DNA of 64,000 nt from Natronomonas moolapensis 8.8.11 (lineage in GTDB: Archaea > Halobacteriota > Halobacteria > Halobacteriales > Haloarculaceae), in NCBI RefSeq assembly GCF_000591055.1, contig NC_020388.1, positions 806,001 through 870,000 on the forward strand. The letters are read 5' to 3'. Positions 1 through 64,000 of this stretch are shown here, piece by piece (position 1 is the stretch's first letter; each line of letters begins with the position of its first letter). The notes under the pieces were generated by a model. The model was not told the DNA's origin, did no database searches, and saw nothing but the letters and a program-made list of their open reading frames with translations. The position numbers and the translations under genes are program-made.

Positions 1-978
1 ATCGGAATCGTGTTGTTCCCTGTTGTTGCGGCCCTCAGCGTGGTCCTCGTCGGTATCTTTATCGCTGTCTATCAGGCCCTGGTCGCAGGATATCTCATCG
101 GGAACGGGTATGCAGTCAGTCGAAACCTGCCACAGGACGGCCACACTATCGTCCCAGGAACGACACCGGCGGGAGCTGGTCAACAGACCGGCCGAGATGC
201 TGCTGGACAGGGAGACACCACCCCGGAGCCCACGACACCAACCACCGGGGCAAAGGCTACCCAGTCAAGCAGTGGTGCCTGTCCGGAGTGTGGGCGGTCA
301 GTTGGTACTGATGCCTCATTCTGTCCGGACTGCGGGACCGAAATCACCCACGTCGGTGATACAGGTGAGGATACGACCGGTGGACCACAGCCACCGACCG
401 ATTCCGCCGGTACGTCCGGTCAACGGACTACTGACGGACAGACCGTCGCCGCTCAACGTGACGAGGCGACGTCCGGTCCACAGGCGGTTACCCAGACAAG
501 CCAGGGGACAGATCCACATCCAGAGCATGACCCAGATGGTGTAGAACCGGATTCCGCTCCTGACAGCGGTGACCCGGACGAGACCGATGCAGCATCATCG
601 TCCCCGGCACAGGTATCACAGGACCAACTCTACACCGACGAGACAGGCACGACATACGTCGAGACATCGATCGGGCCGGATAAACAGCTCCACGTCGACA
701 GTGATGGCCATCATTTCTATCAACGCGGTCGGGCGATGCGGGCAGTGTCCGGTGGTTTCACGATCATCTGTGCCGGGTTCGCCCTGTTCGCGTTCTTTAT
801 GCTTCCCGGTATGGCTGGGGGACCGAATGCTCCCCGTGGCCGATTCTTCTTTGCACTCATCGAGGCCATCCCCTTCGGGAACGTACTCATCGGTCTTCTC
901 GCCATCTGGATCGGCTCCCGCCTTGCCTACATCGCATACACCGGACGAGAGTATATGGACGTCGAAGAGACAGACTAA
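1..978 (+). CDS. Zinc-ribbon membrane protein (5' end possibly outside window)
   Basis: The frame is open to the left edge; a GTG at 10 is the first possible start seen, so the gene may begin upstream. The product opens with a hydrophobic segment (about residues 1-30). A zinc ribbon with two CxxC knuckles (CPECG and CPDCG) lies near residue 92, followed by a long Thr/Gly/Asp-rich linker. Two more membrane segments are at the C-terminus, around the GGFTIICAGFALF and GNVLIGLLAIWIG stretches. This suggests a membrane-anchored protein with a metal-binding soluble domain. No enzymatic motif is visible and the function is unknown. The next gene, 19 bp downstream, has the same zinc ribbon plus membrane plan, so the two are probably co-transcribed paralogues. 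Base composition is less GC-rich than in the rest of the window. Confidence 0.6.
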   Translation: MGIVLFPVVAALSVVLVGIFIAVYQALVAGYLIGNGYAVSRNLPQDGHTIVPGTTPAGAGQQTGRDAAGQGDTTPEPTTPTTGAKATQSSSGACPECGRSVGTDASFCPDCGTEITHVGDTGEDTTGGPQPPTDSAGTSGQRTTDGQTVAAQRDEATSGPQAVTQTSQGTDPHPEHDPDGVEPDSAPDSGDPDETDAASSSPAQVSQDQLYTDETGTTYVETSIGPDKQLHVDSDGHHFYQRGRAMRAVSGGFTIICAGFALFAFFMLPGMAGGPNAPRGRFFFALIEAIPFGNVLIGLLAIWIGSRLAYIAYTGREYMDVEETD

Positions 979-997
979 CCGATCCGGAGACAATCAG

Positions 998-1621
998 ATG
1001 TACTGTCACAACTGCGGCACAGAAACGACAGACCACCAGACCTACTGTACAGACTGTGGTGCCGAACTCGTCTACCAGTCTCCTTCCACCGGTCCCGAGC
1101 AAGAGACCACCGTTACACCGCCAGGATCAGCTGAACCGGGAAGCTCGGACCACGAAGACACTGAGCAACGAACCGATCACCAGGACAACGCAAGATCGTC
1201 CGAGAAGCGATCACCAGAGCGAGAACAGACAGCCTCGGAGACAGCACAACCCGTATCGACCACAGCCTCCGACGAACCCGACAGATCGGACCAAGCCCGT
1301 GAATTAGCCAGCAACGCGTTGTTCGGCTACAGCTTCATCATCCTATTCAGACTGACCGGTATCAGCGGAATCCTGTTCCAACCCCATGCTGAGAACCCGT
1401 TTTTCGCCACCGCCCTCCACGATATCGGTGTCTTCGTCTTCTATGACGGCTTCCTCCTCGCCATCACCGCCTTCCTCACAAGTGCCTACCTCACAGCACG
1501 ACACCACCTCGACCTGGGCCTCCCCGCTGACACACGTAGCCAGCTTGACACAGTCGCAACCATCGGGCTCTCCGGCTCGTCCCTGCTGTATATCCTCGGG
1601 ATCCTGCTTTCACTCGCGTAA
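998..1621 (+). CDS. N-terminal zinc-ribbon membrane protein
   Basis: A 207-residue protein. It starts at the ATG that places a double CxxC zinc ribbon (CHNCG and CTDCG) at the very N-terminus; a GGAG lies 11 bp before the start. A hydrophilic Glu/Ser/Thr/Gln-rich linker follows, then about three hydrophobic segments from residue 105 to the end. Ribbon-plus-linker-plus-membrane proteins of this kind are common and uncharacterised in haloarchaea. The gene follows a larger protein of similar plan and probably shares its transcript. Its function is unknown; the ribbon could bind nucleic acid or a protein partner. Confidence 0.65.
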   Translation: MYCHNCGTETTDHQTYCTDCGAELVYQSPSTGPEQETTVTPPGSAEPGSSDHEDTEQRTDHQDNARSSEKRSPEREQTASETAQPVSTTASDEPDRSDQARELASNALFGYSFIILFRLTGISGILFQPHAENPFFATALHDIGVFVFYDGFLLAITAFLTSAYLTARHHLDLGLPADTRSQLDTVATIGLSGSSLLYILGILLSLA

Positions 1622-1646
1622 CTCACCACCTGTACATTAGAATGTA

Positions 1647-1794
1647 TTAGCCCAGACGGAGGTCGACGTAGTCGGCGAGTTTGGACTCATTCAGGGCTTC
1701 TTTTTTTCCTCTGTGAGATCTGTATAGTGGAAGGAGCCGTCGCCTAAGAGCTGGATGATGAGGAAGGAGTATCTGTGTAACTGGTGATCAGGTA
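1647..1794 (-). pseudogene. 3' fragment of a gene cut off by the IS6 element
   Basis: Reading the minus strand out of the insertion sequence gives a plausible C-terminus: hydrophobic FLIIQLLGDGSFHYTDLTE, then, after a one-base slip in a run of seven A, EALNESKLADYVDLRLG and a TAA stop. The stretch begins abruptly at the terminal repeat of the insertion sequence and no matching 5' half lies on its other side, so the rest of the gene has been lost. The family is not recognised. The call rests only on protein-like composition and could be wrong. Confidence 0.3.
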
Positions 1795-2482
1795 GTGTTC
1801 AGATAAGCTGATTCCATGCGAAGGCGAAGGATCGAAGCCAGTCGTCGGCGGTATCTGCTTCGGCGTTGCTGAAACAGTTTGAGAAACTGGTAGTTCGTCG
1901 TTTTATCTCTCGAAAGACACGTTCGACACTATTCCGATTTCCATGTTTTTCATATCTGAAATCGAGGCTGTGACGGCGACAGGCATCTTTCAAGGAGTGC
2001 GAGCCATCGATGAGAAACACCGCGCCGTCAACGTCATGTTTCTCACGAAGTTCGGCAAAGAATTCGTGAGCAATTACCTTGTTTGTCGTTGGCTCAAGCG
2101 TTGTATGCAGTAATTCGTTTGTTTCGGGATCGACAGCGGCGTACAGCCAATACTGCTCATCATTGAGTTGGATCACGGTTTCATCGACCGCAACGTGATC
2201 CGGGCTCCAATTAGATTCGGGCTGTAGATCAGCTTTGTGGACCCAGTTGTGAACGGTAGATCGAGCTCGTTCGACACCGAATATCTCAAGAATTGAAACT
2301 GTATTCGAAAGTGATAGTCCAGTCAAATAGAGTTGAATACCGAGCTTCATCAGCAATTTCGGTGTCGCTTCTCGTTCCACAAAACCTAACTCAATCTCGT
2401 CCAAACAGCCGTTGAGGCGGGCGTTTTTGAACATAGACACTCAAAAAACGCACCGCCTCACTCTTCATCCTTATCTGAACAC
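1795..2482 (-). mobile_element. IS6-family insertion sequence
   Basis: A 688-bp element bounded by perfect 13-bp terminal inverted repeats, GTGTTCAGATAAG at 1795-1807 and its complement at 2470-2482. It carries one DDE transposase that fills nearly its whole length. Size and layout match short haloarchaeal IS6 elements. The 8 bp outside each end (atcaggta and cgccggat) do not match, so there is no visible target duplication. IS6 elements move by cointegrate formation, and missing duplications often mark deletion or recombination between copies. The truncated gene on the left and the change in base composition across the element fit that. Confidence 0.85.
1799..2440 (-). CDS. IS6-family DDE transposase
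   Basis: A 213-residue transposase. The N-terminal region (about 1-65) looks like a helix-turn-helix DNA-binding segment. The RNase H-like catalytic core follows, with the first Asp in VAVDET, the second in FLIDGSH and the Glu in VERVFREIKRR, the DDE triad in the order and spacing expected for IS6. The length is normal for the haloarchaeal members and the frame is intact, so the enzyme may be active. The stop codon lies inside the left terminal repeat. Confidence 0.88.
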   Translation of the reverse strand: MSMFKNARLNGCLDEIELGFVEREATPKLLMKLGIQLYLTGLSLSNTVSILEIFGVERARSTVHNWVHKADLQPESNWSPDHVAVDETVIQLNDEQYWLYAAVDPETNELLHTTLEPTTNKVIAHEFFAELREKHDVDGAVFLIDGSHSLKDACRRHSLDFRYEKHGNRNSVERVFREIKRRTTSFSNCFSNAEADTADDWLRSFAFAWNQLI

Positions 2483-2497
2483 CGCCGGATGGGGCGT

Positions 2498-3217
2498 ATG
2501 ACTCGGACCGCAGTCGTCGCCGGTGTCGGCCCAGGACTCGGTGAATCGCTCGCCCGAAAATTCGCCGCCGAGGGGTGTCAGGTCGGGCTGTTCGCTCGAT
2601 CGGCGGACTACATCGAAGAGCTCGCCGGGGACCTTCCGGAGCCAGGAGAGGGGCTCGCAGTCACGACCGACCTCACCGACGTCGAAGCCACTCGGGCGGG
2701 GTTCGAGACCGTCCGCGAGGCGTTCGGCTCGGTCGACGTCCTCGTCAACCACGCCAGCTCCCCTTCTTGGAGCGGCCTCATGGACACGAGCGTCGAGGCG
2801 TTCGAGCGTTCGTGGGCGGTCAACGGCCGCGGTGCGTTCGTCTGCTCGCAGGAAGCCGTCGGCGATATGCTCGAAACCGGCGGTGGAACAGTGCTTTTCA
2901 CCGGCGCGACCTCGGCGGTGCGGAGCCTCGGTGGTGCGATCGGATTCACCGCCGCGAAGTTCGCGGCCCGCGGGATGGCGATGGATATCGCCCAGGAGTT
3001 CGGCCCGGAAGGGGTCCACGTCGCCCACGTCGTCCTCGACGGTCAGATCGACACGCCGGACGTTCGCGAACGGTTCCCCGACCGCGACGAGGACACCTTC
3101 CTCGATCCCGACGAGGTAGCCGAAACGTACTGGCACCTCGTCGAGCGAGACCACGTCGACACCCAGCCGTTCGAGGTCCACATCACTAACGGGCCGGGGA
3201 ACTCGGAGTTCATGTGA
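2498..3217 (+). CDS. SDR-family oxidoreductase with Phe in place of the catalytic Tyr
   Basis: A 239-residue short-chain dehydrogenase/reductase. The N-terminal Rossmann fold has the nucleotide motif GVGPGLG, then NHASS, AVNGRG and the Ser of TGATSA. The usual YxxxK is FTAAK: the lysine is present but the tyrosine is phenylalanine. A subgroup of bacterial and archaeal SDRs with HVAHVVLDG after the active site also lacks this Tyr, so this looks like a natural variant whose substrate is unknown. I use the second ATG because homologues usually begin MTRTAVVAG; the ATG at 2489 is possible. The start is only 15 bp from the end of the IS6 element, so its promoter was probably replaced or lost. Confidence 0.8.
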   Translation: MTRTAVVAGVGPGLGESLARKFAAEGCQVGLFARSADYIEELAGDLPEPGEGLAVTTDLTDVEATRAGFETVREAFGSVDVLVNHASSPSWSGLMDTSVEAFERSWAVNGRGAFVCSQEAVGDMLETGGGTVLFTGATSAVRSLGGAIGFTAAKFAARGMAMDIAQEFGPEGVHVAHVVLDGQIDTPDVRERFPDRDEDTFLDPDEVAETYWHLVERDHVDTQPFEVHITNGPGNSEFM

Positions 3218-3227
3218 CTCTCTCCAG

Positions 3228-3250
3228 ACACCGTCGCCCCCGGACGGTGT
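3228..3250 (+). terminator. Hairpin after the SDR gene
   Basis: A perfect 8-bp inverted repeat, ACACCGTC and GACGGTGT around a 7-nt loop, starts 11 bp after the SDR stop codon. There is no clear T-run after it, so it could be a terminator or a 3' processing/stability hairpin. Confidence 0.4.
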
Positions 3251-3686
3251 AGGCCGTTTCGGTCCGGCCGCGAACGTCTCCGAACGGACCGCTCGCGAGC
3301 GCCGATCAAAAGAGTAATTCGCGGTACAGAACCAACGGGTATCTATATGCGGACCACGGTCGTCGCCGTACCCGATTGCCCGCGACGCGATCACTTCGGT
3401 GTGTACGACGGGGCGGTCGGCCCACTCGAGCGAATCGATCGATCCGCAGGTGGATCAGGGTCGAGACCGGGGGCAGGACGCACGCGCCGGGGCAGCAGGA
3501 AACGTGGGCTGTCGCCGAGCGGATTCGACGTGTGCGGCGGCAGCGACGCCGCGGTGATCGGGCGAAAGCGGCGTTCGACGAAGCCCGCCTCAGAGGCCCC
3601 GAGCGTCCGGACCGGTCGTGGCCGAACGAACCAACCGTCCTGTCGGCGAACGTGTGGAGGACGCGTTCGGCACCGCAACGAGACAC
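3251..3686 (+). other. Gene-free stretch upstream of the flippase-like gene
   Basis: No convincing gene is seen. Several overlapping open frames exist on both strands, but all are Arg/Ser/Pro-rich and none looks like a known protein. Another inverted repeat (CGGTCCG with CGGACCG) lies near 3255-3290. A short AT-rich patch with a possible TATA (tatctatat) lies near 3341-3349. The stretch may hold a decayed gene plus the promoter of the next one. Confidence 0.3.
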
Positions 3687-4694
3687 ATGAGCAGTAGGGC
3701 GAACCGGCTGTTTTGGTATCTGATTGCGACCGGTATTCTCGTCGGACTCGTGTACGTCTCGGACTACAGAGCGTTCGCGCGGGTGCTTTTCGGCTCCGCT
3801 CCCGGGTACATCGCGTTGACGGTACTGTGTGGTTGTTTTACGCTTTTGATGTGGTCGGTCGTCTGGCATCGGTTCTTCGGCCTGCTCGAGATTCGCATCC
3901 GGTTTCGGGAGTCGCTCCGGTTGTTGCTGGCCGGCACGTTTCTGAACGCCATGACGCCGCTCGGTCGGTTCGGCGGGGAGCCGTTCGTCGCCCACTTCAT
4001 TTCGAGCCGAACGGATTCGACGTTCCCGCAGGCGCTTTCGAGCGTTTCGTCGTCAGATCTGTCCAACGCGTTTCCGTTCGTCACGTTCGGAACGATCGCG
4101 ATCCTGTACACGGTCGTCTTCGGGACGATCGGAAGCGTGGTAGCCGATATCGTCCCGTGGGTGGCGGTGCTGTTGGTGGCCTCGGTGCTGGCGGTGTATC
4201 TCCTCTGGTTCGGCGGGCTTCAGTCGGCGTTCGGCTACGCCGACGGGTTCGTCGGGGGCGGGTTCGGGTTCGGACGCTGGCAGCCGTACGTCGAGTCGTT
4301 CAAAGAGAAGGGTCGGAAGGTGCTGTCGCGGATGCGCGACGTCGGGGACAACCCCCGACAGGTCGTCCCGACGTTGATCGTCTCCCACGTCGCCGTCCTC
4401 GGTCACATCGGGGCGCTCTACTTTTCGATGCTGGCGGTCGGCGCCGACCCGGTCCCGGAGACGGTTCTCCTCGTCGTGGCGCTGTCTACGGTCCTGACGT
4501 TCTCACCCACGCCGGGAAGCGTCGGGACGTTCGAGGCCGGCTTCGCCGGCCTGCTCGTACTCTTTTTTCCCGTGGCCGGCGCGACCGCGACGAGTATTGC
4601 GATCCTGTATCGGATCGGCACGTACCTCCCCGGGGTCGTTTTCGGGTACGTCAGCCTCGTCAGTCTCAACCACACGGGACTGTCCGGCGAGTGA
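3687..4694 (+). CDS. Lysylphosphatidylglycerol synthase TM-region / UPF0104 membrane protein
   Basis: A 335-residue integral membrane protein with about eight hydrophobic segments. It has the family signatures FLNAMTPLGRFGGEP and FSPTPGSVGTFEAGF, typical of the flippase-like LPG_synthase_TM/UPF0104 family. Archaeal members often sit beside glycosyltransferases and are thought to help make or translocate lipid-linked sugars. That fits the family 2 glycosyltransferase that follows 119 bp downstream on the same strand. The frame extends upstream to a GTG at 3618, but I chose the ATG at 3687 because it places the first membrane helix next to the N-terminus, as in homologues. Its exact substrate is unknown. 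Confidence 0.82.
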   Translation: MSSRANRLFWYLIATGILVGLVYVSDYRAFARVLFGSAPGYIALTVLCGCFTLLMWSVVWHRFFGLLEIRIRFRESLRLLLAGTFLNAMTPLGRFGGEPFVAHFISSRTDSTFPQALSSVSSSDLSNAFPFVTFGTIAILYTVVFGTIGSVVADIVPWVAVLLVASVLAVYLLWFGGLQSAFGYADGFVGGGFGFGRWQPYVESFKEKGRKVLSRMRDVGDNPRQVVPTLIVSHVAVLGHIGALYFSMLAVGADPVPETVLLVVALSTVLTFSPTPGSVGTFEAGFAGLLVLFFPVAGATATSIAILYRIGTYLPGVVFGYVSLVSLNHTGLSGE

Positions 4695-4813
4695 TTCGCC
4701 GATCCGTCCGATGACATACACGGGTGCATGACCCACCCGTTCCGTCGTAGGGGACGCCGGACCCGAACCGTTCACTTTTAATATCTCCCGCTGACGGTTA
4801 CCACGTAACTCGT

Positions 4814-5611
4814 ATGACAGTTACGGCATTCATGCCGGTCCTGAACGAGGCGGGGCGTATCGGGCGGGCCATCTCGTCGCTGCAACGACAGACACACCCC
4901 GTTTCGAGACTCGTCGTGGTCGACGGCGGAAGTACGGATTCGACACAGGAGGAGGTCAAAACGATAGCCGCCGAGACCGACTTCGAGATCGATCTACACG
5001 TACTCCAGGGCGCTGGCGTCCGGTTTTCCTCACAGTTCGGGGCTGAAAAGGCCGCCGAACACCTCCCGAGGAGCGACGGGACGCCGGACGGCATCGTCGT
5101 CCGCCTCGAAGGGGACTCGGCACTCGAGGAGTCCTTTGTCGAGACAGCCGTCGAGACGCTCGGCGAGGAGTCCTACAGCGTCTTCGGCGGGCCGGTGTCG
5201 CCCCACGAACCGATGGAGAACCCCGTGATCAAGCGCTTCTTTACGTTCTATCAGAACGCCGAGCGATTACCGAAAGGTCGCGGGATGGCGTTCAGAGCGG
5301 ACGACTTCTACGCGGTCGACGGCTATCGGATGGAGCCCGACGAGGACATCCGAAGCTCCGAGATCGACTGTCTCGAGGACGGGATCTTGGTCTCGAAGCT
5401 CCAAGAACGCGGCGAGGCGGCGTTCAGTCACGAAACCTGCGTCTACAGCACCGTACCGTCCACGTCGGCGACCTCGCCGCGACGGTGGTGGGTCGCCGCC
5501 AAAATCGAGCGGGAGATGGGTCCGACCAGTTACTTCACCCGGATCGCGAGCCCAGTAAATAAGCTGTCGTACGCTGCCGAACGGCTGTTCGAAACGAACG
5601 TCAGTGAGTGA
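4814..5611 (+). CDS. Family 2 glycosyltransferase
   Basis: A 265-residue cytoplasmic GT-A enzyme. It begins with the GT2 nucleotide-sugar motif (TAFMPVLNEAGRIGRAISSL), followed by VVDGGSTDST near residue 37 and an acidic metal-binding element VRLEGDS near residue 96 in place of a plain DxD. An ED-containing acceptor loop (CLEDGIL) comes later. No C-terminal membrane helices are seen. An AT-rich box, CTTTTAATAT at 4775-4784, lies about 30 bp before the start and is a plausible TATA. With the preceding flippase-like gene it probably acts in surface glycan or glycolipid synthesis; donor and acceptor cannot be read from the sequence. Confidence 0.85.
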   Translation: MTVTAFMPVLNEAGRIGRAISSLQRQTHPVSRLVVVDGGSTDSTQEEVKTIAAETDFEIDLHVLQGAGVRFSSQFGAEKAAEHLPRSDGTPDGIVVRLEGDSALEESFVETAVETLGEESYSVFGGPVSPHEPMENPVIKRFFTFYQNAERLPKGRGMAFRADDFYAVDGYRMEPDEDIRSSEIDCLEDGILVSKLQERGEAAFSHETCVYSTVPSTSATSPRRWWVAAKIEREMGPTSYFTRIASPVNKLSYAAERLFETNVSE

Positions 5612-5693
5612 GGCTACGCCGCCTCCGGTCTCTACTTGATACAGCACGGAGAACGGTGTGGTGGATTGGGAAGCGTGTGATAATTCCTGAAGC

Positions 5694-5891
5694 TCACTCG
5701 CTGTCGGCCGGTTGTTTCAGCACCCGAACTGCCAAGCGTATGTAAATCACACCAATGATCCGGATTGCACGAAGAGCTCCCGTGTTCCACTCGTACGTGT
5801 CCGGCTGCTCATGCGCCATGCTGGCTCCAAATTCTAAGTACTTGTTCGCAGATAGAAACTGTATCACGCCGATTGCTCCGATGGATTTCAT
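5694..5891 (-). CDS. Small hydrophobic protein, 65 residues
   Basis: Beginning at the ATG complementary to 5889-5891, the frame encodes MKSIGAIGVIQFLSANKYLE and ends in RAIRIIGVIYIRLAVRVLKQ. This gives a mildly hydrophobic N-terminus and a basic amphipathic or membrane helix at the C-terminus. The frame stays open further upstream, but that part is Arg/Pro-rich and overlaps the hairpin-rich stretch, so the shorter start is preferred. I do not recognise the family. A strongly structured region with its own TATA box lies directly upstream on the same strand and could be its leader. Confidence 0.45.
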   Translation of the reverse strand: MKSIGAIGVIQFLSANKYLEFGASMAHEQPDTYEWNTGALRAIRIIGVIYIRLAVRVLKQPADSE

Positions 5892-5901
5892 GACCAACGC
5901 G

Positions 5902-5927
5902 TGACATCCTCCGCGGCGTAAACGGAG
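5902..5927 (-). mobile_element. Possible remnant right end of an IS200/IS605-type element
   Basis: TGACATCCTCC at 5902-5912 is identical to the outer end of the TnpB element at 63150-63160, and is followed by GCGGCGTAAACGG, resembling the GCCGTGAACGG of that element's terminal hairpin. Here the stem is reduced to CTCCG/CGGAG. No tnpB coding remnant was recognised to the right of it. The match is short and could be chance. Confidence 0.25.
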
Positions 5928-6149
5928 CAGGATCGAAGGTCTCGAAGCAACCGGGCGACGCCCGACGACGGCGCGGGGTCCCTCGACAGAGGGACCTCGG
6001 CCTGTTATTGGTCGGGCGTCGGACGGACTCCCGCGGTCGCCAGCCATCGGGGGTCAGCGGACCCCGTGTGTGAACCAACGCCACGAGCGATACTACAGTA
6101 GCGATCGGAAGACACTGCACACTCGATCGCACGACGGCAGTGCGATCGA
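5902..6149 (-). ncRNA. Candidate structured RNA or structured leader
   Basis: In the minus-strand direction the stretch contains: a 10-bp hairpin (6149-6140 with 6132-6123, 7-nt loop); a 6-bp hairpin (6065-6060 with 6055-6050, 4-nt loop); and an 11-bp stem (6022-6012 with 5967-5957) enclosing a perfect 8-bp hairpin (5996-5989 with 5984-5977, 4-nt loop). A TATA-like ACTTATACC on the minus strand at 6172-6180 lies about 25 nt before the first hairpin, the spacing expected for an archaeal transcription start. The 3' end carries an 11-nt match to the right end of the TnpB element at 63150. It could be a free RNA, an orphan TnpB guide-RNA scaffold, or a leader of the 65-residue gene. Confidence 0.4.
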
Positions 6150-6392
6150 TGTGTAATCACTTCCGATGGTTGGTATAAGTGGTGGGGTTCCAGACCGGCC
6201 ATCTCCGGTGGTTTGTGCCACGGCGTACGCGGGTCACACCCAGCGTGAACGCCGAGATTCGCCCGCTGAATCACGATAGCCCGGACGCTGGCGAACGCGT
6301 TCAGCGTCGAACCGTACAGCGGCGAACTCCCGCCAGGGAAGCGGCCACGACCGACGTCCACGCTGGATCCCACGGTTTCAGCCGCGAGTAGC

Positions 6393-7622
6393 TCAACCGC
6401 CGTCCGTCCCGACCACGCCAGCGTCCGTCGGGTTCGGTCCCCCGTACTGCTCGACGAGCGCGTCAAGTCGGCTCGGATCGTCGGCTCCGACAAGCGGTTC
6501 TTCGGCGGTTCTACACGGCTCGGCGACGCCCAGGCGCTCGCAGACGCGGTCGGCCGTCACCTCCGCCATCTCTCGGTACGTGGTCAGCTTTCCGCCGACA
6601 ACGCTGTGGAGGTTCGAGACGCCCTCGTCGCCGTGATCGAGTATGGTAAACCCACGGGAGATGCCACGGCGGTCGGCGGCCGCCTCGTCGGGTTCGTACA
6701 GCGGGCGGACCCCCCACCACGTCCGACGCTCCGGTGCCTCGGCGACCGCGGGAAGCATCGCGGCACACTCCTCGATGGAGCGCTCGATTTCCCACTCGGC
6801 GGTCTCGTACGTTTCGGGGGTGGAGACGGGCACGCTCGTGGTGCCCACGACGACTTCGCCCTCGTGGGGCAGGACGATGTCGCCGTCGTCGGGGTCGCGA
6901 CACCGGTTCAACACCGGCCCGAGCCCGTCGTACTCGAGTGAAACCATCACACCGCGGCTCGGAGCCATCCCGACCGTACAACCGGCCATCTCGGCGATCC
7001 GGTCGGCCCACGCCCCGGTCGCGTTGACGACGTGGGTCGGTTCGATGTGTTCGTCGACGCTTCCACCGACGTCGACCGCGGTGATCCCGTCCGCCCCGGT
7101 CTCGATCGCCTCGACCGGCGCGTGTGGGTGCACGTCAGCCCCGTGGGCCGCCGCGTCGGCCGCGTTTGCCGCCACGAGCCGCGACGGGTAGACGACGCCG
7201 TCCGGGACGCGAAAGGCCTCGACGACCGCATCGGAAAGCCCGTCCACGAGATCACGGGCCGCGTCGCCGTCCAGGCGCTCGGTTTCGATGCCGGTCTCCT
7301 CGCAGGCGGCCAGTTTCGTTTCGAAGTACGCCGCGTCGTCGCCCTCGAGTCGGACGAACAGCCCACCCGTCTCGCGGACACAAGCACCGGCGATTTCGCG
7401 GAGGGTACGGCTTTCGGCGAGACACTCGGCCGCGCCGGACGCGTCGGACTCGGCGTACCGGGCACCGCTGTGCAACAGTCCGTGCGATCGGCCGGAGGTG
7501 CCGCTACCTAACCCGCCCCGCTCGACGAGCGTCACGTCTACTCCCCGCAACGCGAGGTCGCGGGCGATTCCGGTTCCCGTCGCGCCACCGCCGATCACGA
7601 GGACGGTCGGGTCGGCGCTCAT
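6393..7622 (-). CDS. GlpA-like FAD-dependent glycerol-3-phosphate dehydrogenase, short form
   Basis: A 409-residue DAO-fold flavoenzyme. It has an N-terminal FAD motif VLVIGGGATGTGIARDLALRG, the family signature GLGSGTSGRSHGLLHSGARY, VVNATGAWAD, TWWGVRPLYEP and SVVGGKLTTYREMAE, all characteristic of anaerobic glycerol-3-phosphate dehydrogenase subunit A. Full-length haloarchaeal GlpA is about 570-580 residues, with a C-terminal cysteine-rich iron-sulfur domain. This protein stops shortly after the catalytic part (PNPTDAGVVGTDGG) and that domain is absent. No glpB, glpC or glpK lies nearby. It may be a naturally short paralogue or a product of 3' truncation; electron transfer to the membrane would then need another partner. 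Confidence 0.78.
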   Translation of the reverse strand: MSADPTVLVIGGGATGTGIARDLALRGVDVTLVERGGLGSGTSGRSHGLLHSGARYAESDASGAAECLAESRTLREIAGACVRETGGLFVRLEGDDAAYFETKLAACEETGIETERLDGDAARDLVDGLSDAVVEAFRVPDGVVYPSRLVAANAADAAAHGADVHPHAPVEAIETGADGITAVDVGGSVDEHIEPTHVVNATGAWADRIAEMAGCTVGMAPSRGVMVSLEYDGLGPVLNRCRDPDDGDIVLPHEGEVVVGTTSVPVSTPETYETAEWEIERSIEECAAMLPAVAEAPERRTWWGVRPLYEPDEAAADRRGISRGFTILDHGDEGVSNLHSVVGGKLTTYREMAEVTADRVCERLGVAEPCRTAEEPLVGADDPSRLDALVEQYGGPNPTDAGVVGTDGG

Positions 7623-7891
7623 GCGTCGTCATCTCGGAGAATCGAGGACAGGTTCGAGCGTGCGTTCGAACGGGGAACACCGCGTATTCTGCGAGCCACA
7701 CAGCGTTCGTGGGTCGTCTCGAGGTGTCGGCTTCCCGGTCGGTAAACCATACGGACTCAATGGGATGGAGGCAATTGAGGCTGACGCCGCCGATTCCAAG
7801 CGCGTCAATGTAGCGAGTGACTCCGAAGAGCGTGGCCGAGAAATCCCGGAACGGTGGCTGGTGCTCAGGGGGTCGGCGGGTGGTGTCGCCG

Positions 7892-8224
7892 CTACTTCCA
7901 GGGGGTTCCGACGACCTCGGCCTGAATCCCGTGGCCGATGCGTATCCGGCAGTCGGTTTCGGGTGTGGCAATACAGAGAAGAACGTACTCGGCGTCTAGC
8001 GAGCGTGTTTTCAGCGCCCGCGGCGACGCCCGGTGGCGGACGTCACCGTCGAGCAGCTCCGCGGTACAGGTTCCGCACACCCCGTACAGACAGCCGTATG
8101 GAACAGCTACGTCAGCTCTCTCCGCTGCGTCGACGATCGTTTCCCCGTTTTCGACCCGGATCGTCTCCGTTCGGCCGTCCGGCCGAACAAGTTCGACGGA
8201 GTGGGCCGCCGCGTTCGCACACAT
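7892..8224 (-). CDS. Plant-type [2Fe-2S] ferredoxin
   Basis: A 110-residue ferredoxin. The cluster ligands lie in GCLYGVCGTC (Cys-x4-Cys-x2-Cys) and the fourth Cys in YVLLCIA, the normal plant-type arrangement. It begins directly after the stop codon of the selenium-binding protein gene, with no gap, so the two were one operon and this protein is a plausible electron acceptor or partner for that oxidase. Because the upstream gene is interrupted by a TnpB element, expression of this ferredoxin may depend on read-through or on promoters inside the element. It lacks the long N-terminal insertion of the main haloarchaeal ferredoxin. Confidence 0.88.
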   Translation of the reverse strand: MCANAAAHSVELVRPDGRTETIRVENGETIVDAAERADVAVPYGCLYGVCGTCTAELLDGDVRHRASPRALKTRSLDAEYVLLCIATPETDCRIRIGHGIQAEVVGTPWK

Positions 8225-9022
8225 TCACTGCCAAACGTCGCTGGTACAGTCGCCGCCGGGCCAGCGGATCTCGTGGGCACGGGCGGGGCCACCCGGTGCG
8301 TCGCCGAAGTCGACGAGGAACTCCTCGTCGAGGTCGAGTCGGCCTTCATCCGGAAACACGTCCGCTTTGAACATCAGCGACCCCTCCTCGGCCATCTCCG
8401 GGAAGAACTGGTTGTCCCACGACGAAAACAGCGATGTCGTCCAGTAGAGCCGCGTTCCGTCCCGCGAGAGCTGGAGCATCTGTGGCGCGCCCCGAATCTC
8501 TTTGTCCTGTATCTCTTGGCGATCGCCGAACAGGCCGCCGGCCCACACCCGATCGACCAACCGCGGATTGGCCGCGTCGCTAACGTCGTACATCCGCACG
8601 TCGCCGTGGAGCCAGTTCGAAAAGAACAGATACTGGTCGTCCAGCGACAGCAGGATATCGATAATAAGCGGCGGCACTGGCATGTCCCAGTCCTCGTGTT
8701 CGCGGGGGTCCTCGTCGATGACGACGTCCCACTCCCACGCCCCGTCGGTGCTCTCGTAGAAGCGAATGATGTTCGAGGAGAGCGCCGCCCCGACGTATCC
8801 CTGCGTTTCCTCGGGGTTGTGGCTCATCCGAACTTCGAGCGGGATCCGGCCTGCATCGCCGAATTCGAGCGTCTGTACGTGCTCGCGGTCGTCCCACGAC
8901 CAGATGTGGATACTGTCGCCGTAGTTGCCGGCCTCGACGTCGTCGAGGTCGAACCCCGGATAGTACGTGTTCGGTGCTGCCCATTCACTGGAGATGAGCA
9001 CGTCGTAGCGGGGCTGATACCA
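8225..9022 (-). pseudogene. SBP56 / methanethiol oxidase, C-terminal part (disrupted gene)
   Basis: This encodes the C-terminal 265 residues of a selenium-binding protein of the SBP56 family, beginning WYQPRYDVLISSEWA and running through DDVEAGNYGDS, SNWLHGDVRMYDVSD and RLYWTTSLFSSWD to the end. Bacterial SBP56 proteins include a copper-dependent methanethiol oxidase. The N-terminal part is at 10759-11364. The two halves are separated by a 1.7-kb TnpB element and would join in frame, ...GAT TAC | TGG TAT..., to give a 467-residue protein, the usual family length. An open frame runs on into the element, so a hybrid product is conceivable but is unlikely to fold. Confidence 0.9.
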
Positions 9023-9074
9023 TTGACTTCCTCCCACCCCTGAAGGGGTGGGATTCCTCCGGTGGGGATTTCGG

Positions 9075-10454
<1,380 letters not shown>

Positions 10455-10482
10455 CGCTGTACCAACGTGTAGCTCCTGAACC

Positions 10483-10490
10483 TATATATA
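10483..10490 (+). promoter_or_regulatory. Symmetric TATATATA box between tnpB and the small gene
   Basis: A self-complementary TATATATA lies 28 bp before the tnpB start on the minus strand and 23 bp before the ATG of the small gene on the plus strand. One TATA box could serve both directions and give leaderless or near-leaderless transcripts. Confidence 0.5.
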
Positions 10491-10513
10491 AGTTGGGTAT
10501 GTATGGGTTAAGT

Positions 10514-10660
10514 ATGGGTGAGACGAATAAGATATATGTCGAGATGGACGACGACGAGCAGTACGAGGAGTTGAAGCGGATCAAGAAGAAACACGGGTTG
10601 ACATGGAAGGGACTGCTATTGCAGGGAGCGCGGCGAATGGAAGGTGACGACGCGGTGTAG
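10514..10660 (+). CDS. Small ribbon-helix-helix-like protein carried by the TnpB element
   Basis: A 48-residue ORF, divergent from tnpB and wholly inside the element. The protein starts MGETNKIYVEMDDDEQYEEL and continues with a basic KRIKKKHGLTWKG helix-turn-helix stretch and a short hydrophobic helix, LLLQGARRME. The plan of one strand then two helices resembles small ribbon-helix-helix DNA-binding proteins. Such a protein could repress the shared promoter or act as a cofactor of transposition. Short genes of this kind next to haloarchaeal TnpB genes are familiar but uncharacterised to my knowledge. The fold assignment is inferred from pattern only. Confidence 0.6.
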   Translation: MGETNKIYVEMDDDEQYEELKRIKKKHGLTWKGLLLQGARRMEGDDAV

Positions 10661-10758
10661 GCGGTGGGAAATCCACGCCGGCCATCGGACGTGGTTAGCT
10701 TCCCTGTTGTCGGCTTCATCCCACGGCTAAAGCCGTGGGCTTTCGCCTCGCTACCGCT

Positions 10759-11364
10759 GTAATCGTAGTTCATCTCCATCGCACCGCGGTCGGCTTCCCA
10801 GCGGCCGTCGATGCTGAAGTCCTCTTGATCCAACTGGAGGAAGCCGCCGGGGAGTTCACCGTCAGCGTCGCCCAGCATGCTGATGACGATTTTGCCACCC
10901 GGGACGCAGTGAACGGTGTGTGGTGCCGAGAGGTCGTACTCGAACAACTCCTCAGGTTCGATGACGGTCACGATCTCCGGGTCGCGTGGCTCCTCGGCGT
11001 CAATGACGTGGATGCGCGAGGAACGCTGTCCGGGGACGATCAGATACTGTCGCGACAGTCCCTCCGCGTGACAGGACGACGAGCAGGCGTTCCAGCCGAA
11101 GTGGTGGAGTTCGTCGCCCTTGTTCGGCATCTCTACGGTGTCGATGAGTTCGCTGTACGTGTCCGAGGCAGGATCAAGATCGACGACGCCGACGAATCCC
11201 GGACCGTCGTTTTGCATCCCCACTCGTGGAGCCATCACGTACGCCGTTTGCTCCCGACCGCTCTCGGTCCGCATCGCCGCCGGCGTCGGGTACCCGGGCC
11301 CCCCGACATCGCGGTGTTCGTGGGCGTGGTGTTCCGTGGTGTCATCGGAGTTATCAGTACTCAT
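10759..11364 (-). pseudogene. SBP56 / methanethiol oxidase, N-terminal part (disrupted gene)
   Basis: The first 202 codons of the SBP56 gene. After an acidic, His-rich haloarchaeal N-terminus the family core begins at AYVMAPRVG. It includes DELHHFGWNACSSSCH, with the conserved Cys and His region of selenium-binding proteins, and RIHVIDAEEPRDPEI. The gene breaks after MEMNYDY at codon TAC, where the TnpB element starts. Both halves otherwise look undamaged, which points to a recent insertion. An AT-rich box at 11386-11396 lies about 22 bp upstream of the ATG and is the likely promoter. Confidence 0.9.
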
Positions 11365-11520
11365 CGCGTTTTCAATTCGGATTCATTATAATTAATTGTA
11401 TGGGATAACGCCCCGTCGCGACAGCGTGTGGCGACCGTCGCGGTCGCGGTCGTTACGGTCGGAAACGTCGAGCGACCCCGAACAGTTGAGAACGTGGGGC
11501 GCTAAACACGGCCGATCCCA

Positions 11521-12789
11521 GTGTCACAACCAGATCGGACACACGACCTCGTTGTCTGGGGCGCGACCGGCGTCGCCGGCCGACTCGTCGCCGACTACCT
11601 CACAGAGCAGTACTCGCCGAGCGAGCTCTCGATCGCACTCGGCGGGCGCGACAAACCGCGACTCGGTGAGTTAGAAGCCACACTTGTCGACCGACGGTCT
11701 GCATGGGAGGATATCCCGATCGTGATCGGCGATGCGACCGAGCCGGGGAGCCTGCGGAGAATTGCTGAAACCACACGTGTCGTCTGTACGACTGTCGGAC
11801 CGTACACAACGTATGGGACGCCGCTCGTCGAAGCGTGTATCGCCGCCGGAACGGACTACTGTGACCTGACGGGGGAAGTCAACTGGGTGCGGGAGACGAT
11901 CGACCGCTACCACGATGACGCGGTCGCGGCGGCTACCCGCATCGTTCACAGTTGTGGGTTCGATTCCGTCCCGGCCGACCTCGGTACGCAACTCGTCCAG
12001 TCGTTCGCTATCGATACGTTCGGAACCCCGTGTGACGTGGCTCGCATCTATCTCGAAGACGGTCGCGGCGAAGTGAGCGGCGGGACGTTGGCCAGTGCAG
12101 CCGAGGTGTTCCAAGCCGCGTCGGAGGATCCACTAGCTCAACAAACGCTTCGGAATCCGTACTCGCTGGCACCCAGAGGGGAGCGCAACGGTGTCGATCC
12201 AGGCGCCCAGACAACGGTAAAAAAGGATTCACTGCGATCGGAGTGGACGGCGCCGTCGCCGATGGCGCTGGTGAACGAGCGGGTCGTTCGTCGCAGCAAC
12301 GCCTTGCTCCGGTATCCGTGGGGCCGCGAGTTCGAGTGCACGGAGGTGGTGCCGACGGGTGACGGTCTCGGCGGTCTGGCACGGGCGAGCGCCGTTGCAA
12401 CCGGCCTCAAGGCCGTGACGGCGGGGATGGCGTTCTCCCCGACACGGGAGGGGTTACGTCGATTCGTGTTCCCGGACCCCGGAGACGGGCCGACGCGCGA
12501 GCAGACCGAAGACGGCTACTTTACCGTCCGTGTTCTCGGCCGCGGGATCGCTGGTGACGGCCCGTTCGTCGTCGAGAGCCAAGTGAGTGCCGACCGGGAC
12601 CCGGGATACGGGGCGACTGCACGGATGCTCAGCGAGGCAGCGGTGTGTCTCGTGCGTGGGGAGATCGACTCGCCGCTTGAAGGAGGTGTTCTCACGCCCG
12701 CGTCGGGTATCGGCGAACCGCTTGCTGATCGGCTCCGGCAGGCCGGCCTGACCGTTGCGGTCGACGAGTGGGATGGACCCCCGGCGTGA
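11521..12789 (+). CDS. Saccharopine dehydrogenase-like / trans-acting enoyl reductase-type oxidoreductase
   Basis: A 422-residue protein starting at GTG. The N-terminal Rossmann domain has LVVWGATGVAGRLVADYL, SIALGGRDKPRL and TTVGPYTTYGTPLVEACI, the signature of the saccharopine dehydrogenase NADP-binding family. The substrate-domain motif CGFDSVPADLG follows near residue 142. Family members include the mycobacterial trans-acting enoyl reductase of lipid synthesis and eukaryotic SCCPDH; true saccharopine metabolism is not implied. The gene is divergent from SBP56 and convergent with thrS, so it is probably a single-gene unit. A role in lipid or isoprenoid reduction is possible but not shown. 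Confidence 0.82.
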   Translation: MSQPDRTHDLVVWGATGVAGRLVADYLTEQYSPSELSIALGGRDKPRLGELEATLVDRRSAWEDIPIVIGDATEPGSLRRIAETTRVVCTTVGPYTTYGTPLVEACIAAGTDYCDLTGEVNWVRETIDRYHDDAVAAATRIVHSCGFDSVPADLGTQLVQSFAIDTFGTPCDVARIYLEDGRGEVSGGTLASAAEVFQAASEDPLAQQTLRNPYSLAPRGERNGVDPGAQTTVKKDSLRSEWTAPSPMALVNERVVRRSNALLRYPWGREFECTEVVPTGDGLGGLARASAVATGLKAVTAGMAFSPTREGLRRFVFPDPGDGPTREQTEDGYFTVRVLGRGIAGDGPFVVESQVSADRDPGYGATARMLSEAAVCLVRGEIDSPLEGGVLTPASGIGEPLADRLRQAGLTVAVDEWDGPPA

Positions 12790-12912
12790 GCGCCCGGACC
12801 GCACAAGATCAGTGTGAGGTGTTTGTTCGTATTGGCGGGAGTCTACTGCGTCGCCGAAGAGCGCTTGACAGTCGGATGGGTCATCGAGTCCGTCCGTGCA
12901 CGCTATATGACG

Positions 12913-14841
<1,929 letters not shown>

Positions 14842-14991
14842 GGCTACGATAACTTCCGGGGGCCGCATAAGTCCAGCCTTTCGCCGGTGGCGGCTCCGTT
14901 GCTCTCCGCCGTGGCTACCCCGTCACCACTCGAAGCGGTCCCCGACGCCGAGTCCAGCCGCTTTATTGTTCTCTCGCCGCTAGGCTCCGAT

Positions 14992-15768
14992 ATGATATTC
15001 GGATTCGGCGAGGACGACGACGCGGAGTCGACCGACGAGGCGAACAACGACACCCCCGAGGGGACGGAGGCGGACGCCGGGGCAGTCGACACCGACGACG
15101 GGGACGGTACCGACGACGCCGAGTCGGACGCGCGCGAGCCGAGCGAGGACGAGCCGGACGACGACAGCGCGACCGAACCTGGATTGGGCGGCGATGCGGA
15201 CGGCTCTCCGGACGCGGACACCGACGCCTCGGACGTCAAGCCGGACGACGGCGACGGGGACGACGAGGACGTAGATCCCGAATCGATCTCGACGATCGAC
15301 CGGATCGTCCTCGACCCCGAGGAGTTGGTCCAGGCAGTCGCGTACAACGGTCAAGAAGACATCGGCCAGAAGTCAAAGGCGGTGTACAGCCTTCGGCCGC
15401 CGTTCGCGCCGACGGTCCGACCGGGCATGAAACACCTCGAGGAGCACTCGGTCGAGGGGAAAGCCGACGACGAGATTCACCTGCGCCCCTTCCGGTTCGT
15501 CGTCGAGGGGCGGGCCGTGATCGAACAGCGCCCGACACGGCAACTCGCGAGAGAGGAGATGGACGCCGACGACCCCACCGACGCGGCGATCGAGGCGTGG
15601 ATCGACGAGGCGATGGAAGCTTGGAAGGGTCACGTCCGGGGGAACCTCGCCGAGTCGGTCGACATCTTCTCGCCGCACGGGATGACGATCGTCGACGTCG
15701 AGTACGAACCGGAGCCCGAGGCCGAGGCCGAGCCTGACTCCGACTCCGACCCCGGCGCTCTGGAGTGA
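14992..15768 (+). CDS. Conserved haloarchaeal acidic protein, function unknown
   Basis: A 258-residue protein. The first 95 residues are almost only Asp, Glu, Thr, Gly and Ser and look disordered. A globular part follows, with SISTIDRIVLDPEELVQAVAYNGQ and TVRPGMKHLEEHS. The tail is again acidic (EPEPEAEAEPDSDSDPG). No catalytic motif is recognised. The ATG at 14992 follows a TTTATTG box about 25 bp upstream. The next gene starts inside its stop region with a 4-bp overlap, so the two are translationally coupled. Confidence 0.75.
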   Translation: MIFGFGEDDDAESTDEANNDTPEGTEADAGAVDTDDGDGTDDAESDAREPSEDEPDDDSATEPGLGGDADGSPDADTDASDVKPDDGDGDDEDVDPESISTIDRIVLDPEELVQAVAYNGQEDIGQKSKAVYSLRPPFAPTVRPGMKHLEEHSVEGKADDEIHLRPFRFVVEGRAVIEQRPTRQLAREEMDADDPTDAAIEAWIDEAMEAWKGHVRGNLAESVDIFSPHGMTIVDVEYEPEPEAEAEPDSDSDPGALE

Positions 15769-15977
15769 TTCGCGTGCGGGAGGGGTATCCGAAGCGGCCG
15801 CCCGAGGGCGTGCCCCCGGAGCATCGCGAACGCGCCCGCACGCTCCAACTCGAACTCCTCGTCCTCGAGGCACGTCTCGATGCCGCGAACTTCGAGGACG
15901 AGGAGGCGTTCCGGCGCGCGATCGACGAGCGGCGCTCGGAACTGGACTCGCTTCGCGACCCGGCGGCGGACGCGTAA
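15765..15977 (+). CDS. Small coiled-coil protein coupled to the preceding gene
   Basis: A 70-residue protein starting at GTG within the GTGA overlap with the upstream gene. After a short basic N-terminus (MIRVREGYPKRPPEGVPPEH) the rest is predicted to be two amphipathic helices, RARTLQLELLVLEARLDAAN and FRRAIDERRSELDSLRD, a likely helical hairpin or dimer. The tight coupling suggests it works with its neighbour. The family is not recognised. Confidence 0.65.
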   Translation: MIRVREGYPKRPPEGVPPEHRERARTLQLELLVLEARLDAANFEDEEAFRRAIDERRSELDSLRDPAADA

Positions 15978-16052
15978 TTCATTTGTAATCCTCGTCCGTC
16001 GATATATAAACCCCGCGAGCCGCTCCGTGAACTCTCGACCCGGTCGCGCCGC

Positions 16053-16973
16053 TCAGAAGATGTCTGCCTGTCGGTACACCGAGAGCCCGTCGCCGGTGAT
16101 CTCGTAGGGTTTCGTCTCCCGGGAGTGGTTGGCGTTTCTGATCTTCTGGATCTCGACGGCCAGCCGCGTCTCTCCGAACTCCGATCGGACGTACTGGAGG
16201 ACGAAGACGGCGTCCGTCAGGTACTCGATGATGCCGTGTTTGGAGGTGTAGGCGTCCCGGTCGCTCGCCTCGCTCGTCAGCATCGTCGTGACGCCCGCCC
16301 GTTTGAGCGACTTCGTGAAGTCGAACACCTCGGTTCGACGCCTGGACTGCTCGTCGTACATCATCTCGAGCAACGAAACCGAGTCGAGTACGAGCCGCTC
16401 GGCCCCGAACGCCGAGACGAGCCGTGGGAGGTCGTTTCGGATCGACGTGAGGCTGTTGGCCATCTCGATCGGGTCCAGATCGACGATCGCCAGTTGCTCG
16501 TCGGCGACGTACTCATCGAAGGGCCAACCCTTCTCCTTGGCCGCCCGCTCGACGGCCGAGGCGCCCTCCTCCAGCGTGATGAACACCGCCTTCTCGCCGG
16601 CCTCGAGCCCGTGGTTGATAAACTGCAACCCGAAGGTGGTCTTCCCGGTCCCGGCCGATCCCATCGTGACCATCAGCGAACGCTCGGGGACGCCGCCCTG
16701 GATCATCTGGTCGAGGCCGCCGATGCCGAGTTCGATGCGCGGGATATCCGACTCGAAGGACTCCTCGAACTCGTCACCGCTCGCGCCCGCTCCGGCGTCG
16801 AGGGCGGCCTCGAAGTCCGCCATCTCCGGGCCGTCGCCCCCGCCGGAGGAGGCGGCGTCGAAGGCGGCCTCGAAGTCATCCGTCGTCGGCTCGCCGCCGG
16901 TCGGGTCGTCCGCGAGCGACTCGTCGTCCCTGCCGTCAGGGCCGTCCCGCTCGAACCAATCGTCGTCACTCAT
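16053..16973 (-). CDS. KaiC-like RecA-superfamily ATPase
   Basis: A 306-residue protein. An acidic disordered N-terminus (about 1-75) precedes a single KaiC/RecA-type domain beginning IELGIGGLDQMIQGGVPERS. Walker A is GSAGTGKTT (105-113), a family VFITLEEG lies near 130, and Walker B is ERLVLDSVSLL (about 192-202). One ATPase domain only, so it is an archaeal KaiC paralogue and not the two-domain cyanobacterial clock protein. Archaeal relatives are signal-transduction ATPases, some tied to motility or taxis, and their partners are poorly known. A TATA-like CATATAAG about 55 bp upstream suggests a short leader. Confidence 0.85.
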   Translation of the reverse strand: MSDDDWFERDGPDGRDDESLADDPTGGEPTTDDFEAAFDAASSGGGDGPEMADFEAALDAGAGASGDEFEESFESDIPRIELGIGGLDQMIQGGVPERSLMVTMGSAGTGKTTFGLQFINHGLEAGEKAVFITLEEGASAVERAAKEKGWPFDEYVADEQLAIVDLDPIEMANSLTSIRNDLPRLVSAFGAERLVLDSVSLLEMMYDEQSRRRTEVFDFTKSLKRAGVTTMLTSEASDRDAYTSKHGIIEYLTDAVFVLQYVRSEFGETRLAVEIQKIRNANHSRETKPYEITGDGLSVYRQADIF

Positions 16974-17126
16974 TTCCGCCCCCCGGTCGGCGCGCCCATA
17001 CCAGTACGTTCGGCCGCCGGGGACTTATATGGACGGCTCCGGTTCGGGCGCGTCCGCGCCGCCCGCACTGTCCGCGCGCTCGGGCAGTCGGGGAGCTTTT
17101 GTCGCCGGCTGTCGAAGGTCGATCAG

Positions 17127-17939
17127 ATGCATATCGGCGTCGTCGCAAAGCGTGACACCCCGCGTGCCGTCGAGCTCGCGGGCCGGATCCGACGCCGCGT
17201 GGACGCGACCGTCACGCTCGACGAGTTGACCGCCGAGGCGCTCGGCACCGAGGGCCGCTCGGTCGGAGCGCTCGCGGCCTGTGATCTCGTGGTCTCTATC
17301 GGCGGCGACGGGACGTTCCTCTTTGCCGCTCGCGAGGTGTCGCCGACGCCGATTATGGGGGTCAATCTCGGTGAAGTCGGCTTTCTGAACGCCGTGTCGC
17401 CGGGCGACTGCGTCGGGTCGGTTCGGTCGGCGGTCGATCGCCTCCGGGGTGGTGAAGCGACGTTTCAGGAACTTCCACAGATCCAGGCGGCGGGTGACGG
17501 CTGGGAGCTTCCGGCGGCGGTCAACGAGGTCGCGATCCTCGGGCCACAGCGCGGCCGGAACAACGGAATCGGCTTCGAGGTCCGCGTCGACGGCGAACGC
17601 TACGCGGGAGGACGAGGTGACGGCGTGCTCGTCTCGACGCCCGCGGGATCGACCGCTTACAACCTCAGCGAGGGCGGCCCACTCGTCCACCCCGACGTGT
17701 CGGCGTTCGTCGTCACCGAGATGTGCCCCGTAGAGCCGATGCCCTCGCTCGCCGTCCCGACGGTGGCCGAAATAACCGTCCGAGTCGAGAGCGCGGCGAG
17801 CGCCGTCGTCGTCGCGGACGGCCGGAGCCGCGAGCGCGTCGACCTGCCGAGTACCGTTTCGCTCCGCCCTGCGGAGACGCCCGTTCGGATCGCCGGCCCG
17901 CGGCTGGAGTTCTTCACCGCGCTCGGGAAGCTCGAGTGA
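17127..17939 (+). CDS. nadK: NAD kinase
   Basis: A 270-residue NAD(+)/NADH kinase that makes NADP. Motifs in order: VVSIGGDGTFL with the catalytic GGDG at 59-62, GVNLGEVGFLN, the NEVAI loop, DGVLVSTPAGSTAYNLSEGGPLVHP, and FVVTEMCPVEPMPSLAVP. All are diagnostic of the ATP-NAD kinase fold. The open frame extends far upstream as an antisense shadow of the KaiC-like gene; the ATG at 17127 fits the family N-terminus (MHIGVVAKRD). It is divergent from the KaiC-like gene and 69 bp before mptA. Confidence 0.92.
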   Translation: MHIGVVAKRDTPRAVELAGRIRRRVDATVTLDELTAEALGTEGRSVGALAACDLVVSIGGDGTFLFAAREVSPTPIMGVNLGEVGFLNAVSPGDCVGSVRSAVDRLRGGEATFQELPQIQAAGDGWELPAAVNEVAILGPQRGRNNGIGFEVRVDGERYAGGRGDGVLVSTPAGSTAYNLSEGGPLVHPDVSAFVVTEMCPVEPMPSLAVPTVAEITVRVESAASAVVVADGRSRERVDLPSTVSLRPAETPVRIAGPRLEFFTALGKLE

Positions 17940-18008
17940 CCGGTTCGGCTGGCAGGCGGGCTGCCCCTTCCGAAAGCGATAACGGTGCTGCGGCCTTTTA
18001 AATAAGTA

Positions 18009-18950
18009 ATGAGCCAGCAGCTGCCGGACGTCCAGGCGTCCAGCCCCGAAGTCAGCGTCGGCCTCAACCGGGTCGGCGTGACGGGTGTCGAAAAGCTCGT
18101 GAAACTCCACCGACCGGAGGACCGCCCGATCGTCCTGATGGCGGAGTTCGAGGTGTTCGTCGACCTCCCCGGCTGGCGGAAAGGGGCGGACATGAGCCGG
18201 AACATGGAGGTCGTCGACGAGATGCTCGAGGAGGCCGTCTCCGAGCCCGCCCTCCGGGTCGAGGACGTCTGTGGCGACGTCGCCGAGCGCCTCATCGAGA
18301 AACACGACTACACGACGGAAGCCGAGGTCCGCATGGAAGCCGAATACGTAATCCGCGAGGAGACGCCGGCGACCGACCGGCCGACGCAGGCGACGGCCGA
18401 CATCGTCGCCTCCGCGACCGCCAGCGAGGACGGCACCACGCGCGAGGAGATCGGTTGTCACGTCGTCGGGATGACCGTCTGCCCGTGCTCGCAGGGTATG
18501 AGCGAGTCGCGGGCCCGCGACGTGCTCGAAGGCCTCGACGTCGAGCGGGAGACGATCGACGCGTTCCTCGAGGAGGTCCCACAGCCCGGTCACTCACAGC
18601 GCGGCCACGCGACGTTGACCGTCGAGACGTCCGGCCAGCCGCAGGTCGACCTCAACGACCTCATCGAGATCGCCCGCGACTCGATGAGCGCGCGGATCTA
18701 CAACCTCGCGAAGCGGCCCGACGAGGACCACATGACCTTCCAGAGCCACAGCGACGCGAAGTTCGTAGAGGACTGCGTCCGGGCGATGGCCGATGGCCTC
18801 GTCGAGACTTACCCCGACCTCCCCGACGACACGGTCGTTAGCATGGAACAATCCAACGACGAGTCGATCCACCAGCACAACGCCCACGCCGAGCGCGTCG
18901 CCGAGTTCGGACAACTTGCGGACGAAGTCGACGGCGAAACGGACGTCTGA
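18009..18950 (+). CDS. mptA: GTP cyclohydrolase MptA
   Basis: A 313-residue Fe(II)-dependent GTP cyclohydrolase of the FolE2/MptA family, which opens GTP to 7,8-dihydro-D-neopterin 2',3'-cyclic phosphate, the first step of archaeal pterin (methanopterin/tetrahydrofolate) synthesis. Diagnostic stretches: [20 protein letters not shown] at the N-terminus, [33 protein letters not shown] with the metal-binding Cys, and HSQRGHATL. Length and N-terminus match haloarchaeal MptA, which supports the ATG at 18009. A T-rich run just after the stop (about 18967-18972) may terminate transcription. Confidence 0.94.
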
Positions 18951-19099
18951 ATACCTCGGACGGGTCTTTTTCCCTGCCTGTTTCTATATTGCCCCCGGCT
19001 CGTGAGAGACGTGCTCGCGTCCGGCAGAAACACCGAACGGCACGTCAGACGTTGTGGATAGATCGTTCCCCCTCGAACATCGAGGCGGCTCCGATCTTT

Positions 19100-20716
19100 T
19101 TAAATACTCGGTCCCTCGGCGGCCCGATCGAGCAGTGCGTCCGGCGTCTCCGCCGCGGGGAGCGCCTCGCCGCCCCGGACGACGACGGCGTCGGAGCGGT
19201 CGCCGGGGACGACGACCTTCTCGTGGTCCGCGATCCTGAGTGCCGCCCGGTGGAGGTCGGTCCCCGCGGCCGGCGTCCGGACGACGAGTGGCTCGTAGTG
19301 CGAGCGCGCACAGGCCGCGGCGTAGCCGGCCGCCTCGACGCCCATCCGATCGTAGGCCCCGGCGAAGGCGGCGAGGGCGTCCTCGGCGGCGTCGCCGTAG
19401 CGCGCCTCCCCGGTCAGCGCCTCGAGGTCGAGGAGGGCGTCCGCCATCTCCGCGTTCGTTCCGAGCGGGTACAGCGGCCGCTCGAGCAGCCCCGCCCCCG
19501 TCGGATCGCCGTCGCGGAACGAGCCGTCGGCGGCGACGAGGCGGTCGACGGCGTCGTCGGCCACCGCCCGCGCCGGGGGGAGCCACCCCTCCGGGCCGGT
19601 AACCTGCGCCGCGGCAGTCAGCCCCGAGAGCACCCGGGCGTGGTCGACGAGCAGTCCGGACTCGCTATCTTCGCCCGCGAAACGGTCGACCCGGCCGTCC
19701 GCTACGAGCGTTCCGAGGACGGTTTCGAGCGCCCGTTCGGCATGTCGTCGGGCCCCCTCGTGGTCGGTGAGGGCCGCGAACCGAAACAGCGCGTCGGCGG
19801 CGATGCCGTTCCTGTCGGCGAGGACGGTCGGGTCGACGTGGGGTGGGTCCGCGTCCTCGCGTTCGGTCGGTTCGAGCGTGTAGTAGTCGCTCGCGGCCTG
19901 GCTGGCCCCGAACGCGTCGTCGCTCCAGGCGGTCGTCGTCAGGTACTCCGCGGTCCGTTCGGCGGTCTCCCGGTAGGCGTCTTCGCCCGTGTAGAGATAG
20001 CCCGCGGTGAACGCCCGGAGCAGCGCCGCGTTCTCGTCGACCAGTTTCTCGCGGTGGGGCTCACCCCAGCGCCGCGTCTCGGCGAAGCGGTAGAACCCGC
20101 CGTCGTAGGTGTCGAACAGGTGGGTCCGGACGGCTTCGAGCGTCCGGGTAGCGCGGTCGCGGTCCCGCTTGAGCGCGAACTCGATGGTCCGTGCGAGGGG
20201 GAACTTCGCGTCGGTCCCCCACCCGCCGTACTCCTCGTCGAACGCGGCCGCGACCTGCTCGACCATGTGGGCCTCGACGTCGGCTGTCACCTCGCCAGCG
20301 GGGCGGTCGTCGCCCGACACCGACCGGGGGACCCGGCCGGCGGCACTCCCCTTCGCGTCCCAGGAGCCCCGGACGCCATCGAGGACCTGCCGGAGGCCGT
20401 CCGGACCGAGATACGTCGCGCCCGAGAGCACCTCCCCTTCAGGGGTGAGAAAGACGGTGGTCGGGAACCCGCCCATGTTGTATCGCTCCCGGATTCGGGG
20501 CTGTCTGTCGACGTCGACACGAACCGGGAGGAAGCTCTCGTCGATGTTGGCGGCGAGTTTGGGGTCGCCGTAGGACTCCTCGTCCATCCGGTCACACCAC
20601 GCACACCACGGGGCGGTCAGCGAACACAACACCGGCTTGCCGGCACGCTCGGCGGCCTCGAAGGCCTCGGGACCCCACTCGTGCCAATCGACGAGCGTCC
20701 CGTCACGGAATGTCAT
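19100..20716 (-). CDS. Thioredoxin-domain / DUF255 protein (YyaL, SPATA20 type)
   Basis: A 538-residue protein. The N-terminal DUF255 thioredoxin-like domain has VDWHEWGPEAFEAA, the redox site APWCAWCD (Cys 38 and 41) and YNMGGFPTTVFLTPEG. The rest is an (alpha/alpha)6 barrel-like domain resembling glycoside hydrolases and epimerases, with YDGGFYRFAETRRW and the Trp/Gly-rich helix pairs of the family. Relatives are widespread in bacteria and archaea and their substrate is unknown. Homologues are often longer (600-700 residues), so this is a compact form. The start ATG is followed directly by the domain. Confidence 0.85.
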   Translation of the reverse strand: MTFRDGTLVDWHEWGPEAFEAAERAGKPVLCSLTAPWCAWCDRMDEESYGDPKLAANIDESFLPVRVDVDRQPRIRERYNMGGFPTTVFLTPEGEVLSGATYLGPDGLRQVLDGVRGSWDAKGSAAGRVPRSVSGDDRPAGEVTADVEAHMVEQVAAAFDEEYGGWGTDAKFPLARTIEFALKRDRDRATRTLEAVRTHLFDTYDGGFYRFAETRRWGEPHREKLVDENAALLRAFTAGYLYTGEDAYRETAERTAEYLTTTAWSDDAFGASQAASDYYTLEPTEREDADPPHVDPTVLADRNGIAADALFRFAALTDHEGARRHAERALETVLGTLVADGRVDRFAGEDSESGLLVDHARVLSGLTAAAQVTGPEGWLPPARAVADDAVDRLVAADGSFRDGDPTGAGLLERPLYPLGTNAEMADALLDLEALTGEARYGDAAEDALAAFAGAYDRMGVEAAGYAAACARSHYEPLVVRTPAAGTDLHRAALRIADHEKVVVPGDRSDAVVVRGGEALPAAETPDALLDRAAEGPSI

Positions 20717-20797
20717 ACAGTCGGTTTCGGGGGCAGCGACGAAAGGGCTTCGAAGCGCCGCGGAACGGCGACCCCGGGGTCAGACCGGACCTCGTTG

Positions 20798-22396
20798 TCA
20801 GTCGTCCTCGCCCAGCACGAGGATGCGGAGGATGTCCCCGTAGGCCGGCCGCGTAATCAACACGCCGATCAGGACGCCGACGATCGTGACGATCGCAAAG
20901 CCCTGTAGATCCCCGAGCGAGAGAACCGCGAGCGGCGACATCGCGACGACCGTCGTCGCGGCCGCGGCCCCGATGACCCAGAACGCCTTCCGGAACCGCG
21001 ACTCGAACACCCGCGAGGTGCTGACGTCACCCTGTTGCATGATTTCGTCGGCGATGATGACGAGGTCGTCGACCCCGGTCCCGATGACCGCAATGAAGCC
21101 CGCGATGTGAGAGAGATCGAGCGGCAGACTCACCGCGGCCGCGAACCCGAGGAGGAGGTACACCTCCGCACCCGCCGCGAGTAACATCGGCGCCGCGATC
21201 TCCTTGCGGCGATACCGGAAAAAGACCATGAGCGAGACCGCGAGCACCGCCGCGCCGCCGGTCACGAGCGAGAGCGGCTTGAATCGCTCGGCGAGACTCG
21301 GTAACAAAAAGAACGTCGTCCCGCGGTTGTCGATGTCGAGGTTGGTTCGGAGCGCGCCCGCGCGCATGTTGATTTCGAGTTCGCGGGCCTCCTCGAAGGA
21401 GGTCGTCGTCGTCCGGTAGGAGGGATCCTCGTCGAACGCGCCGCTTTCGAACGACGAGGAGAGACTCGGCGCGATGCCGGCGGCGAAGACGACCTCGCCG
21501 TCCAGGGTCGTCAACAGACACCGACCGGGGTCGTCCTCGGTGTTCGCCTCGAGGGAGGCGTTCAGGTCGTATCGACACCGCGTGCCGCCCTGCTGGTCGA
21601 AGCCGTTGGCCCGCATGGCGTCGCCGAAGCGCGCGCCGGCCCCCTCGCTCAGTCGGATGGGGACGAACGTCTCGCCCTGTTGCTGTTGTGCGCCACCCAC
21701 TTCGGCGAGGTCGCCCTGGTCGAGCAAGGCTTCGGTCTCGTAGGTGCCGTTCTCGTCCGGGTACATCGCCCATATCTCGACCTGCCCGCGGTCGCCGATG
21801 AGGTCTATGACCTCGGTCCGGTTCGCGCCGGGCACCTCGACCACCATGAACTGCTGGCCCGGCGCGGAGACCTGCGTGGCCGTTCCGCCGCCGAGACCGC
21901 GCTCCGTGAGCCGCTCGTTCAGCACGTCCTCGGCGTTGTCGCGGGTGTCCGAGGTGACGCCCATCCGGACGTCGCCCGCCTCTGTCGGATAGCCAGCCGC
22001 CGAGAGCGCGTCGGCGAACTCGGCTCGGGTCGTGTTCCCGACGACGTCGTCGTCGAACACCTCGACGGTTCCGGTCTCGGCGTCGGCTCGGACGTCGCTC
22101 GCGCTCAACTCGAGTTCGTCCTGCAGCGTCGATTCGATCGCCCGCCGATCGCTCGGATCGATCTCGAGCCCCGAGACCGTCATCCCGACGAACGGCGCAC
22201 GAACCTGCGTGCCGCCAGAGAGCTCGAGCCCGAACTGCAGGTTGGTGTACTGCGACCCCGACGCCTGATCGGCGTCCTCGCTCGGCCCGAGGATGCCACC
22301 GCTGCCGCCGAGCGGCGCGAAGACGGCGACCGTACTCACGAGCAAAAAGCCGACGAGCAGCCAGATCCGCCAGTGTTTCTTGATGTGGAGTTTCAT
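20798..22396 (-). CDS. secD: Protein-export membrane protein SecD
   Basis: A 532-residue RND-type component that works with SecF to aid Sec-dependent translocation using the ion gradient. One N-terminal helix (WLLVGFLLVSTVAVFAP) is followed by QFGLELSGGTQVRAP, the SecD signature. A large extracytoplasmic P1 domain (about 60-345) comes next, then five C-terminal helices including HIAGFIAVIGTGVDDLVIIADEI. The start ATG overlaps the secF stop codon (ATGA), so secF-secD are translationally coupled in that order. Confidence 0.95.
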   Translation of the reverse strand: MKLHIKKHWRIWLLVGFLLVSTVAVFAPLGGSGGILGPSEDADQASGSQYTNLQFGLELSGGTQVRAPFVGMTVSGLEIDPSDRRAIESTLQDELELSASDVRADAETGTVEVFDDDVVGNTTRAEFADALSAAGYPTEAGDVRMGVTSDTRDNAEDVLNERLTERGLGGGTATQVSAPGQQFMVVEVPGANRTEVIDLIGDRGQVEIWAMYPDENGTYETEALLDQGDLAEVGGAQQQQGETFVPIRLSEGAGARFGDAMRANGFDQQGGTRCRYDLNASLEANTEDDPGRCLLTTLDGEVVFAAGIAPSLSSSFESGAFDEDPSYRTTTTSFEEARELEINMRAGALRTNLDIDNRGTTFFLLPSLAERFKPLSLVTGGAAVLAVSLMVFFRYRRKEIAAPMLLAAGAEVYLLLGFAAAVSLPLDLSHIAGFIAVIGTGVDDLVIIADEIMQQGDVSTSRVFESRFRKAFWVIGAAAATTVVAMSPLAVLSLGDLQGFAIVTIVGVLIGVLITRPAYGDILRILVLGEDD

Positions 22397-23250
22397 TTGG
22401 CGATCCCCTCGTACTTGTAGTATCGGAGCAGGCTCACGTTCAACAGGTAGGTGTTCATCAGATCGGCCAACAGCCCGAAGGCGAGTATCACCCCGACGTC
22501 GGGGAGCAGCGGGATGCCGAAGGCGTAGGCGACGAGCGTCATCACGACCATTGCGGCAATCGATGTCGTCGTCATCGTGACCCCGGTCCGCATCGCCCGG
22601 GCCGTCGAGGTGTAAAAGTCACCGTGGCGTCTGAGGACGTGGTTGTTCAAGAGCAGATCCGAGTCCACGGAGTAGCCGACGAGCATCAAAAGCGCCGCGA
22701 CCGTCCCGAGTGTCAACTCGATGTCGAACAGCCGCATCAGCGCCAGCGGGATCACGAGATCCGAAAAGGCCGACGCGATGACGGCGATCGACGGGATGAA
22801 CGTCCGAAACATCAGGGCGACGAGGGCGGCCATGCCGCCGAAGGCGACCGCCAGCCCGATGATCGCCTGCCGCTGGGAGTCGGTGGCGAAACTCGCGGAT
22901 CGCTCGCCGACCGACTCGATCTCGTAGCCGGCGCGTTCGGCCTGTTCGAGCAGCGGATCTGCGTCGTCGGCCTGGAACGTCAACTGATAGGAGTCGGTCT
23001 GCCCGGCGATCGGCGTGACCGATTCGACCTCGGTGTCGAAGGTGTCGCGTATCTCGGTGGGGGCGTCGTCGGTGACGACCTGCATCTCGGTGCCGCCGGT
23101 GAACTCGATGCCGAGCGCTACCGGCAACCCCGACAGCGCCGTCGCGACCGCGAGGACGACGATGGCAGCGGCCAACACCCCGAGCGGGACCACCACCAAC
23201 TGGCGGTTGGTGTACTCCGTGTAATCGATGTCCGGTACCGGCACATCCAT
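22393..23250 (-). CDS. secF: Protein-export membrane protein SecF
   Basis: A 285-residue partner of SecD. Signature IEFTGGTEMQV follows the first membrane helix, with a periplasmic-type loop to about residue 130. Five helices follow, including MLVGYSVDSDLLLNNHVLR, the family transmembrane-4 motif. I use the ATG at 23250 (MDVPVPDIDYTEYTNRQ); the open frame goes 19 codons further up but that part is not family-like. It is the first gene of the secF-secD operon, 116 bp from the convergent-free halocyanin gene upstream on the same strand. Confidence 0.94.
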   Translation of the reverse strand: MDVPVPDIDYTEYTNRQLVVVPLGVLAAAIVVLAVATALSGLPVALGIEFTGGTEMQVVTDDAPTEIRDTFDTEVESVTPIAGQTDSYQLTFQADDADPLLEQAERAGYEIESVGERSASFATDSQRQAIIGLAVAFGGMAALVALMFRTFIPSIAVIASAFSDLVIPLALMRLFDIELTLGTVAALLMLVGYSVDSDLLLNNHVLRRHGDFYTSTARAMRTGVTMTTTSIAAMVVMTLVAYAFGIPLLPDVGVILAFGLLADLMNTYLLNVSLLRYYKYEGIAK

Positions 23251-23366
23251 GCCTCCCGATGTGAATGCCCCGCGAATAAGGGTTGTCGTTCGCTCGCCCG
23301 AGGGCACGGATCACCGTGGGAGAAACCCACGTGGACGCCAGCCGGCGGAAGCGTCCCCGCCGTGGC

Positions 23367-23783
23367 TCACTCCGTCACGACGATTACGCCGACCATCCCG
23401 CTCGGCTCGTGGGGGATACAGAGGTAGTTGTGCCGGCCGGGGACCTCGAAGGTGTGTTCGTACGTCCCGCCGGGCGAGATGTTGCCGCCGCCGGTCGCGT
23501 GCCACTCCTCGCGGGCGGTCTCGAGGTCGCCGTAGCCGCCGGAGGCGAAGTACTCGGCCGACTCCGGGATGGTTCCCTCGTAGGCGGTGACGGTGTGGCC
23601 CCGGGAGCCGTTGTTGCCCCAGACGACGGTCTCGCCGACGGACACCTCGTACTCCTCGGGGAGGAAGGCGTTCTGCGACATCCCGATGTCGAAGTCGGCG
23701 TCGCTGAGTCCGCCGTCGAGACAGCCCGAAAGGGCGACCATCGCCGTCGTTCCGGCGGCTGTAAGAAACGACCGTCGGTCCAT
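23367..23783 (-). CDS. Halocyanin-like blue copper lipoprotein
   Basis: A 138-residue secreted electron carrier. The N-terminus MDRRSFLTAAGTTAMVALSGC has a twin-Arg pattern and the lipobox LSGC, so it should be Tat-exported and lipid-anchored. The cupredoxin fold carries the copper ligands His in RGHTV and Cys, His and Met in YLCIPHEPSGMVG. It probably shuttles electrons at the outer face of the membrane. The frame continues upstream past 24000 as a shadow; the Met before DRRSFL is the only one that gives a signal peptide. Confidence 0.92.
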   Translation of the reverse strand: MDRRSFLTAAGTTAMVALSGCLDGGLSDADFDIGMSQNAFLPEEYEVSVGETVVWGNNGSRGHTVTAYEGTIPESAEYFASGGYGDLETAREEWHATGGGNISPGGTYEHTFEVPGRHNYLCIPHEPSGMVGVIVVTE

Positions 23784-23967
23784 ATTCGCGTTTGCGGTCG
23801 GACGGATATATGTACCGCGGTCCCGGAACGGAGACGCCACAGCTTCCCGGTGCGGGCGGAGCGTGGCCCGCCGATCGACCGCGAACGAACGGGGACAGAC
23901 ACGGCCGCCGGCCGCGACCGGAAACGAACCTACTAAGACGCCCGTCGTCGACCGCCGAGGTAGAGTC

Positions 23968-24651
23968 ATGCAGCCGCGGTTTCTCGGACGGCTTGGCGTC
24001 GCCGATACGGTGACGGCCACGAACGCGGCCATCGGCTTCGCCGCCGTCGCGACCGCGACGGTTGACCCTTCGCTCGCGGCGCGGCTGATTCTGTTGGCCG
24101 CCATCGCCGACGGCCTCGACGGCGTCGTCGCCCGCCGTCTCGGCGGGACCGACGTCGGACCGTTGCTCGATTCGCTGGCGGACGTGGCCTCGTTCGGCGT
24201 GGCCCCGGCCGCACTCGTGTACGCTGTCGCGACCGACGGCGGTGCGGCCGGGAGTACGACCCCGCTCGCTCTCGCTGCGCTCGTCGCGTCGGGGCTGTAC
24301 GTCGCTATGGCTGTCGTCCGACTCGCCATCTACACCCTCGAGGACAGCGACCGCGCGGAGACCGTGGGGGTACAGACGACGCTGTCTGCCACGCTGCTCT
24401 CGGTGGCGTATCTCGCCGGGGTCGGGGAGCCGGCGGCGTTGATCGCCCTCGTCGCGGCGTGTTCGTACCTGATGGTTGCACCGGTGTCGTACCCGGACCT
24501 CTACGCGCGGGACGCGATCGTCCTCGGCGGGTTGCAGGCGCTCGTTATCGCCTTTCCGGTCGCGTTCAACCGCGTCCTGCCGCGATCGCTTTTGGTGTTC
24601 GCCGTCGGCTATCTCGTCCTCGCTCCCGTCGCGTACTGGCGCGAGCCCTGA
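23968..24651 (+). CDS. CDP-alcohol phosphatidyltransferase (archaetidylserine synthase-like)
   Basis: A 227-residue integral membrane enzyme. The active-site signature D-x2-D-G-x2-A-R-x8-G-x3-D-x3-D is present as ADGLDGVVARRLGGTDVG followed by PLLDSLADVASFG (about residues 49-80). About six hydrophobic segments surround it. The VASFGVAP continuation is typical of the phosphatidylserine synthase (PssA) branch, and archaeal members attach serine to CDP-archaeol. The exact head group is inferred, not shown. It lies 62 bp before the HEAT-repeat gene on the same strand. Confidence 0.85.
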   Translation: MQPRFLGRLGVADTVTATNAAIGFAAVATATVDPSLAARLILLAAIADGLDGVVARRLGGTDVGPLLDSLADVASFGVAPAALVYAVATDGGAAGSTTPLALAALVASGLYVAMAVVRLAIYTLEDSDRAETVGVQTTLSATLLSVAYLAGVGEPAALIALVAACSYLMVAPVSYPDLYARDAIVLGGLQALVIAFPVAFNRVLPRSLLVFAVGYLVLAPVAYWREP

Positions 24652-24713
24652 GCGGAAGCAGTGCTGGGGGGACGAAGGGAAACGCTCTTGGCCCGCTCTG
24701 CCGGACGTAGCGT

Positions 24714-26063
24714 ATGACCAACGGGGACGACGAGCCCGCCGACGGCACCGACGACGGGGCGTCAGACGGCGACGCCGACACCGAGCCCGGAGCCGAAAGC
24801 GACACCGCAGACGTCGAGGCGCTCGAGTCGCGGCTCGAGGACGCCGAGTCGGCCCTCGAAGCTGCCGGGACGGAGGCCGATCTCGATTCGGTCGAGGCGG
24901 CCGTTGACGACATCGAAGCCGACCTCGAGGACGCTGAGTTCCCGGTCGTCGAGCCCGATGACGACGACGAGGAGCCGGAGGACCTGGCCGAACCGCTCGA
25001 GGACCGACTCGGCGATCTCCGCGACGGCATCGAGGACCAGCGCGGTCCCTACGGCGAGGACGTCGCCGACGCGGCGGGCGACGCCGCGGGGACGATCCGC
25101 GGGACGCGCTGGACCCGGGACGGCGAACCCGCCGTGGCCGCCGCGGTCGAGGCCTTTCTCGAATCCGCTAGAGAGGAACTCGACGCCGAGTTCGCCGTCG
25201 CGAGCGGCAGCGGCGAGGAGGGGGACGGCGACGACGGGGGCAACGAAACCGACAGGCTGGCCGACGCGGTGGAGTCGGTCGGTGAGACCGCCGCCGACGG
25301 CCGCCTCGACGCCGACGAAGACGCCGGTACCATCGCCGCGCTCCTCGAAGCCGCCGACGCCCTCGAGTCGGCCCTCGAGGACGCCGAGGAGTGGAGCGAC
25401 CTCGAGATCGCCGAACAGCTCGAACGCGAGGGGTTCTACGACCGCATGCACTCGGAGAACCGCAAGGACTTCCCGCCGGAACTCGGCGTCGTCCGGATCG
25501 CCGAGGCCGAGAACGATCCGGAGCGGATCCTCATGGCGCTCGAAAATTTCGATTCGGACTTCATGCAGGAGAACTGCCTCGACGCGCTCCGGCGGCTCGG
25601 CCCCGAGGAGGCGATCGAACCGGTCGAGGCGCTCGCACAGCGCCGCGAGGTGCCCGCCATCGAGGTGCTCGGCAAGATCGGCGCCGAGAGATCGGTCGAG
25701 ACACTTGTCGATTTCGTCGATAGCGGGAATCCACCGCTCCAGAAGGCGACACTGCGCGCGCTCGGCGAGATCGGGAGCGAGGAGGCGAGCCAACCGATCG
25801 CGAACGTGCTGGCAGACGAGAACTCTGCCGTCCGTTCGGTCGCAGCCCGGGCGCTGGGGCTCATCGGCGATACGCGCGCGATCGAGCCGCTTTCGGACCG
25901 ACTCGACGACGACGATGAAACGGACGAAGTCCGAGGGTCGGCCGCGTGGGCGCTGGTTCGGATCGGCACCGAGCGCGCGCTCGAGGCCGCTGCGGCCCAC
26001 GACGACGACCGCGATTACGCCGTTCAACTCGAGGCCGAGCGGGCCCGCGACGCGACCGCGTGA
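24714..26063 (+). CDS. HEAT-repeat protein with acidic N-terminus
   Basis: A 449-residue protein. Residues 1-85 are acidic with coiled-coil character (ALESRLEDAESALEAAG). A middle domain has GTIRGTRWTRDGEPAVAAAV. From about 230 to the end there are short HEAT/PBS-lyase type repeats of about 30 residues, such as LRRLGPEEAIEPVEALAQR, VLGKIGAERSVETLVDFV, LRALGEIGSEEASQPIANVL and ALGLIGDTRAIEPLSDRL. These form a curved helical scaffold for protein-protein binding. The partner is unknown. Confidence 0.82.
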   Translation: MTNGDDEPADGTDDGASDGDADTEPGAESDTADVEALESRLEDAESALEAAGTEADLDSVEAAVDDIEADLEDAEFPVVEPDDDDEEPEDLAEPLEDRLGDLRDGIEDQRGPYGEDVADAAGDAAGTIRGTRWTRDGEPAVAAAVEAFLESAREELDAEFAVASGSGEEGDGDDGGNETDRLADAVESVGETAADGRLDADEDAGTIAALLEAADALESALEDAEEWSDLEIAEQLEREGFYDRMHSENRKDFPPELGVVRIAEAENDPERILMALENFDSDFMQENCLDALRRLGPEEAIEPVEALAQRREVPAIEVLGKIGAERSVETLVDFVDSGNPPLQKATLRALGEIGSEEASQPIANVLADENSAVRSVAARALGLIGDTRAIEPLSDRLDDDDETDEVRGSAAWALVRIGTERALEAAAAHDDDRDYAVQLEAERARDATA

Positions 26064-26159
26064 GACGCGTCGGGTCACGGATTTATAACGATAGATCACT
26101 GGATAGAAGCCCCGAGACAGGTGTTTGCGGTCGTGGCATCGTTTGGCCGGACGCCGTGT

Positions 26160-26168
26160 TTTATATAT
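26160..26168 (+). promoter_or_regulatory. TATA box of ppc
   Basis: TTTATATAT lies 21 bp before the ppc ATG, which gives a leaderless transcript as is usual in haloarchaea. It is one of the clearest core promoters in the window. Confidence 0.7.
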
Positions 26169-26189
26169 CCGTCCTCGGAACGTATCGAC

Positions 26190-28883
26190 ATGCGACTACA
26201 CCGTCGTGACATACAGCGCGACATCCGGGAGTTGGGGGCGATGCTCGGCGATACGATCGAAGCGCAAGAATCGCGGGCCGCCTTCGATACCGTCGAGCGC
26301 CTCCGGAAGCGGTCGGTCGACCGACGGAGCGGCGGCGGCGACGTCGGATCGATCCGAACCGAACTCGACGACCTCGACGCCGACCGTGAACTCGTGGCCG
26401 CGAGCGCGTTTACTACGTACTTCGAGTTGATCAACCTCGCGGAGGAGCGCGAGCGAATCAGGGCCCTCAGAGAGCAGGCCCAAGCCGGCGTCCCGGACGA
26501 CGGCCTCGAGGAAGCCGCCGACGCGCTCGCCGGCAACGACGCCGAGGACATCGCCTCGATACTCGAGGACGTCTACATCCAGCCGACGTTCACCGCCCAC
26601 CCGACCGAGGCCCGGCGCAAGACGGTGAAGGCGAAGCTTCGGTCGGTGTCGTCGTCGCTCGAGACACTCGACGAGCGGCTCCTGACCGACAAAGAAGGTG
26701 GACAGGTCGAACGGGAACTCCGCGCCGAGGTGACGAGTCTCTGGCAGACCCCCCAGATCCGCCAGCGACGGCCGGAGCCGACCGACGAGGCGTTGAACGT
26801 CCAGTGGTACCTCGAAAACACGCTGTTCGACGTCGTCGGCGAGGTGTATCAAGAACTCGAGGACGCGCTCGCGGAGCGGTCGGCGTTCGACGCCGAACAA
26901 CGGGTGCCGACGCTGTTCGAGTTCCGGTCGTGGGCGGGCAGCGACCGGGACGGCAACCCCTACGTAACGCCGGAAGTGACGACCGCGACGCTGTCGAGAC
27001 AGCGGCGCGTCGTTCTCGAGAAGTACCGCGAGGAACTAAAACGGCTCTCGGGCGTGTTGAGCCAGGACTCCGATCACGTCGAGATCGGCTCCGAGGTCGA
27101 CGAGCGGCTGGCACACCACGAGGAGGCGCTGCCGTCCGTCTCCGCCGAGGCCGAAGAGCGATATCCGGACGAGCCGTACCGACAGCTCCTGCGGTTGATG
27201 CGCGAGCGACTCGACCGCGTCGGGACCGTCCGCCCCGGCGAGTACGGCCACGTCGACGAGTTCGTCGCCGACCTGGACGCCATCGGGGACGATCTCCGCT
27301 CGAACGCCGCTGGCAACGTCGCGGACGTCCACGTCGACCCGCTCCGCAGGCAGGTCGAGACGTTCGGCTTTACGCTTGCGAGTCTCGACCTGCGGGACCA
27401 CCAGGAGAACCACACCCTCGCGATCGAGGCGGCGCTCGAGAGACAGGGGATCGACTACGCCGGACTGGACGAAACCGAGCGCGTCGAGTTCCTGACGGAC
27501 GCCATCGCCGAGGACGACCCGATCCTCGAGTTCGACGACCTCGGGGAACTCGACGAGACCACCGAGCGCGTTCTCACCCGATTCGAACGGCTGGCCGACT
27601 GGCAACGCGAGTACGGCACCGACGCGATCGACACGTACTGCATCTCGATGTGCGAGGAGCCGAGCCACGTCCTCGAGGTGCTGTTCTTGGCCGATCAGGT
27701 CGACGTCGTCGACCTCCCCGGCCACTCGGGGCTCGACGTGGTGCCGCTTTTGGAGACCGAGTACGCCCTCTCGGGGGCCCGCCGAATCATCGGGACGCTC
27801 TTCGAGAACGACGCCTACGCCGCGGCGCTCGAAGCGCGCGGGGGGACACAGGAGGTCATGCTCGGATACTCCGACTCCTGTAAGGAGAACGGCTTCTTCG
27901 CCGCCCAGTGGTCCCTCCAGCGGAACGAAAAGCGACTCGCGAACATCTGTTCGGACTACGGCGTCGATTTGCGGCTGTTCCACGGACGCGGAGGGTCGAT
28001 CTCACGCGGTGGCGGTCCGATGAACGACGCGTTGCTCGCGCTCCCGAACGAGACGGTGACCGGCGAGGTGAAGTTCACCGAGCAGGGCGAGGCGATCGCC
28101 GAGAAGTACGCCAGCCCGAAGATCGCCGAGCGCGAACTCGAGCAGATGCTCAACGCGCAGCTGCGGGCCAGACAGGGAGCGATCGAACGGCCCACCGAAC
28201 CGGTCGAAGAGGAGTGGATCGAAGCGATGGAGACCGGAGCGGCGGCCGCCAGGGAGGCCTACGAGGACCTACTGGAGACCGAGGGCTTCGTCGCCTTCTT
28301 CGAGCAGGCGACGCCGATCACGGTCATCGAGAACCTCAATCTCGGCTCGCGGCCCGCGTCCAGAAGCGGCGAGCGGACGGTCGAGGATCTGCGGGCGATC
28401 CCGTGGGTCTTCGCGTGGACGCAGGCGCGGTGTATCGTTCCCGGGTGGTACTCGCTGGCGACCGGCCTCGACGCGTATCTCGAGGACGGCGGCGATATCG
28501 AGACGCTCGAGGAGATGTACGAGGCCTGGCCGTTTTTCCGGAGCATGCTCGACAACGCGGCGATCGCGCTGGCGAAGACGGACATGACCATCGCCGCGGA
28601 GTACGCCGCCCTCGCGGAGGAGGACCTCAGAGAGCGGATCTTCACCGATATCGAGGCCGAGTACGAGCGGGCCGTCGGGTTGGTATCGGAGATCACGGGG
28701 GGGGACTCGCTGCCGCTGTCCGGGTGGTTCGAGGAGAGCCTCCGGCGTCGGAACCCCTACGTCGACCCGCTGAACCTGTTGCAGTTGCGGTTGCTGTCGC
28801 GCTCGGAGCGCTCAGAGGCCGAGCGGCGGGCGCTCCGCATGACGGTCAAGGGGATCGCGGCTGGCATGAAAAACACTGGCTAG
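26190..28883 (+). CDS. ppc: Phosphoenolpyruvate carboxylase
   Basis: An 897-residue bacterial-type PEP carboxylase, which adds bicarbonate to PEP to give oxaloacetate and refill the TCA cycle. Catalytic signatures: TFTAHPTEARRKTV with the active His near residue 136, GSDRDGNPYVT, MLGYSDSCKENGFFAAQWSL, FHGRGGSISRGGGP and the C-terminal LRMTVKGIAAGMKNTG ending in the conserved ...NTG. The length matches the family. The ATG at 26190 is favoured by the TATA 21 bp upstream. This large bacterial-type form, not the short archaeal PpcA, is usual in haloarchaea. Confidence 0.96.
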   Translation: MRLHRRDIQRDIRELGAMLGDTIEAQESRAAFDTVERLRKRSVDRRSGGGDVGSIRTELDDLDADRELVAASAFTTYFELINLAEERERIRALREQAQAGVPDDGLEEAADALAGNDAEDIASILEDVYIQPTFTAHPTEARRKTVKAKLRSVSSSLETLDERLLTDKEGGQVERELRAEVTSLWQTPQIRQRRPEPTDEALNVQWYLENTLFDVVGEVYQELEDALAERSAFDAEQRVPTLFEFRSWAGSDRDGNPYVTPEVTTATLSRQRRVVLEKYREELKRLSGVLSQDSDHVEIGSEVDERLAHHEEALPSVSAEAEERYPDEPYRQLLRLMRERLDRVGTVRPGEYGHVDEFVADLDAIGDDLRSNAAGNVADVHVDPLRRQVETFGFTLASLDLRDHQENHTLAIEAALERQGIDYAGLDETERVEFLTDAIAEDDPILEFDDLGELDETTERVLTRFERLADWQREYGTDAIDTYCISMCEEPSHVLEVLFLADQVDVVDLPGHSGLDVVPLLETEYALSGARRIIGTLFENDAYAAALEARGGTQEVMLGYSDSCKENGFFAAQWSLQRNEKRLANICSDYGVDLRLFHGRGGSISRGGGPMNDALLALPNETVTGEVKFTEQGEAIAEKYASPKIAERELEQMLNAQLRARQGAIERPTEPVEEEWIEAMETGAAAAREAYEDLLETEGFVAFFEQATPITVIENLNLGSRPASRSGERTVEDLRAIPWVFAWTQARCIVPGWYSLATGLDAYLEDGGDIETLEEMYEAWPFFRSMLDNAAIALAKTDMTIAAEYAALAEEDLRERIFTDIEAEYERAVGLVSEITGGDSLPLSGWFEESLRRRNPYVDPLNLLQLRLLSRSERSEAERRALRMTVKGIAAGMKNTG

Positions 28884-28905
28884 AGGCGGCCGCCACGCCA
28901 ACGAT

Positions 28906-28914
28906 TTATATATC
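28906..28914 (+). promoter_or_regulatory. TATA box of the phospholipase D-like gene
   Basis: TTTATATAT lies 20 bp before the GTG start at 28935 and supports that start and a leaderless transcript. Confidence 0.65.
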
Positions 28915-28934
28915 AGCACGGGGGCACACCCCGT

Positions 28935-30599
28935 GTGCTCGGACGCATCGCCGCGGCCCTCGTGGTCGTCCTCGCGCTATCGAGCGGCGTCGCCGGCGCT
29001 GTCCCGGACGCCACGGCGACGGCGACGCCGACCCCCTCGGAACCGTCGGTCGGGTCGGCGAACGCGACGCTCGTCGCCGCGTATCCGAACCCGGTCGCCC
29101 ACGACGACCGCGGCGAGTTCGTCGCCGTCCGGTTCGAGCGCCCGACGAACACGACGGGGTGGACGCTTACCGACGGGACGACGACAGCGGGGCTTCCGAA
29201 CCGGACGGTCGAGGGGACCGTCGCGTTCGCCACCGTCCCCGAACGGGCACGAAGCGGAACTGACTATCGCGTCGCGCCGCTTTCGGGTCGGCTCCGGTTG
29301 GCCAACGGCGGCGACCGGCTGGCGCTCTCGGACGGAAACGACACCGTCTCGACCGCCCGCTACCGGAGCGCCCCCGAATCGGAGATCCGCGAGTTCGGGG
29401 CGGGGGTGTGGCGGCCCGTCGGGGCGACCGATCACGACCCGATCCGGACGGACGGAGGGGCTGGGACGGCGTTCGTCCTCCCGGACGCGCCGAACCAGGC
29501 GGTCGAGACGCTCGCGTCGGCCGACGAACGGATACGGCTGGCCGGCTACACGTTCACGTCCGAGCGGATCACGGCGGCGCTGCTCGAAGCGGCCGCCGAG
29601 GGGGTCGGCGTCTCGGTCCTGCTCGACGGCGCGCCGGTCGGCGGGATCACCGACCGGCAGGCCGGCCAACTCGACCAGCTGGCCGAGGGGGGCGTCGACG
29701 TTCGCCTCCTCTCCGGACCGCATCTCAGGTACCGCCACCACCACCCGAAGTACGCGGTCGTCGACGACCGGGCGCTCGTCCTGACCGAGAATTTCAAGCC
29801 GGCCGGAACCGGCGGTGCGTCGAGTCGGGGATGGGGCGTCGTCCTCGAGGACGCCTCGGCCGCCGACGCCCTGGCGTCGGTTCATCGGGCCGACTGGACG
29901 TGGCGCGCGGCCACCCCCTGGCGGGAGTACCGGCGGGGCCGGGACTTCGTCGACGGCGAACCCGCGCTCGGATCCTTCGGAACCCGCCACGAACCGAAAC
30001 GCATCGACGTCGACTCGGCGACCGTCCTCGTCACCCCCGACAACGCCGGGACGGCGCTCCACTCGCGGATCGAGGCCGCCGAGGACCGACTCTTGATCCA
30101 GCAAGTTCGGATCGACAGCCGCGAGAACGACCTGCTTCGGGCGGCGCTTCGGGCGGCCGAGCGGGGCGTCCGGGTCCGGATCCACCTCGGCGGCAGCTGG
30201 TACGTCGAGGAGGACAACGCCGCACTCGTCGCGTGGCTGAACCGCCGCGCCGAGAGGGAGGGGTGGGACCTCGAGGCCGTAGTCGACGATCCCGATCCCG
30301 ACGGCTACGGCAAGATCCACACGAAAGGCGTAATCGTCGACGATACCGCCGTCGTCGGGAGCCTCAACTGGGTGGAATCGGCGACGACGGAGAACCGGGA
30401 AGTGCTCGTCGCACTCGAGTCGGCCGGCGCAGCCGACTACTACGCGTCGGTCTTTCGCTCCGACTGGAGCGGCGGGAGCCGCCCGATCCCCGGCGGGTTG
30501 CTCGCGGCCGCCGCGGTCGCCGGAAGCGGAGGACTGCTGGCGCTCCGACGGCTCGAATTCGTCGGGCGGGAGGGGACGGTGACCGACTGGCGGTGGTAG
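28935..30599 (+). CDS. Secreted phospholipase D-like protein with two HKD motifs
   Basis: A 554-residue protein starting at GTG. It has a Sec-type signal peptide (LGRIAAALVVVLALSSGVAGAV), then a beta-rich lamin-tail-like segment (about 40-140). Two PLD domains follow, with HxKx4D motifs HHPKYAVVDD (about 274) and IHTKGVIVDD (about 456). A hydrophobic helix near the C-terminus (GLLAAAAVAGSGGLLAL) may anchor it to the membrane, leaving the catalytic part outside. Both motifs are intact, so activity on a phosphodiester (nucleic acid or lipid) is likely, but the substrate is unknown. Confidence 0.82.
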   Translation: MLGRIAAALVVVLALSSGVAGAVPDATATATPTPSEPSVGSANATLVAAYPNPVAHDDRGEFVAVRFERPTNTTGWTLTDGTTTAGLPNRTVEGTVAFATVPERARSGTDYRVAPLSGRLRLANGGDRLALSDGNDTVSTARYRSAPESEIREFGAGVWRPVGATDHDPIRTDGGAGTAFVLPDAPNQAVETLASADERIRLAGYTFTSERITAALLEAAAEGVGVSVLLDGAPVGGITDRQAGQLDQLAEGGVDVRLLSGPHLRYRHHHPKYAVVDDRALVLTENFKPAGTGGASSRGWGVVLEDASAADALASVHRADWTWRAATPWREYRRGRDFVDGEPALGSFGTRHEPKRIDVDSATVLVTPDNAGTALHSRIEAAEDRLLIQQVRIDSRENDLLRAALRAAERGVRVRIHLGGSWYVEEDNAALVAWLNRRAEREGWDLEAVVDDPDPDGYGKIHTKGVIVDDTAVVGSLNWVESATTENREVLVALESAGAADYYASVFRSDWSGGSRPIPGGLLAAAAVAGSGGLLALRRLEFVGREGTVTDWRW

Positions 30600-30625
30600 G
30601 AGCGCGCGGCCGCCGGACGCCCGTT

Positions 30626-32536
30626 TCAGCCGTCGTCGCGAAGCAGCGTACTCCGGAGATCCGCGTCGAGTTCGGCCGATTCCATCTTGTCGACGAGGGC
30701 GTCGAGGACCCGCTCGCGGGCGCCGGGAACGAACTTGATCGAGCCGACGACCAGGTGGCCGCCACCGGAGACGCCCGCACCGTCGAGCTCCGCTTGCAGT
30801 TCGGTCACCATGTTCGGGATGTCGAGGCGGACCCCGTCGGAACGCAGCACGGAGAAGTCCGGGCCATAGCCGATCGTGATGACCGGATCGCCCGTTTCGG
30901 TCACCTTCCGGTCGTGGAGTTCGCCCGTGGTCTTCCCGGGGGCGGGGTAGGTGAACCGACGGGCGTGGTTCTCGACGTCGAGCCGATAGAGGTGGGCACC
31001 GTTGTCGAGGCGCTCGTGTTCGACGTGGCCCTCGGCGTTCTCGAGTTGGTCCTCGACGTCGCGGCGGGCCCGCGAGGCGAGGAAGTCGACGAGTTCGGCG
31101 TGCCGCTCGGGGTCGTCGCAGTCGAGGTCCAAGGCGTCGCTTATGAGGTTCGGTCCGGAGCTGTACCGGAGCCAGTGGGCGGCGTAGTCGAGCGCCTCGA
31201 CGATGTCGTTCAACGCCGACTCGTCGTAGCCTGCCGACTCGGCGAGTTCGAGGTATCGCTCCATCGCGTCGGCCTTCGAGCGGTCCGCAAGCCCCGCGAC
31301 TGCGGGGACGTGTTCGAGGTCGTCGGTGATCGAGGGGTCAATCATCCGCGCCAACTCGACGCACATCATCCCGGTCGTGATCCGGTAGTCCTCGCCGTGG
31401 AGGTAGGGGTTGACATGTTCCTCGAGCAGCGGGCCGACCGCGTCGGGGTCGGGATGGTGGTGGTCGACGGCGAGAATCGGGATGTCGTACTGGGCGAGCG
31501 CCCGGTAGGCCGGTGTGTCTTCCTCGGTCGATCCGTTGTCCACCATAAACAAAAGCGGAAGCCGCTGGCCGTGTCTGACCTCGTCCTCGAGAGCGAAGTT
31601 CAGATCGCGCGTCACGTCCTCCATCTCGTAGTACGGCGCCTTCGAGGGGAGCCGTTTGAACAGGTGCCGCGGCGCGTCGGGGTCGGCGTGGACCTCGGAG
31701 ATGAGGTTCTCGAGGGCGAGTTGGACCGGCAACGCGGCACACATGCCGTCGCCGTCGGCGTGGTGTCGGACTCGGATCGGACGTCCCTCGAGGACAGCAC
31801 GTCGGAGGCGGCGCGCGACGGCCGCGAGGTCCTCGCGGAGAGCGTCGAACGCCGGCCACTCGATCAGCGGCTCCGGATCGGTCGGGGTTGCGGCCGCCTC
31901 GACCGCCTCGTCGACGCGCGCCCGGACCGTCTCTCGCTCCTCGCCGTCGAGGATCGAAACTGTCTCGACCTCGAGTTGCGGGGCGTCGTCGTGGGCTTCG
32001 ACGGTACCGCTGACGCGAACGGTGTCGTCGAGTTCGATGTCGGGGTACGCGCGGACGCCGGCCGCCTCGAAGGCCGCACAGGGGACGATACCGGTCCCGT
32101 CACGGATCGAAAACACCGTCGGGCCGGCCGTCTGTTTGATCTGGACGACGTCGCCCTCGAGGTACACCGCGTCGCCGGTCCGGTCGCCGAGCGAGCCGAT
32201 CCGGGCGCTGTCGCCGTGAGCGATGTCGGCTCGATTGACCCTGTCGGGATCGGTGGCGACCTCCTCGAAGCCGAGGTCGCCGTTCTCTCGGATCTCGACG
32301 AGTTCGACGACGATCTCGTCGCCGATCTCGTAGGTGCTGTCGAGCTTCGATTCGTGAACGAGCCCGGAGACCACCTCGGACAGGTCGACGAAGACACCGT
32401 ACTCGACGACGCCGTTGACGGTCGCCACGTAGCGAGCGCCCTCCTCGATATCGTCAGATGTACAGCCGGGTGCGAGGTCCTTTGCGACTCCCTCCCGGGA
32501 GCCGTGATCCCCGTCACTGGCGGTAGACGAATTCAT
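30626..32536 (-). CDS. RecJ-like DHH-family exonuclease with S1 domain
   Basis: A 636-residue protein. After an acidic N-terminus an S1 RNA-binding domain (about 25-95, GVVEYGVFVDLSEVVSGLVH) and a second OB-fold (about 125-195) precede the DHH core. DHH motifs are VRHHADGDGMCAAL, FMVDNGS and ILAVDHHHPDPD; a DHHA1-type end has GAGVSGGGHLVVGSI. Archaeal RecJ-like/GAN proteins are single-strand exonucleases, and some bind the CMG helicase. The S1 plus OB arrangement is the haloarchaeal long form. The frame reads upstream as shadow; the ATG at 32536 is supported by the family N-terminus. Confidence 0.85.
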   Translation of the reverse strand: MNSSTASDGDHGSREGVAKDLAPGCTSDDIEEGARYVATVNGVVEYGVFVDLSEVVSGLVHESKLDSTYEIGDEIVVELVEIRENGDLGFEEVATDPDRVNRADIAHGDSARIGSLGDRTGDAVYLEGDVVQIKQTAGPTVFSIRDGTGIVPCAAFEAAGVRAYPDIELDDTVRVSGTVEAHDDAPQLEVETVSILDGEERETVRARVDEAVEAAATPTDPEPLIEWPAFDALREDLAAVARRLRRAVLEGRPIRVRHHADGDGMCAALPVQLALENLISEVHADPDAPRHLFKRLPSKAPYYEMEDVTRDLNFALEDEVRHGQRLPLLFMVDNGSTEEDTPAYRALAQYDIPILAVDHHHPDPDAVGPLLEEHVNPYLHGEDYRITTGMMCVELARMIDPSITDDLEHVPAVAGLADRSKADAMERYLELAESAGYDESALNDIVEALDYAAHWLRYSSGPNLISDALDLDCDDPERHAELVDFLASRARRDVEDQLENAEGHVEHERLDNGAHLYRLDVENHARRFTYPAPGKTTGELHDRKVTETGDPVITIGYGPDFSVLRSDGVRLDIPNMVTELQAELDGAGVSGGGHLVVGSIKFVPGARERVLDALVDKMESAELDADLRSTLLRDDG

Positions 32537-32650
32537 TACCGAAATATGCGCCCTGGGTCGTTTTAAGCGTGTTGTATCCGTGGCCGGCGGGGGCGTCGTG
32601 GGCCTCTCAAACCCGGAACGCTTAGTTGTCGGGCGGCCCCACTGTCGGGT

Positions 32651-33157
32651 ATGGGTCTGTTCGGGTCGTTGTTGAAACCGAAGCTCTTCAGATCGAGCGA
32701 ACTCGTCGGCATCGCCGACGACGCCATCCAGCTCGCCCTGCAGGCGTCCGAGGACGCCCACCCCAACGAATACATGGGGCAACTCCGCGGACAGGACGCG
32801 CGCAAAGTCGGGCTCGACCGCGAGGGGACGGTCATCACGGACGTGTTGCTTGCGCCGGGGACTAAGACGACCCCGACGAGCGCGGAGTTCAACCCCAGCT
32901 ACATGCCCAACGACCTCGACAGCGTCGGGTCGGTTCATTCCCACCCGAACGGGGTGTTGCGCCCGAGCGATGCGGATCTGGCGACGTTCTCGCGGGGGCG
33001 GATACACATCATCGTCGGCGCACCCTACGGCCGGGGCGACTGGCGGGCCTTCGACCGGGAGGGAAAGCCGACCGACATCGACGTGGTGTCGGTCGACGTC
33101 CCCGACGAGCAGTTCTTCGATTTCACGCAGGCCGACATCGACCGGGAGCTCCGATGA
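32651..33157 (+). CDS. JAMM/MPN+ metalloprotease (desampylase-like)
   Basis: A 168-residue protein of the JAB1/MPN/Mov34 superfamily. The zinc site is complete: upstream Glu in [11 protein letters not shown] and [16 protein letters not shown] (H-x-H-x7-S-x2-D). Archaeal JAMM enzymes remove ubiquitin-like SAMP proteins from targets, and HvJAMM1 of Haloferax is the characterised one. This protein has a longer C-terminal part and may be the JAMM2-type paralogue, whose substrate is unknown. It overlaps the FAD synthase gene by 4 bp (ATGA), so the two are coupled. Confidence 0.85.
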
Positions 33158-33582
33158 GACGCGTCGTCGCACAGGGGACCTTCGATCTGCTTCATCCCGG
33201 ACACCTCCATTACCTCGAGGACGCGAAGTCCCGTGGCGACTGTCTCGACGTCATCGTCGCTCGCTCGGAGAACGTCACGCACAAGCCGGCCCCCGTGGTG
33301 CCGGACCGACAGCGGCGCGAGATGGTTGCCGCCCTCGATCCGGTCGACGGCGCTCGGCTCGGCCACGTCACGGACTTCCTCGTGCCGATCCGCGAGATCG
33401 ATCCCGACGTCATCGTGCTCGGCCACGACCAACACCACGACGAGGAAACGCTCGCCGGACTGTTGGCCGAGGAGGGCATCGATTGTGAGGTCGTTCGCGC
33501 CTCGGCCCGCGACGCCGACCCCGACGCGGAGTTGCTCTCGACAGGGCGGATCATCGATCGGGTCTGCGAGCATCGCTGTTGA
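33154..33582 (+). CDS. ribL: FAD synthase RibL
   Basis: A 142-residue nucleotidyltransferase. [18 protein letters not shown] holds the HxGH motif and [13 protein letters not shown] the later family motif. Archaeal RibL transfers AMP to FMN to give FAD and is air-sensitive in the characterised methanogen enzyme. The ATG lies in the stop region of the JAMM gene. The link between a JAMM protease and FAD synthesis is unexplained. Confidence 0.9.
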
Positions 33583-33600
33583 ATCGGGCGGCTCGCCACC

Positions 33601-34701
33601 TCATTCGAGCACAGACTCGTACACCGCCTCGAGGTCGTCGATAGACCGATCGACGCACAGTCGTCGCCGCCGCTCTTCGAGCCGCGTCGGGAGCCGTTCG
33701 GAGCCTCGGAGCGTCCGTTCGATCGCTCCTTCGAGGGCCGCCGTGTCGCCGGGCGGGAAGTGAGTCCCCGTCTCGCCGTCGATCACCGTCTCGGTCAGCG
33801 CGCCGGCGGCCGCGGCGACGACGGGCGTCCCACAGGCGATCGCTTCGAGCGCGACGAGTCCCTGCGTCTCGACCGGACTGGGGAAGACGAACGCGTCGAG
33901 CGCACTGTAAAAAGCCGGCAGTTCGGACCGATCGAGGAACCCGAGAAACGAGACGTCATCGCGGCCCGCCGCCCGGCGTTCGAGGCCGGGGCGCGCCGGG
34001 CCGTCACCGGCGAACACGACGGCAGCGTCGACGTCGGCGGTCGCGTCGAGGACGTCACCGAGTCGCTTCTCGTGGCCGTGCCGCCCGGTGTACCCGATCA
34101 GCGGGCGGTCGAGGAGGCCGTATCGGCGCTCGAACGCCCGCACCGTCCCGTCGTCGACCGGGCGGAACCGCTCGGTGTCGACGCCGTTCGAGACGACGTG
34201 CGTCGGCGTCCCGTTGGCCCGAAGGGACTCGGCAGCGTCCCGCGAGGGCGCGATCACGGCGTCGGCACCCGAGAGGAACAGCCGCTCGTAGCCGTCTGCG
34301 ATCCGCCGGATGGGACCCTCGAGCGCGTCGCTGAGGTAGCCGGCGTACTCCGCCGCCGGCGTGTGGTAGGACACGACAAACGGTACCTCGAGGGCAGCCG
34401 CGAGGCGCCGGCCGGCTATCCCGAGCGCGAACGGCGTGTGGGCGTGAACCACGTCGGGGCCGCGCTCCCGAACCGAGCCCGGGACGGTCGGGGCCGCGAT
34501 CCTGAATCCAGTGTAAAACGGAAACGGAACGCTCGGCACCGGACACTCGCCGGGGTCGGGGCTACGGGCGGCGGTCGCCGGGTAGACGACCGGCATCTCG
34601 CCGCCGCGTCGCCGCCAGCGCTCGCGCCACGTCCGGACGGTGTAGCTGACCCCGTTGACCGTCGGCAGGTACGTATCCGTGACGGCCGCGACGGTCCACA
34701 T
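33601..34701 (-). CDS. Family 4 glycosyltransferase
   Basis: A 366-residue GT-B enzyme. The N-terminal half has DTYLPTVNGVSYTVRTW and PDVVHAHTPFALGIAG. The C-terminal nucleotide-sugar domain has IGYTGRHGHEKRLGDVLDA and the EX7E-type element VETQGLVALEAIACGTPVV. It resembles archaeal and plant transferases that add sugars to diacyl- or dialkyl-glycerol lipids. A second GT4 lies 23 bp upstream on the same strand, so they probably build one glycolipid or glycan. Confidence 0.88.
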   Translation of the reverse strand: MWTVAAVTDTYLPTVNGVSYTVRTWRERWRRRGGEMPVVYPATAARSPDPGECPVPSVPFPFYTGFRIAAPTVPGSVRERGPDVVHAHTPFALGIAGRRLAAALEVPFVVSYHTPAAEYAGYLSDALEGPIRRIADGYERLFLSGADAVIAPSRDAAESLRANGTPTHVVSNGVDTERFRPVDDGTVRAFERRYGLLDRPLIGYTGRHGHEKRLGDVLDATADVDAAVVFAGDGPARPGLERRAAGRDDVSFLGFLDRSELPAFYSALDAFVFPSPVETQGLVALEAIACGTPVVAAAAGALTETVIDGETGTHFPPGDTAALEGAIERTLRGSERLPTRLEERRRRLCVDRSIDDLEAVYESVLE

Positions 34702-34724
34702 ACCCTCGATTCGAGGACGCCGGT

Positions 34725-35801
34725 TTAGTCGGTTGCGTGTTCGTCCGCGGCGCGCTCTCTGGCCTCCTCGTAAGCAGCCTCGAGTTCCCGCCGGACCCGG
34801 TCGAAGCCGTGTTCGCGGGCGGTCTCGGCCGCCCGTTCGCCGAGACGTCTGCGGAGGCCCGGGTTCGCGGCGAGGCGCTCGATCGCCGCCTCGAACTCCG
34901 AAAGCGTCTCACACAGCAGACAGTCCTCGCCGTGGGTGTAGAACTCCTCGAACACCGGCAACCGCCGCAACACGACCGCCGCCCCGCAGGCCATCGCCTC
35001 CAGGACCGCGATGCCCTGGTTTTCGACCCGGGTCGGAAGACAGAACACGTCGCCCGCAGCGTACGCACCGCGGATGTCCTCGATCCAGCCGGTGAACGTG
35101 ACGTTCTCCGGGGGGTTCGCGGTGAGCCGACGAACCGTCGGCGAGGCGTGAGGCCCGTCGTCGTAGGGACCGAACCAGACGAACTCGCGGTCGCTCCGGC
35201 GGGCGAGCCGGCAGAACGTCCCGACGCCCTTCCGCTCGAAGACGTTGCCGACCGCGTAGACTACGACGCCGTCGAGGCCGAACCGCCGCCGGTACGTCCG
35301 GCGTAGCGCCCCGTGCCCCGCGAGGGCCGCGAGGTCGACGCCGTTCGTGATCGTTCTGATCGGCGCGTCGACCGGGTACGACTGCAGCACCGACCTCGTG
35401 TACTCGCTCGGACACAGGAGGAGGTCCGCCCGCGAGTAGAGCCACGCGAGGTACCGCTGGAGGAGCGGGCCGGCGGCCGTCGATCCGCGAAAACTCCCGG
35501 CGAAGTCCTCGCGGGTGACGTGGGCGTGTGCGATCAGCGGAATGTCGTTGCGACGGGCGTGTTCGGCGACGGCGACCGTCCCGGGACCCGGGAGGTGACA
35601 GTGGGCCAGATCGAACTCCCGGAACGCGCCGTCGCCGATGGCTCGCTTATAAATGGCCGTCAGCGGGCCGCCGCCGCGCCACGGCGACGTCGAGAGCCAA
35701 AGCGGCGAGTCGGCCAACGCCGCCCGCTGATGACGGACGGCGGTCCCGATGCCGCTGCGCTGGAGGCGGTCGCGGAGTTCGAGGTAATGCAGGACACGCA
35801 C
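34725..35801 (-). CDS. Family 4 glycosyltransferase
   Basis: A 358-residue GT-B enzyme starting at GTG. Motifs: LAHCHLPGPGTVAVAEHARR and IAHAHVTREDF in the acceptor domain, ITNGVDLAAL, VYAVGNVFERKGVGTFCRLA, and RVENQGIAVLEAMACGAAVV for the sugar-nucleotide site. It is the first gene of a two-gene glycosyltransferase operon. A TATA box 25 bp upstream fixes the start. It is divergent from the flavin oxidoreductase gene, with which it may share a pathway for cell-surface glycolipids. Confidence 0.86.
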   Translation of the reverse strand: MRVLHYLELRDRLQRSGIGTAVRHQRAALADSPLWLSTSPWRGGGPLTAIYKRAIGDGAFREFDLAHCHLPGPGTVAVAEHARRNDIPLIAHAHVTREDFAGSFRGSTAAGPLLQRYLAWLYSRADLLLCPSEYTRSVLQSYPVDAPIRTITNGVDLAALAGHGALRRTYRRRFGLDGVVVYAVGNVFERKGVGTFCRLARRSDREFVWFGPYDDGPHASPTVRRLTANPPENVTFTGWIEDIRGAYAAGDVFCLPTRVENQGIAVLEAMACGAAVVLRRLPVFEEFYTHGEDCLLCETLSEFEAAIERLAANPGLRRRLGERAAETAREHGFDRVRRELEAAYEEARERAADEHATD

Positions 35802-35825
35802 GCGGGTCCGTTCGGCGGGAGCTGG

Positions 35826-35833
35826 TATATAAA
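35826..35833 (-). promoter_or_regulatory. TATA box of the glycosyltransferase pair
   Basis: TTTATATA on the minus strand lies 25 bp before the GTG start at 35801, the standard archaeal spacing for a leaderless transcript. Confidence 0.6.
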
Positions 35834-35923
35834 CCCCGGAGCGGGCGTCGCGGGCACCGGGGATCGTGCGAAAAGCCGGTGGTGCATGAAAAGAGCCAAC
35901 ACGCGCGGCGCCGACCGGACGGT

Positions 35924-37252
35924 ATGATCGGCATCGTCGGCGGCGGCCTCGCGGGCCTCGCCGCCGCCCACCGCCTCCGGGAGGCCGGCCGCGAGGTCCG
36001 GGTGTTCGAGGCGTCGGAGTCGGTGGGCGGCCTCGCCGCCACCTACGAGACCGCGGGCGACCGGATCGAGGCGTACTACCATCACCTCTCGAAGTCCGAG
36101 GAGACGATCGTCGAGTTGGCCGCGGAACTCGGCGTCGACGACCGGATCGAGTGGCGGATCGGCGAGAACGCCTACTACGTCGACGGCGTCGCGCACCCTC
36201 TGGATACGCCCTGGGAGATCGCGGCGTACCCGCATCTCTCGGTATACGACAAGTTCCGGCTGGCGGCGCTGACGCTCGAGGTCGACGTCCGCGGCGGCCG
36301 GCCGCGCTTCGACACCTACGACGACATCGAGGCGTTCGAGGACGTCCCAGTCACGGAGTTTCTCCTCGAACACACCACCCGCGGCGTTTATGAATACTTC
36401 TTCGAGCCGCTGCTCGACGCCAAATTCGGCGACCGCAAGGACGACGTCTCGGCGGCGTGGCTGCTCGGCCGCATCAAGTTCCGCGGCGAACGGGATCTCC
36501 TGCGGGGTGAAGTACTCGGCTACCTCGACGGCGGGTTCGCCGTCCTCGTCGAGGCGCTCGTCGAGGCGGTGGGTCGAGAGCGGATCGACACCGGAACGGC
36601 CGTGACGGACCTCTCGTTCGGCCCGGGCGAGGGCCGGGCGTCGGAGCCCGCCGTCGAGTCGCTGACGGCCGGACACCGCAACGGTGAGACGGAGACGCAC
36701 GACGTCGACGGCGTCGTCGTCGCGGCGATGCCCGACGTCCTCGAATCGCTGACCGGCTACGCCTGCGACATCGACTTCCAGGGGTCGGTCTGTGCGCTCG
36801 TCTCGATGCGCGAACCGCTGTTGGACACCTACTGGCTGAACATCGCCGACGACGCGCCGTTCGGGGCACTCATCGAGCACACGAACTTCGTCCCGCCGGC
36901 GCGTTACGGGGGCGAACACCTCCTCTACGTCGCGAGCTACGTCCAGGACCTCGACGAGGAGTTGTGGCAGCGCGACGACGAGGCGGTCGAGGAGCTGTGG
37001 CTCGAGGGGATCGAGGCGCTGTTCCCCGAGTTCGATCGCGACGCAGTCACCGACGTTCGCGTCTCACGGAACCCCAAGACGGCCCCGGTCTACGAGCGCG
37101 GCTACCTCGATATGGTCGTCCCGTACGACCTCGCGTCGGCGGGACTTTCGGGCGTTTATTACGCCGGGATGGCCTCACGGGCACAGTACCCCGAACGAAG
37201 CCTCGACGGGGCGATTGAGGCAGGGTACGCCGCCGCCGACCGGGTCCTGTGA
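35924..37252 (+). CDS. FAD/NAD(P)-dependent amine-oxidase-like oxidoreductase
   Basis: A 442-residue protein with an N-terminal FAD-binding motif IGIVGGGLAGLAAAHRLREA followed by VFEASESVGGLAATYE. The body has IEAYYHHLSKSEETI and FEPLLDAKFGDRKDDVSAAWLLGRIKFRG, and the end has GLSGVYYAGMASRAQYPERSLDGAI. This pattern fits protoporphyrinogen oxidase/UDP-galactopyranose mutase-like proteins often found with glycosyltransferases. The substrate may be a lipid or sugar nucleotide; heme synthesis is not implied. The start ATG at 35924 opens directly into the FAD motif. Confidence 0.83.
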   Translation: MIGIVGGGLAGLAAAHRLREAGREVRVFEASESVGGLAATYETAGDRIEAYYHHLSKSEETIVELAAELGVDDRIEWRIGENAYYVDGVAHPLDTPWEIAAYPHLSVYDKFRLAALTLEVDVRGGRPRFDTYDDIEAFEDVPVTEFLLEHTTRGVYEYFFEPLLDAKFGDRKDDVSAAWLLGRIKFRGERDLLRGEVLGYLDGGFAVLVEALVEAVGRERIDTGTAVTDLSFGPGEGRASEPAVESLTAGHRNGETETHDVDGVVVAAMPDVLESLTGYACDIDFQGSVCALVSMREPLLDTYWLNIADDAPFGALIEHTNFVPPARYGGEHLLYVASYVQDLDEELWQRDDEAVEELWLEGIEALFPEFDRDAVTDVRVSRNPKTAPVYERGYLDMVVPYDLASAGLSGVYYAGMASRAQYPERSLDGAIEAGYAAADRVL

Positions 37253-37291
37253 CGGTGAGTATCGAGCGACGGTAGGGCCTCGTCGTGTCCG

Positions 37292-38290
37292 CTACATCCG
37301 GTCGTACTCCGTGCGGAACGTCTCCAGCGTCGCCGCCAGCACGCCGATGGCGATGGGTCCGACGAACAGTCCGGTGAAGCCGACGGAGTAGACCCCCCCG
37401 GCGACCCCGACGAGAATCACTCCGGGATTCAACCCCGCCTGCTGGTCGATGAGGATCGGGCGGGCGTAGTTGTCGAAGAGGCTGACGATGACGACGCCGT
37501 ATGCGAACAGCAACACCCCGGCGGTGACCTCGTCGATGACGAACAGATAGCCGGCGGCGGGACCCCAGACCAGAAACGAGCCGATGAGCGGCAGCAACGA
37601 GAGCACTGCCATCACGAACGTCCAGAACACCGAGTTGGGAATGCCGGCGATCCAGAGTCCGACGCCGGCGAGAAGCGCCTGCACCAACGCCACGATGATG
37701 TGACCGATGACGACGCCCCACGTCGTCGCATCGATCTTCTTCGCCAGGTCCTCGACGACGTGGGGCGGCAACGGGACGGTGTCTTTGCTCCACTCGACGA
37801 ACGCCGGCCCGTCGCGCAGTAGATAGTAGAGCAAGAACAACATGAGTGCGATCCCGACGCTGGCCTGGAGGGCGAACCTGAACACCCCGGTGTAGCCGTC
37901 GAAGAGCACCCGGATCAGTTGATCGCCCGCCGTCCCGAGCAGGTCCACGAGTTCGATGTCGACTTCGCGGCCCAGAAGTTCCGAAAGTCGGCTCTCGATC
38001 GCGGCCGTGTCGAGGTCCACCTCGCCGCTCGATATCGACCGAAGGTCGCTCACGAACTTCGAGACGATATACACGAGGGGAGCGATGATCGCGACGGTCG
38101 TCGCGACGATGAGGCCGAACGCCGAGGCGCTGCTGCCGATTCGCCCCTCGAGGCGACGATGAAGCGGGTACAGCACGTACGCGAGGATGAGCGACGCGAT
38201 CATGTACTCGAGAAACGGGACGACGATGAGAAGCACAAGCGCCGAGACGAGCGCGATGACGAGGAGGAGAAACGCCTGCCCGCGATTCAT
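37292..38290 (-). CDS. AI-2E family transporter (UPF0118)
   Basis: A 332-residue integral membrane protein with about eight helices in the family layout: two N-terminal pairs, an extracytoplasmic domain (about 65-145), then a dense C-terminal helical block with LLPLIGSFLVWGPAA and FDNYARPILI. The family name comes from a proposed role in autoinducer-2 export. Other members act as Na+/H+ antiporters, which is more plausible in a halophile. It is convergent with the preceding oxidoreductase gene. Confidence 0.87.
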   Translation of the reverse strand: MNRGQAFLLLVIALVSALVLLIVVPFLEYMIASLILAYVLYPLHRRLEGRIGSSASAFGLIVATTVAIIAPLVYIVSKFVSDLRSISSGEVDLDTAAIESRLSELLGREVDIELVDLLGTAGDQLIRVLFDGYTGVFRFALQASVGIALMLFLLYYLLRDGPAFVEWSKDTVPLPPHVVEDLAKKIDATTWGVVIGHIIVALVQALLAGVGLWIAGIPNSVFWTFVMAVLSLLPLIGSFLVWGPAAGYLFVIDEVTAGVLLFAYGVVIVSLFDNYARPILIDQQAGLNPGVILVGVAGGVYSVGFTGLFVGPIAIGVLAATLETFRTEYDRM

Positions 38291-38348
38291 ACTGGTCCGT
38301 CGACACCGGAGGACAAAAGACTACGGGAGCCGACGGTTGACGGTGGAG

Positions 38349-38951
38349 CTACTCCGCGCCCTCGGGGTTCCCGTCGTCGACGACGGGCGATCGCCGGGGG
38401 TCAATCGAGTCGGGTTCGTCGGTGTCGCCCCCGACGACCGTCTCGCCGTCGCCTGTCTGTACGTACACGTCGTCGGCGAACCCCTCGATCGCGTTCTCGT
38501 ACGCCGCGGTTTCGAGTTGCTCGGGGGTTGCGGGGGCGTCGGCGACGCCCTCGGCGGGGGCGAACACCCCGAGCGGGTCGTCGATCGTGATCTCGTAGCG
38601 CTCGAAGAACGCCCCGTAGCGTCGGTAGTGGGCCTCGAGTTCGTCGCTCGGGATCTCCATCATTTCGGCCCACCCGTGGCCGAAGAAATCGAAGTTCGCC
38701 TGGATGTGCGTGATCTCTCTGGCCTCGGCTTCCGAGTAGCCGGATTCGAGCGCGGCGACGTAGCTGTCCATCGTCGCGTCGAAGAAATCGTCGAGGTGGT
38801 CGCGGCGTTCCTCGCGGCGTCCTTCCTCGGCCTTTCCGAGGAAGATCTTCGTGTGCATCTTCACCAGGCCGTAGCGGGCGACGTCCCGAATGCCGGGTGT
38901 CGTGAGTGCCTTTTTCGACGCCCAGTGCCGCGGGTTCTGGTAGATTTTCAT
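38349..38951 (-). CDS. DUF6149 family protein
   Basis: A 200-residue soluble, acidic protein beginning MKIYQNPRHWASKKALTTPG. A helical core has EGRREERRDHLDDFFDATMD and ITHIQANFDFFGHGWAEMME, and the C-terminus is low-complexity and Asp-rich. It matches a haloarchaea-specific family of unknown role. The frame extends upstream but the Met before KIYQNP is the conserved start. Confidence 0.8.
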   Translation of the reverse strand: MKIYQNPRHWASKKALTTPGIRDVARYGLVKMHTKIFLGKAEEGRREERRDHLDDFFDATMDSYVAALESGYSEAEAREITHIQANFDFFGHGWAEMMEIPSDELEAHYRRYGAFFERYEITIDDPLGVFAPAEGVADAPATPEQLETAAYENAIEGFADDVYVQTGDGETVVGGDTDEPDSIDPRRSPVVDDGNPEGAE

Positions 38952-39265
38952 GCGATCGCTACGCTGTGCAGCGTCTTGAACGCCCTGCAAGCGGAACCGA
39001 AGCGTCGGCCCAACCGCCCCGAGCGCGGACAGGTGCGATACTAATGGACGAACGCACACAGGACGCACGAGGAGTACGCCGTTCGACGAAGCGACCGGCT
39101 GATCACTCCTGTGTCGGTGTTATGTGATTTCGTCCACCTGTACGAGTATCGGAGCCAAAAACGACGTCGGGGCAGGAAACGCCGGCCTTCAACCGGGAGG
39201 GCTCGCCGCGGGGCCGGCGTACACAGATGGCAATTAACATTAACCCGGATGGCTTACACGTCTTC
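38952..39265 (+). other. Gene-free stretch between divergent genes
   Basis: No gene is supported in these 314 bp. The right end has an AT-rich AATTAACATTAAC at about 39232-39244, some 22-34 bp before the next start, the likely promoter of the flavoprotein. The rest shows no clear hairpin or RNA signature. Confidence 0.4.
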
Positions 39266-40510
39266 ATGTGTGCGTCCCACGTGATTATCGGTGACGGCAT
39301 CGCCGGCGCCTCCGCGGCCGAATCGATCCGGGAAGGGGACCCAGAGGCCGAGGTCACTGTCCTCACCGAGGAGGGCGAAGCCCTGTACAACCGCATCCTG
39401 ATCAAGGAGTTCGCCAAGGGGAAACTCCCCGCGGCGCCCGTCTCGATCCACGACCCCGAGTGGTACGACGAGCGCGACATCAACCTACACCTCGACACCG
39501 TCGTCACCGACGTCGACACCGACGCCTACGAGGTCCACACCCACGGCGGGGAGACCTACGAGTACGACAAACTCCTCGTCGCGACCGGCGGAACGCCGAC
39601 GCAGCTCCCGGTCGACAACAGCGACGCCGAGGGCGTCCATCACTTCTGGACGTTCCAGGACGCCCGGGCGATCAAAGAGAGCGCGGCGGATGCCGAGAAG
39701 GGCGTCGTGGTCGGGGCCGGGCTGTTGGGCATCGACCTCGCGGCCATCTGCGGGGCCCAAAACGTCGACGCACACTACCTGATGCGCGGCGAATCCTGGT
39801 GGCGCTATGCGCTCTCGCCGGAGGGTGCGGAGCTGATCCACGAGGCCATGGAGGACATCGGCGTCACGCCGGTGTTCGACTCGGGCGTCGATCACTTCGA
39901 AACCGACGAGGAAAGCCACGTGACGGCCGCCGTCGACCCCAACGGCGAGCGCTTCGAGGCCGATTTCGCCGGGGTCGCGATCGGGCTGAATTTCAATACC
40001 GAGTTCCTCCGCGGCAGCGGGATCGAGACCGACAACGGGATCATCACCGACGAGTATATGCGGACGAACGTCGAGGACGTCTACGCGGCGGGCGACATCA
40101 CCCAGTTCCACGACGTGATCCTGGGCGACCGTGCCCAAAACGGCGCGTGGGGGTCGGCCAAGGAACAGGGGTCGATCGCCGGCCAGAACATGGTCGCCGA
40201 CGGTCCCGAGGCGGAGTTCTCGTGGGTCTCCTCGTACTCGATCACCCACTTCGACTTCCCGTTTCTCTCCTTTGGCCACCCGACCCGCGGCGACGACTCG
40301 GTTGAGCGGAAGTACGACGACGGGACCTGGCGCCGCGTCGCTCTCAAGAACGGCCGCGTCATCGGCGGCGTACTCATCGGTGACCTCTCGGCGCAGTCGG
40401 TGCTGAAGAAACTCGCCCGGCGACAGCTCGATGTCTCCGAGCGGACGGACCTCCTCTTAAAACAGGGCGTCGACATCGACGCCTTCGAGGAGCGAGCGAC
40501 GACCGAGTGA
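39266..40510 (+). CDS. FAD-dependent pyridine nucleotide-disulfide-type oxidoreductase
   Basis: A 414-residue flavoprotein. The FAD motif is HVIIGDGIAGASAAESIREG, the NAD(P) motif KGVVVGAGLLGIDLAAICGA (about residue 148), and the second FAD motif VEDVYAAGDITQF. No CxxC redox pair is seen, so it belongs with the ferredoxin/rubredoxin/nitrite reductase-type NAD(P)H oxidoreductases. The electron acceptor is unknown. The frame begins at 39227, but I prefer the ATG at 39266, which opens into the FAD fold and has the AT-rich promoter box before it. Confidence 0.84.
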   Translation: MCASHVIIGDGIAGASAAESIREGDPEAEVTVLTEEGEALYNRILIKEFAKGKLPAAPVSIHDPEWYDERDINLHLDTVVTDVDTDAYEVHTHGGETYEYDKLLVATGGTPTQLPVDNSDAEGVHHFWTFQDARAIKESAADAEKGVVVGAGLLGIDLAAICGAQNVDAHYLMRGESWWRYALSPEGAELIHEAMEDIGVTPVFDSGVDHFETDEESHVTAAVDPNGERFEADFAGVAIGLNFNTEFLRGSGIETDNGIITDEYMRTNVEDVYAAGDITQFHDVILGDRAQNGAWGSAKEQGSIAGQNMVADGPEAEFSWVSSYSITHFDFPFLSFGHPTRGDDSVERKYDDGTWRRVALKNGRVIGGVLIGDLSAQSVLKKLARRQLDVSERTDLLLKQGVDIDAFEERATTE

Positions 40511-40585
40511 CCGGGCGGGCGGCCGGGCTGCCGGCGCCCGATCCGATTCCAAAGTGTTTTCTCCGGGCGTCCCCCCCGTTGATTC

Positions 40586-41002
40586 ATGGACGGCGGCGGC
40601 TCATCAAACATGACGCTCGCGTTCGAGTTGGAAGCACTCAAGCAGCTTGCGAACCCCGAGGCGGTGTTCTCGGACGCCCGCTCGTGGAGTGAGTACGTCG
40701 GCGTCATCTCCGAGAGACCGACCTACGTGGTGACGAACTTCACCCGCAAAAAGCGGATCCGACAGGACTTCTTTTCGGGCCCCCGGGGGCGCGAGGAGAG
40801 CCTCGACAACGTCAAAGACCAGTTCCAGACCGACCGACACGTCTTCGTCGGGCAGGGCGAGGCGGACGAGGCGCTCGCCGAGGCGGCCGACTGGGAGTTC
40901 CTCCCGATCGATACGGCCGCCGAAGCGGCGGGGTGGGCGCTCGCGACAGAGGAGGAGGAGGACGAGGCGGCGGACGTCGAACGGCGGGACGATTGGCCCT
41001 GA
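40586..41002 (+). CDS. DUF7124-type haloarchaeal protein
   Basis: A 138-residue soluble protein. The conserved core is MTLAFELEALKQLANPEAVF, followed by RSWSEYVGVISERPTYVVTN and RKKRIRQDFFSGPRGREESL. The C-terminus is acidic. It resembles a haloarchaeal family of unknown function. The start could also be the ATG at 40610; the upstream ATG is kept because MDGGGSS-like heads are seen in the family. Not confirmed by search. Confidence 0.7.
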   Translation: MDGGGSSNMTLAFELEALKQLANPEAVFSDARSWSEYVGVISERPTYVVTNFTRKKRIRQDFFSGPRGREESLDNVKDQFQTDRHVFVGQGEADEALAEAADWEFLPIDTAAEAAGWALATEEEEDEAADVERRDDWP

Positions 41003-41092
41003 GCCGGCTCTCCCGCCGCCGGAGTGGACCGGTCGTCGAGGACCGGAAACGATTCGGCTATCCTTAAGGGGGCGGCGGACGCGGACGCGAGT

Positions 41093-41959
41093 ATGGGTAT
41101 CGACATCGGTCAAGCGCTCCGGGAAGGAGCGTCCCGCACAACCGGAAAAAACGGTCTCGTTTTGGCTATCGTTTTCGCCGGTATCGCCCTCCTGACCACG
41201 GTGTTAGCGAATAGTTTCTTTGTTGAATTAGTTGAGCTTTTTTTAGAATTGATACAATCTACTTCCCCAGAGGAACTTGGCGTGTCTCAGCAAGAGTATG
41301 AACAGCAGGTACAACTGTTGAGCGAGCTGAGATCATCACTAACTGGACCGACAGTTATTGGACTTCCAATAAGCGTCGCATTTACTGGTATAGTCGCTAC
41401 AGCATTCATTTCAGAAGCGATATCGGTTATTTTAGTAAGAATGTTTTCAAGAGACGACCTAGATACTATTTCACGCGATCTAATTATAGATGGCATACTA
41501 ATGGCCACATTAAATGGATTTGTAGGAAAGATTATAGTTTGGGGATTGATAATAGCCACGTTCCCTCTTTTGATACTCCCTGCAGTATTCGTAGCAGTAG
41601 CGTTCTATTTCATGAGACAAGAAATCGCATTAAATAATAAGAATTTCATTCAGGCTATGGCAGATTCATGGCGGATAACCAAGGGTTCTCGAATCGAGGT
41701 TTTCCTTATAGGGGCTGTTCTAGTTCTTATTTCTCAACTCGAACCTGCCGCATCAGCGATCATTAATTCGATCACAACCATCGGTGGTGCTGTTGCCGGA
41801 GCACTTGTAGGAGGCGTGTTGGCCGTATTCGGCGCGGCGGTCGCGACACGGGCTTACGTCCAACTCGACGGTGCGGGAGACACGGTCGAGTCCGACTCCG
41901 ACGAGGAGTTCGAGGACCCCTACGACGCGGCACTCGGCCCCGACGACCTCTCGCGGTGA
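41093..41959 (+). CDS. Multi-pass membrane protein (DUF7847-like) with AT-rich core
   Basis: A 288-residue membrane protein with about six hydrophobic segments, starting MGIDIGQALREGASRTTGKN. The layout of paired long helices and an acidic tail (ESDSDEEFEDPYDA) resembles haloarchaeal DUF7847 proteins. The coding sequence is mosaic. The first 110 bp and the last 150 bp have GC-rich codons like the neighbours, while about 41207-41800 uses AT-rich codons such as tta, aga, ata and aat. The frame is continuous throughout, so the gene is probably functional. The core looks replaced by recombination with a low-GC haloarchaeal relative. Confidence 0.75.
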   Translation: MGIDIGQALREGASRTTGKNGLVLAIVFAGIALLTTVLANSFFVELVELFLELIQSTSPEELGVSQQEYEQQVQLLSELRSSLTGPTVIGLPISVAFTGIVATAFISEAISVILVRMFSRDDLDTISRDLIIDGILMATLNGFVGKIIVWGLIIATFPLLILPAVFVAVAFYFMRQEIALNNKNFIQAMADSWRITKGSRIEVFLIGAVLVLISQLEPAASAIINSITTIGGAVAGALVGGVLAVFGAAVATRAYVQLDGAGDTVESDSDEEFEDPYDAALGPDDLSR

Positions 41960-42057
41960 TCGGATCGCCCGCGCGGACGCCGATCGGGAGTCGGGTGGCC
42001 GACCGGGGAAGGGGGCCGAACGCTGGATTTAATCGCTTCGGCCGCCCACACCGAGTA

Positions 42058-42585
42058 ATGCCAACGCCGCGTGTCCCCGGCGACGACGACCGGCTCGAAC
42101 TCCCCTGCGGCGAGACGGTCCGCCCCGTCGATCTCGACATGGGGATCCGGGAACTCGAGTGTGCGTGCGGCGAGCGCCATGCCCTCGTGGTCGACGCGCA
42201 CCCGATCTCGCGGTTCGTCCCCGAGTCGATCGTCGATGTGTTGTCCGAAAGCCTCGAGACCGACGACGAGTTCTCGGAGTTCGGCACGCCACATCTCATG
42301 GGGATGGTGCTCGAGGAGTTTCCCGAGGACACAGCCGTCGCCGACGTCGCTGACGACGGCCGGGTCGGCTACGCTCTGCTTTGGATTTTCGATTTCGACG
42401 CCCGTCGGCTCCACGAGGTCGTCGTCGAACTCCTCGTCGAGTTGATGGAACACGCCGCGAGCCACGGCGACTCGGCGACCGCCGATCGCTTCGAGGAGCA
42501 GATGCACGAGTTCGACGTGACGGCGTTCGTCGAGCAATACCGCCGCGAGCGGTCGTTCGATTCGGAGTTCGACGAACCGGTCTGA
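42058..42585 (+). CDS. DUF5815 family protein
   Basis: A 175-residue acidic protein. A small Cys-containing head (LPCGETVRPVDLDMGIRELE then CACGERH) could bind a metal. It is followed by HPISRFVPESIVDVLSES, PHLMGMVLEEFPEDTAVADV and a helical C-terminus. It matches a haloarchaea-specific family without a known role. The ATG at 42058 follows the end of the membrane-protein gene by about 100 bp. Confidence 0.78.
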   Translation: MPTPRVPGDDDRLELPCGETVRPVDLDMGIRELECACGERHALVVDAHPISRFVPESIVDVLSESLETDDEFSEFGTPHLMGMVLEEFPEDTAVADVADDGRVGYALLWIFDFDARRLHEVVVELLVELMEHAASHGDSATADRFEEQMHEFDVTAFVEQYRRERSFDSEFDEPV

Positions 42586-42703
42586 CCGGCGGACGCGCAG
42601 CCGTCCGACGACCGAACCGCCCGCGGTCGGTCGTATCGCCCGCCAGCCTCGTATGACATTTGTCTGACGGATACTTATGATATGAGAGGCCGTGTGTATG
42701 CAC

Positions 42704-42940
42704 ATGCGCATACGCCGCGGCGAGTTCGAGCGTATCCGATCCGTCCTCTCGGAAGCCGACCCCGACGGGCCGCTGACCGCACGGGAGATCCTCGAACTGC
42801 TCGAAGACCACGGCGAGGAGTTCGACAGCGCCCACCGGATCGCGACAGTGCTCGGACGGGAGGCCGACGCGGACGCGGCCGACGTGGAAGTCATCAGGGA
42901 TCAACCCTACCGGTATCGGATCGGCAGCGAGCGAAACTGA
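42704..42940 (+). CDS. Small helix-turn-helix-like haloarchaeal protein
   Basis: A 78-residue protein, MRIRRGEFERIRSVLSEADP followed by LTAREILELLEDHGEEFDSA and HRIATVLGREADADAADVEV, ending in a beta-like VIRDQPYRYRI. The helical middle plus C-terminal strand pair resembles a winged-helix DNA-binding fold. In-frame starts at 42692 (GTG) and 42698 are also possible. TATA-like CTTATGAT lies about 30 bp upstream. The target is unknown. Confidence 0.7.
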   Translation: MRIRRGEFERIRSVLSEADPDGPLTAREILELLEDHGEEFDSAHRIATVLGREADADAADVEVIRDQPYRYRIGSERN

Positions 42941-43142
42941 ACCGTCCCGCGGTGGCCCGACAGCCCGAACCGAGGCCGAAACACCCTCCCAGCCGGGGTT
43001 CTCGGCGATCAAAACGGGGGTACGTCGGTGCGTCCAGAAAGGCAATACACTGACCGGCAGACACCGGAACAGCGGCGGGTCGACGGAGTCGAATCGACGG
43101 CTTCGGGTTCGGTTGTGGTTCGACGTCGAGTTGGCCGAAAAG

Positions 43143-43217
43143 TAGCGGGAGGACGATTTGAACGTCCGATCTCCGGGTTATGAGCCCGGCGGAATCTCCT
43201 GGCTATCCCATCCCGCT
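43143..43217 (-). tRNA. Initiator tRNA-Met (CAT)
   Basis: A 75-nt tRNA on the minus strand. The acceptor stem AGCGGGA pairs with TCCCGCT, followed by discriminator A. The D arm contains GGGATAGCC, the anticodon stem-loop is CCGGGCTCATAACCCGG with anticodon CAT, and the T arm has GTTCAAATC. The G-C-rich anticodon stem with GGG/CCC pairs next to the loop and the start AGCGGGATGGGATAGCCA are marks of archaeal initiator tRNA. No intron. An AT-rich CTTAATTG lies about 25 bp upstream on the minus strand. Confidence 0.95.
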
Positions 43218-43299
43218 ACTATCACGTAACTCGGTGCGGCAATTAAGGGTTGTGATTGACCTCCCGTCCGTTGAATCGTCCCGTGGTAGCACGCCTCTG

Positions 43300-43752
43300 T
43301 CAGCGTTCGTGAACGCGCCACGTCAGCAGGCTCTCGGTGACGTAGTTGACGACCATTCCACAGCAGATACCCGCGCCGCTGGCGACGAGCAACCACAGGT
43401 CGACCCCGAGCGCCGAGAGGCCGACGTGGAGGTGCCGATAGACCGCCGAGAACACGACGAGTTGAACGGCGATACCGCCCACACGGACGACGTTCGAGGT
43501 GGCTAGCCGCTGGAGTTTGGGCGCCATCCCAGCGCGGCCCGATCCGGGGAACGTCCAGCGCTCGTTGAGGACGAACATGACAACGATCGCCGCCTCGATG
43601 CCGAGGAACTTCGCCGCCTCCGGGGTAAGCCCGGCCGTCGCGAACGCGAGTAACACGGCGTTGTCACAGATCGCCCCGACGACCCCGACGCCGACGAACC
43701 GCCCGAACCGAAACGGGGCGTACAACGTTTCGCCGAGTTCCCGAAGCGTCAT
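43300..43752 (-). CDS. GtrA-like membrane protein
   Basis: A 150-residue protein with four membrane helices in the GtrA layout: FGRFVGVGVVGAICDNAVLL, IEAAIVVMFVLNERWTF, VVRVGGIAVQLVVFSAVYRH and LLVASGAGICCGMVVNYVTE. GtrA-like proteins are thought to flip or hold lipid-linked sugars. It follows the glycosyltransferase at 43772 by 19 bp on the same strand, as is usual for such pairs. Confidence 0.88.
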   Translation of the reverse strand: MTLRELGETLYAPFRFGRFVGVGVVGAICDNAVLLAFATAGLTPEAAKFLGIEAAIVVMFVLNERWTFPGSGRAGMAPKLQRLATSNVVRVGGIAVQLVVFSAVYRHLHVGLSALGVDLWLLVASGAGICCGMVVNYVTESLLTWRVHER

Positions 43753-43771
43753 CGGCGGACGTTCTCGACCG

Positions 43772-44539
43772 TCATTGTCGGTGGCGGTCGACGAGTGCCG
43801 TTGGCTCGTCAGACCGTGCGATGGCGCGATGAAGCGGGCTGTTCTGGAGGCGCTTCGCGCGGTGGCGGGTCACGAGGAGGGCCTTCCCCATCGAGAGCGT
43901 CGTCCGGATCGGGTCGACAGTCGACCCGGGGCGATCTGTCCAGGCGATCGGCACTTCCCGGACCGACAGCCCGAGCGCCCCGGCGACCGCGAGGAGTTCG
44001 ATGTCCCACGCGAAGCCGGGTTCACAGAGGTGTCCGCGGACGGTCGCCCACGCGTCGGCGGTGAGTGCCTTCGCGCCGCACTGGTAGTCGTACAGCGAGG
44101 AGTCGAGCGCTCGTCGGGCGACCCACGCGAAGCCGTCGCCGAGCAGCCGCCGGACGAGCGTCCGGTGGCCGACGACGGTCGAGTCGGGGTGGCGTCTCGA
44201 CCCGGCAGCGACGTCGGCCCCGTCGAGCGCCCCGACGACGCGGGCGAGTTCGGCGGCGGCAGTACTCCCGTCGGCGTCGGCAAAGGCGAGCCGGTCGGTC
44301 GATACCGCCTCGAAACCCGCCGTGATGGCGGCCCCTTTCCCGCGGCGGTGGGAGACAGCGTTCACTTCGAGGGGGGGTACATCGAGCGCCGAGAGGGTCT
44401 GCCCGAGGCCCTCGTCCGGCGCGTCGAGTTCGACGCGAATCGTCTCGGGACCGAGTTCGGCGTCCAGATCGCGGAGGTACGACGCCAACCGCTCGGTGTC
44501 GGGTCGGAACGCCGGTACCACGATCCCGAGGCTTGTCAT
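43772..44539 (-). CDS. Dolichol-phosphate-mannose-synthase-like family 2 glycosyltransferase
   Basis: A 255-residue GT-A enzyme. It opens SLGIVVPAFRPDTERLASYL, continues with HRRGKGAAITAGFEA and the metal site FADADGST, and has DYQCGAKALTADAW and FAWDIELLAVAGALG typical of DPM1-like transferases. It probably loads a sugar onto a polyprenyl phosphate carrier. The Met before TSLGIVVP was chosen because it starts the fold. It forms a two-gene unit with the GtrA-like gene. Confidence 0.87.
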   Translation of the reverse strand: MTSLGIVVPAFRPDTERLASYLRDLDAELGPETIRVELDAPDEGLGQTLSALDVPPLEVNAVSHRRGKGAAITAGFEAVSTDRLAFADADGSTAAAELARVVGALDGADVAAGSRRHPDSTVVGHRTLVRRLLGDGFAWVARRALDSSLYDYQCGAKALTADAWATVRGHLCEPGFAWDIELLAVAGALGLSVREVPIAWTDRPGSTVDPIRTTLSMGKALLVTRHRAKRLQNSPLHRAIARSDEPTALVDRHRQ

Positions 44540-44566
44540 ACGGATTGCTCCCCCCGCTGTGCGCAA

Positions 44567-44610
44567 AAACGATTCGGCTCGTACCGACAAACGATTCGGC
44601 TCGTACCGAC
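44567..44610 (+). repeat. Tandem duplication, two 22-bp units
   Basis: Two identical 22-bp units (44567-44588 and 44589-44610), each beginning AAACGATTCGGCT and ending CGTACCGAC, lie between the divergent glycosyltransferase and DUF2298 genes. A 13-nt part of the unit, AAACGATTCGGCT, also occurs before the membrane-protein gene at 41047. It may be a regulator site or a replication slip. Confidence 0.7.
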
Positions 44611-44675
44611 ACTAGAGCGGCCACACCATCGTCGACCCACAAGCGATATACGCCCCCACGCCGGGGATACGCCTG

Positions 44676-46940
44676 ATGGAGTACGGGCTCGTCGCCCTCT
44701 GGCTCGTCGCCTACCTGTCGATCGGGGCGCTTTCGCTCCCGCTCGCCGGGACGGCGTTCTCGACGGTTCGGGGCCGTGGTGTCGCCTTCGCAATCCCCAT
44801 CGGGCTCGTCACGATCACCGCCGTCGGCTACATCGTCGGGCACCTCGCGTTCGGGCTGCCGGCGCTGCTCGCCGGGCTGGCCGTCCTCGCCGTTTTGAGC
44901 GTCCGGTTCGGGAACTTCGAGCGCCGGCTCTGGCGATACGTCGTCGAAATCGCGGTCGTCTTTGCGGTCGCGTTCCTGTTTGTCGTCTCGCTCCGGGCTG
45001 TCTCGCCGGCCATTGCGCCGTTGCCGATCGCCGCCGGCGAGAAGTTCCTCGACTACGGGTTGCTCCGGTCGCTGCTGCGGAGTCCGGTGTTGCCCCCGGA
45101 GGATATGTGGTTTGCCGGCGAGGCCGTCCAGTACTACTACGGCGGCCAGATGCTGACCGCGTTGTTGGCGACGCTGACCGACACGGCCCCGCGGTTCGCA
45201 TACAACCTCGCGTTGGCCGGGTTCTACGCCGCCCTCGTCACCGCCGCGTACGGGCTTGCAGGCGCGATTGCGGCCGACCACGGCGCGCCGCGCCGCTTCG
45301 CGGCGGTCGCTGCGGCTTTTTTTATCGGGATCGCCGGCAATCTCGACACGGCGGTGCGGGCGGTGGCTTGGGCGCTCCCCTCCGGCACCCTCGCTGCGCT
45401 TCCGGGTGTCGGGCCCGAACACGAGCTCCGTTCGTGGACGCCGACGGCCTTCTCCTACTGGGATTCGAGCCGGATCGTCGAGGGGACGATCAACGAGTTC
45501 CCGCTGTTCGCGTGGCTCAACGGCGACCTCCACGCCCACATGATGACGACGCCGTTCACGCTGCTTGTCGCCGGGCTGTGTTACGCGTACTGGCGGACCC
45601 CGCAGAGCGAAACCGACCACCGGCGGAGGCTGCTGCTCGCAACGGCCCCGGTTGCCGGCGTGCTCGCGATCACGAACACGTGGGATTTCCCCGTTGCCGG
45701 CGGGCTGGTCTTTTTGATGGTCGCGTTCGCGCCGGCCGATCCGGCGACGCTACTCCCGGAATCGATCCGACAGCGCATTCCGGCGCCGGCGGAGGCCGGA
45801 GTCGGCGCGGAACTCCGCCGTGACGGGCTAGCGCTCCTCGCAGCGGTTGCGGTGCTCGCTGTCGGGGCGTTGCTCGTCGCTCCCTTCTGGCTCTCCAGCG
45901 CGAGCACCCGAAGCCTCGGCCTGTTTCCGCCGAGGAGCGACCTGTGGCCGCTCGTCGTCGTCCACGGCGGGTTCCTCTCGCTTTTCGTGCCGTATGTCGG
46001 CGGCCGCTTGGTCGGCGACGCCGACGTCGATGCCGGGAGGGGATCGCTTGCCGTCGCTGCCACGGTCGCCATCGGGGCGATGCTGGCGTGGCTCGTCGGC
46101 TTTGCCGCCCTCGCGTTGTTCGGCCCGCTCTCGGTGGCCGCGTGGCTGACGCTACGGCGGCGTGCCGACGCGGGGTTCGAGACGCTGTTGGTGATCGCGG
46201 GGCTCGGCCTCGGTCTCATTGTCGAACTCGCCTATGTCGTCGAGCCCCAACAGCAGGGGACAGGGTTGGAGCGGCTGAACACGGTGTTCAAAGTGTACTC
46301 GCAGGTGTGGATCCTCTGGGCACCGGCGGCCGGCGTCGTCGCCTCGCGGTTGTTCGACCCCGCCGGGGCGCTCGAGGCCGTCGACACGCCGCGGTGGCGG
46401 TGGGCTGGAACCGCCCTCGTCGGCATCGTCATCGTGGCAACCGGGCTCTACGCCGGCTTTGCCGTGCCGGCACACCTCGGGGACGAGCCGGTCGGAAGCG
46501 ACGGCGCGACGCTCGACGGAACGGCCTACGTCGACGCGAGGTACCCCGAGGAAGCGGCGGCGATCGCGTGGCTCGACGGCCGCGAGGGACGCCCGACGAT
46601 CGTCACCGCCGCGCCCGGCGGCTACCGGTGGGAGCCGACCGACGGCGAGGGGGCCGCCGCACCGGCGAGTCTGACCGGGGTTCCGACCGTACTTGGCTGG
46701 ATGCACGAAGAGCAGTATCGCGGCAGCGACCCTTACGAGACGCGGCTCGAGGACGTGACCGCGATCTACGAGGGCGGTCCCGACCGACAGTCCGAACTGC
46801 TCGATCGCTACGGCGTCGAGTACGTCTACGTCGGTCCCGCCGAACGGGCACGATACGACCTCACGGTCGAGTCACACCCACGGCTCGAGCCGGCGTTCGA
46901 GGGCGGCGAAACGGTCGTCTATGCGGTTCGCCGGGAGTGA
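44676..46940 (+). CDS. DUF2298 (YYY) multi-pass membrane protein
   Basis: A 754-residue protein with well over ten hydrophobic segments. The family hallmarks are EKFLDYGLLRSLLRSP, the AVQYYYGGQ tyrosine run, SRIVEGTINEFPLFAWLNGDLHAHMM and ITNTWDFPVAGGLVFL. These conserved polar loops resemble the catalytic loops of GT-C enzymes, so a lipid-linked sugar transferase is a reasonable guess. The C-terminal part (about 620-750) is a soluble domain with GWMHEEQYRGSDPYETRLED. It sits beside a DPM1-like transferase and a GtrA-like protein, which supports a role in surface glycans. Confidence 0.85.
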   Translation: MEYGLVALWLVAYLSIGALSLPLAGTAFSTVRGRGVAFAIPIGLVTITAVGYIVGHLAFGLPALLAGLAVLAVLSVRFGNFERRLWRYVVEIAVVFAVAFLFVVSLRAVSPAIAPLPIAAGEKFLDYGLLRSLLRSPVLPPEDMWFAGEAVQYYYGGQMLTALLATLTDTAPRFAYNLALAGFYAALVTAAYGLAGAIAADHGAPRRFAAVAAAFFIGIAGNLDTAVRAVAWALPSGTLAALPGVGPEHELRSWTPTAFSYWDSSRIVEGTINEFPLFAWLNGDLHAHMMTTPFTLLVAGLCYAYWRTPQSETDHRRRLLLATAPVAGVLAITNTWDFPVAGGLVFLMVAFAPADPATLLPESIRQRIPAPAEAGVGAELRRDGLALLAAVAVLAVGALLVAPFWLSSASTRSLGLFPPRSDLWPLVVVHGGFLSLFVPYVGGRLVGDADVDAGRGSLAVAATVAIGAMLAWLVGFAALALFGPLSVAAWLTLRRRADAGFETLLVIAGLGLGLIVELAYVVEPQQQGTGLERLNTVFKVYSQVWILWAPAAGVVASRLFDPAGALEAVDTPRWRWAGTALVGIVIVATGLYAGFAVPAHLGDEPVGSDGATLDGTAYVDARYPEEAAAIAWLDGREGRPTIVTAAPGGYRWEPTDGEGAAAPASLTGVPTVLGWMHEEQYRGSDPYETRLEDVTAIYEGGPDRQSELLDRYGVEYVYVGPAERARYDLTVESHPRLEPAFEGGETVVYAVRRE

Positions 46941-47054
46941 CCGTGTCGGAGTCGAACAGGCGGCGGGCTGTCCTCTGACGATCCGTCCACCGCGCTACCG
47001 CCTGCGGACCGCCAGCGATTCGTCAACGCATACGCGGAGTGGTCCCGCTATCGA

Positions 47055-47312
47055 TTATAAAATCTCGTCCGACCGTCCGGCTTCGGCGGATCGCTCCGCG
47101 ACTTCGAGCAGCCCCTCCCAGGTGTTCAGGCCGGCCCGGAGGGAAACGAGGTCGGCCGCGTCGATGTCGATTCGGACCGTCGCGTCCGCGACGGTCAGCG
47201 TGGCCGTCGCCCGATCGCCGTCGATCTCGCCGAGTTCGCCCGCGACGGCGTCGGCGACGAGCGCAGCCGCTTCCGGGGATCGATACTGAAAACGCAGGTC
47301 GGCGCTGTGCAC
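47055..47312 (-). CDS. KEOPS complex subunit Pcc1
   Basis: An 85-residue protein starting at GTG, with the Pcc1 pattern of alternating strands and helices (LRFQYRSPEAAALVADAVAG, ATLTVADATVRIDIDAADLV, LRAGLNTWEGLLEVAER). It is the dimerising subunit of KEOPS, which makes the t6A modification of tRNAs that read ANN codons. It is the last gene of the operon L37Ae-RpoP-Pcc1, 1 bp after the rpoP stop, an order widely conserved in archaea. Confidence 0.9.
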   Translation of the reverse strand: MHSADLRFQYRSPEAAALVADAVAGELGEIDGDRATATLTVADATVRIDIDAADLVSLRAGLNTWEGLLEVAERSAEAGRSDEIL

Positions 47313-47313
47313 G

Positions 47314-47448
47314 CTACTGGACGTCGACCTCTTTGATGTCGCGGCTCCGCTCTTTCAACAACACGCGGTGGCCGCAATACGGACACCGGACGCCGCCGTA
47401 CTCGTCGAGTTCGACGTCTCGCTTACAGCGGGAGCACTTGTAACTCAT
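47314..47448 (-). CDS. rpoP: DNA-directed RNA polymerase subunit P
   Basis: A 44-residue zinc-ribbon subunit, homologous to eukaryotic Rpb12. The protein begins [20 protein letters not shown] and continues [20 protein letters not shown], with four zinc-binding Cys at 5, 8, 22 and 25. It helps RNA polymerase open the promoter. The ATG immediately follows the L37Ae stop codon with no gap, and its stop is 1 bp from the Pcc1 start. Confidence 0.95.
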
Positions 47449-47709
47449 CTATTCGTCGTCGCCGATCGCCGCCCGGATGGATCGTTTGACCGTCTTGCCG
47501 GCCGGCGTCTCGGGACGGTACGCCCCGCCCGTGAACGTCTCGCCGGTCTCCTCGTTGACCCAGATCCCGGTGCCGACGCGGGTAACGTCGTCGCCGTCGA
47601 CGCTCGCGTTCTGCGTGTCGCCTTCGATCTCCGCGACGCGACGGCGTGCGACCCGTCCGTAGCGCGCGCCGAACCGACCGGCGCTCCCCGTCGTATCACT
47701 GTTGGCCAT
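47449..47709 (-). CDS. Ribosomal protein L37Ae without zinc-finger cysteines
   Basis: An 86-residue protein of the large ribosomal subunit. [40 protein letters not shown] and [18 protein letters not shown] match L37Ae throughout. In Haloarcula and eukaryotic L37Ae two CxxC pairs form a zinc finger in the middle; here those positions read SVDG and VNEET and no Cys remains in the protein. The flanking conserved residues are kept, so this is a cysteine-free natural variant rather than damage. It is the first gene of the L37Ae-RpoP-Pcc1 operon. Confidence 0.9.
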
Positions 47710-47794
47710 AGTGTATATATGTGGCCGCAGCGAACTGATAAACCTCTCGTTTTATTTGCGGTGCGAGGATCGAAGCCCGCGGGCGCTCGTCCTC

Positions 47795-48517
47795 TCAGCT
47801 CTTGAGTTCGGACTCCGAGAGCGCATCGTTGAGGTCGGCACGGACGTGCTCGCCGAGTTCCCGGTCGCCGGCCGTCGTGACGATCCGGTTCTCTTGGACG
47901 CTCGAGCCGTCGCGGATCAACAGCCGGACGTTGCCGTGTTGGTCGGCGCGGGTCGCCTTCGCCCGGACGCCGGTCCGGGACCCGGAGCCGCCGGCGTCGA
48001 TCGGCCCAGGGATGATCTTTTTGACGTGGGGGTGTTCAGCGACGGTCTCGAGCGCCCGACGGCCGTCGCGACCGCCGATGAGCGTGCTGTGGCTGCCGCC
48101 GAGCTTCTCCGCGACCGTCGCTTCGACGACTTCCAGTGCAGGGTCGCCCCGTTTTCTGCGAACCGCCTCGATTGGGTCGTCGTCCTCGACCCGGTAAAAC
48201 GGGTGATGGAGCTCGCCGCGGACGGCGGCGATCACCTCGCGGTCGCCGGTCGCGTACACCTCCTCCGGGCGCTTTCGGCGCGCTTCGTCGGCGACCCGCC
48301 CGGCGAAATTCCGGAGCTCGGTCGGTGCCCACCGCTCGTCGGTCTCGCGTGTGGTCGTCACCGTCCGCTGCCCGACGATCTCGTCGTCGAACAGCGCGGT
48401 CACCGTTGCTCGCTCCCGGCTACACTCGATCACCGCGGTGTCGGCGTTCGGGGTGCGACAGACCAGACAGTAATCGCCCGGTCGGTCGAGCGGCGACGCA
48501 CAACACCGACACTCCAT
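47795..48517 (-). CDS. DUF2103 family protein
   Basis: A 240-residue protein. The N-terminal zinc ribbon has CRCCASPLDRPGDYCLVC, and the C-terminal DUF2103 domain has LGGSHSTLIGGRDGRRALET, HPHVKKIIPGPIDAGG and ADQHGNVRLLIRDGSSVQEN. The family is widespread in archaea and its role is unknown; its usual place beside L37Ae and KEOPS genes suggests ribosome or tRNA work. About 85 bp separate it from the L37Ae gene downstream. Confidence 0.82.
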   Translation of the reverse strand: MECRCCASPLDRPGDYCLVCRTPNADTAVIECSRERATVTALFDDEIVGQRTVTTTRETDERWAPTELRNFAGRVADEARRKRPEEVYATGDREVIAAVRGELHHPFYRVEDDDPIEAVRRKRGDPALEVVEATVAEKLGGSHSTLIGGRDGRRALETVAEHPHVKKIIPGPIDAGGSGSRTGVRAKATRADQHGNVRLLIRDGSSVQENRIVTTAGDRELGEHVRADLNDALSESELKS

Positions 48518-48608
48518 ACCGGGGGAAAGACGATCGAGCCCGATAAGCGGGGCGGTTCCCGCCGGATACGGACACTTCGTGGGAACACATCCTCGGATCC
48601 GGGGCGGT

Positions 48609-49946
48609 TCAAGAGAGGTCGTCGGGGTGGGTTTTCAGGAACTCCCGCGCCAGCACCGTCGCGTAGCTCCCTTTTGGCAACGAGAACCGGAGCGTGAGGG
48701 GGTCGGACTCGTGTTCGAGATCGGTCCGAAACAGGACCGCCCGCCGCGTTCCCTCCGAGCCGAACGCCCCCGGCCGGTCGAAGTCGCCCCGCTGGAGGTC
48801 GAGGTCGTCCAGCACCTCCCGGACGATCTCGCCGGGCTCCCCGAAACCGAAGTCGGTCTCGGTGCCGACGAGCGGGGCCGTAACGAACGCCCGGCCCCGC
48901 TCGCAGTGCCGCCGGATCGTTCCGAGTTGCTCTGCCTCGACAGCCTGCGTCCGATCCGGATCGGGGAGACCGTCGCCGTCGGCGAAGCAGACGACGTCGC
49001 CGACGGCGGGCGTCCCGAACGGGAGCCCCCTGCGGAGCCGCTCGGAGAGGACCCGGTTGAAAACGTATGACTGGGCGGCGTTCGTGAACATCGACTGGAG
49101 GTTCCTCGGCAGCGTCTCGAGGGCCTCGCGGTAGTCCGCCGGTCCGTCTGCCCCCTCGGCCAACCGCCCCGCGATCGCCCGTTCGAACCGGAGGCCGCCG
49201 GGGAGGACCTCGTTCGCCCGCTCCCATTCGCGCTCCTCGTCGAGTCGCTGTCGCGCCGTCCGGGTCCGGTCGGGTTCGCGGTCGCTGGACTCACAGACGT
49301 AGCGGACCGCAGCGGATTCCCACTCGCCGCGGACGACATCGAGGCCGACACGGTGAGTGATCGGCCGCATCGAACCGAAGCGCTGTTGGCCGAAGTAGTT
49401 CGGAACTGCCACAGCGCCGTCGCCGTCTTCGTCGGCACTCCTCCCATCGGCTCCGAACCGTCCGAGTTCCACCGCGATCGGGTCGGCGTTCTCCGGACGC
49501 TCCGCGCCGCGGACGACAACCTCGAAGTCGTTGCCCGCGAGGTCGCCGAACAGCACCGGACGCCCTGCCCGCCCGAGCGGTTCGATCGTCGCCCCGTCGA
49601 CCGACGGCAACTCGTCGTCGGGGTGTTTGATCGAAAACAGCTGCGTCGTGACGGCGTGTTTGTCCTTCGTTCCCGCCCAGGAGACGCGCTCGCGGCTGAC
49701 CCCGAGTCGTTTCGAGAGCGTCGACGCGAAGTCGTTCGTGTCCCACCCCCGCAGCGTCGCTCGGAAGACCAGATGAGGGTAGGAGCCGACGTCGGCATCG
49801 ACCCCGCGAAGGTCGGCCCCGAAGGCTTCCCGCTCTTCGACCCGGAAGTCCTCCGGGCGATCCCTGAGGTGACCGCCGGTGCCGTCGGTCTCGGAGACGT
49901 AGTACTTGATTCCGACGGCCGCCTCGGTGGGGTGCGCCTCGCGCAT
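48609..49946 (-). CDS. truD: tRNA pseudouridine(13) synthase TruD
   Basis: A 445-residue archaeal TruD. The catalytic Asp lies in [17 protein letters not shown] (GTKDK, residues 92-96). Other family stretches are [40 protein letters not shown] and [19 protein letters not shown]. It converts U13 of tRNAs to pseudouridine. The inserted TRUD domain is present, so the length is normal. The start ATG follows a promoter box that is mirrored in front of the divergent Old Yellow Enzyme gene. Confidence 0.93.
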
Positions 49947-49977
49947 ACGTCGGGTCTGTGCGTCGCCGGACAAGCCA

Positions 49978-50090
49978 CTTTGTATTCGTCGGCCGGTCAG
50001 CCGACGGACCGCCGGATGGTCGACCCGGGCGGATCGGCAGGGACGATCGGCGCGGCCGAGAGCCTGCTCGCCCGTGACCCGAATACAAAG
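49978..50090 (+). promoter_or_regulatory. Mirrored 11-bp boxes in the truD / OYE divergent promoter region
   Basis: CTTTGTATTCG at 49978-49988 is the exact inverted copy of CGAATACAAAG at 50080-50090. Reading each strand outward, the same box stands 31 bp from the OYE start codon and 32 bp from the truD start codon. Position and AT content fit core promoter elements, and perfect identity suggests a shared operator or a duplicated promoter. Confidence 0.45.
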
Positions 50091-50120
50091 CGTCTTTTTC
50101 CACCGTCCCGATGCGCCGCT

Positions 50121-51194
50121 ATGCACCTGTTTACGCCGTTCGAGTGCCGCGACGTGACGGCGAGAAACCGCGTGATGGTCTCGCCGATGTGTCAGTACTC
50201 CTGTGAGAACGAGGACGGTCTCGCGACCGACTGGCATCTCGTCCACCTCGGTAGCCGTGCCTCGGGCGGGGCCGGCATCGTGATGACCGAGGCGACCGCC
50301 GTTACTCCGCGCGGGCGCATCTCCCCGCAGGATCTCGGCATCTGGAGCGACGCCCACGCCGAGGCGCTCGAACCGGTCACGGAGTTTATCGCCTCGCAGG
50401 GTGCGCTTTCGGGGATCCAACTGGCCCACGCTGGCCGAAAGGCCTCGACGTTCCGCCCGTCGGCGGGCGGCGATCCCGTCCGCGGCGAGTCGGGGTGGAC
50501 CCCCGTCGGTCCCACCGAGGAACCGTGGCCTCACGACGAACCGCTCGCGACCGAACGGCTCGATTCGGCGGGCATCGATCGCGTCAAGCGGGCGTTCGTC
50601 GACGCCGCCGTCCGGGCGGTCGAGGCGGGCTTCGACGTCCTCGAGATACACGCGGCGCACGGCTATCTCCTCCACGAGTTCCTCTCGCCGGTGACGAACA
50701 CCCGCGATGACGAGTACGGCGGCGACTTCGATGGTCGGGCCCGGCTACTCGAGGCGGTCGTCTCCGACGTCCGGGCGGCGATCCCCGAGGGAACGCCCAT
50801 CTTCGTTCGGATATCGGCGACTGACTGGCTCGCCGATCGGCGCTCCTGGACCGTCGAGTCGTCGGTCCGCCTCGCGGCGAAACTCCGGACACTCGGCGTC
50901 GACCTTATCGACGTGAGCGCCGGTGGAATCCACCCCGACCAGCAGGTCCCCGACACCGGGGCCCACTACCAGGTCCCCTACGCCGAACGCGTCGGGGAGA
51001 GCGAACTCCCAGTCGGGGCCGTCGGCGGGATCACGACCCCGGAGGGTGCCGACGAGGTGATCCGAAACGGCCGCGCCGACCTCGCGGTCGTCGGCCGCGA
51101 GCACCTCCGAGACCCGTACTTCGCGCTCCGGGCGGCGGAGGCGCTGGACCGAGACGCTCCCGTGCCGAGACAGTACACCCGCGGGTTCCAGTGA
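50121..51194 (+). CDS. Old Yellow Enzyme family NADPH:flavin oxidoreductase (YqjM type)
   Basis: A 357-residue FMN-dependent TIM-barrel ene-reductase. Motifs: [20 protein letters not shown] with the YqjM-type Cys, [47 protein letters not shown]-like [10 protein letters not shown] and [13 protein letters not shown]. It reduces activated C=C bonds or related electrophiles. It lies between truD and pth2 on the opposite strand. The ATG at 50121 opens directly into the fold. Confidence 0.92.
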
Positions 51195-51208
51195 CTCACG
51201 GCCGACGG

Positions 51209-51547
51209 TTAATAGAGGCTCAGATCGCCGGTCACCTTGTCGACGATGTTCTCGGGGCCGGGGCCGACGGCGAGCGTCGTCACCGTCCCGGGATCGAGTT
51301 GTGTGTGGCCGGCGTCGCTGACGACCGCGTGGGGGAGCCGTTCCCGACGCGCCCCGTCAGCGAGTCGGCGCAGTTGTGTCTCCCCGGACCCCTTCAGAAC
51401 GATTTTTTTTTGCCCTCCCGCTTTCCACTCGCGTCGGGCGTCCGGTTCGGCGTCCTCGTACGCTTTCAGCGACGCGTGTGCGACCTGTGCGGCGAGTTTT
51501 CCCGTCCCCATTCCGATGTCCGTCCGCGCGACGATGGCCTGTTTCAT
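51209..51547 (-). CDS. pth2: Peptidyl-tRNA hydrolase Pth2
   Basis: A 112-residue archaeal/eukaryotic-type Pth2. Signatures: [52 protein letters not shown] and [20 protein letters not shown]. It frees tRNA from drop-off peptidyl-tRNA. The frame continues upstream as shadow; the Met at 51547 is the conserved start. Its end is 14 bp from the convergent Old Yellow Enzyme gene. Confidence 0.93.
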
Positions 51548-51588
51548 ACCGCGTCTCTCGGGCGAGCAGCACCTGAACGTTCCGGACG

Positions 51589-52716
51589 CTATGTCTGCCG
51601 GACGGTCGGAGCTGCCGTCTCGATCCCCGTCTCGTCGGCGAGATCTTCGACGGCCGCGGCGGCGACCGACGCGGGCGAGAGTTCGGCCTCGTCCCACGCT
51701 GGGAGACGGGTATCGGGTCCCGGTCGCCCGACCGTGTCGGCGTAGGCGTCGATCTGTGCCAGTTCGTCCTCGCGGTCGTATTCGAGTCCGTTGAATCCCG
51801 AATCGAGCGCGTATGCGTCGGCGAGCCGTTCTGCGGCGGCCCGATAACGCGATTCGAGTGTCTCGTACGCCGGTGTGTGCCCGTTGTCCTCGACGGCCCG
51901 GAGCAACGCGTCGCCGACCTGTTCGGACATATCGGAGAGCCCACTCGGCCCCGAAACGGCTCGGTGGTCGTGTTCGTGGATCCCGAGGTCGACCTGCGCC
52001 GAGCCCGCCGCGCCGACCAGCCGGAACGCCTCTCCGAGTGTTCCGACCTCGAGACCCCATCCGCGCTGGATCCGGAGCCGACGCGCCAGCCGTCCGGTCG
52101 CCGCGAACTCGCCGGCCAACGCGTACCGAAACGAGCCGAGATAATCGAGCACCGGATCGCCGTCCTCGGACGCGAGCGCCTCGACGAGCGGCCGGTAAAA
52201 CAGCCGGAACAGCCGGCCGTACAGCCGGTCGTTCTCGACGCGGGCGTAGTAGCCCTTCGAGAACGCCGCGCCGTGCGCCAGCGGGAAGAGCAGTTTGGGG
52301 ACGTGGTGTTCGTCGTAGCTCTTCGCGTCGGCGTCGTGGATTACGACGTATTCGCTGTCGCTTGCGATCCCGAGTGCGAGCCACACGTCCCGGCCCTTGC
52401 CACGCGCGCCGTCGAGACCGGCGGCGGAGAGGCGATCGGAGAGCCGGGGACCGTCACACCAAAGCACCGACAGCGGGAGGTCGAACCCCGAGAGCCACCG
52501 GACGACTGGATCGACGCGCTCTTCGGAGGCCCGAAGCGGGACGACAACGCGCTCCGGGGAGACGGACTCGAGCGCCGAGAGGACGCGCTCGGCAGCCAAC
52601 CCGGCGTGTTCGCGTTCGGTCATCGGGACGACGACGGTCGCGCTGTCCGTCGGCGCGTCCGGACGGGCGCTTCCGAAGTCGTGGAGCGTCCTGACTCCCT
52701 CCTGTACGTATTCCAT
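51589..52716 (-). CDS. GT81-like glycosyltransferase (glucosyl-3-phosphoglycerate synthase type)
   Basis: A 375-residue GT-A enzyme. [20 protein letters not shown] opens the fold, the metal site is [14 protein letters not shown], and the phosphoglycerate-synthase-like elements [17 protein letters not shown] and [17 protein letters not shown] follow. These resemble glucosyl- or mannosyl-3-phosphoglycerate synthases, which make compatible solutes or glycolipid precursors. The substrate is inferred from motif likeness only. The start at 52716 ([15 protein letters not shown]) has family character; the open frame upstream is shadow. Confidence 0.8.
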
Positions 52717-52805
52717 CGACTCGACGGAAGGGCTCCGACGTCGAAAAACCCCTGGCTTGCGGCATCGTGTGTGGGCTGGCTGGCGCCCGCTTTCGCCTCT
52801 CTCGG

Positions 52806-53690
52806 TCAGTTCGTCTCGCAGTAGGCGTTGATCGCCGCCCGGTACCCCTCGCGGTACGTCGGATACCGGAACTCGTAGCCGAGTTCGCGGACGCGGTCGT
52901 TCGAACACCGCTTGCTCGTCAGGATGCGTCGACGAGCGGCCTCCGAAAGCCCCTCTTCGTCGAGGCGTTCTGCCTCCGTCCGTTTCCGCGGCGGGTCCGC
53001 GCCGCACTCGCCGGCGAGCCAGTCGGCGAACGCCCACTTCTCGACGGGTTCGTCGTCGACCGCGACGAGCAGTTCGGCGTCGGTCGACCCGAGCATGAAT
53101 CGGACGATCCCGGCGGCGTCCTCGCGGTGGATCATGTTTAGATACCCCTCCGTGACAGGCCCCTCGAGGTAGCGTCCGAGCCGATACCGGTTCGGCCCAT
53201 AGAGGCCGGCGAAGCGAGCGACACCGCCGTCGATGCCGTACTCCGCGGCAAGTTCGCGGGCGATCCGCTCGGCCTCGGCGAGGACCCGCGTCTTTTCAGT
53301 CGTCGGATCGAGTGGTGTGTCCTCGTCGACGAACGCGCCATCGTGGTCGCCGTAAACGCCCGTACTCGAGGTGTACACGAGCCGTTCTGGCGGCGACGCG
53401 CGAGAGCCGAACGCCTCGATGGCCGTCCGGAGCCCCTCGACGTAGACGCGTTCGGCCGCCGCTGCCCCCCGGCCGCCGGAGGACGCCGCGAAGACGAGCG
53501 CGTCGACGTCGGGGACCGAAGCGAGTTCGTCCGGATCGGTCACGTCGGCCCGGACGGCCGTCGCGCCGGTCGCCTCGATAGCGTCGATTCCCTCCGGCGA
53601 GCGCCGAACGCCGACGACGTCGTGGGTCCCGTGGAGCTGTCGGGCGAGTTCGAGGCCGACGTAGCCGCACCCGAGGATCCCGACGCGCAT
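52806..53690 (-). CDS. NAD-dependent epimerase/dehydratase-like protein
   Basis: A 294-residue extended-SDR-type protein. VGILGCGYVGLELARQLHG is the NAD motif, RLVYTSSTGVYGDHDGAFVD holds the Ser/Thr-x-x-Gly site with YGD, and GVARFAGLYGPNRYRLGRYL is typical of SDR proteins related to YeeZ. The YxxxK pair is not clear (DPTTEKTRVLAE follows in its place), so it may bind nucleotide without classic epimerase activity. The substrate is unknown. It follows the DUF5791 gene by 2 bp. Confidence 0.8.
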   Translation of the reverse strand: MRVGILGCGYVGLELARQLHGTHDVVGVRRSPEGIDAIEATGATAVRADVTDPDELASVPDVDALVFAASSGGRGAAAAERVYVEGLRTAIEAFGSRASPPERLVYTSSTGVYGDHDGAFVDEDTPLDPTTEKTRVLAEAERIARELAAEYGIDGGVARFAGLYGPNRYRLGRYLEGPVTEGYLNMIHREDAAGIVRFMLGSTDAELLVAVDDEPVEKWAFADWLAGECGADPPRKRTEAERLDEEGLSEAARRRILTSKRCSNDRVRELGYEFRYPTYREGYRAAINAYCETN

Positions 53691-53692
53691 CG

Positions 53693-54118
53693 TCACCGCG
53701 CCCCATCGATGTACTGCAACAACAGCGCGAACTCCCGCAGCGTCATCGGGAACCGTCCCTCGATTTTCGAGTGGATCTCGCGGGCCTCGAGTTCGCCGTC
53801 GATACCCGACTCGACGGCCTCGACGTCGAGTACGGCAGTCGTCATCCCCATGAGGAGGTCGTCTCTGGCGACAGCGGCGATGGTCTCGCCGTCCGGCGCG
53901 TCCTCGGGCACCGCGAGGATCGAGGCAGCTGCCTCGAGTGTCAGCCCTGGATCGTCGCCCTCGAGCACCGATCGGAGATCGGCCGGATCGAGCCCCGATC
54001 GTTCGGCGGTCGACTCGACGCCGTGGTCGTCGGTCACCGACGCGAGCGCCTCGAGGTACCGTTCGTGGAGTTCGGCCGGTCGGAGTTCGCCAGGTGAATC
54101 CGCGATTTCGTGGAGCAT
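53693..54118 (-). CDS. DUF5791 family protein
   Basis: A 141-residue acidic helical protein, MLHEIADSPGELRPAELHER, then TAERSGLDPADLRSVLEGDD, LTLEAAASILAVPEDAPDGE and the C-terminal IEGRFPMTLREFALLLQYID. The pattern fits a haloarchaea-only family of unknown role, with a helix-turn-helix-like middle. It lies 45 bp after the pilus-like operon and 2 bp before the epimerase-like gene, and may be co-transcribed with either. Confidence 0.75.
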   Translation of the reverse strand: MLHEIADSPGELRPAELHERYLEALASVTDDHGVESTAERSGLDPADLRSVLEGDDPGLTLEAAASILAVPEDAPDGETIAAVARDDLLMGMTTAVLDVEAVESGIDGELEAREIHSKIEGRFPMTLREFALLLQYIDGAR

Positions 54119-54163
54119 ACGCTCCGTTCGGACGCCGCATTAAAGTAGCGTTCGGGCTCCGGA

Positions 54164-57052
54164 CTACCACCCCGGCGAGGACTTGATCGGCTCGCCGTCG
54201 GTATCACCAACCCCGCGCGGGCCGGGGGGGACGACCACGACAACGGCGGTTCGCGTCCCGACGGATACCCGGTCGGCAACCCCGAGGCGCCTCGGGTCGC
54301 CGTCGTGAACCACCCTCGCCGTTCCGCCGTCGCGGAGGTACGTCGTCGTTGCGGCCCCGTCGCCGCGGTTCGTCCGGACCGCAAAGCGCTCGTACTGTCC
54401 CGAGACAGTGACGTACCAGACGTTCGCGGTAACGAACCAATAGCCCGGCACCGGCGCGATCGGCAGGCCGGCCGGGACCGCTCCGAGTCGCTTGCCGAGC
54501 ACCTCGACGCGCTTGCGTTCGCTCGCGCTCTCGATCCCGTCGGCGAGAGTGGACTCGAGTTGGTCACGGTACTCTCGTTTGGCCACCCGCTGTGCGGCGG
54601 TCGTCGTCGGTTCGGGCGGGCGGGCGGCGTCCTCCTTGAGGGTCGAATCCAGCGTCGTCTCGAGCCGGAGCTCGATCCGATCCTCGCTCGGGGGCCCGTC
54701 GATCGACCGCGCGGCCCGCTCGATCGTCGTCCCGTCCGTGAGCATACGGGCCTCCTCGGCGGTTGAGGCGTCGACGCTGAGTGCGGCCTCCGCGTCGTGT
54801 TCGGCGACGCCCGCATCGACGAGGTCGGCGACCAACGCTCCCCGGACGTGGTCCGTCGCGTCCGCGACCTCGGTCTCGAGTTCGTCGCGGTTCTCCATTC
54901 CGGGTTCCATCGCGTCGAGCGTCCCCGCCGCCGTCGACAGCGAGACCCGACCGGTGTTGAGAAACGGGATCCGATCCAGGATGCCAGCGACGACCTGGGT
55001 GTGTGGCGACGAGAAGACGTTGACCGTCCGCGCCGAGAGAGGGTACACGCTACCGCCACCCCGGGCGTCGATGCGGTCCCGGGTCACGGCGCTCGTCGTG
55101 AGATACGACGGCGCGGTCTCGACCGACAGCGAGAGGTTCCCCGCGGGATCGGCGATCGGCTCCGCGTCCGGCCTCGACGCCGCCCGGTGGGCCGCCAGCG
55201 CCCCGTCGAGACGGTCGGTTCCGAGGTACTCCCCCAGCGACTCACCGACCCCATCGGCGGTACTATCGTCGGCTGTCACCCGTCGGTCGAGTTCCGAATC
55301 CAGCGAATCGAGATACGCGAGACGTGCCGCACGGAGCGTCCGTTCGGGTGCTGACCGATCCGACTCGGGCAACAAATCGGCCCGCGCGTCGTCGAAGCTC
55401 GATCGGAGCCGTTCGGAGGGCGTCACCCGTCCGGCGCCGACCGACGGAGCGGGGACCGTCGCGGAGATGTCGCCGGCCCGGTCCCGGGCCGTCTCGAGGT
55501 CGGCTTCGACGGCGGATCGGTCGATCGACGGCGTCGCGGTCGCGGTCGCCGTGGATCGGATCGAATCCCCCCGTGCTGCCGCCTCGGCTGCGTCCTCGAA
55601 GCCGCCCGCGTCCCGGATCGCGCGAGCGCCGGCACGGTCGGCGGCGCGGCTCAGGTGCCCGTCGATCCGCCCGTCGGGCACCCGCTCTATCGGGACCGCC
55701 CGGGCCTGGGCCGCGACCCCGACGCGGTAGGTCCGCTTCGTGACTGTCTCCGTCTCCGTCGTCTCGTTGCCCTTCGCCCAGTCCCTGGTCGTCGTCTCGG
55801 TCACCGTCACGTCGTATCGGCCGCTGTCGACTGTCCCCCACCCGGGCGCGTTTGGCCCGCCGCGGCCGACCCGGTCACTGTCGATCGAATCGTCGGTTCG
55901 TCTCGATTCCAGCGTCCAGCCGTAGCCGGGCGATCGATCTCCCCGGCTCGATCGACCCCGAAACCGCGTCGTCGTCTCGATGCGGGCCTCGACCGTGTGG
56001 ACTCGTTCGATGCACTCTTCGAGTCGATCCGCGCCGGTTACGCCGATCGTATCGGCGAAGGCGTTGTCCGCGGAGGTGTCGATCTCGGCGGTCACTTCGG
56101 GGTCATCGGGTTCGTCGCGCCACGTGCCGACGGGCTGTTCGGGCGGCGGGTCGGGGCCCAGGGCGTCGGCCCCCACGAGCACCGTGTCGATCCATTTCTC
56201 CTTCCCGCCGACTCCGACGAGGGCGTCGGTCGTCGCAACGCGCCGCCCCGCGGCGGCGACGCCGCGGTGGCCGTCGGGGTCGGCCTCTCCGAACGTCGCG
56301 CGCTGTTCGGCGATCAACGCGTCGTTTGTCGCCAACTCGACATGTCGGAGCCCGAGGACCGTCGAGATCGGTGCGCCGCCGTACTGGGCGTAGCCACGGG
56401 CCCACGCGATCGGATAGAGCCTGGCGGTGACCCGCCGTCCGAGTCCGCGTCGCGTGACCGGCGCGTTGGCACGGGTCTCGAAGCGCTCGGTGCGGTCGTG
56501 TAGCAACAATACGGGGTTCGCAACGACGAAGCGCGCCGATCGATCGGTGGTCGTCACCCCCCGGCCGTCACGCGTGGCACTAAAACTCACGTTCTCGATG
56601 CGGACGGCCACCGCGGCCTCGTCCTCGCCCACCCGCTCGAGCGCGACGCGTTCGATGGCCCGTCGATAGCCCTCCGTCGTCGCCTCGACCGGCGGTAACG
56701 ACGCTGTAACCGTAACTGGTCCCCGTGTCGCCTCGACGTTCTCGAGACGTTCGGCCGCGCGTAAGTAGATCCGAAGCCGGAGCGCGTCTCGGAACGGCTG
56801 GCTCCCGCTCAGCGCCCGCCCGGCAGCCGTATCGGCCGGGTCTATGACCGGGTCGATCGCGGCGTTCGTGGCGGCCGAATCGGCTGCGCCACGCAGTTCC
56901 GTTGCGGCTTCGGCCCTCGCGCCGTCCATCGCGTCCTCTATGGCCGGGGCGTCCGTCGACGGCTGTAGCACCGTCGTCGTCGCGAGCGTCGTGCTGGTGA
57001 GCACTAGGAGAACACCGACGAGCGCGAACGGGACGCGGGCGCGGTCGTTCAC
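54164..57052 (-). CDS. Large pilus-operon membrane-anchored protein (DUF7286-like)
   Basis: A 962-residue protein, last of the pilus-like operon. A GTG start inside the GTGA overlap with the upstream gene is followed by NDRARVPFALVGVLLVLTST, a short basic head plus hydrophobic segment like an archaeal prepilin signal. The rest is a long ectodomain with many beta and helical parts; a hydrophobic stretch near the C-terminus contains LPIAPVPGYWFVTANVWYVT. Size, position and single N-terminal anchor recall TadG-like or tip-adhesin proteins. No enzyme motif is seen. The family number is from memory and should be confirmed. Confidence 0.75.
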   Translation of the reverse strand: MNDRARVPFALVGVLLVLTSTTLATTTVLQPSTDAPAIEDAMDGARAEAATELRGAADSAATNAAIDPVIDPADTAAGRALSGSQPFRDALRLRIYLRAAERLENVEATRGPVTVTASLPPVEATTEGYRRAIERVALERVGEDEAAVAVRIENVSFSATRDGRGVTTTDRSARFVVANPVLLLHDRTERFETRANAPVTRRGLGRRVTARLYPIAWARGYAQYGGAPISTVLGLRHVELATNDALIAEQRATFGEADPDGHRGVAAAGRRVATTDALVGVGGKEKWIDTVLVGADALGPDPPPEQPVGTWRDEPDDPEVTAEIDTSADNAFADTIGVTGADRLEECIERVHTVEARIETTTRFRGRSSRGDRSPGYGWTLESRRTDDSIDSDRVGRGGPNAPGWGTVDSGRYDVTVTETTTRDWAKGNETTETETVTKRTYRVGVAAQARAVPIERVPDGRIDGHLSRAADRAGARAIRDAGGFEDAAEAAARGDSIRSTATATATPSIDRSAVEADLETARDRAGDISATVPAPSVGAGRVTPSERLRSSFDDARADLLPESDRSAPERTLRAARLAYLDSLDSELDRRVTADDSTADGVGESLGEYLGTDRLDGALAAHRAASRPDAEPIADPAGNLSLSVETAPSYLTTSAVTRDRIDARGGGSVYPLSARTVNVFSSPHTQVVAGILDRIPFLNTGRVSLSTAAGTLDAMEPGMENRDELETEVADATDHVRGALVADLVDAGVAEHDAEAALSVDASTAEEARMLTDGTTIERAARSIDGPPSEDRIELRLETTLDSTLKEDAARPPEPTTTAAQRVAKREYRDQLESTLADGIESASERKRVEVLGKRLGAVPAGLPIAPVPGYWFVTANVWYVTVSGQYERFAVRTNRGDGAATTTYLRDGGTARVVHDGDPRRLGVADRVSVGTRTAVVVVVPPGPRGVGDTDGEPIKSSPGW

Positions 57053-57834
57053 GGTTCCCACCGCCGCACGACGATTTCGACGTCCGCCGTCGCCGTCCCG
57101 TCCGGCACGGGGCCGGCCGTGTCGGAGCCGGATTCCATTCCGGCTTCGAGCCGATCGGCGAGTTCGGACGCCAGCCGTTCGTTGGCCTGCTTCGGCGACG
57201 CATCTGCGAGCGGCTCGGCGACGTCGACCCCGAGAACCGCAGCGAGCGATCGATACCGATCCGCCGTCCTCGACGCGACCCGGCGGTCGACGAGGCGAAT
57301 CCGGGTTCGCTCCGGGGGAAAAAGCCGATCGATGTACGCATCTGCGACGGCGGTCGCGAGCGACTCGGTCGAATCGACGCCCTCCGGGACCGCCATTCCG
57401 CTATCGACACTCAGTCGCGTCGCGGCCACGTCGGCCGTCGAGGGGGGCTTCGGGCCGACCGTGAGCCCCCCGGCGAGGGCCGCATCGGGGTACGGCCGCC
57501 AGCGGGCGGTGATCCGGACCCGACCCGTCGTCCGCCGCTCGACTGCCCGGCGGGTCGCGCCGGGGTACGTCGATTCGAGGAGCCGTTCCCCGTCGAGTGT
57601 CGCCGCGAGGACAGACGCCCGCGCGAGATGCTGTGCGAGCGTCCCGTGTGCGTCGTGATCGTTCGCGACCGGGACGGTCGCCGTCACCGCCCCAACCGAC
57701 GCTGCCGCCGGATCACCGTCGACCGTCGATCGCCAGTCGTCGTCAGGGACGGCGACGGCGAGCGTGCCGACCGCGACGCCGATCAACAACAGACAGATCG
57801 CGACGTCGAGGACGGTGCTCACGCCTCTGGCCAT
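57049..57834 (-). CDS. Pilin-like membrane protein (DUF7284-like)
   Basis: A 261-residue protein beginning MARGVSTVLDVAICLLLIGV. The Arg-Gly before a long hydrophobic stretch matches the class III (PibD-type) prepilin cleavage pattern. The ectodomain includes TVPVANDHDAHGTLAQHLAR and VADAYIDRLFPPERTRIRLV. It overlaps both neighbours by a few bases, so it is tightly coupled within the operon. It is probably a minor pilin or pilus-assembly protein. Confidence 0.75.
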   Translation of the reverse strand: MARGVSTVLDVAICLLLIGVAVGTLAVAVPDDDWRSTVDGDPAAASVGAVTATVPVANDHDAHGTLAQHLARASVLAATLDGERLLESTYPGATRRAVERRTTGRVRITARWRPYPDAALAGGLTVGPKPPSTADVAATRLSVDSGMAVPEGVDSTESLATAVADAYIDRLFPPERTRIRLVDRRVASRTADRYRSLAAVLGVDVAEPLADASPKQANERLASELADRLEAGMESGSDTAGPVPDGTATADVEIVVRRWEP

Positions 57835-58214
57835 ACGCACACCTCCAGAGTCCCCGGCCGAACGCGCCCCGGAGCGATCTGGACACTCACTCGCCGGCGG
57901 ACGCAGTCGGCGCTCGGTTCCAGCGTCGGACCATCGGCCCATGCCTCCGAGTCGCTCCGGAGCGTCGCGTTCGTGACGTATCCGTTCGGGCTGGCGGTGT
58001 CGACAGCGTCCCCGATCGGCGGTCGGATGACGCCCAACTCGGACGCCTCCTCGGCGAACCGATCGGCCGCGATGGGTGCCATCTCCGATTCGACCGTCAG
58101 CAAGGGCAGCGTCGAATCGAGGACACCGACGTACAGCGAGAGGCCGACACCGAGCGCGAACACCGCGACGAGCGCGGCGAGCGGCTCCGTCTGAGCCTTA
58201 TCCGGCGAGGACAA
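57819..58214 (-). CDS. Short pilin-like protein (DUF7285-like)
   Basis: A 131-residue protein. The best start is TTG at 58214, giving LSSPDKAQTEPLAALVAVFA; the frame extends further up without family character. The sequence Lys-Ala before QTEPLAALVAVFALGVGLS again resembles a class III prepilin site, with the conserved Glu a few residues in. Six or so strands follow, and a Cys pair (DCVRRRVSVQI and LEVCVWPEA) may form a disulfide. Overlaps with both neighbours indicate coupling. Confidence 0.68.
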   Translation of the reverse strand: MSSPDKAQTEPLAALVAVFALGVGLSLYVGVLDSTLPLLTVESEMAPIAADRFAEEASELGVIRPPIGDAVDTASPNGYVTNATLRSDSEAWADGPTLEPSADCVRRRVSVQIAPGRVRPGTLEVCVWPEA

Positions 58215-58665
58215 CGTCCGTTCCCTCCCAGTCGATCCGCCTGACGACGAGCCGGTCGGCGCCCTGCCACTGTGGTTTCGCCGCCCGGGCATGCCGTACG
58301 GCTCGCTCGAACTCGGCGGGCGTCCGGAACGCCCGTTCCGGGGGGTCGCCCCTGAGTGTCGCCCGGAGTTCCGGGTCGTCGAGGACCGGGACGACAGGGC
58401 CGTAGCCGAACGCGGCGTGTTCGGTGCCGCCCGGCCCGCGAAGCGACACCGAATCCGACCCGATCCGCACCGCCTCGGCGTTCGACAGCGGATGCTTGCC
58501 GACGGCGGCGTGTTCGCTCGCGGCGACGCCGTCGACCGTCCGGGCCGCCCCCGAGGCGTCCGGCGGAACCGCAGACGGAAGGGCGGTTACGGCCCCGACG
58601 GCGGTGCTGCTGACGATCGCCAACCCGATCCAGACGTACCACGCATCCAGCGGCGGTCCGAACAT
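58198..58665 (-). CDS. Pilus-operon membrane protein (DUF7283-like)
   Basis: A 155-residue protein with one N-terminal membrane helix, DAWYVWIGLAIVSSTAVGAV, and a small soluble domain with SDSVSLRGPGGTEHAAFGYG. The start ATG is 23 bp after a TATA box that includes the stop codon of the upstream gene, so it may begin a sub-operon of the pilin-like genes. Function unknown. Confidence 0.72.
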   Translation of the reverse strand: MFGPPLDAWYVWIGLAIVSSTAVGAVTALPSAVPPDASGAARTVDGVAASEHAAVGKHPLSNAEAVRIGSDSVSLRGPGGTEHAAFGYGPVVPVLDDPELRATLRGDPPERAFRTPAEFERAVRHARAAKPQWQGADRLVVRRIDWEGTDVVLAG

Positions 58666-58688
58666 GGGCGGTCTGGTCCCGTTATCAG

Positions 58689-58696
58689 TTATAAAC
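58689..58696 (-). promoter_or_regulatory. Internal TATA box of the pilus operon (pilin-like genes)
   Basis: TTTATAAC on the minus strand, 23 bp before the start at 58665. The first bases are also the TAA stop of the secretion platform gene. It could drive the four downstream genes separately. Confidence 0.5.
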
Positions 58697-60377
58697 CCCC
58701 GGAAACGGCCGACGTCGCGAAGACCGCGAGGAGGAACGTCACCGTCGCGGTACAGAGCGCGATGCCGACCCGGTAACCGACGGTCGCCCGGTCGAGCCCG
58801 CGCTGGAGCCCCGTCGAAAGCCCCGTCAGGACCGCCGCCATAAGGAAGACGTAGACGCCGACGGCGATTCCGAGGCCAGCCGTCTCGGGAGCGCTGCCGT
58901 TCAGCGCCTCCGTCGTCCCGACGCTGTCGGCGAGCGCGACCGTCGCGCCGCCGACGAGCGGACCGAAGAACGCCGCGGTGTTCGAAAGCGTCGACGTCAC
59001 TCGGCCGAGATCCTGTTTTGCGTCCCGCTCAACGCGGCGGAGCTCGTCGAGGTGATCCGCCGTCTCGACGAGCGCCCTGCCTGCTGGCGCCCCCGTTCCG
59101 GCGGCCATGCCGAGCAACCGGGCGGTGCTCTCGGCCCGCTGGCTCGGTAGATCCTCGAGGGCGCCGTGTTCGCCGACGAACGCCGCCTCGACGCCGACGC
59201 GGAGCTGTCGCTGACGCCTGGCAGCCGAGCGGAACGCTCCGCCGACGATCCCCTCCAGCTCCCCGGCCGCGTCCGCAACCGCCTGTTCGACGGCGATCCC
59301 GTCGGAGACGCGGCGGCCGACGAGATACAGCGCATCGGAGAGCCCCGATTCTAGTTCGTCGGTCCGTTTCCGGACGGCGACCACCGGACGATACCGGACG
59401 ACGAGGGCGGATCCGACCCCTACACCGACCGCGGTGAGCGCCACCGTCCATCTCGGGAGAAGCGTCCGTGCCGCGACGGCGCCGACGAGACCGGAGCCGA
59501 CCCCCGCAGCGACGTACACCGCCGGACTGGACGCGACTTCGCTGTCGATCGGTGCCGGCGGGAACGCCACAGGACGGTTCGCGAGCAGCCAGCCGCTCCC
59601 GCAGAGCAGCCCAGCGGGGAGGACGAAGTCGTACACGCCGACGATCGCCGGCAGCGTCGCCTCGACGCCCGCCGCGCCCGCGGCCGGCAACACGCTGACG
59701 AGCGCGAGCGGGAGGAGGACGCCGAAGGCGTACATCGCCGTCGACGGTCCCCGGAGCGAGTCGGCGGCCTCCGTGGCACGATCCCGCGTTCCGTCCAGGA
59801 TCGTCTCCATCGCGCGACCGAGCGCCCGGTCGCGCTCGCCCTCGGGGGCGTCGGCAGCGGCCTCGACGAGGGTCAGCGACCGATACAGCGCCGGGAACCG
59901 CCCGCGCCAGGCTTCGGCGAACGCACCGAGTCCAGACGCTGGCGTCCCGCGAGCGCGCCCGACGTGGTCGGCGAGGCGACTCCCGAGTCGCCCCTCCGTC
60001 CCGGCGGCGAAGGCGGCCGCTTCCTCGGCCGCGGGCGCGATCCGCATCCGAAGGACGGCGCGGCTGACGATCGTCGGTGCGGTGCCGAGCGTCCGGCTCT
60101 GTCGGGCGTTGGCGACCGCGAGAACACCACCGCGGGCGAGGACCGTCGCTCCGGAGCCGACGCCCACCGCGGCGACAAGCAGCGAGGGCCGACCCAGTCC
60201 GATCGCCACCGCCCCGAGACAGAGGCCGACGACGACTCCGACGCCGTCGGCCGCGGCGGCGAGCGTTCGAGGGTCCCCCTCGAGGAACGGCGCGACCGCC
60301 CGCATCGACGCGGGCGTCGAGTTGCGCGGCGACAACGCCGCCAGCGCACGGATCGGCCGAGCCTGATCGAGCGCCAC
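58689..60377 (-). CDS. Type II secretion system F (TadB/TadC)-like membrane protein
   Basis: A 562-residue protein with two T2SF-like halves, each with a cytoplasmic helical domain followed by membrane helices. The first half has LGTAPTIVSRAVLRMRIAPA and VLLPLALVSVLPAAGAAGVE. The second has LSDALYLVGRRVSDGIAVEQ and SNTAAFFGPLVGGATVALAD. This is the TadB/TadC-like or PilC-like platform that works with the ATPase encoded 5 bp upstream. Start is GTG at 60377. Confidence 0.83.
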   Translation of the reverse strand: MALDQARPIRALAALSPRNSTPASMRAVAPFLEGDPRTLAAAADGVGVVVGLCLGAVAIGLGRPSLLVAAVGVGSGATVLARGGVLAVANARQSRTLGTAPTIVSRAVLRMRIAPAAEEAAAFAAGTEGRLGSRLADHVGRARGTPASGLGAFAEAWRGRFPALYRSLTLVEAAADAPEGERDRALGRAMETILDGTRDRATEAADSLRGPSTAMYAFGVLLPLALVSVLPAAGAAGVEATLPAIVGVYDFVLPAGLLCGSGWLLANRPVAFPPAPIDSEVASSPAVYVAAGVGSGLVGAVAARTLLPRWTVALTAVGVGVGSALVVRYRPVVAVRKRTDELESGLSDALYLVGRRVSDGIAVEQAVADAAGELEGIVGGAFRSAARRQRQLRVGVEAAFVGEHGALEDLPSQRAESTARLLGMAAGTGAPAGRALVETADHLDELRRVERDAKQDLGRVTSTLSNTAAFFGPLVGGATVALADSVGTTEALNGSAPETAGLGIAVGVYVFLMAAVLTGLSTGLQRGLDRATVGYRVGIALCTATVTFLLAVFATSAVSGGL

Positions 60378-60382
60378 GGCGC

Positions 60383-62164
60383 TCAGACCTCCAGTTCGGC
60401 CGTTCGGTTGTGGATCGCTGATTCGACGTCGGCGGCGGTCTCGGTCGGCGTCGAGAGCTCCTCGAGCAGCCGGCTGTCGGCCACGCGAAGCGTCCTCGAA
60501 TCGGCGTCGTACAGCAGCTCGAAGCCGACCCCGTCGGGGGACCGCCGAACGGACTCGATCGCGCGGACCCGTCGCCGTCTCGATCCGCCGTCCTCGTAGG
60601 CTTCCAAGGTCACGACGAGGTCCGTGTCCGCGAACGCCGACTCGGCGACGCCGAGGTCGGTGACGACGCGCTCTTTGACCGACTCGCCCCCGCCGCCGTG
60701 AATCGTCCCGAGCACCGTTCCGTCGGCCGCACCGACCCGCATTGCCTCGTAGAGCACCTTCGCCTCCTCGCCGCGAACCTCGCCGACGACCAACGCCCCG
60801 TCGCCGAGCCGAAGCGCCGTCCGGAGCGCCTCGGTCGCGGTGATCGACGCGCCGTCCCCGGTCGTCACGCGGAGCGGCTGGACGTCGCGGCCGTCACTCT
60901 GGAGCTCCGAAACCGGAAGTTCGGGTGTATCCTCGATGGCGACTGTCCGGACGTCGGGGGGAATCTCCCACAGAAGCGCCCCGAGCAGTGTCGTCTTGCC
61001 GGCCCCCCGCGAGCCGGCTAACAGCGTCGCAGCGCCGCGTTTGGTCGTCACAGAGAGAAACGCCGCGATCGACGCCGGGAGCGTCCCGTTGTCGACGAGG
61101 TCGGCGATCCGGAACGCCTCCTCGTCGTGGGCCCGGAACGTGAACCCGGTCCCGTCGCTCACTGGGTCGGTGACCCCGGCGATCCGAACCCGTCTACCGC
61201 CGGCGTCCGCGGTCGCGTCGAGCGTCGGGCTGGCCTGCGAAAACGCCCGCCCGCTCGACCGTCGGAACCGCGACGACAGCGCGGCGACGCCGTCCTCAGT
61301 GAGTCTGACGTTCGTCCGGAGCGTCTCGCCGCCACAGCGGACTCGAATTGGGTTCTCGGTGACGGGGGCGGTCGCGAACGCGTCGGTCACGTCCGGGTCA
61401 GCAAAGCAGTCCTCGAGGACCCCGAGTCCACGGGTATGCTTGCCGAGGGCGGCGGTCAACGTCTCGACCGGCTGTCCGGGGTCGGCGACCGACCTGACCG
61501 CCCGAGCGGGCGCGCGCTCGCCCCCTTCGATCGCGCCGCGGGCCAGCCGACCGTGTGCCGCGGCGAGCGTCGCGGTGTCCGCCGGGTCGAGACGGTGTTC
61601 GGCCGGCGTGAGGTGGTACGTCCCCATTTCAGTGGCCTCGTAGCGGCGGACGACCGCGCCAGTCTCGAGCTCGTAGCGGTCCCGTAACGTCGCTCCGACT
61701 GGGGGGCGCGTTGCGACGCGGGATTCCGCGACCGTCGGCCCGATCTGCGGGCGCAGTGCCGTTCGGTAGTCGCTCCCGAGGAAGGCCGCCAACCCGGTCT
61801 GGGCGACGAGCTCCGCGACCGGGCCGTTCCGCCCGGCCGCTGCCTGTGCCGCCCCGAGCGGGTCCGCCCGAGCGCGGTCGGCGAGCGCCTCGTCGTGAAA
61901 CGACGCGGCGTCGGCGAAGCGGCCGGCGGCGACGAGGAAGCCGGCAGCACCGTCCTCGTAGGCCCGTTCGAACCCGTCCGACCGCGTCCGAACCGATTCG
62001 ACGTCGCGCCGTTCGAGCGCTTCGACGACGGTCCGGCGGCAGGCCGGTTCCTCGCTGAGCCGCCCGCCGCCGGGGCACTCGTCGCTCTCGACGGAGAGGC
62101 GGTCGGCATCGAACGTCGACTCACAGCGACAGTCCTCCTCCGATGACAGCAGTCGGGCGAACAC
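60383..62164 (-). CDS. Type II/IV secretion (TadA/PilT family) ATPase
   Basis: A 593-residue assembly ATPase. A Cys-containing N-terminal region (EEDCRCEST, DECPGGG, EPACRR) may bind a metal. The family N2 domain follows, then GFTFRAHDEEAFRIADLVDN. Walker A is LLAGSRGAGKTTLLGALLWE (about 375), the Asp box VAIEDTPELPV, Walker B LVVGEVRGEEAKVLYEAM, and the His box GTVLGTIHGGGGESV. It powers assembly of the pilus-like machine. An internal TATA 23 bp upstream of the ATG suggests its own promoter. Confidence 0.9.
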   Translation of the reverse strand: MFARLLSSEEDCRCESTFDADRLSVESDECPGGGRLSEEPACRRTVVEALERRDVESVRTRSDGFERAYEDGAAGFLVAAGRFADAASFHDEALADRARADPLGAAQAAAGRNGPVAELVAQTGLAAFLGSDYRTALRPQIGPTVAESRVATRPPVGATLRDRYELETGAVVRRYEATEMGTYHLTPAEHRLDPADTATLAAAHGRLARGAIEGGERAPARAVRSVADPGQPVETLTAALGKHTRGLGVLEDCFADPDVTDAFATAPVTENPIRVRCGGETLRTNVRLTEDGVAALSSRFRRSSGRAFSQASPTLDATADAGGRRVRIAGVTDPVSDGTGFTFRAHDEEAFRIADLVDNGTLPASIAAFLSVTTKRGAATLLAGSRGAGKTTLLGALLWEIPPDVRTVAIEDTPELPVSELQSDGRDVQPLRVTTGDGASITATEALRTALRLGDGALVVGEVRGEEAKVLYEAMRVGAADGTVLGTIHGGGGESVKERVVTDLGVAESAFADTDLVVTLEAYEDGGSRRRRVRAIESVRRSPDGVGFELLYDADSRTLRVADSRLLEELSTPTETAADVESAIHNRTAELEV

Positions 62165-62618
62165 GGGGCGTCTGGCCGCGCGTTCGTATATAAACCCTCT
62201 CCCGGCCGACCCGGAGCCGAACCACGGCGGCCCCGTCGGTCCGAACCAACGCTAGCCGGACTCGCGCTCGATCGGTGAGGATCGCCGGGTCGTCGATGCG
62301 GACCGGGACCGCGACATCGATTGTCACGTTACGGCCGACAGAGGACTCCCACCGCAGGCTGTCGTCCGCGATCCGGAGCCGACCGGGCTCGGCGAACGTC
62401 GGCTCGGGCGGTTCGAGTGCGACGGTCGTCGCGGCCGGATCCCGCCCTGGCGCGACGGGATCGTTCTCGGCCGCGAGCCGTTCGGCGGCGTCGCGCAGCC
62501 GTTCGAGCTCCTCGGTGGCGAGCGCGGCGCTTCGCTCCCGGTCGGCGTGCTCGACGCTCGGCATCACGAGGCCGAATATCGCCGCAGCCAACGCGACGGC
62601 GAGGACGACGCGGATCAC
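62121..62618 (-). CDS. Pilus-operon membrane protein (DUF7311-like)
   Basis: A 165-residue protein with an N-terminal hydrophobic segment, MIRVVLAVALAAAIFGLVMP, then a helix HADRERSAALATEELERLRD and a beta-rich C-terminal domain. It resembles the pseudopilin plan of one long helix plus a small sheet. It overlaps the ATPase gene by 44 bp and the upstream gene by 4 bp (ATGA). Its role in the complex is unknown. Confidence 0.75.
   Translation of the reverse strand: MIRVVLAVALAAAIFGLVMPSVEHADRERSAALATEELERLRDAAERLAAENDPVAPGRDPAATTVALEPPEPTFAEPGRLRIADDSLRWESSVGRNVTIDVAVPVRIDDPAILTDRARVRLALVRTDGAAVVRLRVGRERVYIRTRGQTPRVRPTAVIGGGLSL
62187..62194 (-). promoter_or_regulatory. Internal TATA box before the secretion ATPase gene
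   Basis: TTTATATA on the minus strand, 23 bp before the ATPase ATG at 62164 and inside the end of the previous gene. The spacing fits a leaderless archaeal promoter. Confidence 0.5.
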
Positions 62619-63109
62619 AACCGTTCGCGAAGCCGTTCGAGGGGCGTCGGGCGGTCGCTGGACCGGCCGTCGGCCGCGGACGCCGAGGCCTCTCCGGACT
62701 CGACGTCCGGTTCGGACCCGAACACCGGGGCAGGATCGGACCTGCCGGCGTCTTCGCCGCCGCCATCGGGGGCCGAGCCGGCACCGTGGCGGAACCGGCC
62801 TGGGGCGACGTTTCGCTCGACGGCTTCGGCCTTCCGGAGAGCGCGGTCGGCCCGCAGTTCGATCTCCTCGTTGACCGCCCGGACGGACCCGACGTAGCCG
62901 CGCAACGCCTGTACCGCCGCCTCGAGTTCGACGACCCGCGACTCCAGCTCGTCGATCCGGTTGGCCCGCTCGATCGGTTCCTCCTCCGAGAGCGCCCGTT
63001 CGACGGCTTCGAGCCGCCGCTTGAGCGTCTCGCGGTCGTGGTCGATCCCGGCCGGGGACGGATCGCCGTCAGTCGAGGGGGGATCGCGGTCGGTGTTGGT
63101 CGGGGGCAT
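62615..63109 (-). CDS. Coiled-coil protein heading the pilus operon (DUF7310-like)
   Basis: A 164-residue soluble protein. An acidic head (MPPTNTDRDPPSTDGDPSPA) is followed by a long coiled coil (about 22-100), with DRETLKRRLEAVERALSEEE and IDELESRVVELEAAVQALRG. A Gly/Ser/Asp-rich tail ends in DRPTPLERLRERL. It is the first gene of the nine-kilobase operon and may be a cytoplasmic scaffold or regulator of the ATPase. Confidence 0.76.
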   Translation of the reverse strand: MPPTNTDRDPPSTDGDPSPAGIDHDRETLKRRLEAVERALSEEEPIERANRIDELESRVVELEAAVQALRGYVGSVRAVNEEIELRADRALRKAEAVERNVAPGRFRHGAGSAPDGGGEDAGRSDPAPVFGSEPDVESGEASASAADGRSSDRPTPLERLRERL

Positions 63110-63130
63110 ACCGCGAGCTGGCTCGCCATC

Positions 63131-63140
63131 GTTTATAAAC
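63131..63140 (-). promoter_or_regulatory. TATA box of the pilus operon
   Basis: GTTTATAAAC, a perfect palindrome, lies 22 bp before the ATG at 63109. The right end of a TnpB element begins only 9 bp further upstream, so the usual BRE and upstream region of this promoter may be partly supplied by the element. Confidence 0.6.
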
Positions 63141-63149
63141 CACCGGGCG

Positions 63150-64000
63150 TGACATCCTCCCCGCCGTGAACGGCGGGGCTTCCCACACGGTGAGAATCCG
63201 GTAGGCAGGTTTCAGTCCGAAAACGCCGAGAGCGTCATCTGTCCGGTTCTCGGACTCGTCTCTCGGTGAACTGTGGCGCTGTCACAGGCGCTCCTATCCC
63301 GAGGCGAGTCATCGCGTCCGGGTTCCCAACGGACGCTTTCTCCCCACGGGTTAGCGCGACCGGCGATGTTCGCCGCCGCGTTGATGTCTGCTTGGAACTC
63401 CGATACGTGGCAGTCCTCGTGCGGACACACAAACTCCGCTTGCTGACTCCGCCGGCCGAGACGACCGCAGGCGTGGCACGTCTGCGAGGTGTACGCCGCG
63501 TTGACGTACTCGACGCGAATCCCTGCCTCGGCCGCTTTGTCTTCGATTCGGCCCTGTAGCCGGGCAAACGCCCATGAGTGCAAACGCCGATTCATGAGTT
63601 TGCCGTAATCCAGCGATTCGCGGATGTACGACAGGTCTTCGAGAACGATAACGGGATTCTCGAAGGACTCGGCGTACTCGACGGCCTGCCGAGACGCTTT
63701 CTCGACGATATCTGTGAGCGCGTTCTGGTAGTGGTCGAATCGCTCGTCGATCCGCCACTCCGAAGCATCGCGCTCTTGAAGCCGTTGCAGTGTGGTGTGC
63801 ATTTCTTTGCGGAGGTGTCGCGCTCGACTGCCGCTGACGAGCATCGGCTTCCGTGGTGCGTCGCGTTTGAGGGCACAGCCCGTGATCAACGCGCTCTCAC
63901 CGACGTCGAAACCGATGTATGTCTCGTCGTCCGAGTCGGTCGGTTCTTCGACCGGGTATTCGACGGTGACGTGCAACTCCCACGACGTGCGGTGTCGCTG
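63150..64000 (-). mobile_element. IS200/IS605-type TnpB element, right part (continues beyond window)
   Basis: The right end starts TGACATCCTCC at 63150 and forms the hairpin CCCCGCCG-TGAA-CGGCGGGG (63159-63178). tnpB follows on the minus strand and runs off the window. The 5' end, the left end and any tnpA lie outside, so the type cannot be settled. The terminal hairpin plus the GGATGTCA end are typical of haloarchaeal elements of this family. Confidence 0.8.
63212..64000 (-). CDS. tnpB: TnpB RNA-guided endonuclease, C-terminal part
   Basis: 263 codons are visible; the frame is open to the window edge, so the N-terminal part lies outside. The three RuvC residues are present: Asp in YIGFDVGESA, Glu in VIVLEDLSYI and Asp in FQADINAAANIA. 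A zinc finger has CHAC and a CPHEDCH pair. Unlike the TnpB at 9075-10454 it keeps the canonical RuvC-II Glu, so the two belong to different subfamilies. The tail (CDSATVHRETSPRTGQMTLS) is typical of haloarchaeal IS1341-type TnpB. Confidence 0.9.
   Translation of the reverse strand, partial: QRHRTSWELHVTVEYPVEEPTDSDDETYIGFDVGESALITGCALKRDAPRKPMLVSGSRARHLRKEMHTTLQRLQERDASEWRIDERFDHYQNALTDIVEKASRQAVEYAESFENPVIVLEDLSYIRESLDYGKLMNRRLHSWAFARLQGRIEDKAAEAGIRVEYVNAAYTSQTCHACGRLGRRSQQAEFVCPHEDCHVSEFQADINAAANIAGRANPWGESVRWEPGRDDSPRDRSACDSATVHRETSPRTGQMTLSAFSD

Follow-up and report, generated by a model that had tools for sequence, protein, structure and literature searches.

In Haloquadratum walsbyi, palindrome-associated transposable elements (PATEs) have been described that lack a transposase and terminal inverted repeats, carry near-terminal palindromes related to IS605-type ends, occur in several copies per genome and are often invaded by MITEs and other small mobile repeats (PMC3119063). 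Haloquadratum also carries SMRs, repeats of 80-110 bp with terminal inverted repeats that insert into PATEs and are described without target duplication and without a related transposon (PMC3119063). The locus analyzed here lies in a window of 64,000 nucleotides, bases 806001-870000 of the single 2,912,573-bp contig of Natronomonas moolapensis, and occupies the gene-free gap between genes for a family-2 glycosyltransferase (4814-5611) and a FAD-dependent oxidoreductase (6393-7622). A first-pass annotation had proposed this hairpin-rich stretch as a candidate transcript with its own TATA box, be it a new structured RNA, an orphaned guide-RNA scaffold or the leader of a small protein. We conclude that it very probably consists of two transposase-free mobile elements, one nested in the other, namely an IS630-type MITE inside an IS605-type PATE, a reading that removes a false RNA-gene candidate. 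Both kinds of element are known in haloarchaea; the small one is unusually widespread.

The outer element and its ends

Window positions 5700-6400, compared with the rest of the own genome, matched 30 places: four copies of about 380 bp, about twenty stand-alone copies of 6093-6177, and several places that matched the right-end part. The four long copies were 84-100% identical, 379-417 bp in length and devoid of a transposase ORF. Their alignment revealed sharp shared boundaries, with GTGACATCCTCCGCGGCG.. at position 5901 and ..TGAATCACGATAG at position 6279, outside of which the flanks were unrelated. On account of this multi-copy repeat status, the reading as a new RNA gene was rejected.

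The window copy spans 5901-6279 on the minus strand and, read in that direction, begins with the 5-nt target motif CTATC (6275-6279), which is included in these boundaries; the left end itself lies at about 6274. The left-end region (6221-6279, minus strand) comprises CTATC and the near-terminal palindrome CTCGGCGTTCACGCTGGG and matches the left ends of the autonomous elements L077, L078 and L079 as well as those of PATE relatives. The element closes with ..GGAGGATGTCAC, its right-end region (5901-5983, minus strand) consisting of two hairpins within a stem that ends in GGATGTCAC and representing the last ~82 nt of a tnpB-type guide-RNA/right-end region. Terminal inverted repeats are absent, the ends CTATCGTG.. 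and ..GGATGTCAC not being complementary. The near-terminal palindromes are instead related to IS605-type ends, and both ends match tnpA/tnpB elements. The right end shares about 80% identity across ~82 nt with two elements found in the own genome, C1:2577081-2578981 (L132) and C1:283839-285563 (L133), each of which encodes a Y1 transposase and TnpB; the former measures 1901 bp from CTATC to GTCAC and has its TnpA at C1:2577257-2577613. The left end has its counterpart in elements of 1443 bp that occur in other genera and encode an intact TnpB (L077, L078).

The outer element is very probably what remains of an IS200/IS605-type element, both of its ends, after loss of the tnpA/tnpB genes and of most of the guide-RNA core. 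By analogy with the IS605 mechanism, a Y1 (HUH) TnpA provided in trans would recognize the near-terminal hairpins as single-stranded DNA and excise the element, which would then be inserted on the 3' side of a CTATC-like target and leave no target duplication. Joining the flanks of all four copies gave no clear restored gene and no empty site, nor did we find two strains that differ by the presence of the outer element. Its mobility is therefore argued from copy number and ends.

Elsewhere in the window, a gene at 8225-11364 that resembles those for selenium-binding protein or methanethiol oxidase appears to be split. Its N-terminal part corresponds to the ORF at 10402-11364 (..AMEMNYD), its C-terminal part to the ORF at 8225-9259 (WYQPRYDVLISSEW..), and a TnpB gene (9075-10454) is located between both; this is likely an IS1341-type insertion. 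In addition, a 213-residue ORF on the minus strand at 1799-2440 is, judged by eye, presumably an IS6-type (ISH15-like) transposase.

The inner element

Nested in the outer element is a snap-back MITE of about 80 bp (6093-6178, plus strand, core 6096-6175), one of about 24 genome copies, which scored 92.3 bits with a covariance model built for the family. Its consensus, CTATAGTAGCGATCGGAAGACACTGCACACTCGATCGCACGAYGGCAGTGCGATCGATGTGTAATCACTTGCGATGGTTACTATAG, is the sequence found alone at the twenty or so other places of the own genome. PATE relatives free of the MITE (L068-L071) read uninterrupted GTTAGTAT (..TTAGTATCGC..) through the insertion site, whereas the window lineage reads ..GTTA-[TAGTAACC...GCTACTG]-TAGTATCGC... 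The comparison shows a TA duplication by the MITE, with the two TA dinucleotides at 6094-6095 and 6176-6177; of 32 aligned MITE copies, 23 were flanked by TA at both ends. An IS630 transposase acting in trans would have placed the MITE into an ancestral PATE, choosing a TTAG site and duplicating its TA; afterwards the composite would have spread to four places.

DDE_3 (IS630-type) elements of ~1060 bp with termini CTATAGTAG.. were detected at L181, L182 (two), L183, L197 and L184, the last being an element of 1064 bp in the own genome. The first 8-9 nt of the MITE ends are identical to those of the IS630/DDE_3 elements, and each of the two ends remains similar up to 30 nt. Past the nine bases in common, the 30-nt ends agreed on average at 10.7 of 21 positions, compared to 5.5 for shuffled sequences (p<1e-4). 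Judging from these ends, IS630-type transposons are the likely driver of the MITE. Several MITE-rich genomes (G132, G151, G394) gave no DDE_3 match, so that it is the common termini that tie the MITE to IS630. The IS630-type copy of the own genome appears to be frame-disrupted, and from the reading frames the MITE may now be immobile there. A further IS630 subgroup with different termini (L192, L206, L186) was discarded, its ends ATACTGAGGG.. not matching those of the MITE. At L181 (1358-2505) and L183 (700-2010), IS630-type elements interrupt copies of the MITE at CTAG sites; these elements may mobilize the very family into which they have inserted.

With the covariance model, the MITE was found in 159 of 392 Halobacteriales genomes from 42 of 95 genera, with per-genome counts reaching at least 11. 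A covariance model is now available for a very widespread haloarchaeal MITE, which roughly 40% of the sampled Halobacteriales genomes contain. Haloarchaeal plasmids contributed 213 places on 53 replicons, mostly without an annotated gene beneath the best match, and phage records contributed none. A single plasmid of Haloarcula hispanica accounts for nine copies. A contig search with the own-genome form gave no match, and the form of another genus led to seven named loci. No Rfam family matched the MITE, nor did we find a description of the family in the literature searched.

Covariation was analyzed in an alignment of 32 MITE sequences from several genera with 35 pairs, in which 89.6% of the cells were paired. 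Both-sided changes occurred in 13 of the 35 pairs, compared to 6.4 expected from shuffles, and none of 500 shuffles reached as high a value; sliding the pair partners destroyed the signal. The covariation of the MITE is real but, taken on its own, no sign of an RNA. In the inner stem, where conservation within the family is highest, 97.7% of the cells were paired, and in the terminal repeats 82.7%; of the 16 inner pairs, six were invariant and three showed double changes.

Two related proposals draw on these data. The 86-nt hairpin could serve the host as a functional RNA or as a protein-binding site that happens to be dispersed, such as a terminator, an sRNA or a nucleoid site, as its occurrence in nearly half of the genera, its compensatory changes and its position on plasmids, nearly always outside annotated genes, would allow. 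Its copy number and positions vary, however, and the insertion into the PATE with TA duplication and the IS630-matching termini mark it as a MITE; moreover, a palindromic MITE can covary because the same transposase binds both ends. We regard a host function of this kind as quite unlikely. What does speak against a purely mobile-element reading is that the inner stem is better conserved than the terminal repeats: recognition of the terminal repeats alone accounts for the outer arms, not for the conserved inner stem, which may be a site for the transposase or a host factor, or an RNA. There is a small chance that selection maintains the inner hairpin, for instance in the role of small RNA, terminator or protein-binding site, and that the MITE is a domesticated haloarchaeal repeat and not merely a passenger.

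Stems, guide-RNA core and small ORF

All four stems previously claimed are present in the sequence. The 10-bp perfect stem (6123-6132/6140-6149), which is also seen in the covariation, is the inner stem of the MITE; the 6-bp hairpin GGGGTC/GACCCC (6050-6055/6060-6065) lies in the PATE interior; and the 8-bp hairpin GGTCCCTC/GAGGGACC falls within 5977-5996 (minus strand). The enclosing 11-nt pair (6040-6050/6163-6173) is 91% complementary. This stem exists but is peculiar to the window copy and does not occur in the three sister copies; its 3' arm is part of the nested MITE, and the conserved partner of that arm is the other MITE end at 6093-6111. Folding of the minus strand of 5899-6282 gave -178.2 kcal/mol, compared to -156.0 +/- 5.6 for dinucleotide-preserving shuffles (z = -3.95), none of 100 shuffles being as stable. 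The stable stems are real, yet they are part of dispersed repeats. Indeed, the most stable stem of the stretch, 6093-6178, is the MITE with its about 24 copies, and the interpretation as a new structured RNA finds no support. In the nested elements the stems would act as DNA hairpins and not as RNA. Apart from a tRNA, no Rfam family reached its gathering score in the window, and positions 5700-6500 gave only chance-level matches. As to the promoter, the TATA-like word ACTTATACC is indeed found on the minus strand at 6172-6180; it corresponds to a degenerate, mutated MITE terminus plus target-site flank, for which the three sister copies read AGTTATAGTAACC, and probably has no promoter activity.

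In other genera, ORF-less PATE relatives of 490-570 bp were found (L068, L069, L070; L071 and L073 are similar). Their core of ~195 nt is related to the 3' regions of tnpB at L122, L123 and L129; about 200 nt of it are lost from the window PATE, which retains the last ~82 nt of the region. The idea of a guide-RNA scaffold orphaned by the loss of its element captured the nature of the 3' part, an IS605/TnpB right end whose ~490-bp relatives keep ~195 nt, but not the extent of what is left in the window copy. Extended to a functional proposal, the minus strand would make a TnpB omega-RNA with which the TnpBs of the genome, acting in trans, cleave the site that lacks the insertion and so preserve the element. 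Intact TnpB elements of the own genome share the right end over these ~82 nt at 80% identity, the genome yielded 22 TnpB matches, and archaeal omega-RNAs are expressed (PMC12558985). About 130 nt of L068, L070 and L073 also scored against the Rfam family HgcC (RF00062) much as the TnpB locus L122 does, with E values of 2e-4 to 0.04 that lie below the curated threshold. The window copy, however, is without most of the ~195-nt core: a complete omega-RNA scaffold, which would extend at least ~130 nt upstream from the right end and is kept in L068, L070 and L073, is absent, a search of the window with HgcC gave no match, and no tnpB gene is located upstream within the element. We consider a working guide RNA at this locus very unlikely.

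The HgcC matches, all below the curated threshold, were located at L122:1812-1932, L070:1869-1997, L068:1364-1491 and L073:1742-1866. HgcC itself may be a TnpB omega-RNA family. With IS605-type ends and a ~195-nt guide-RNA-like region, L068, L069, L070, L071 and L073 are candidate guide-only elements, and the ~490-bp PATEs with this region and without tnpB are good material for studying guide-only elements that may use TnpB in trans. Comparison of L031-L037, L069 and the window with L068, L070 and L073 distinguishes two right-end subtypes, which differ in the loop of the terminal hairpin, where a ~45-nt segment with two hairpins has been either gained or lost.

The TnpB-type right end (~5901) and, following it, a 65-residue ORF (5697-5891, minus strand) were both located as annotated. 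The ORF has homologues at L137-L143 and matches the second of the two repeats in haloarchaeal proteins of ~130 residues (L137, L138, L140, L141, L143), the alignment starting at the first codons past the PATE end (ALVM compared to ALLM). The first repeat, corresponding to the N-terminal half, was sought upstream of the PATE left end and not found there. The ORF is best read as a truncated gene, a C-terminal half presumably 5'-truncated at the PATE right end. That the stretch is a structured leader regulating the 65-residue protein, as might be suggested by its first ATG, which shares the strand of the right end and is no more than about 10 nt away from it, is extremely improbable, given homologues of ~130 residues whose first repeat is missing here, a reading frame that starts at the insertion junction, and unrelated flanks at the three other copies of the element.

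Comparison with known systems

The window PATE fits the definition given for the Haloquadratum PATEs (PMC3119063). It presumably belongs to another sequence family and differs in that all four copies of its type carry an IS630-type MITE. With the autonomous elements L132 and L133 it shares the right end at 80% over ~82 nt, the terminal GGATGTCAC and the left-end CTATC; unlike these, it is without genes and its core is shortened. Longer PATE relatives score weakly against HgcC (RF00062), as does a TnpB locus, and in this they resemble the Halobacterium TnpB omega-RNAs (sotRNAs); the window copy, without most of the scoring region, has no score.

The inner element behaves like IS630 (Tc1/mariner-like) elements and their MITEs with respect to TA duplication at CTAG-like sites, and its terminal repeats CTATAGTAG.. 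match the haloarchaeal DDE_3 elements L182, L183, L184 and L197. Unlike IS630 insertion sequences, it is 80 bp long and non-coding, and its inner palindrome is absent from their ends. Its size range, terminal inverted repeats and insertion into a PATE are those of the SMRs. As it has both a target duplication and a related transposon, however, it is a MITE and not an SMR in the scheme developed for Haloquadratum (PMC3119063).
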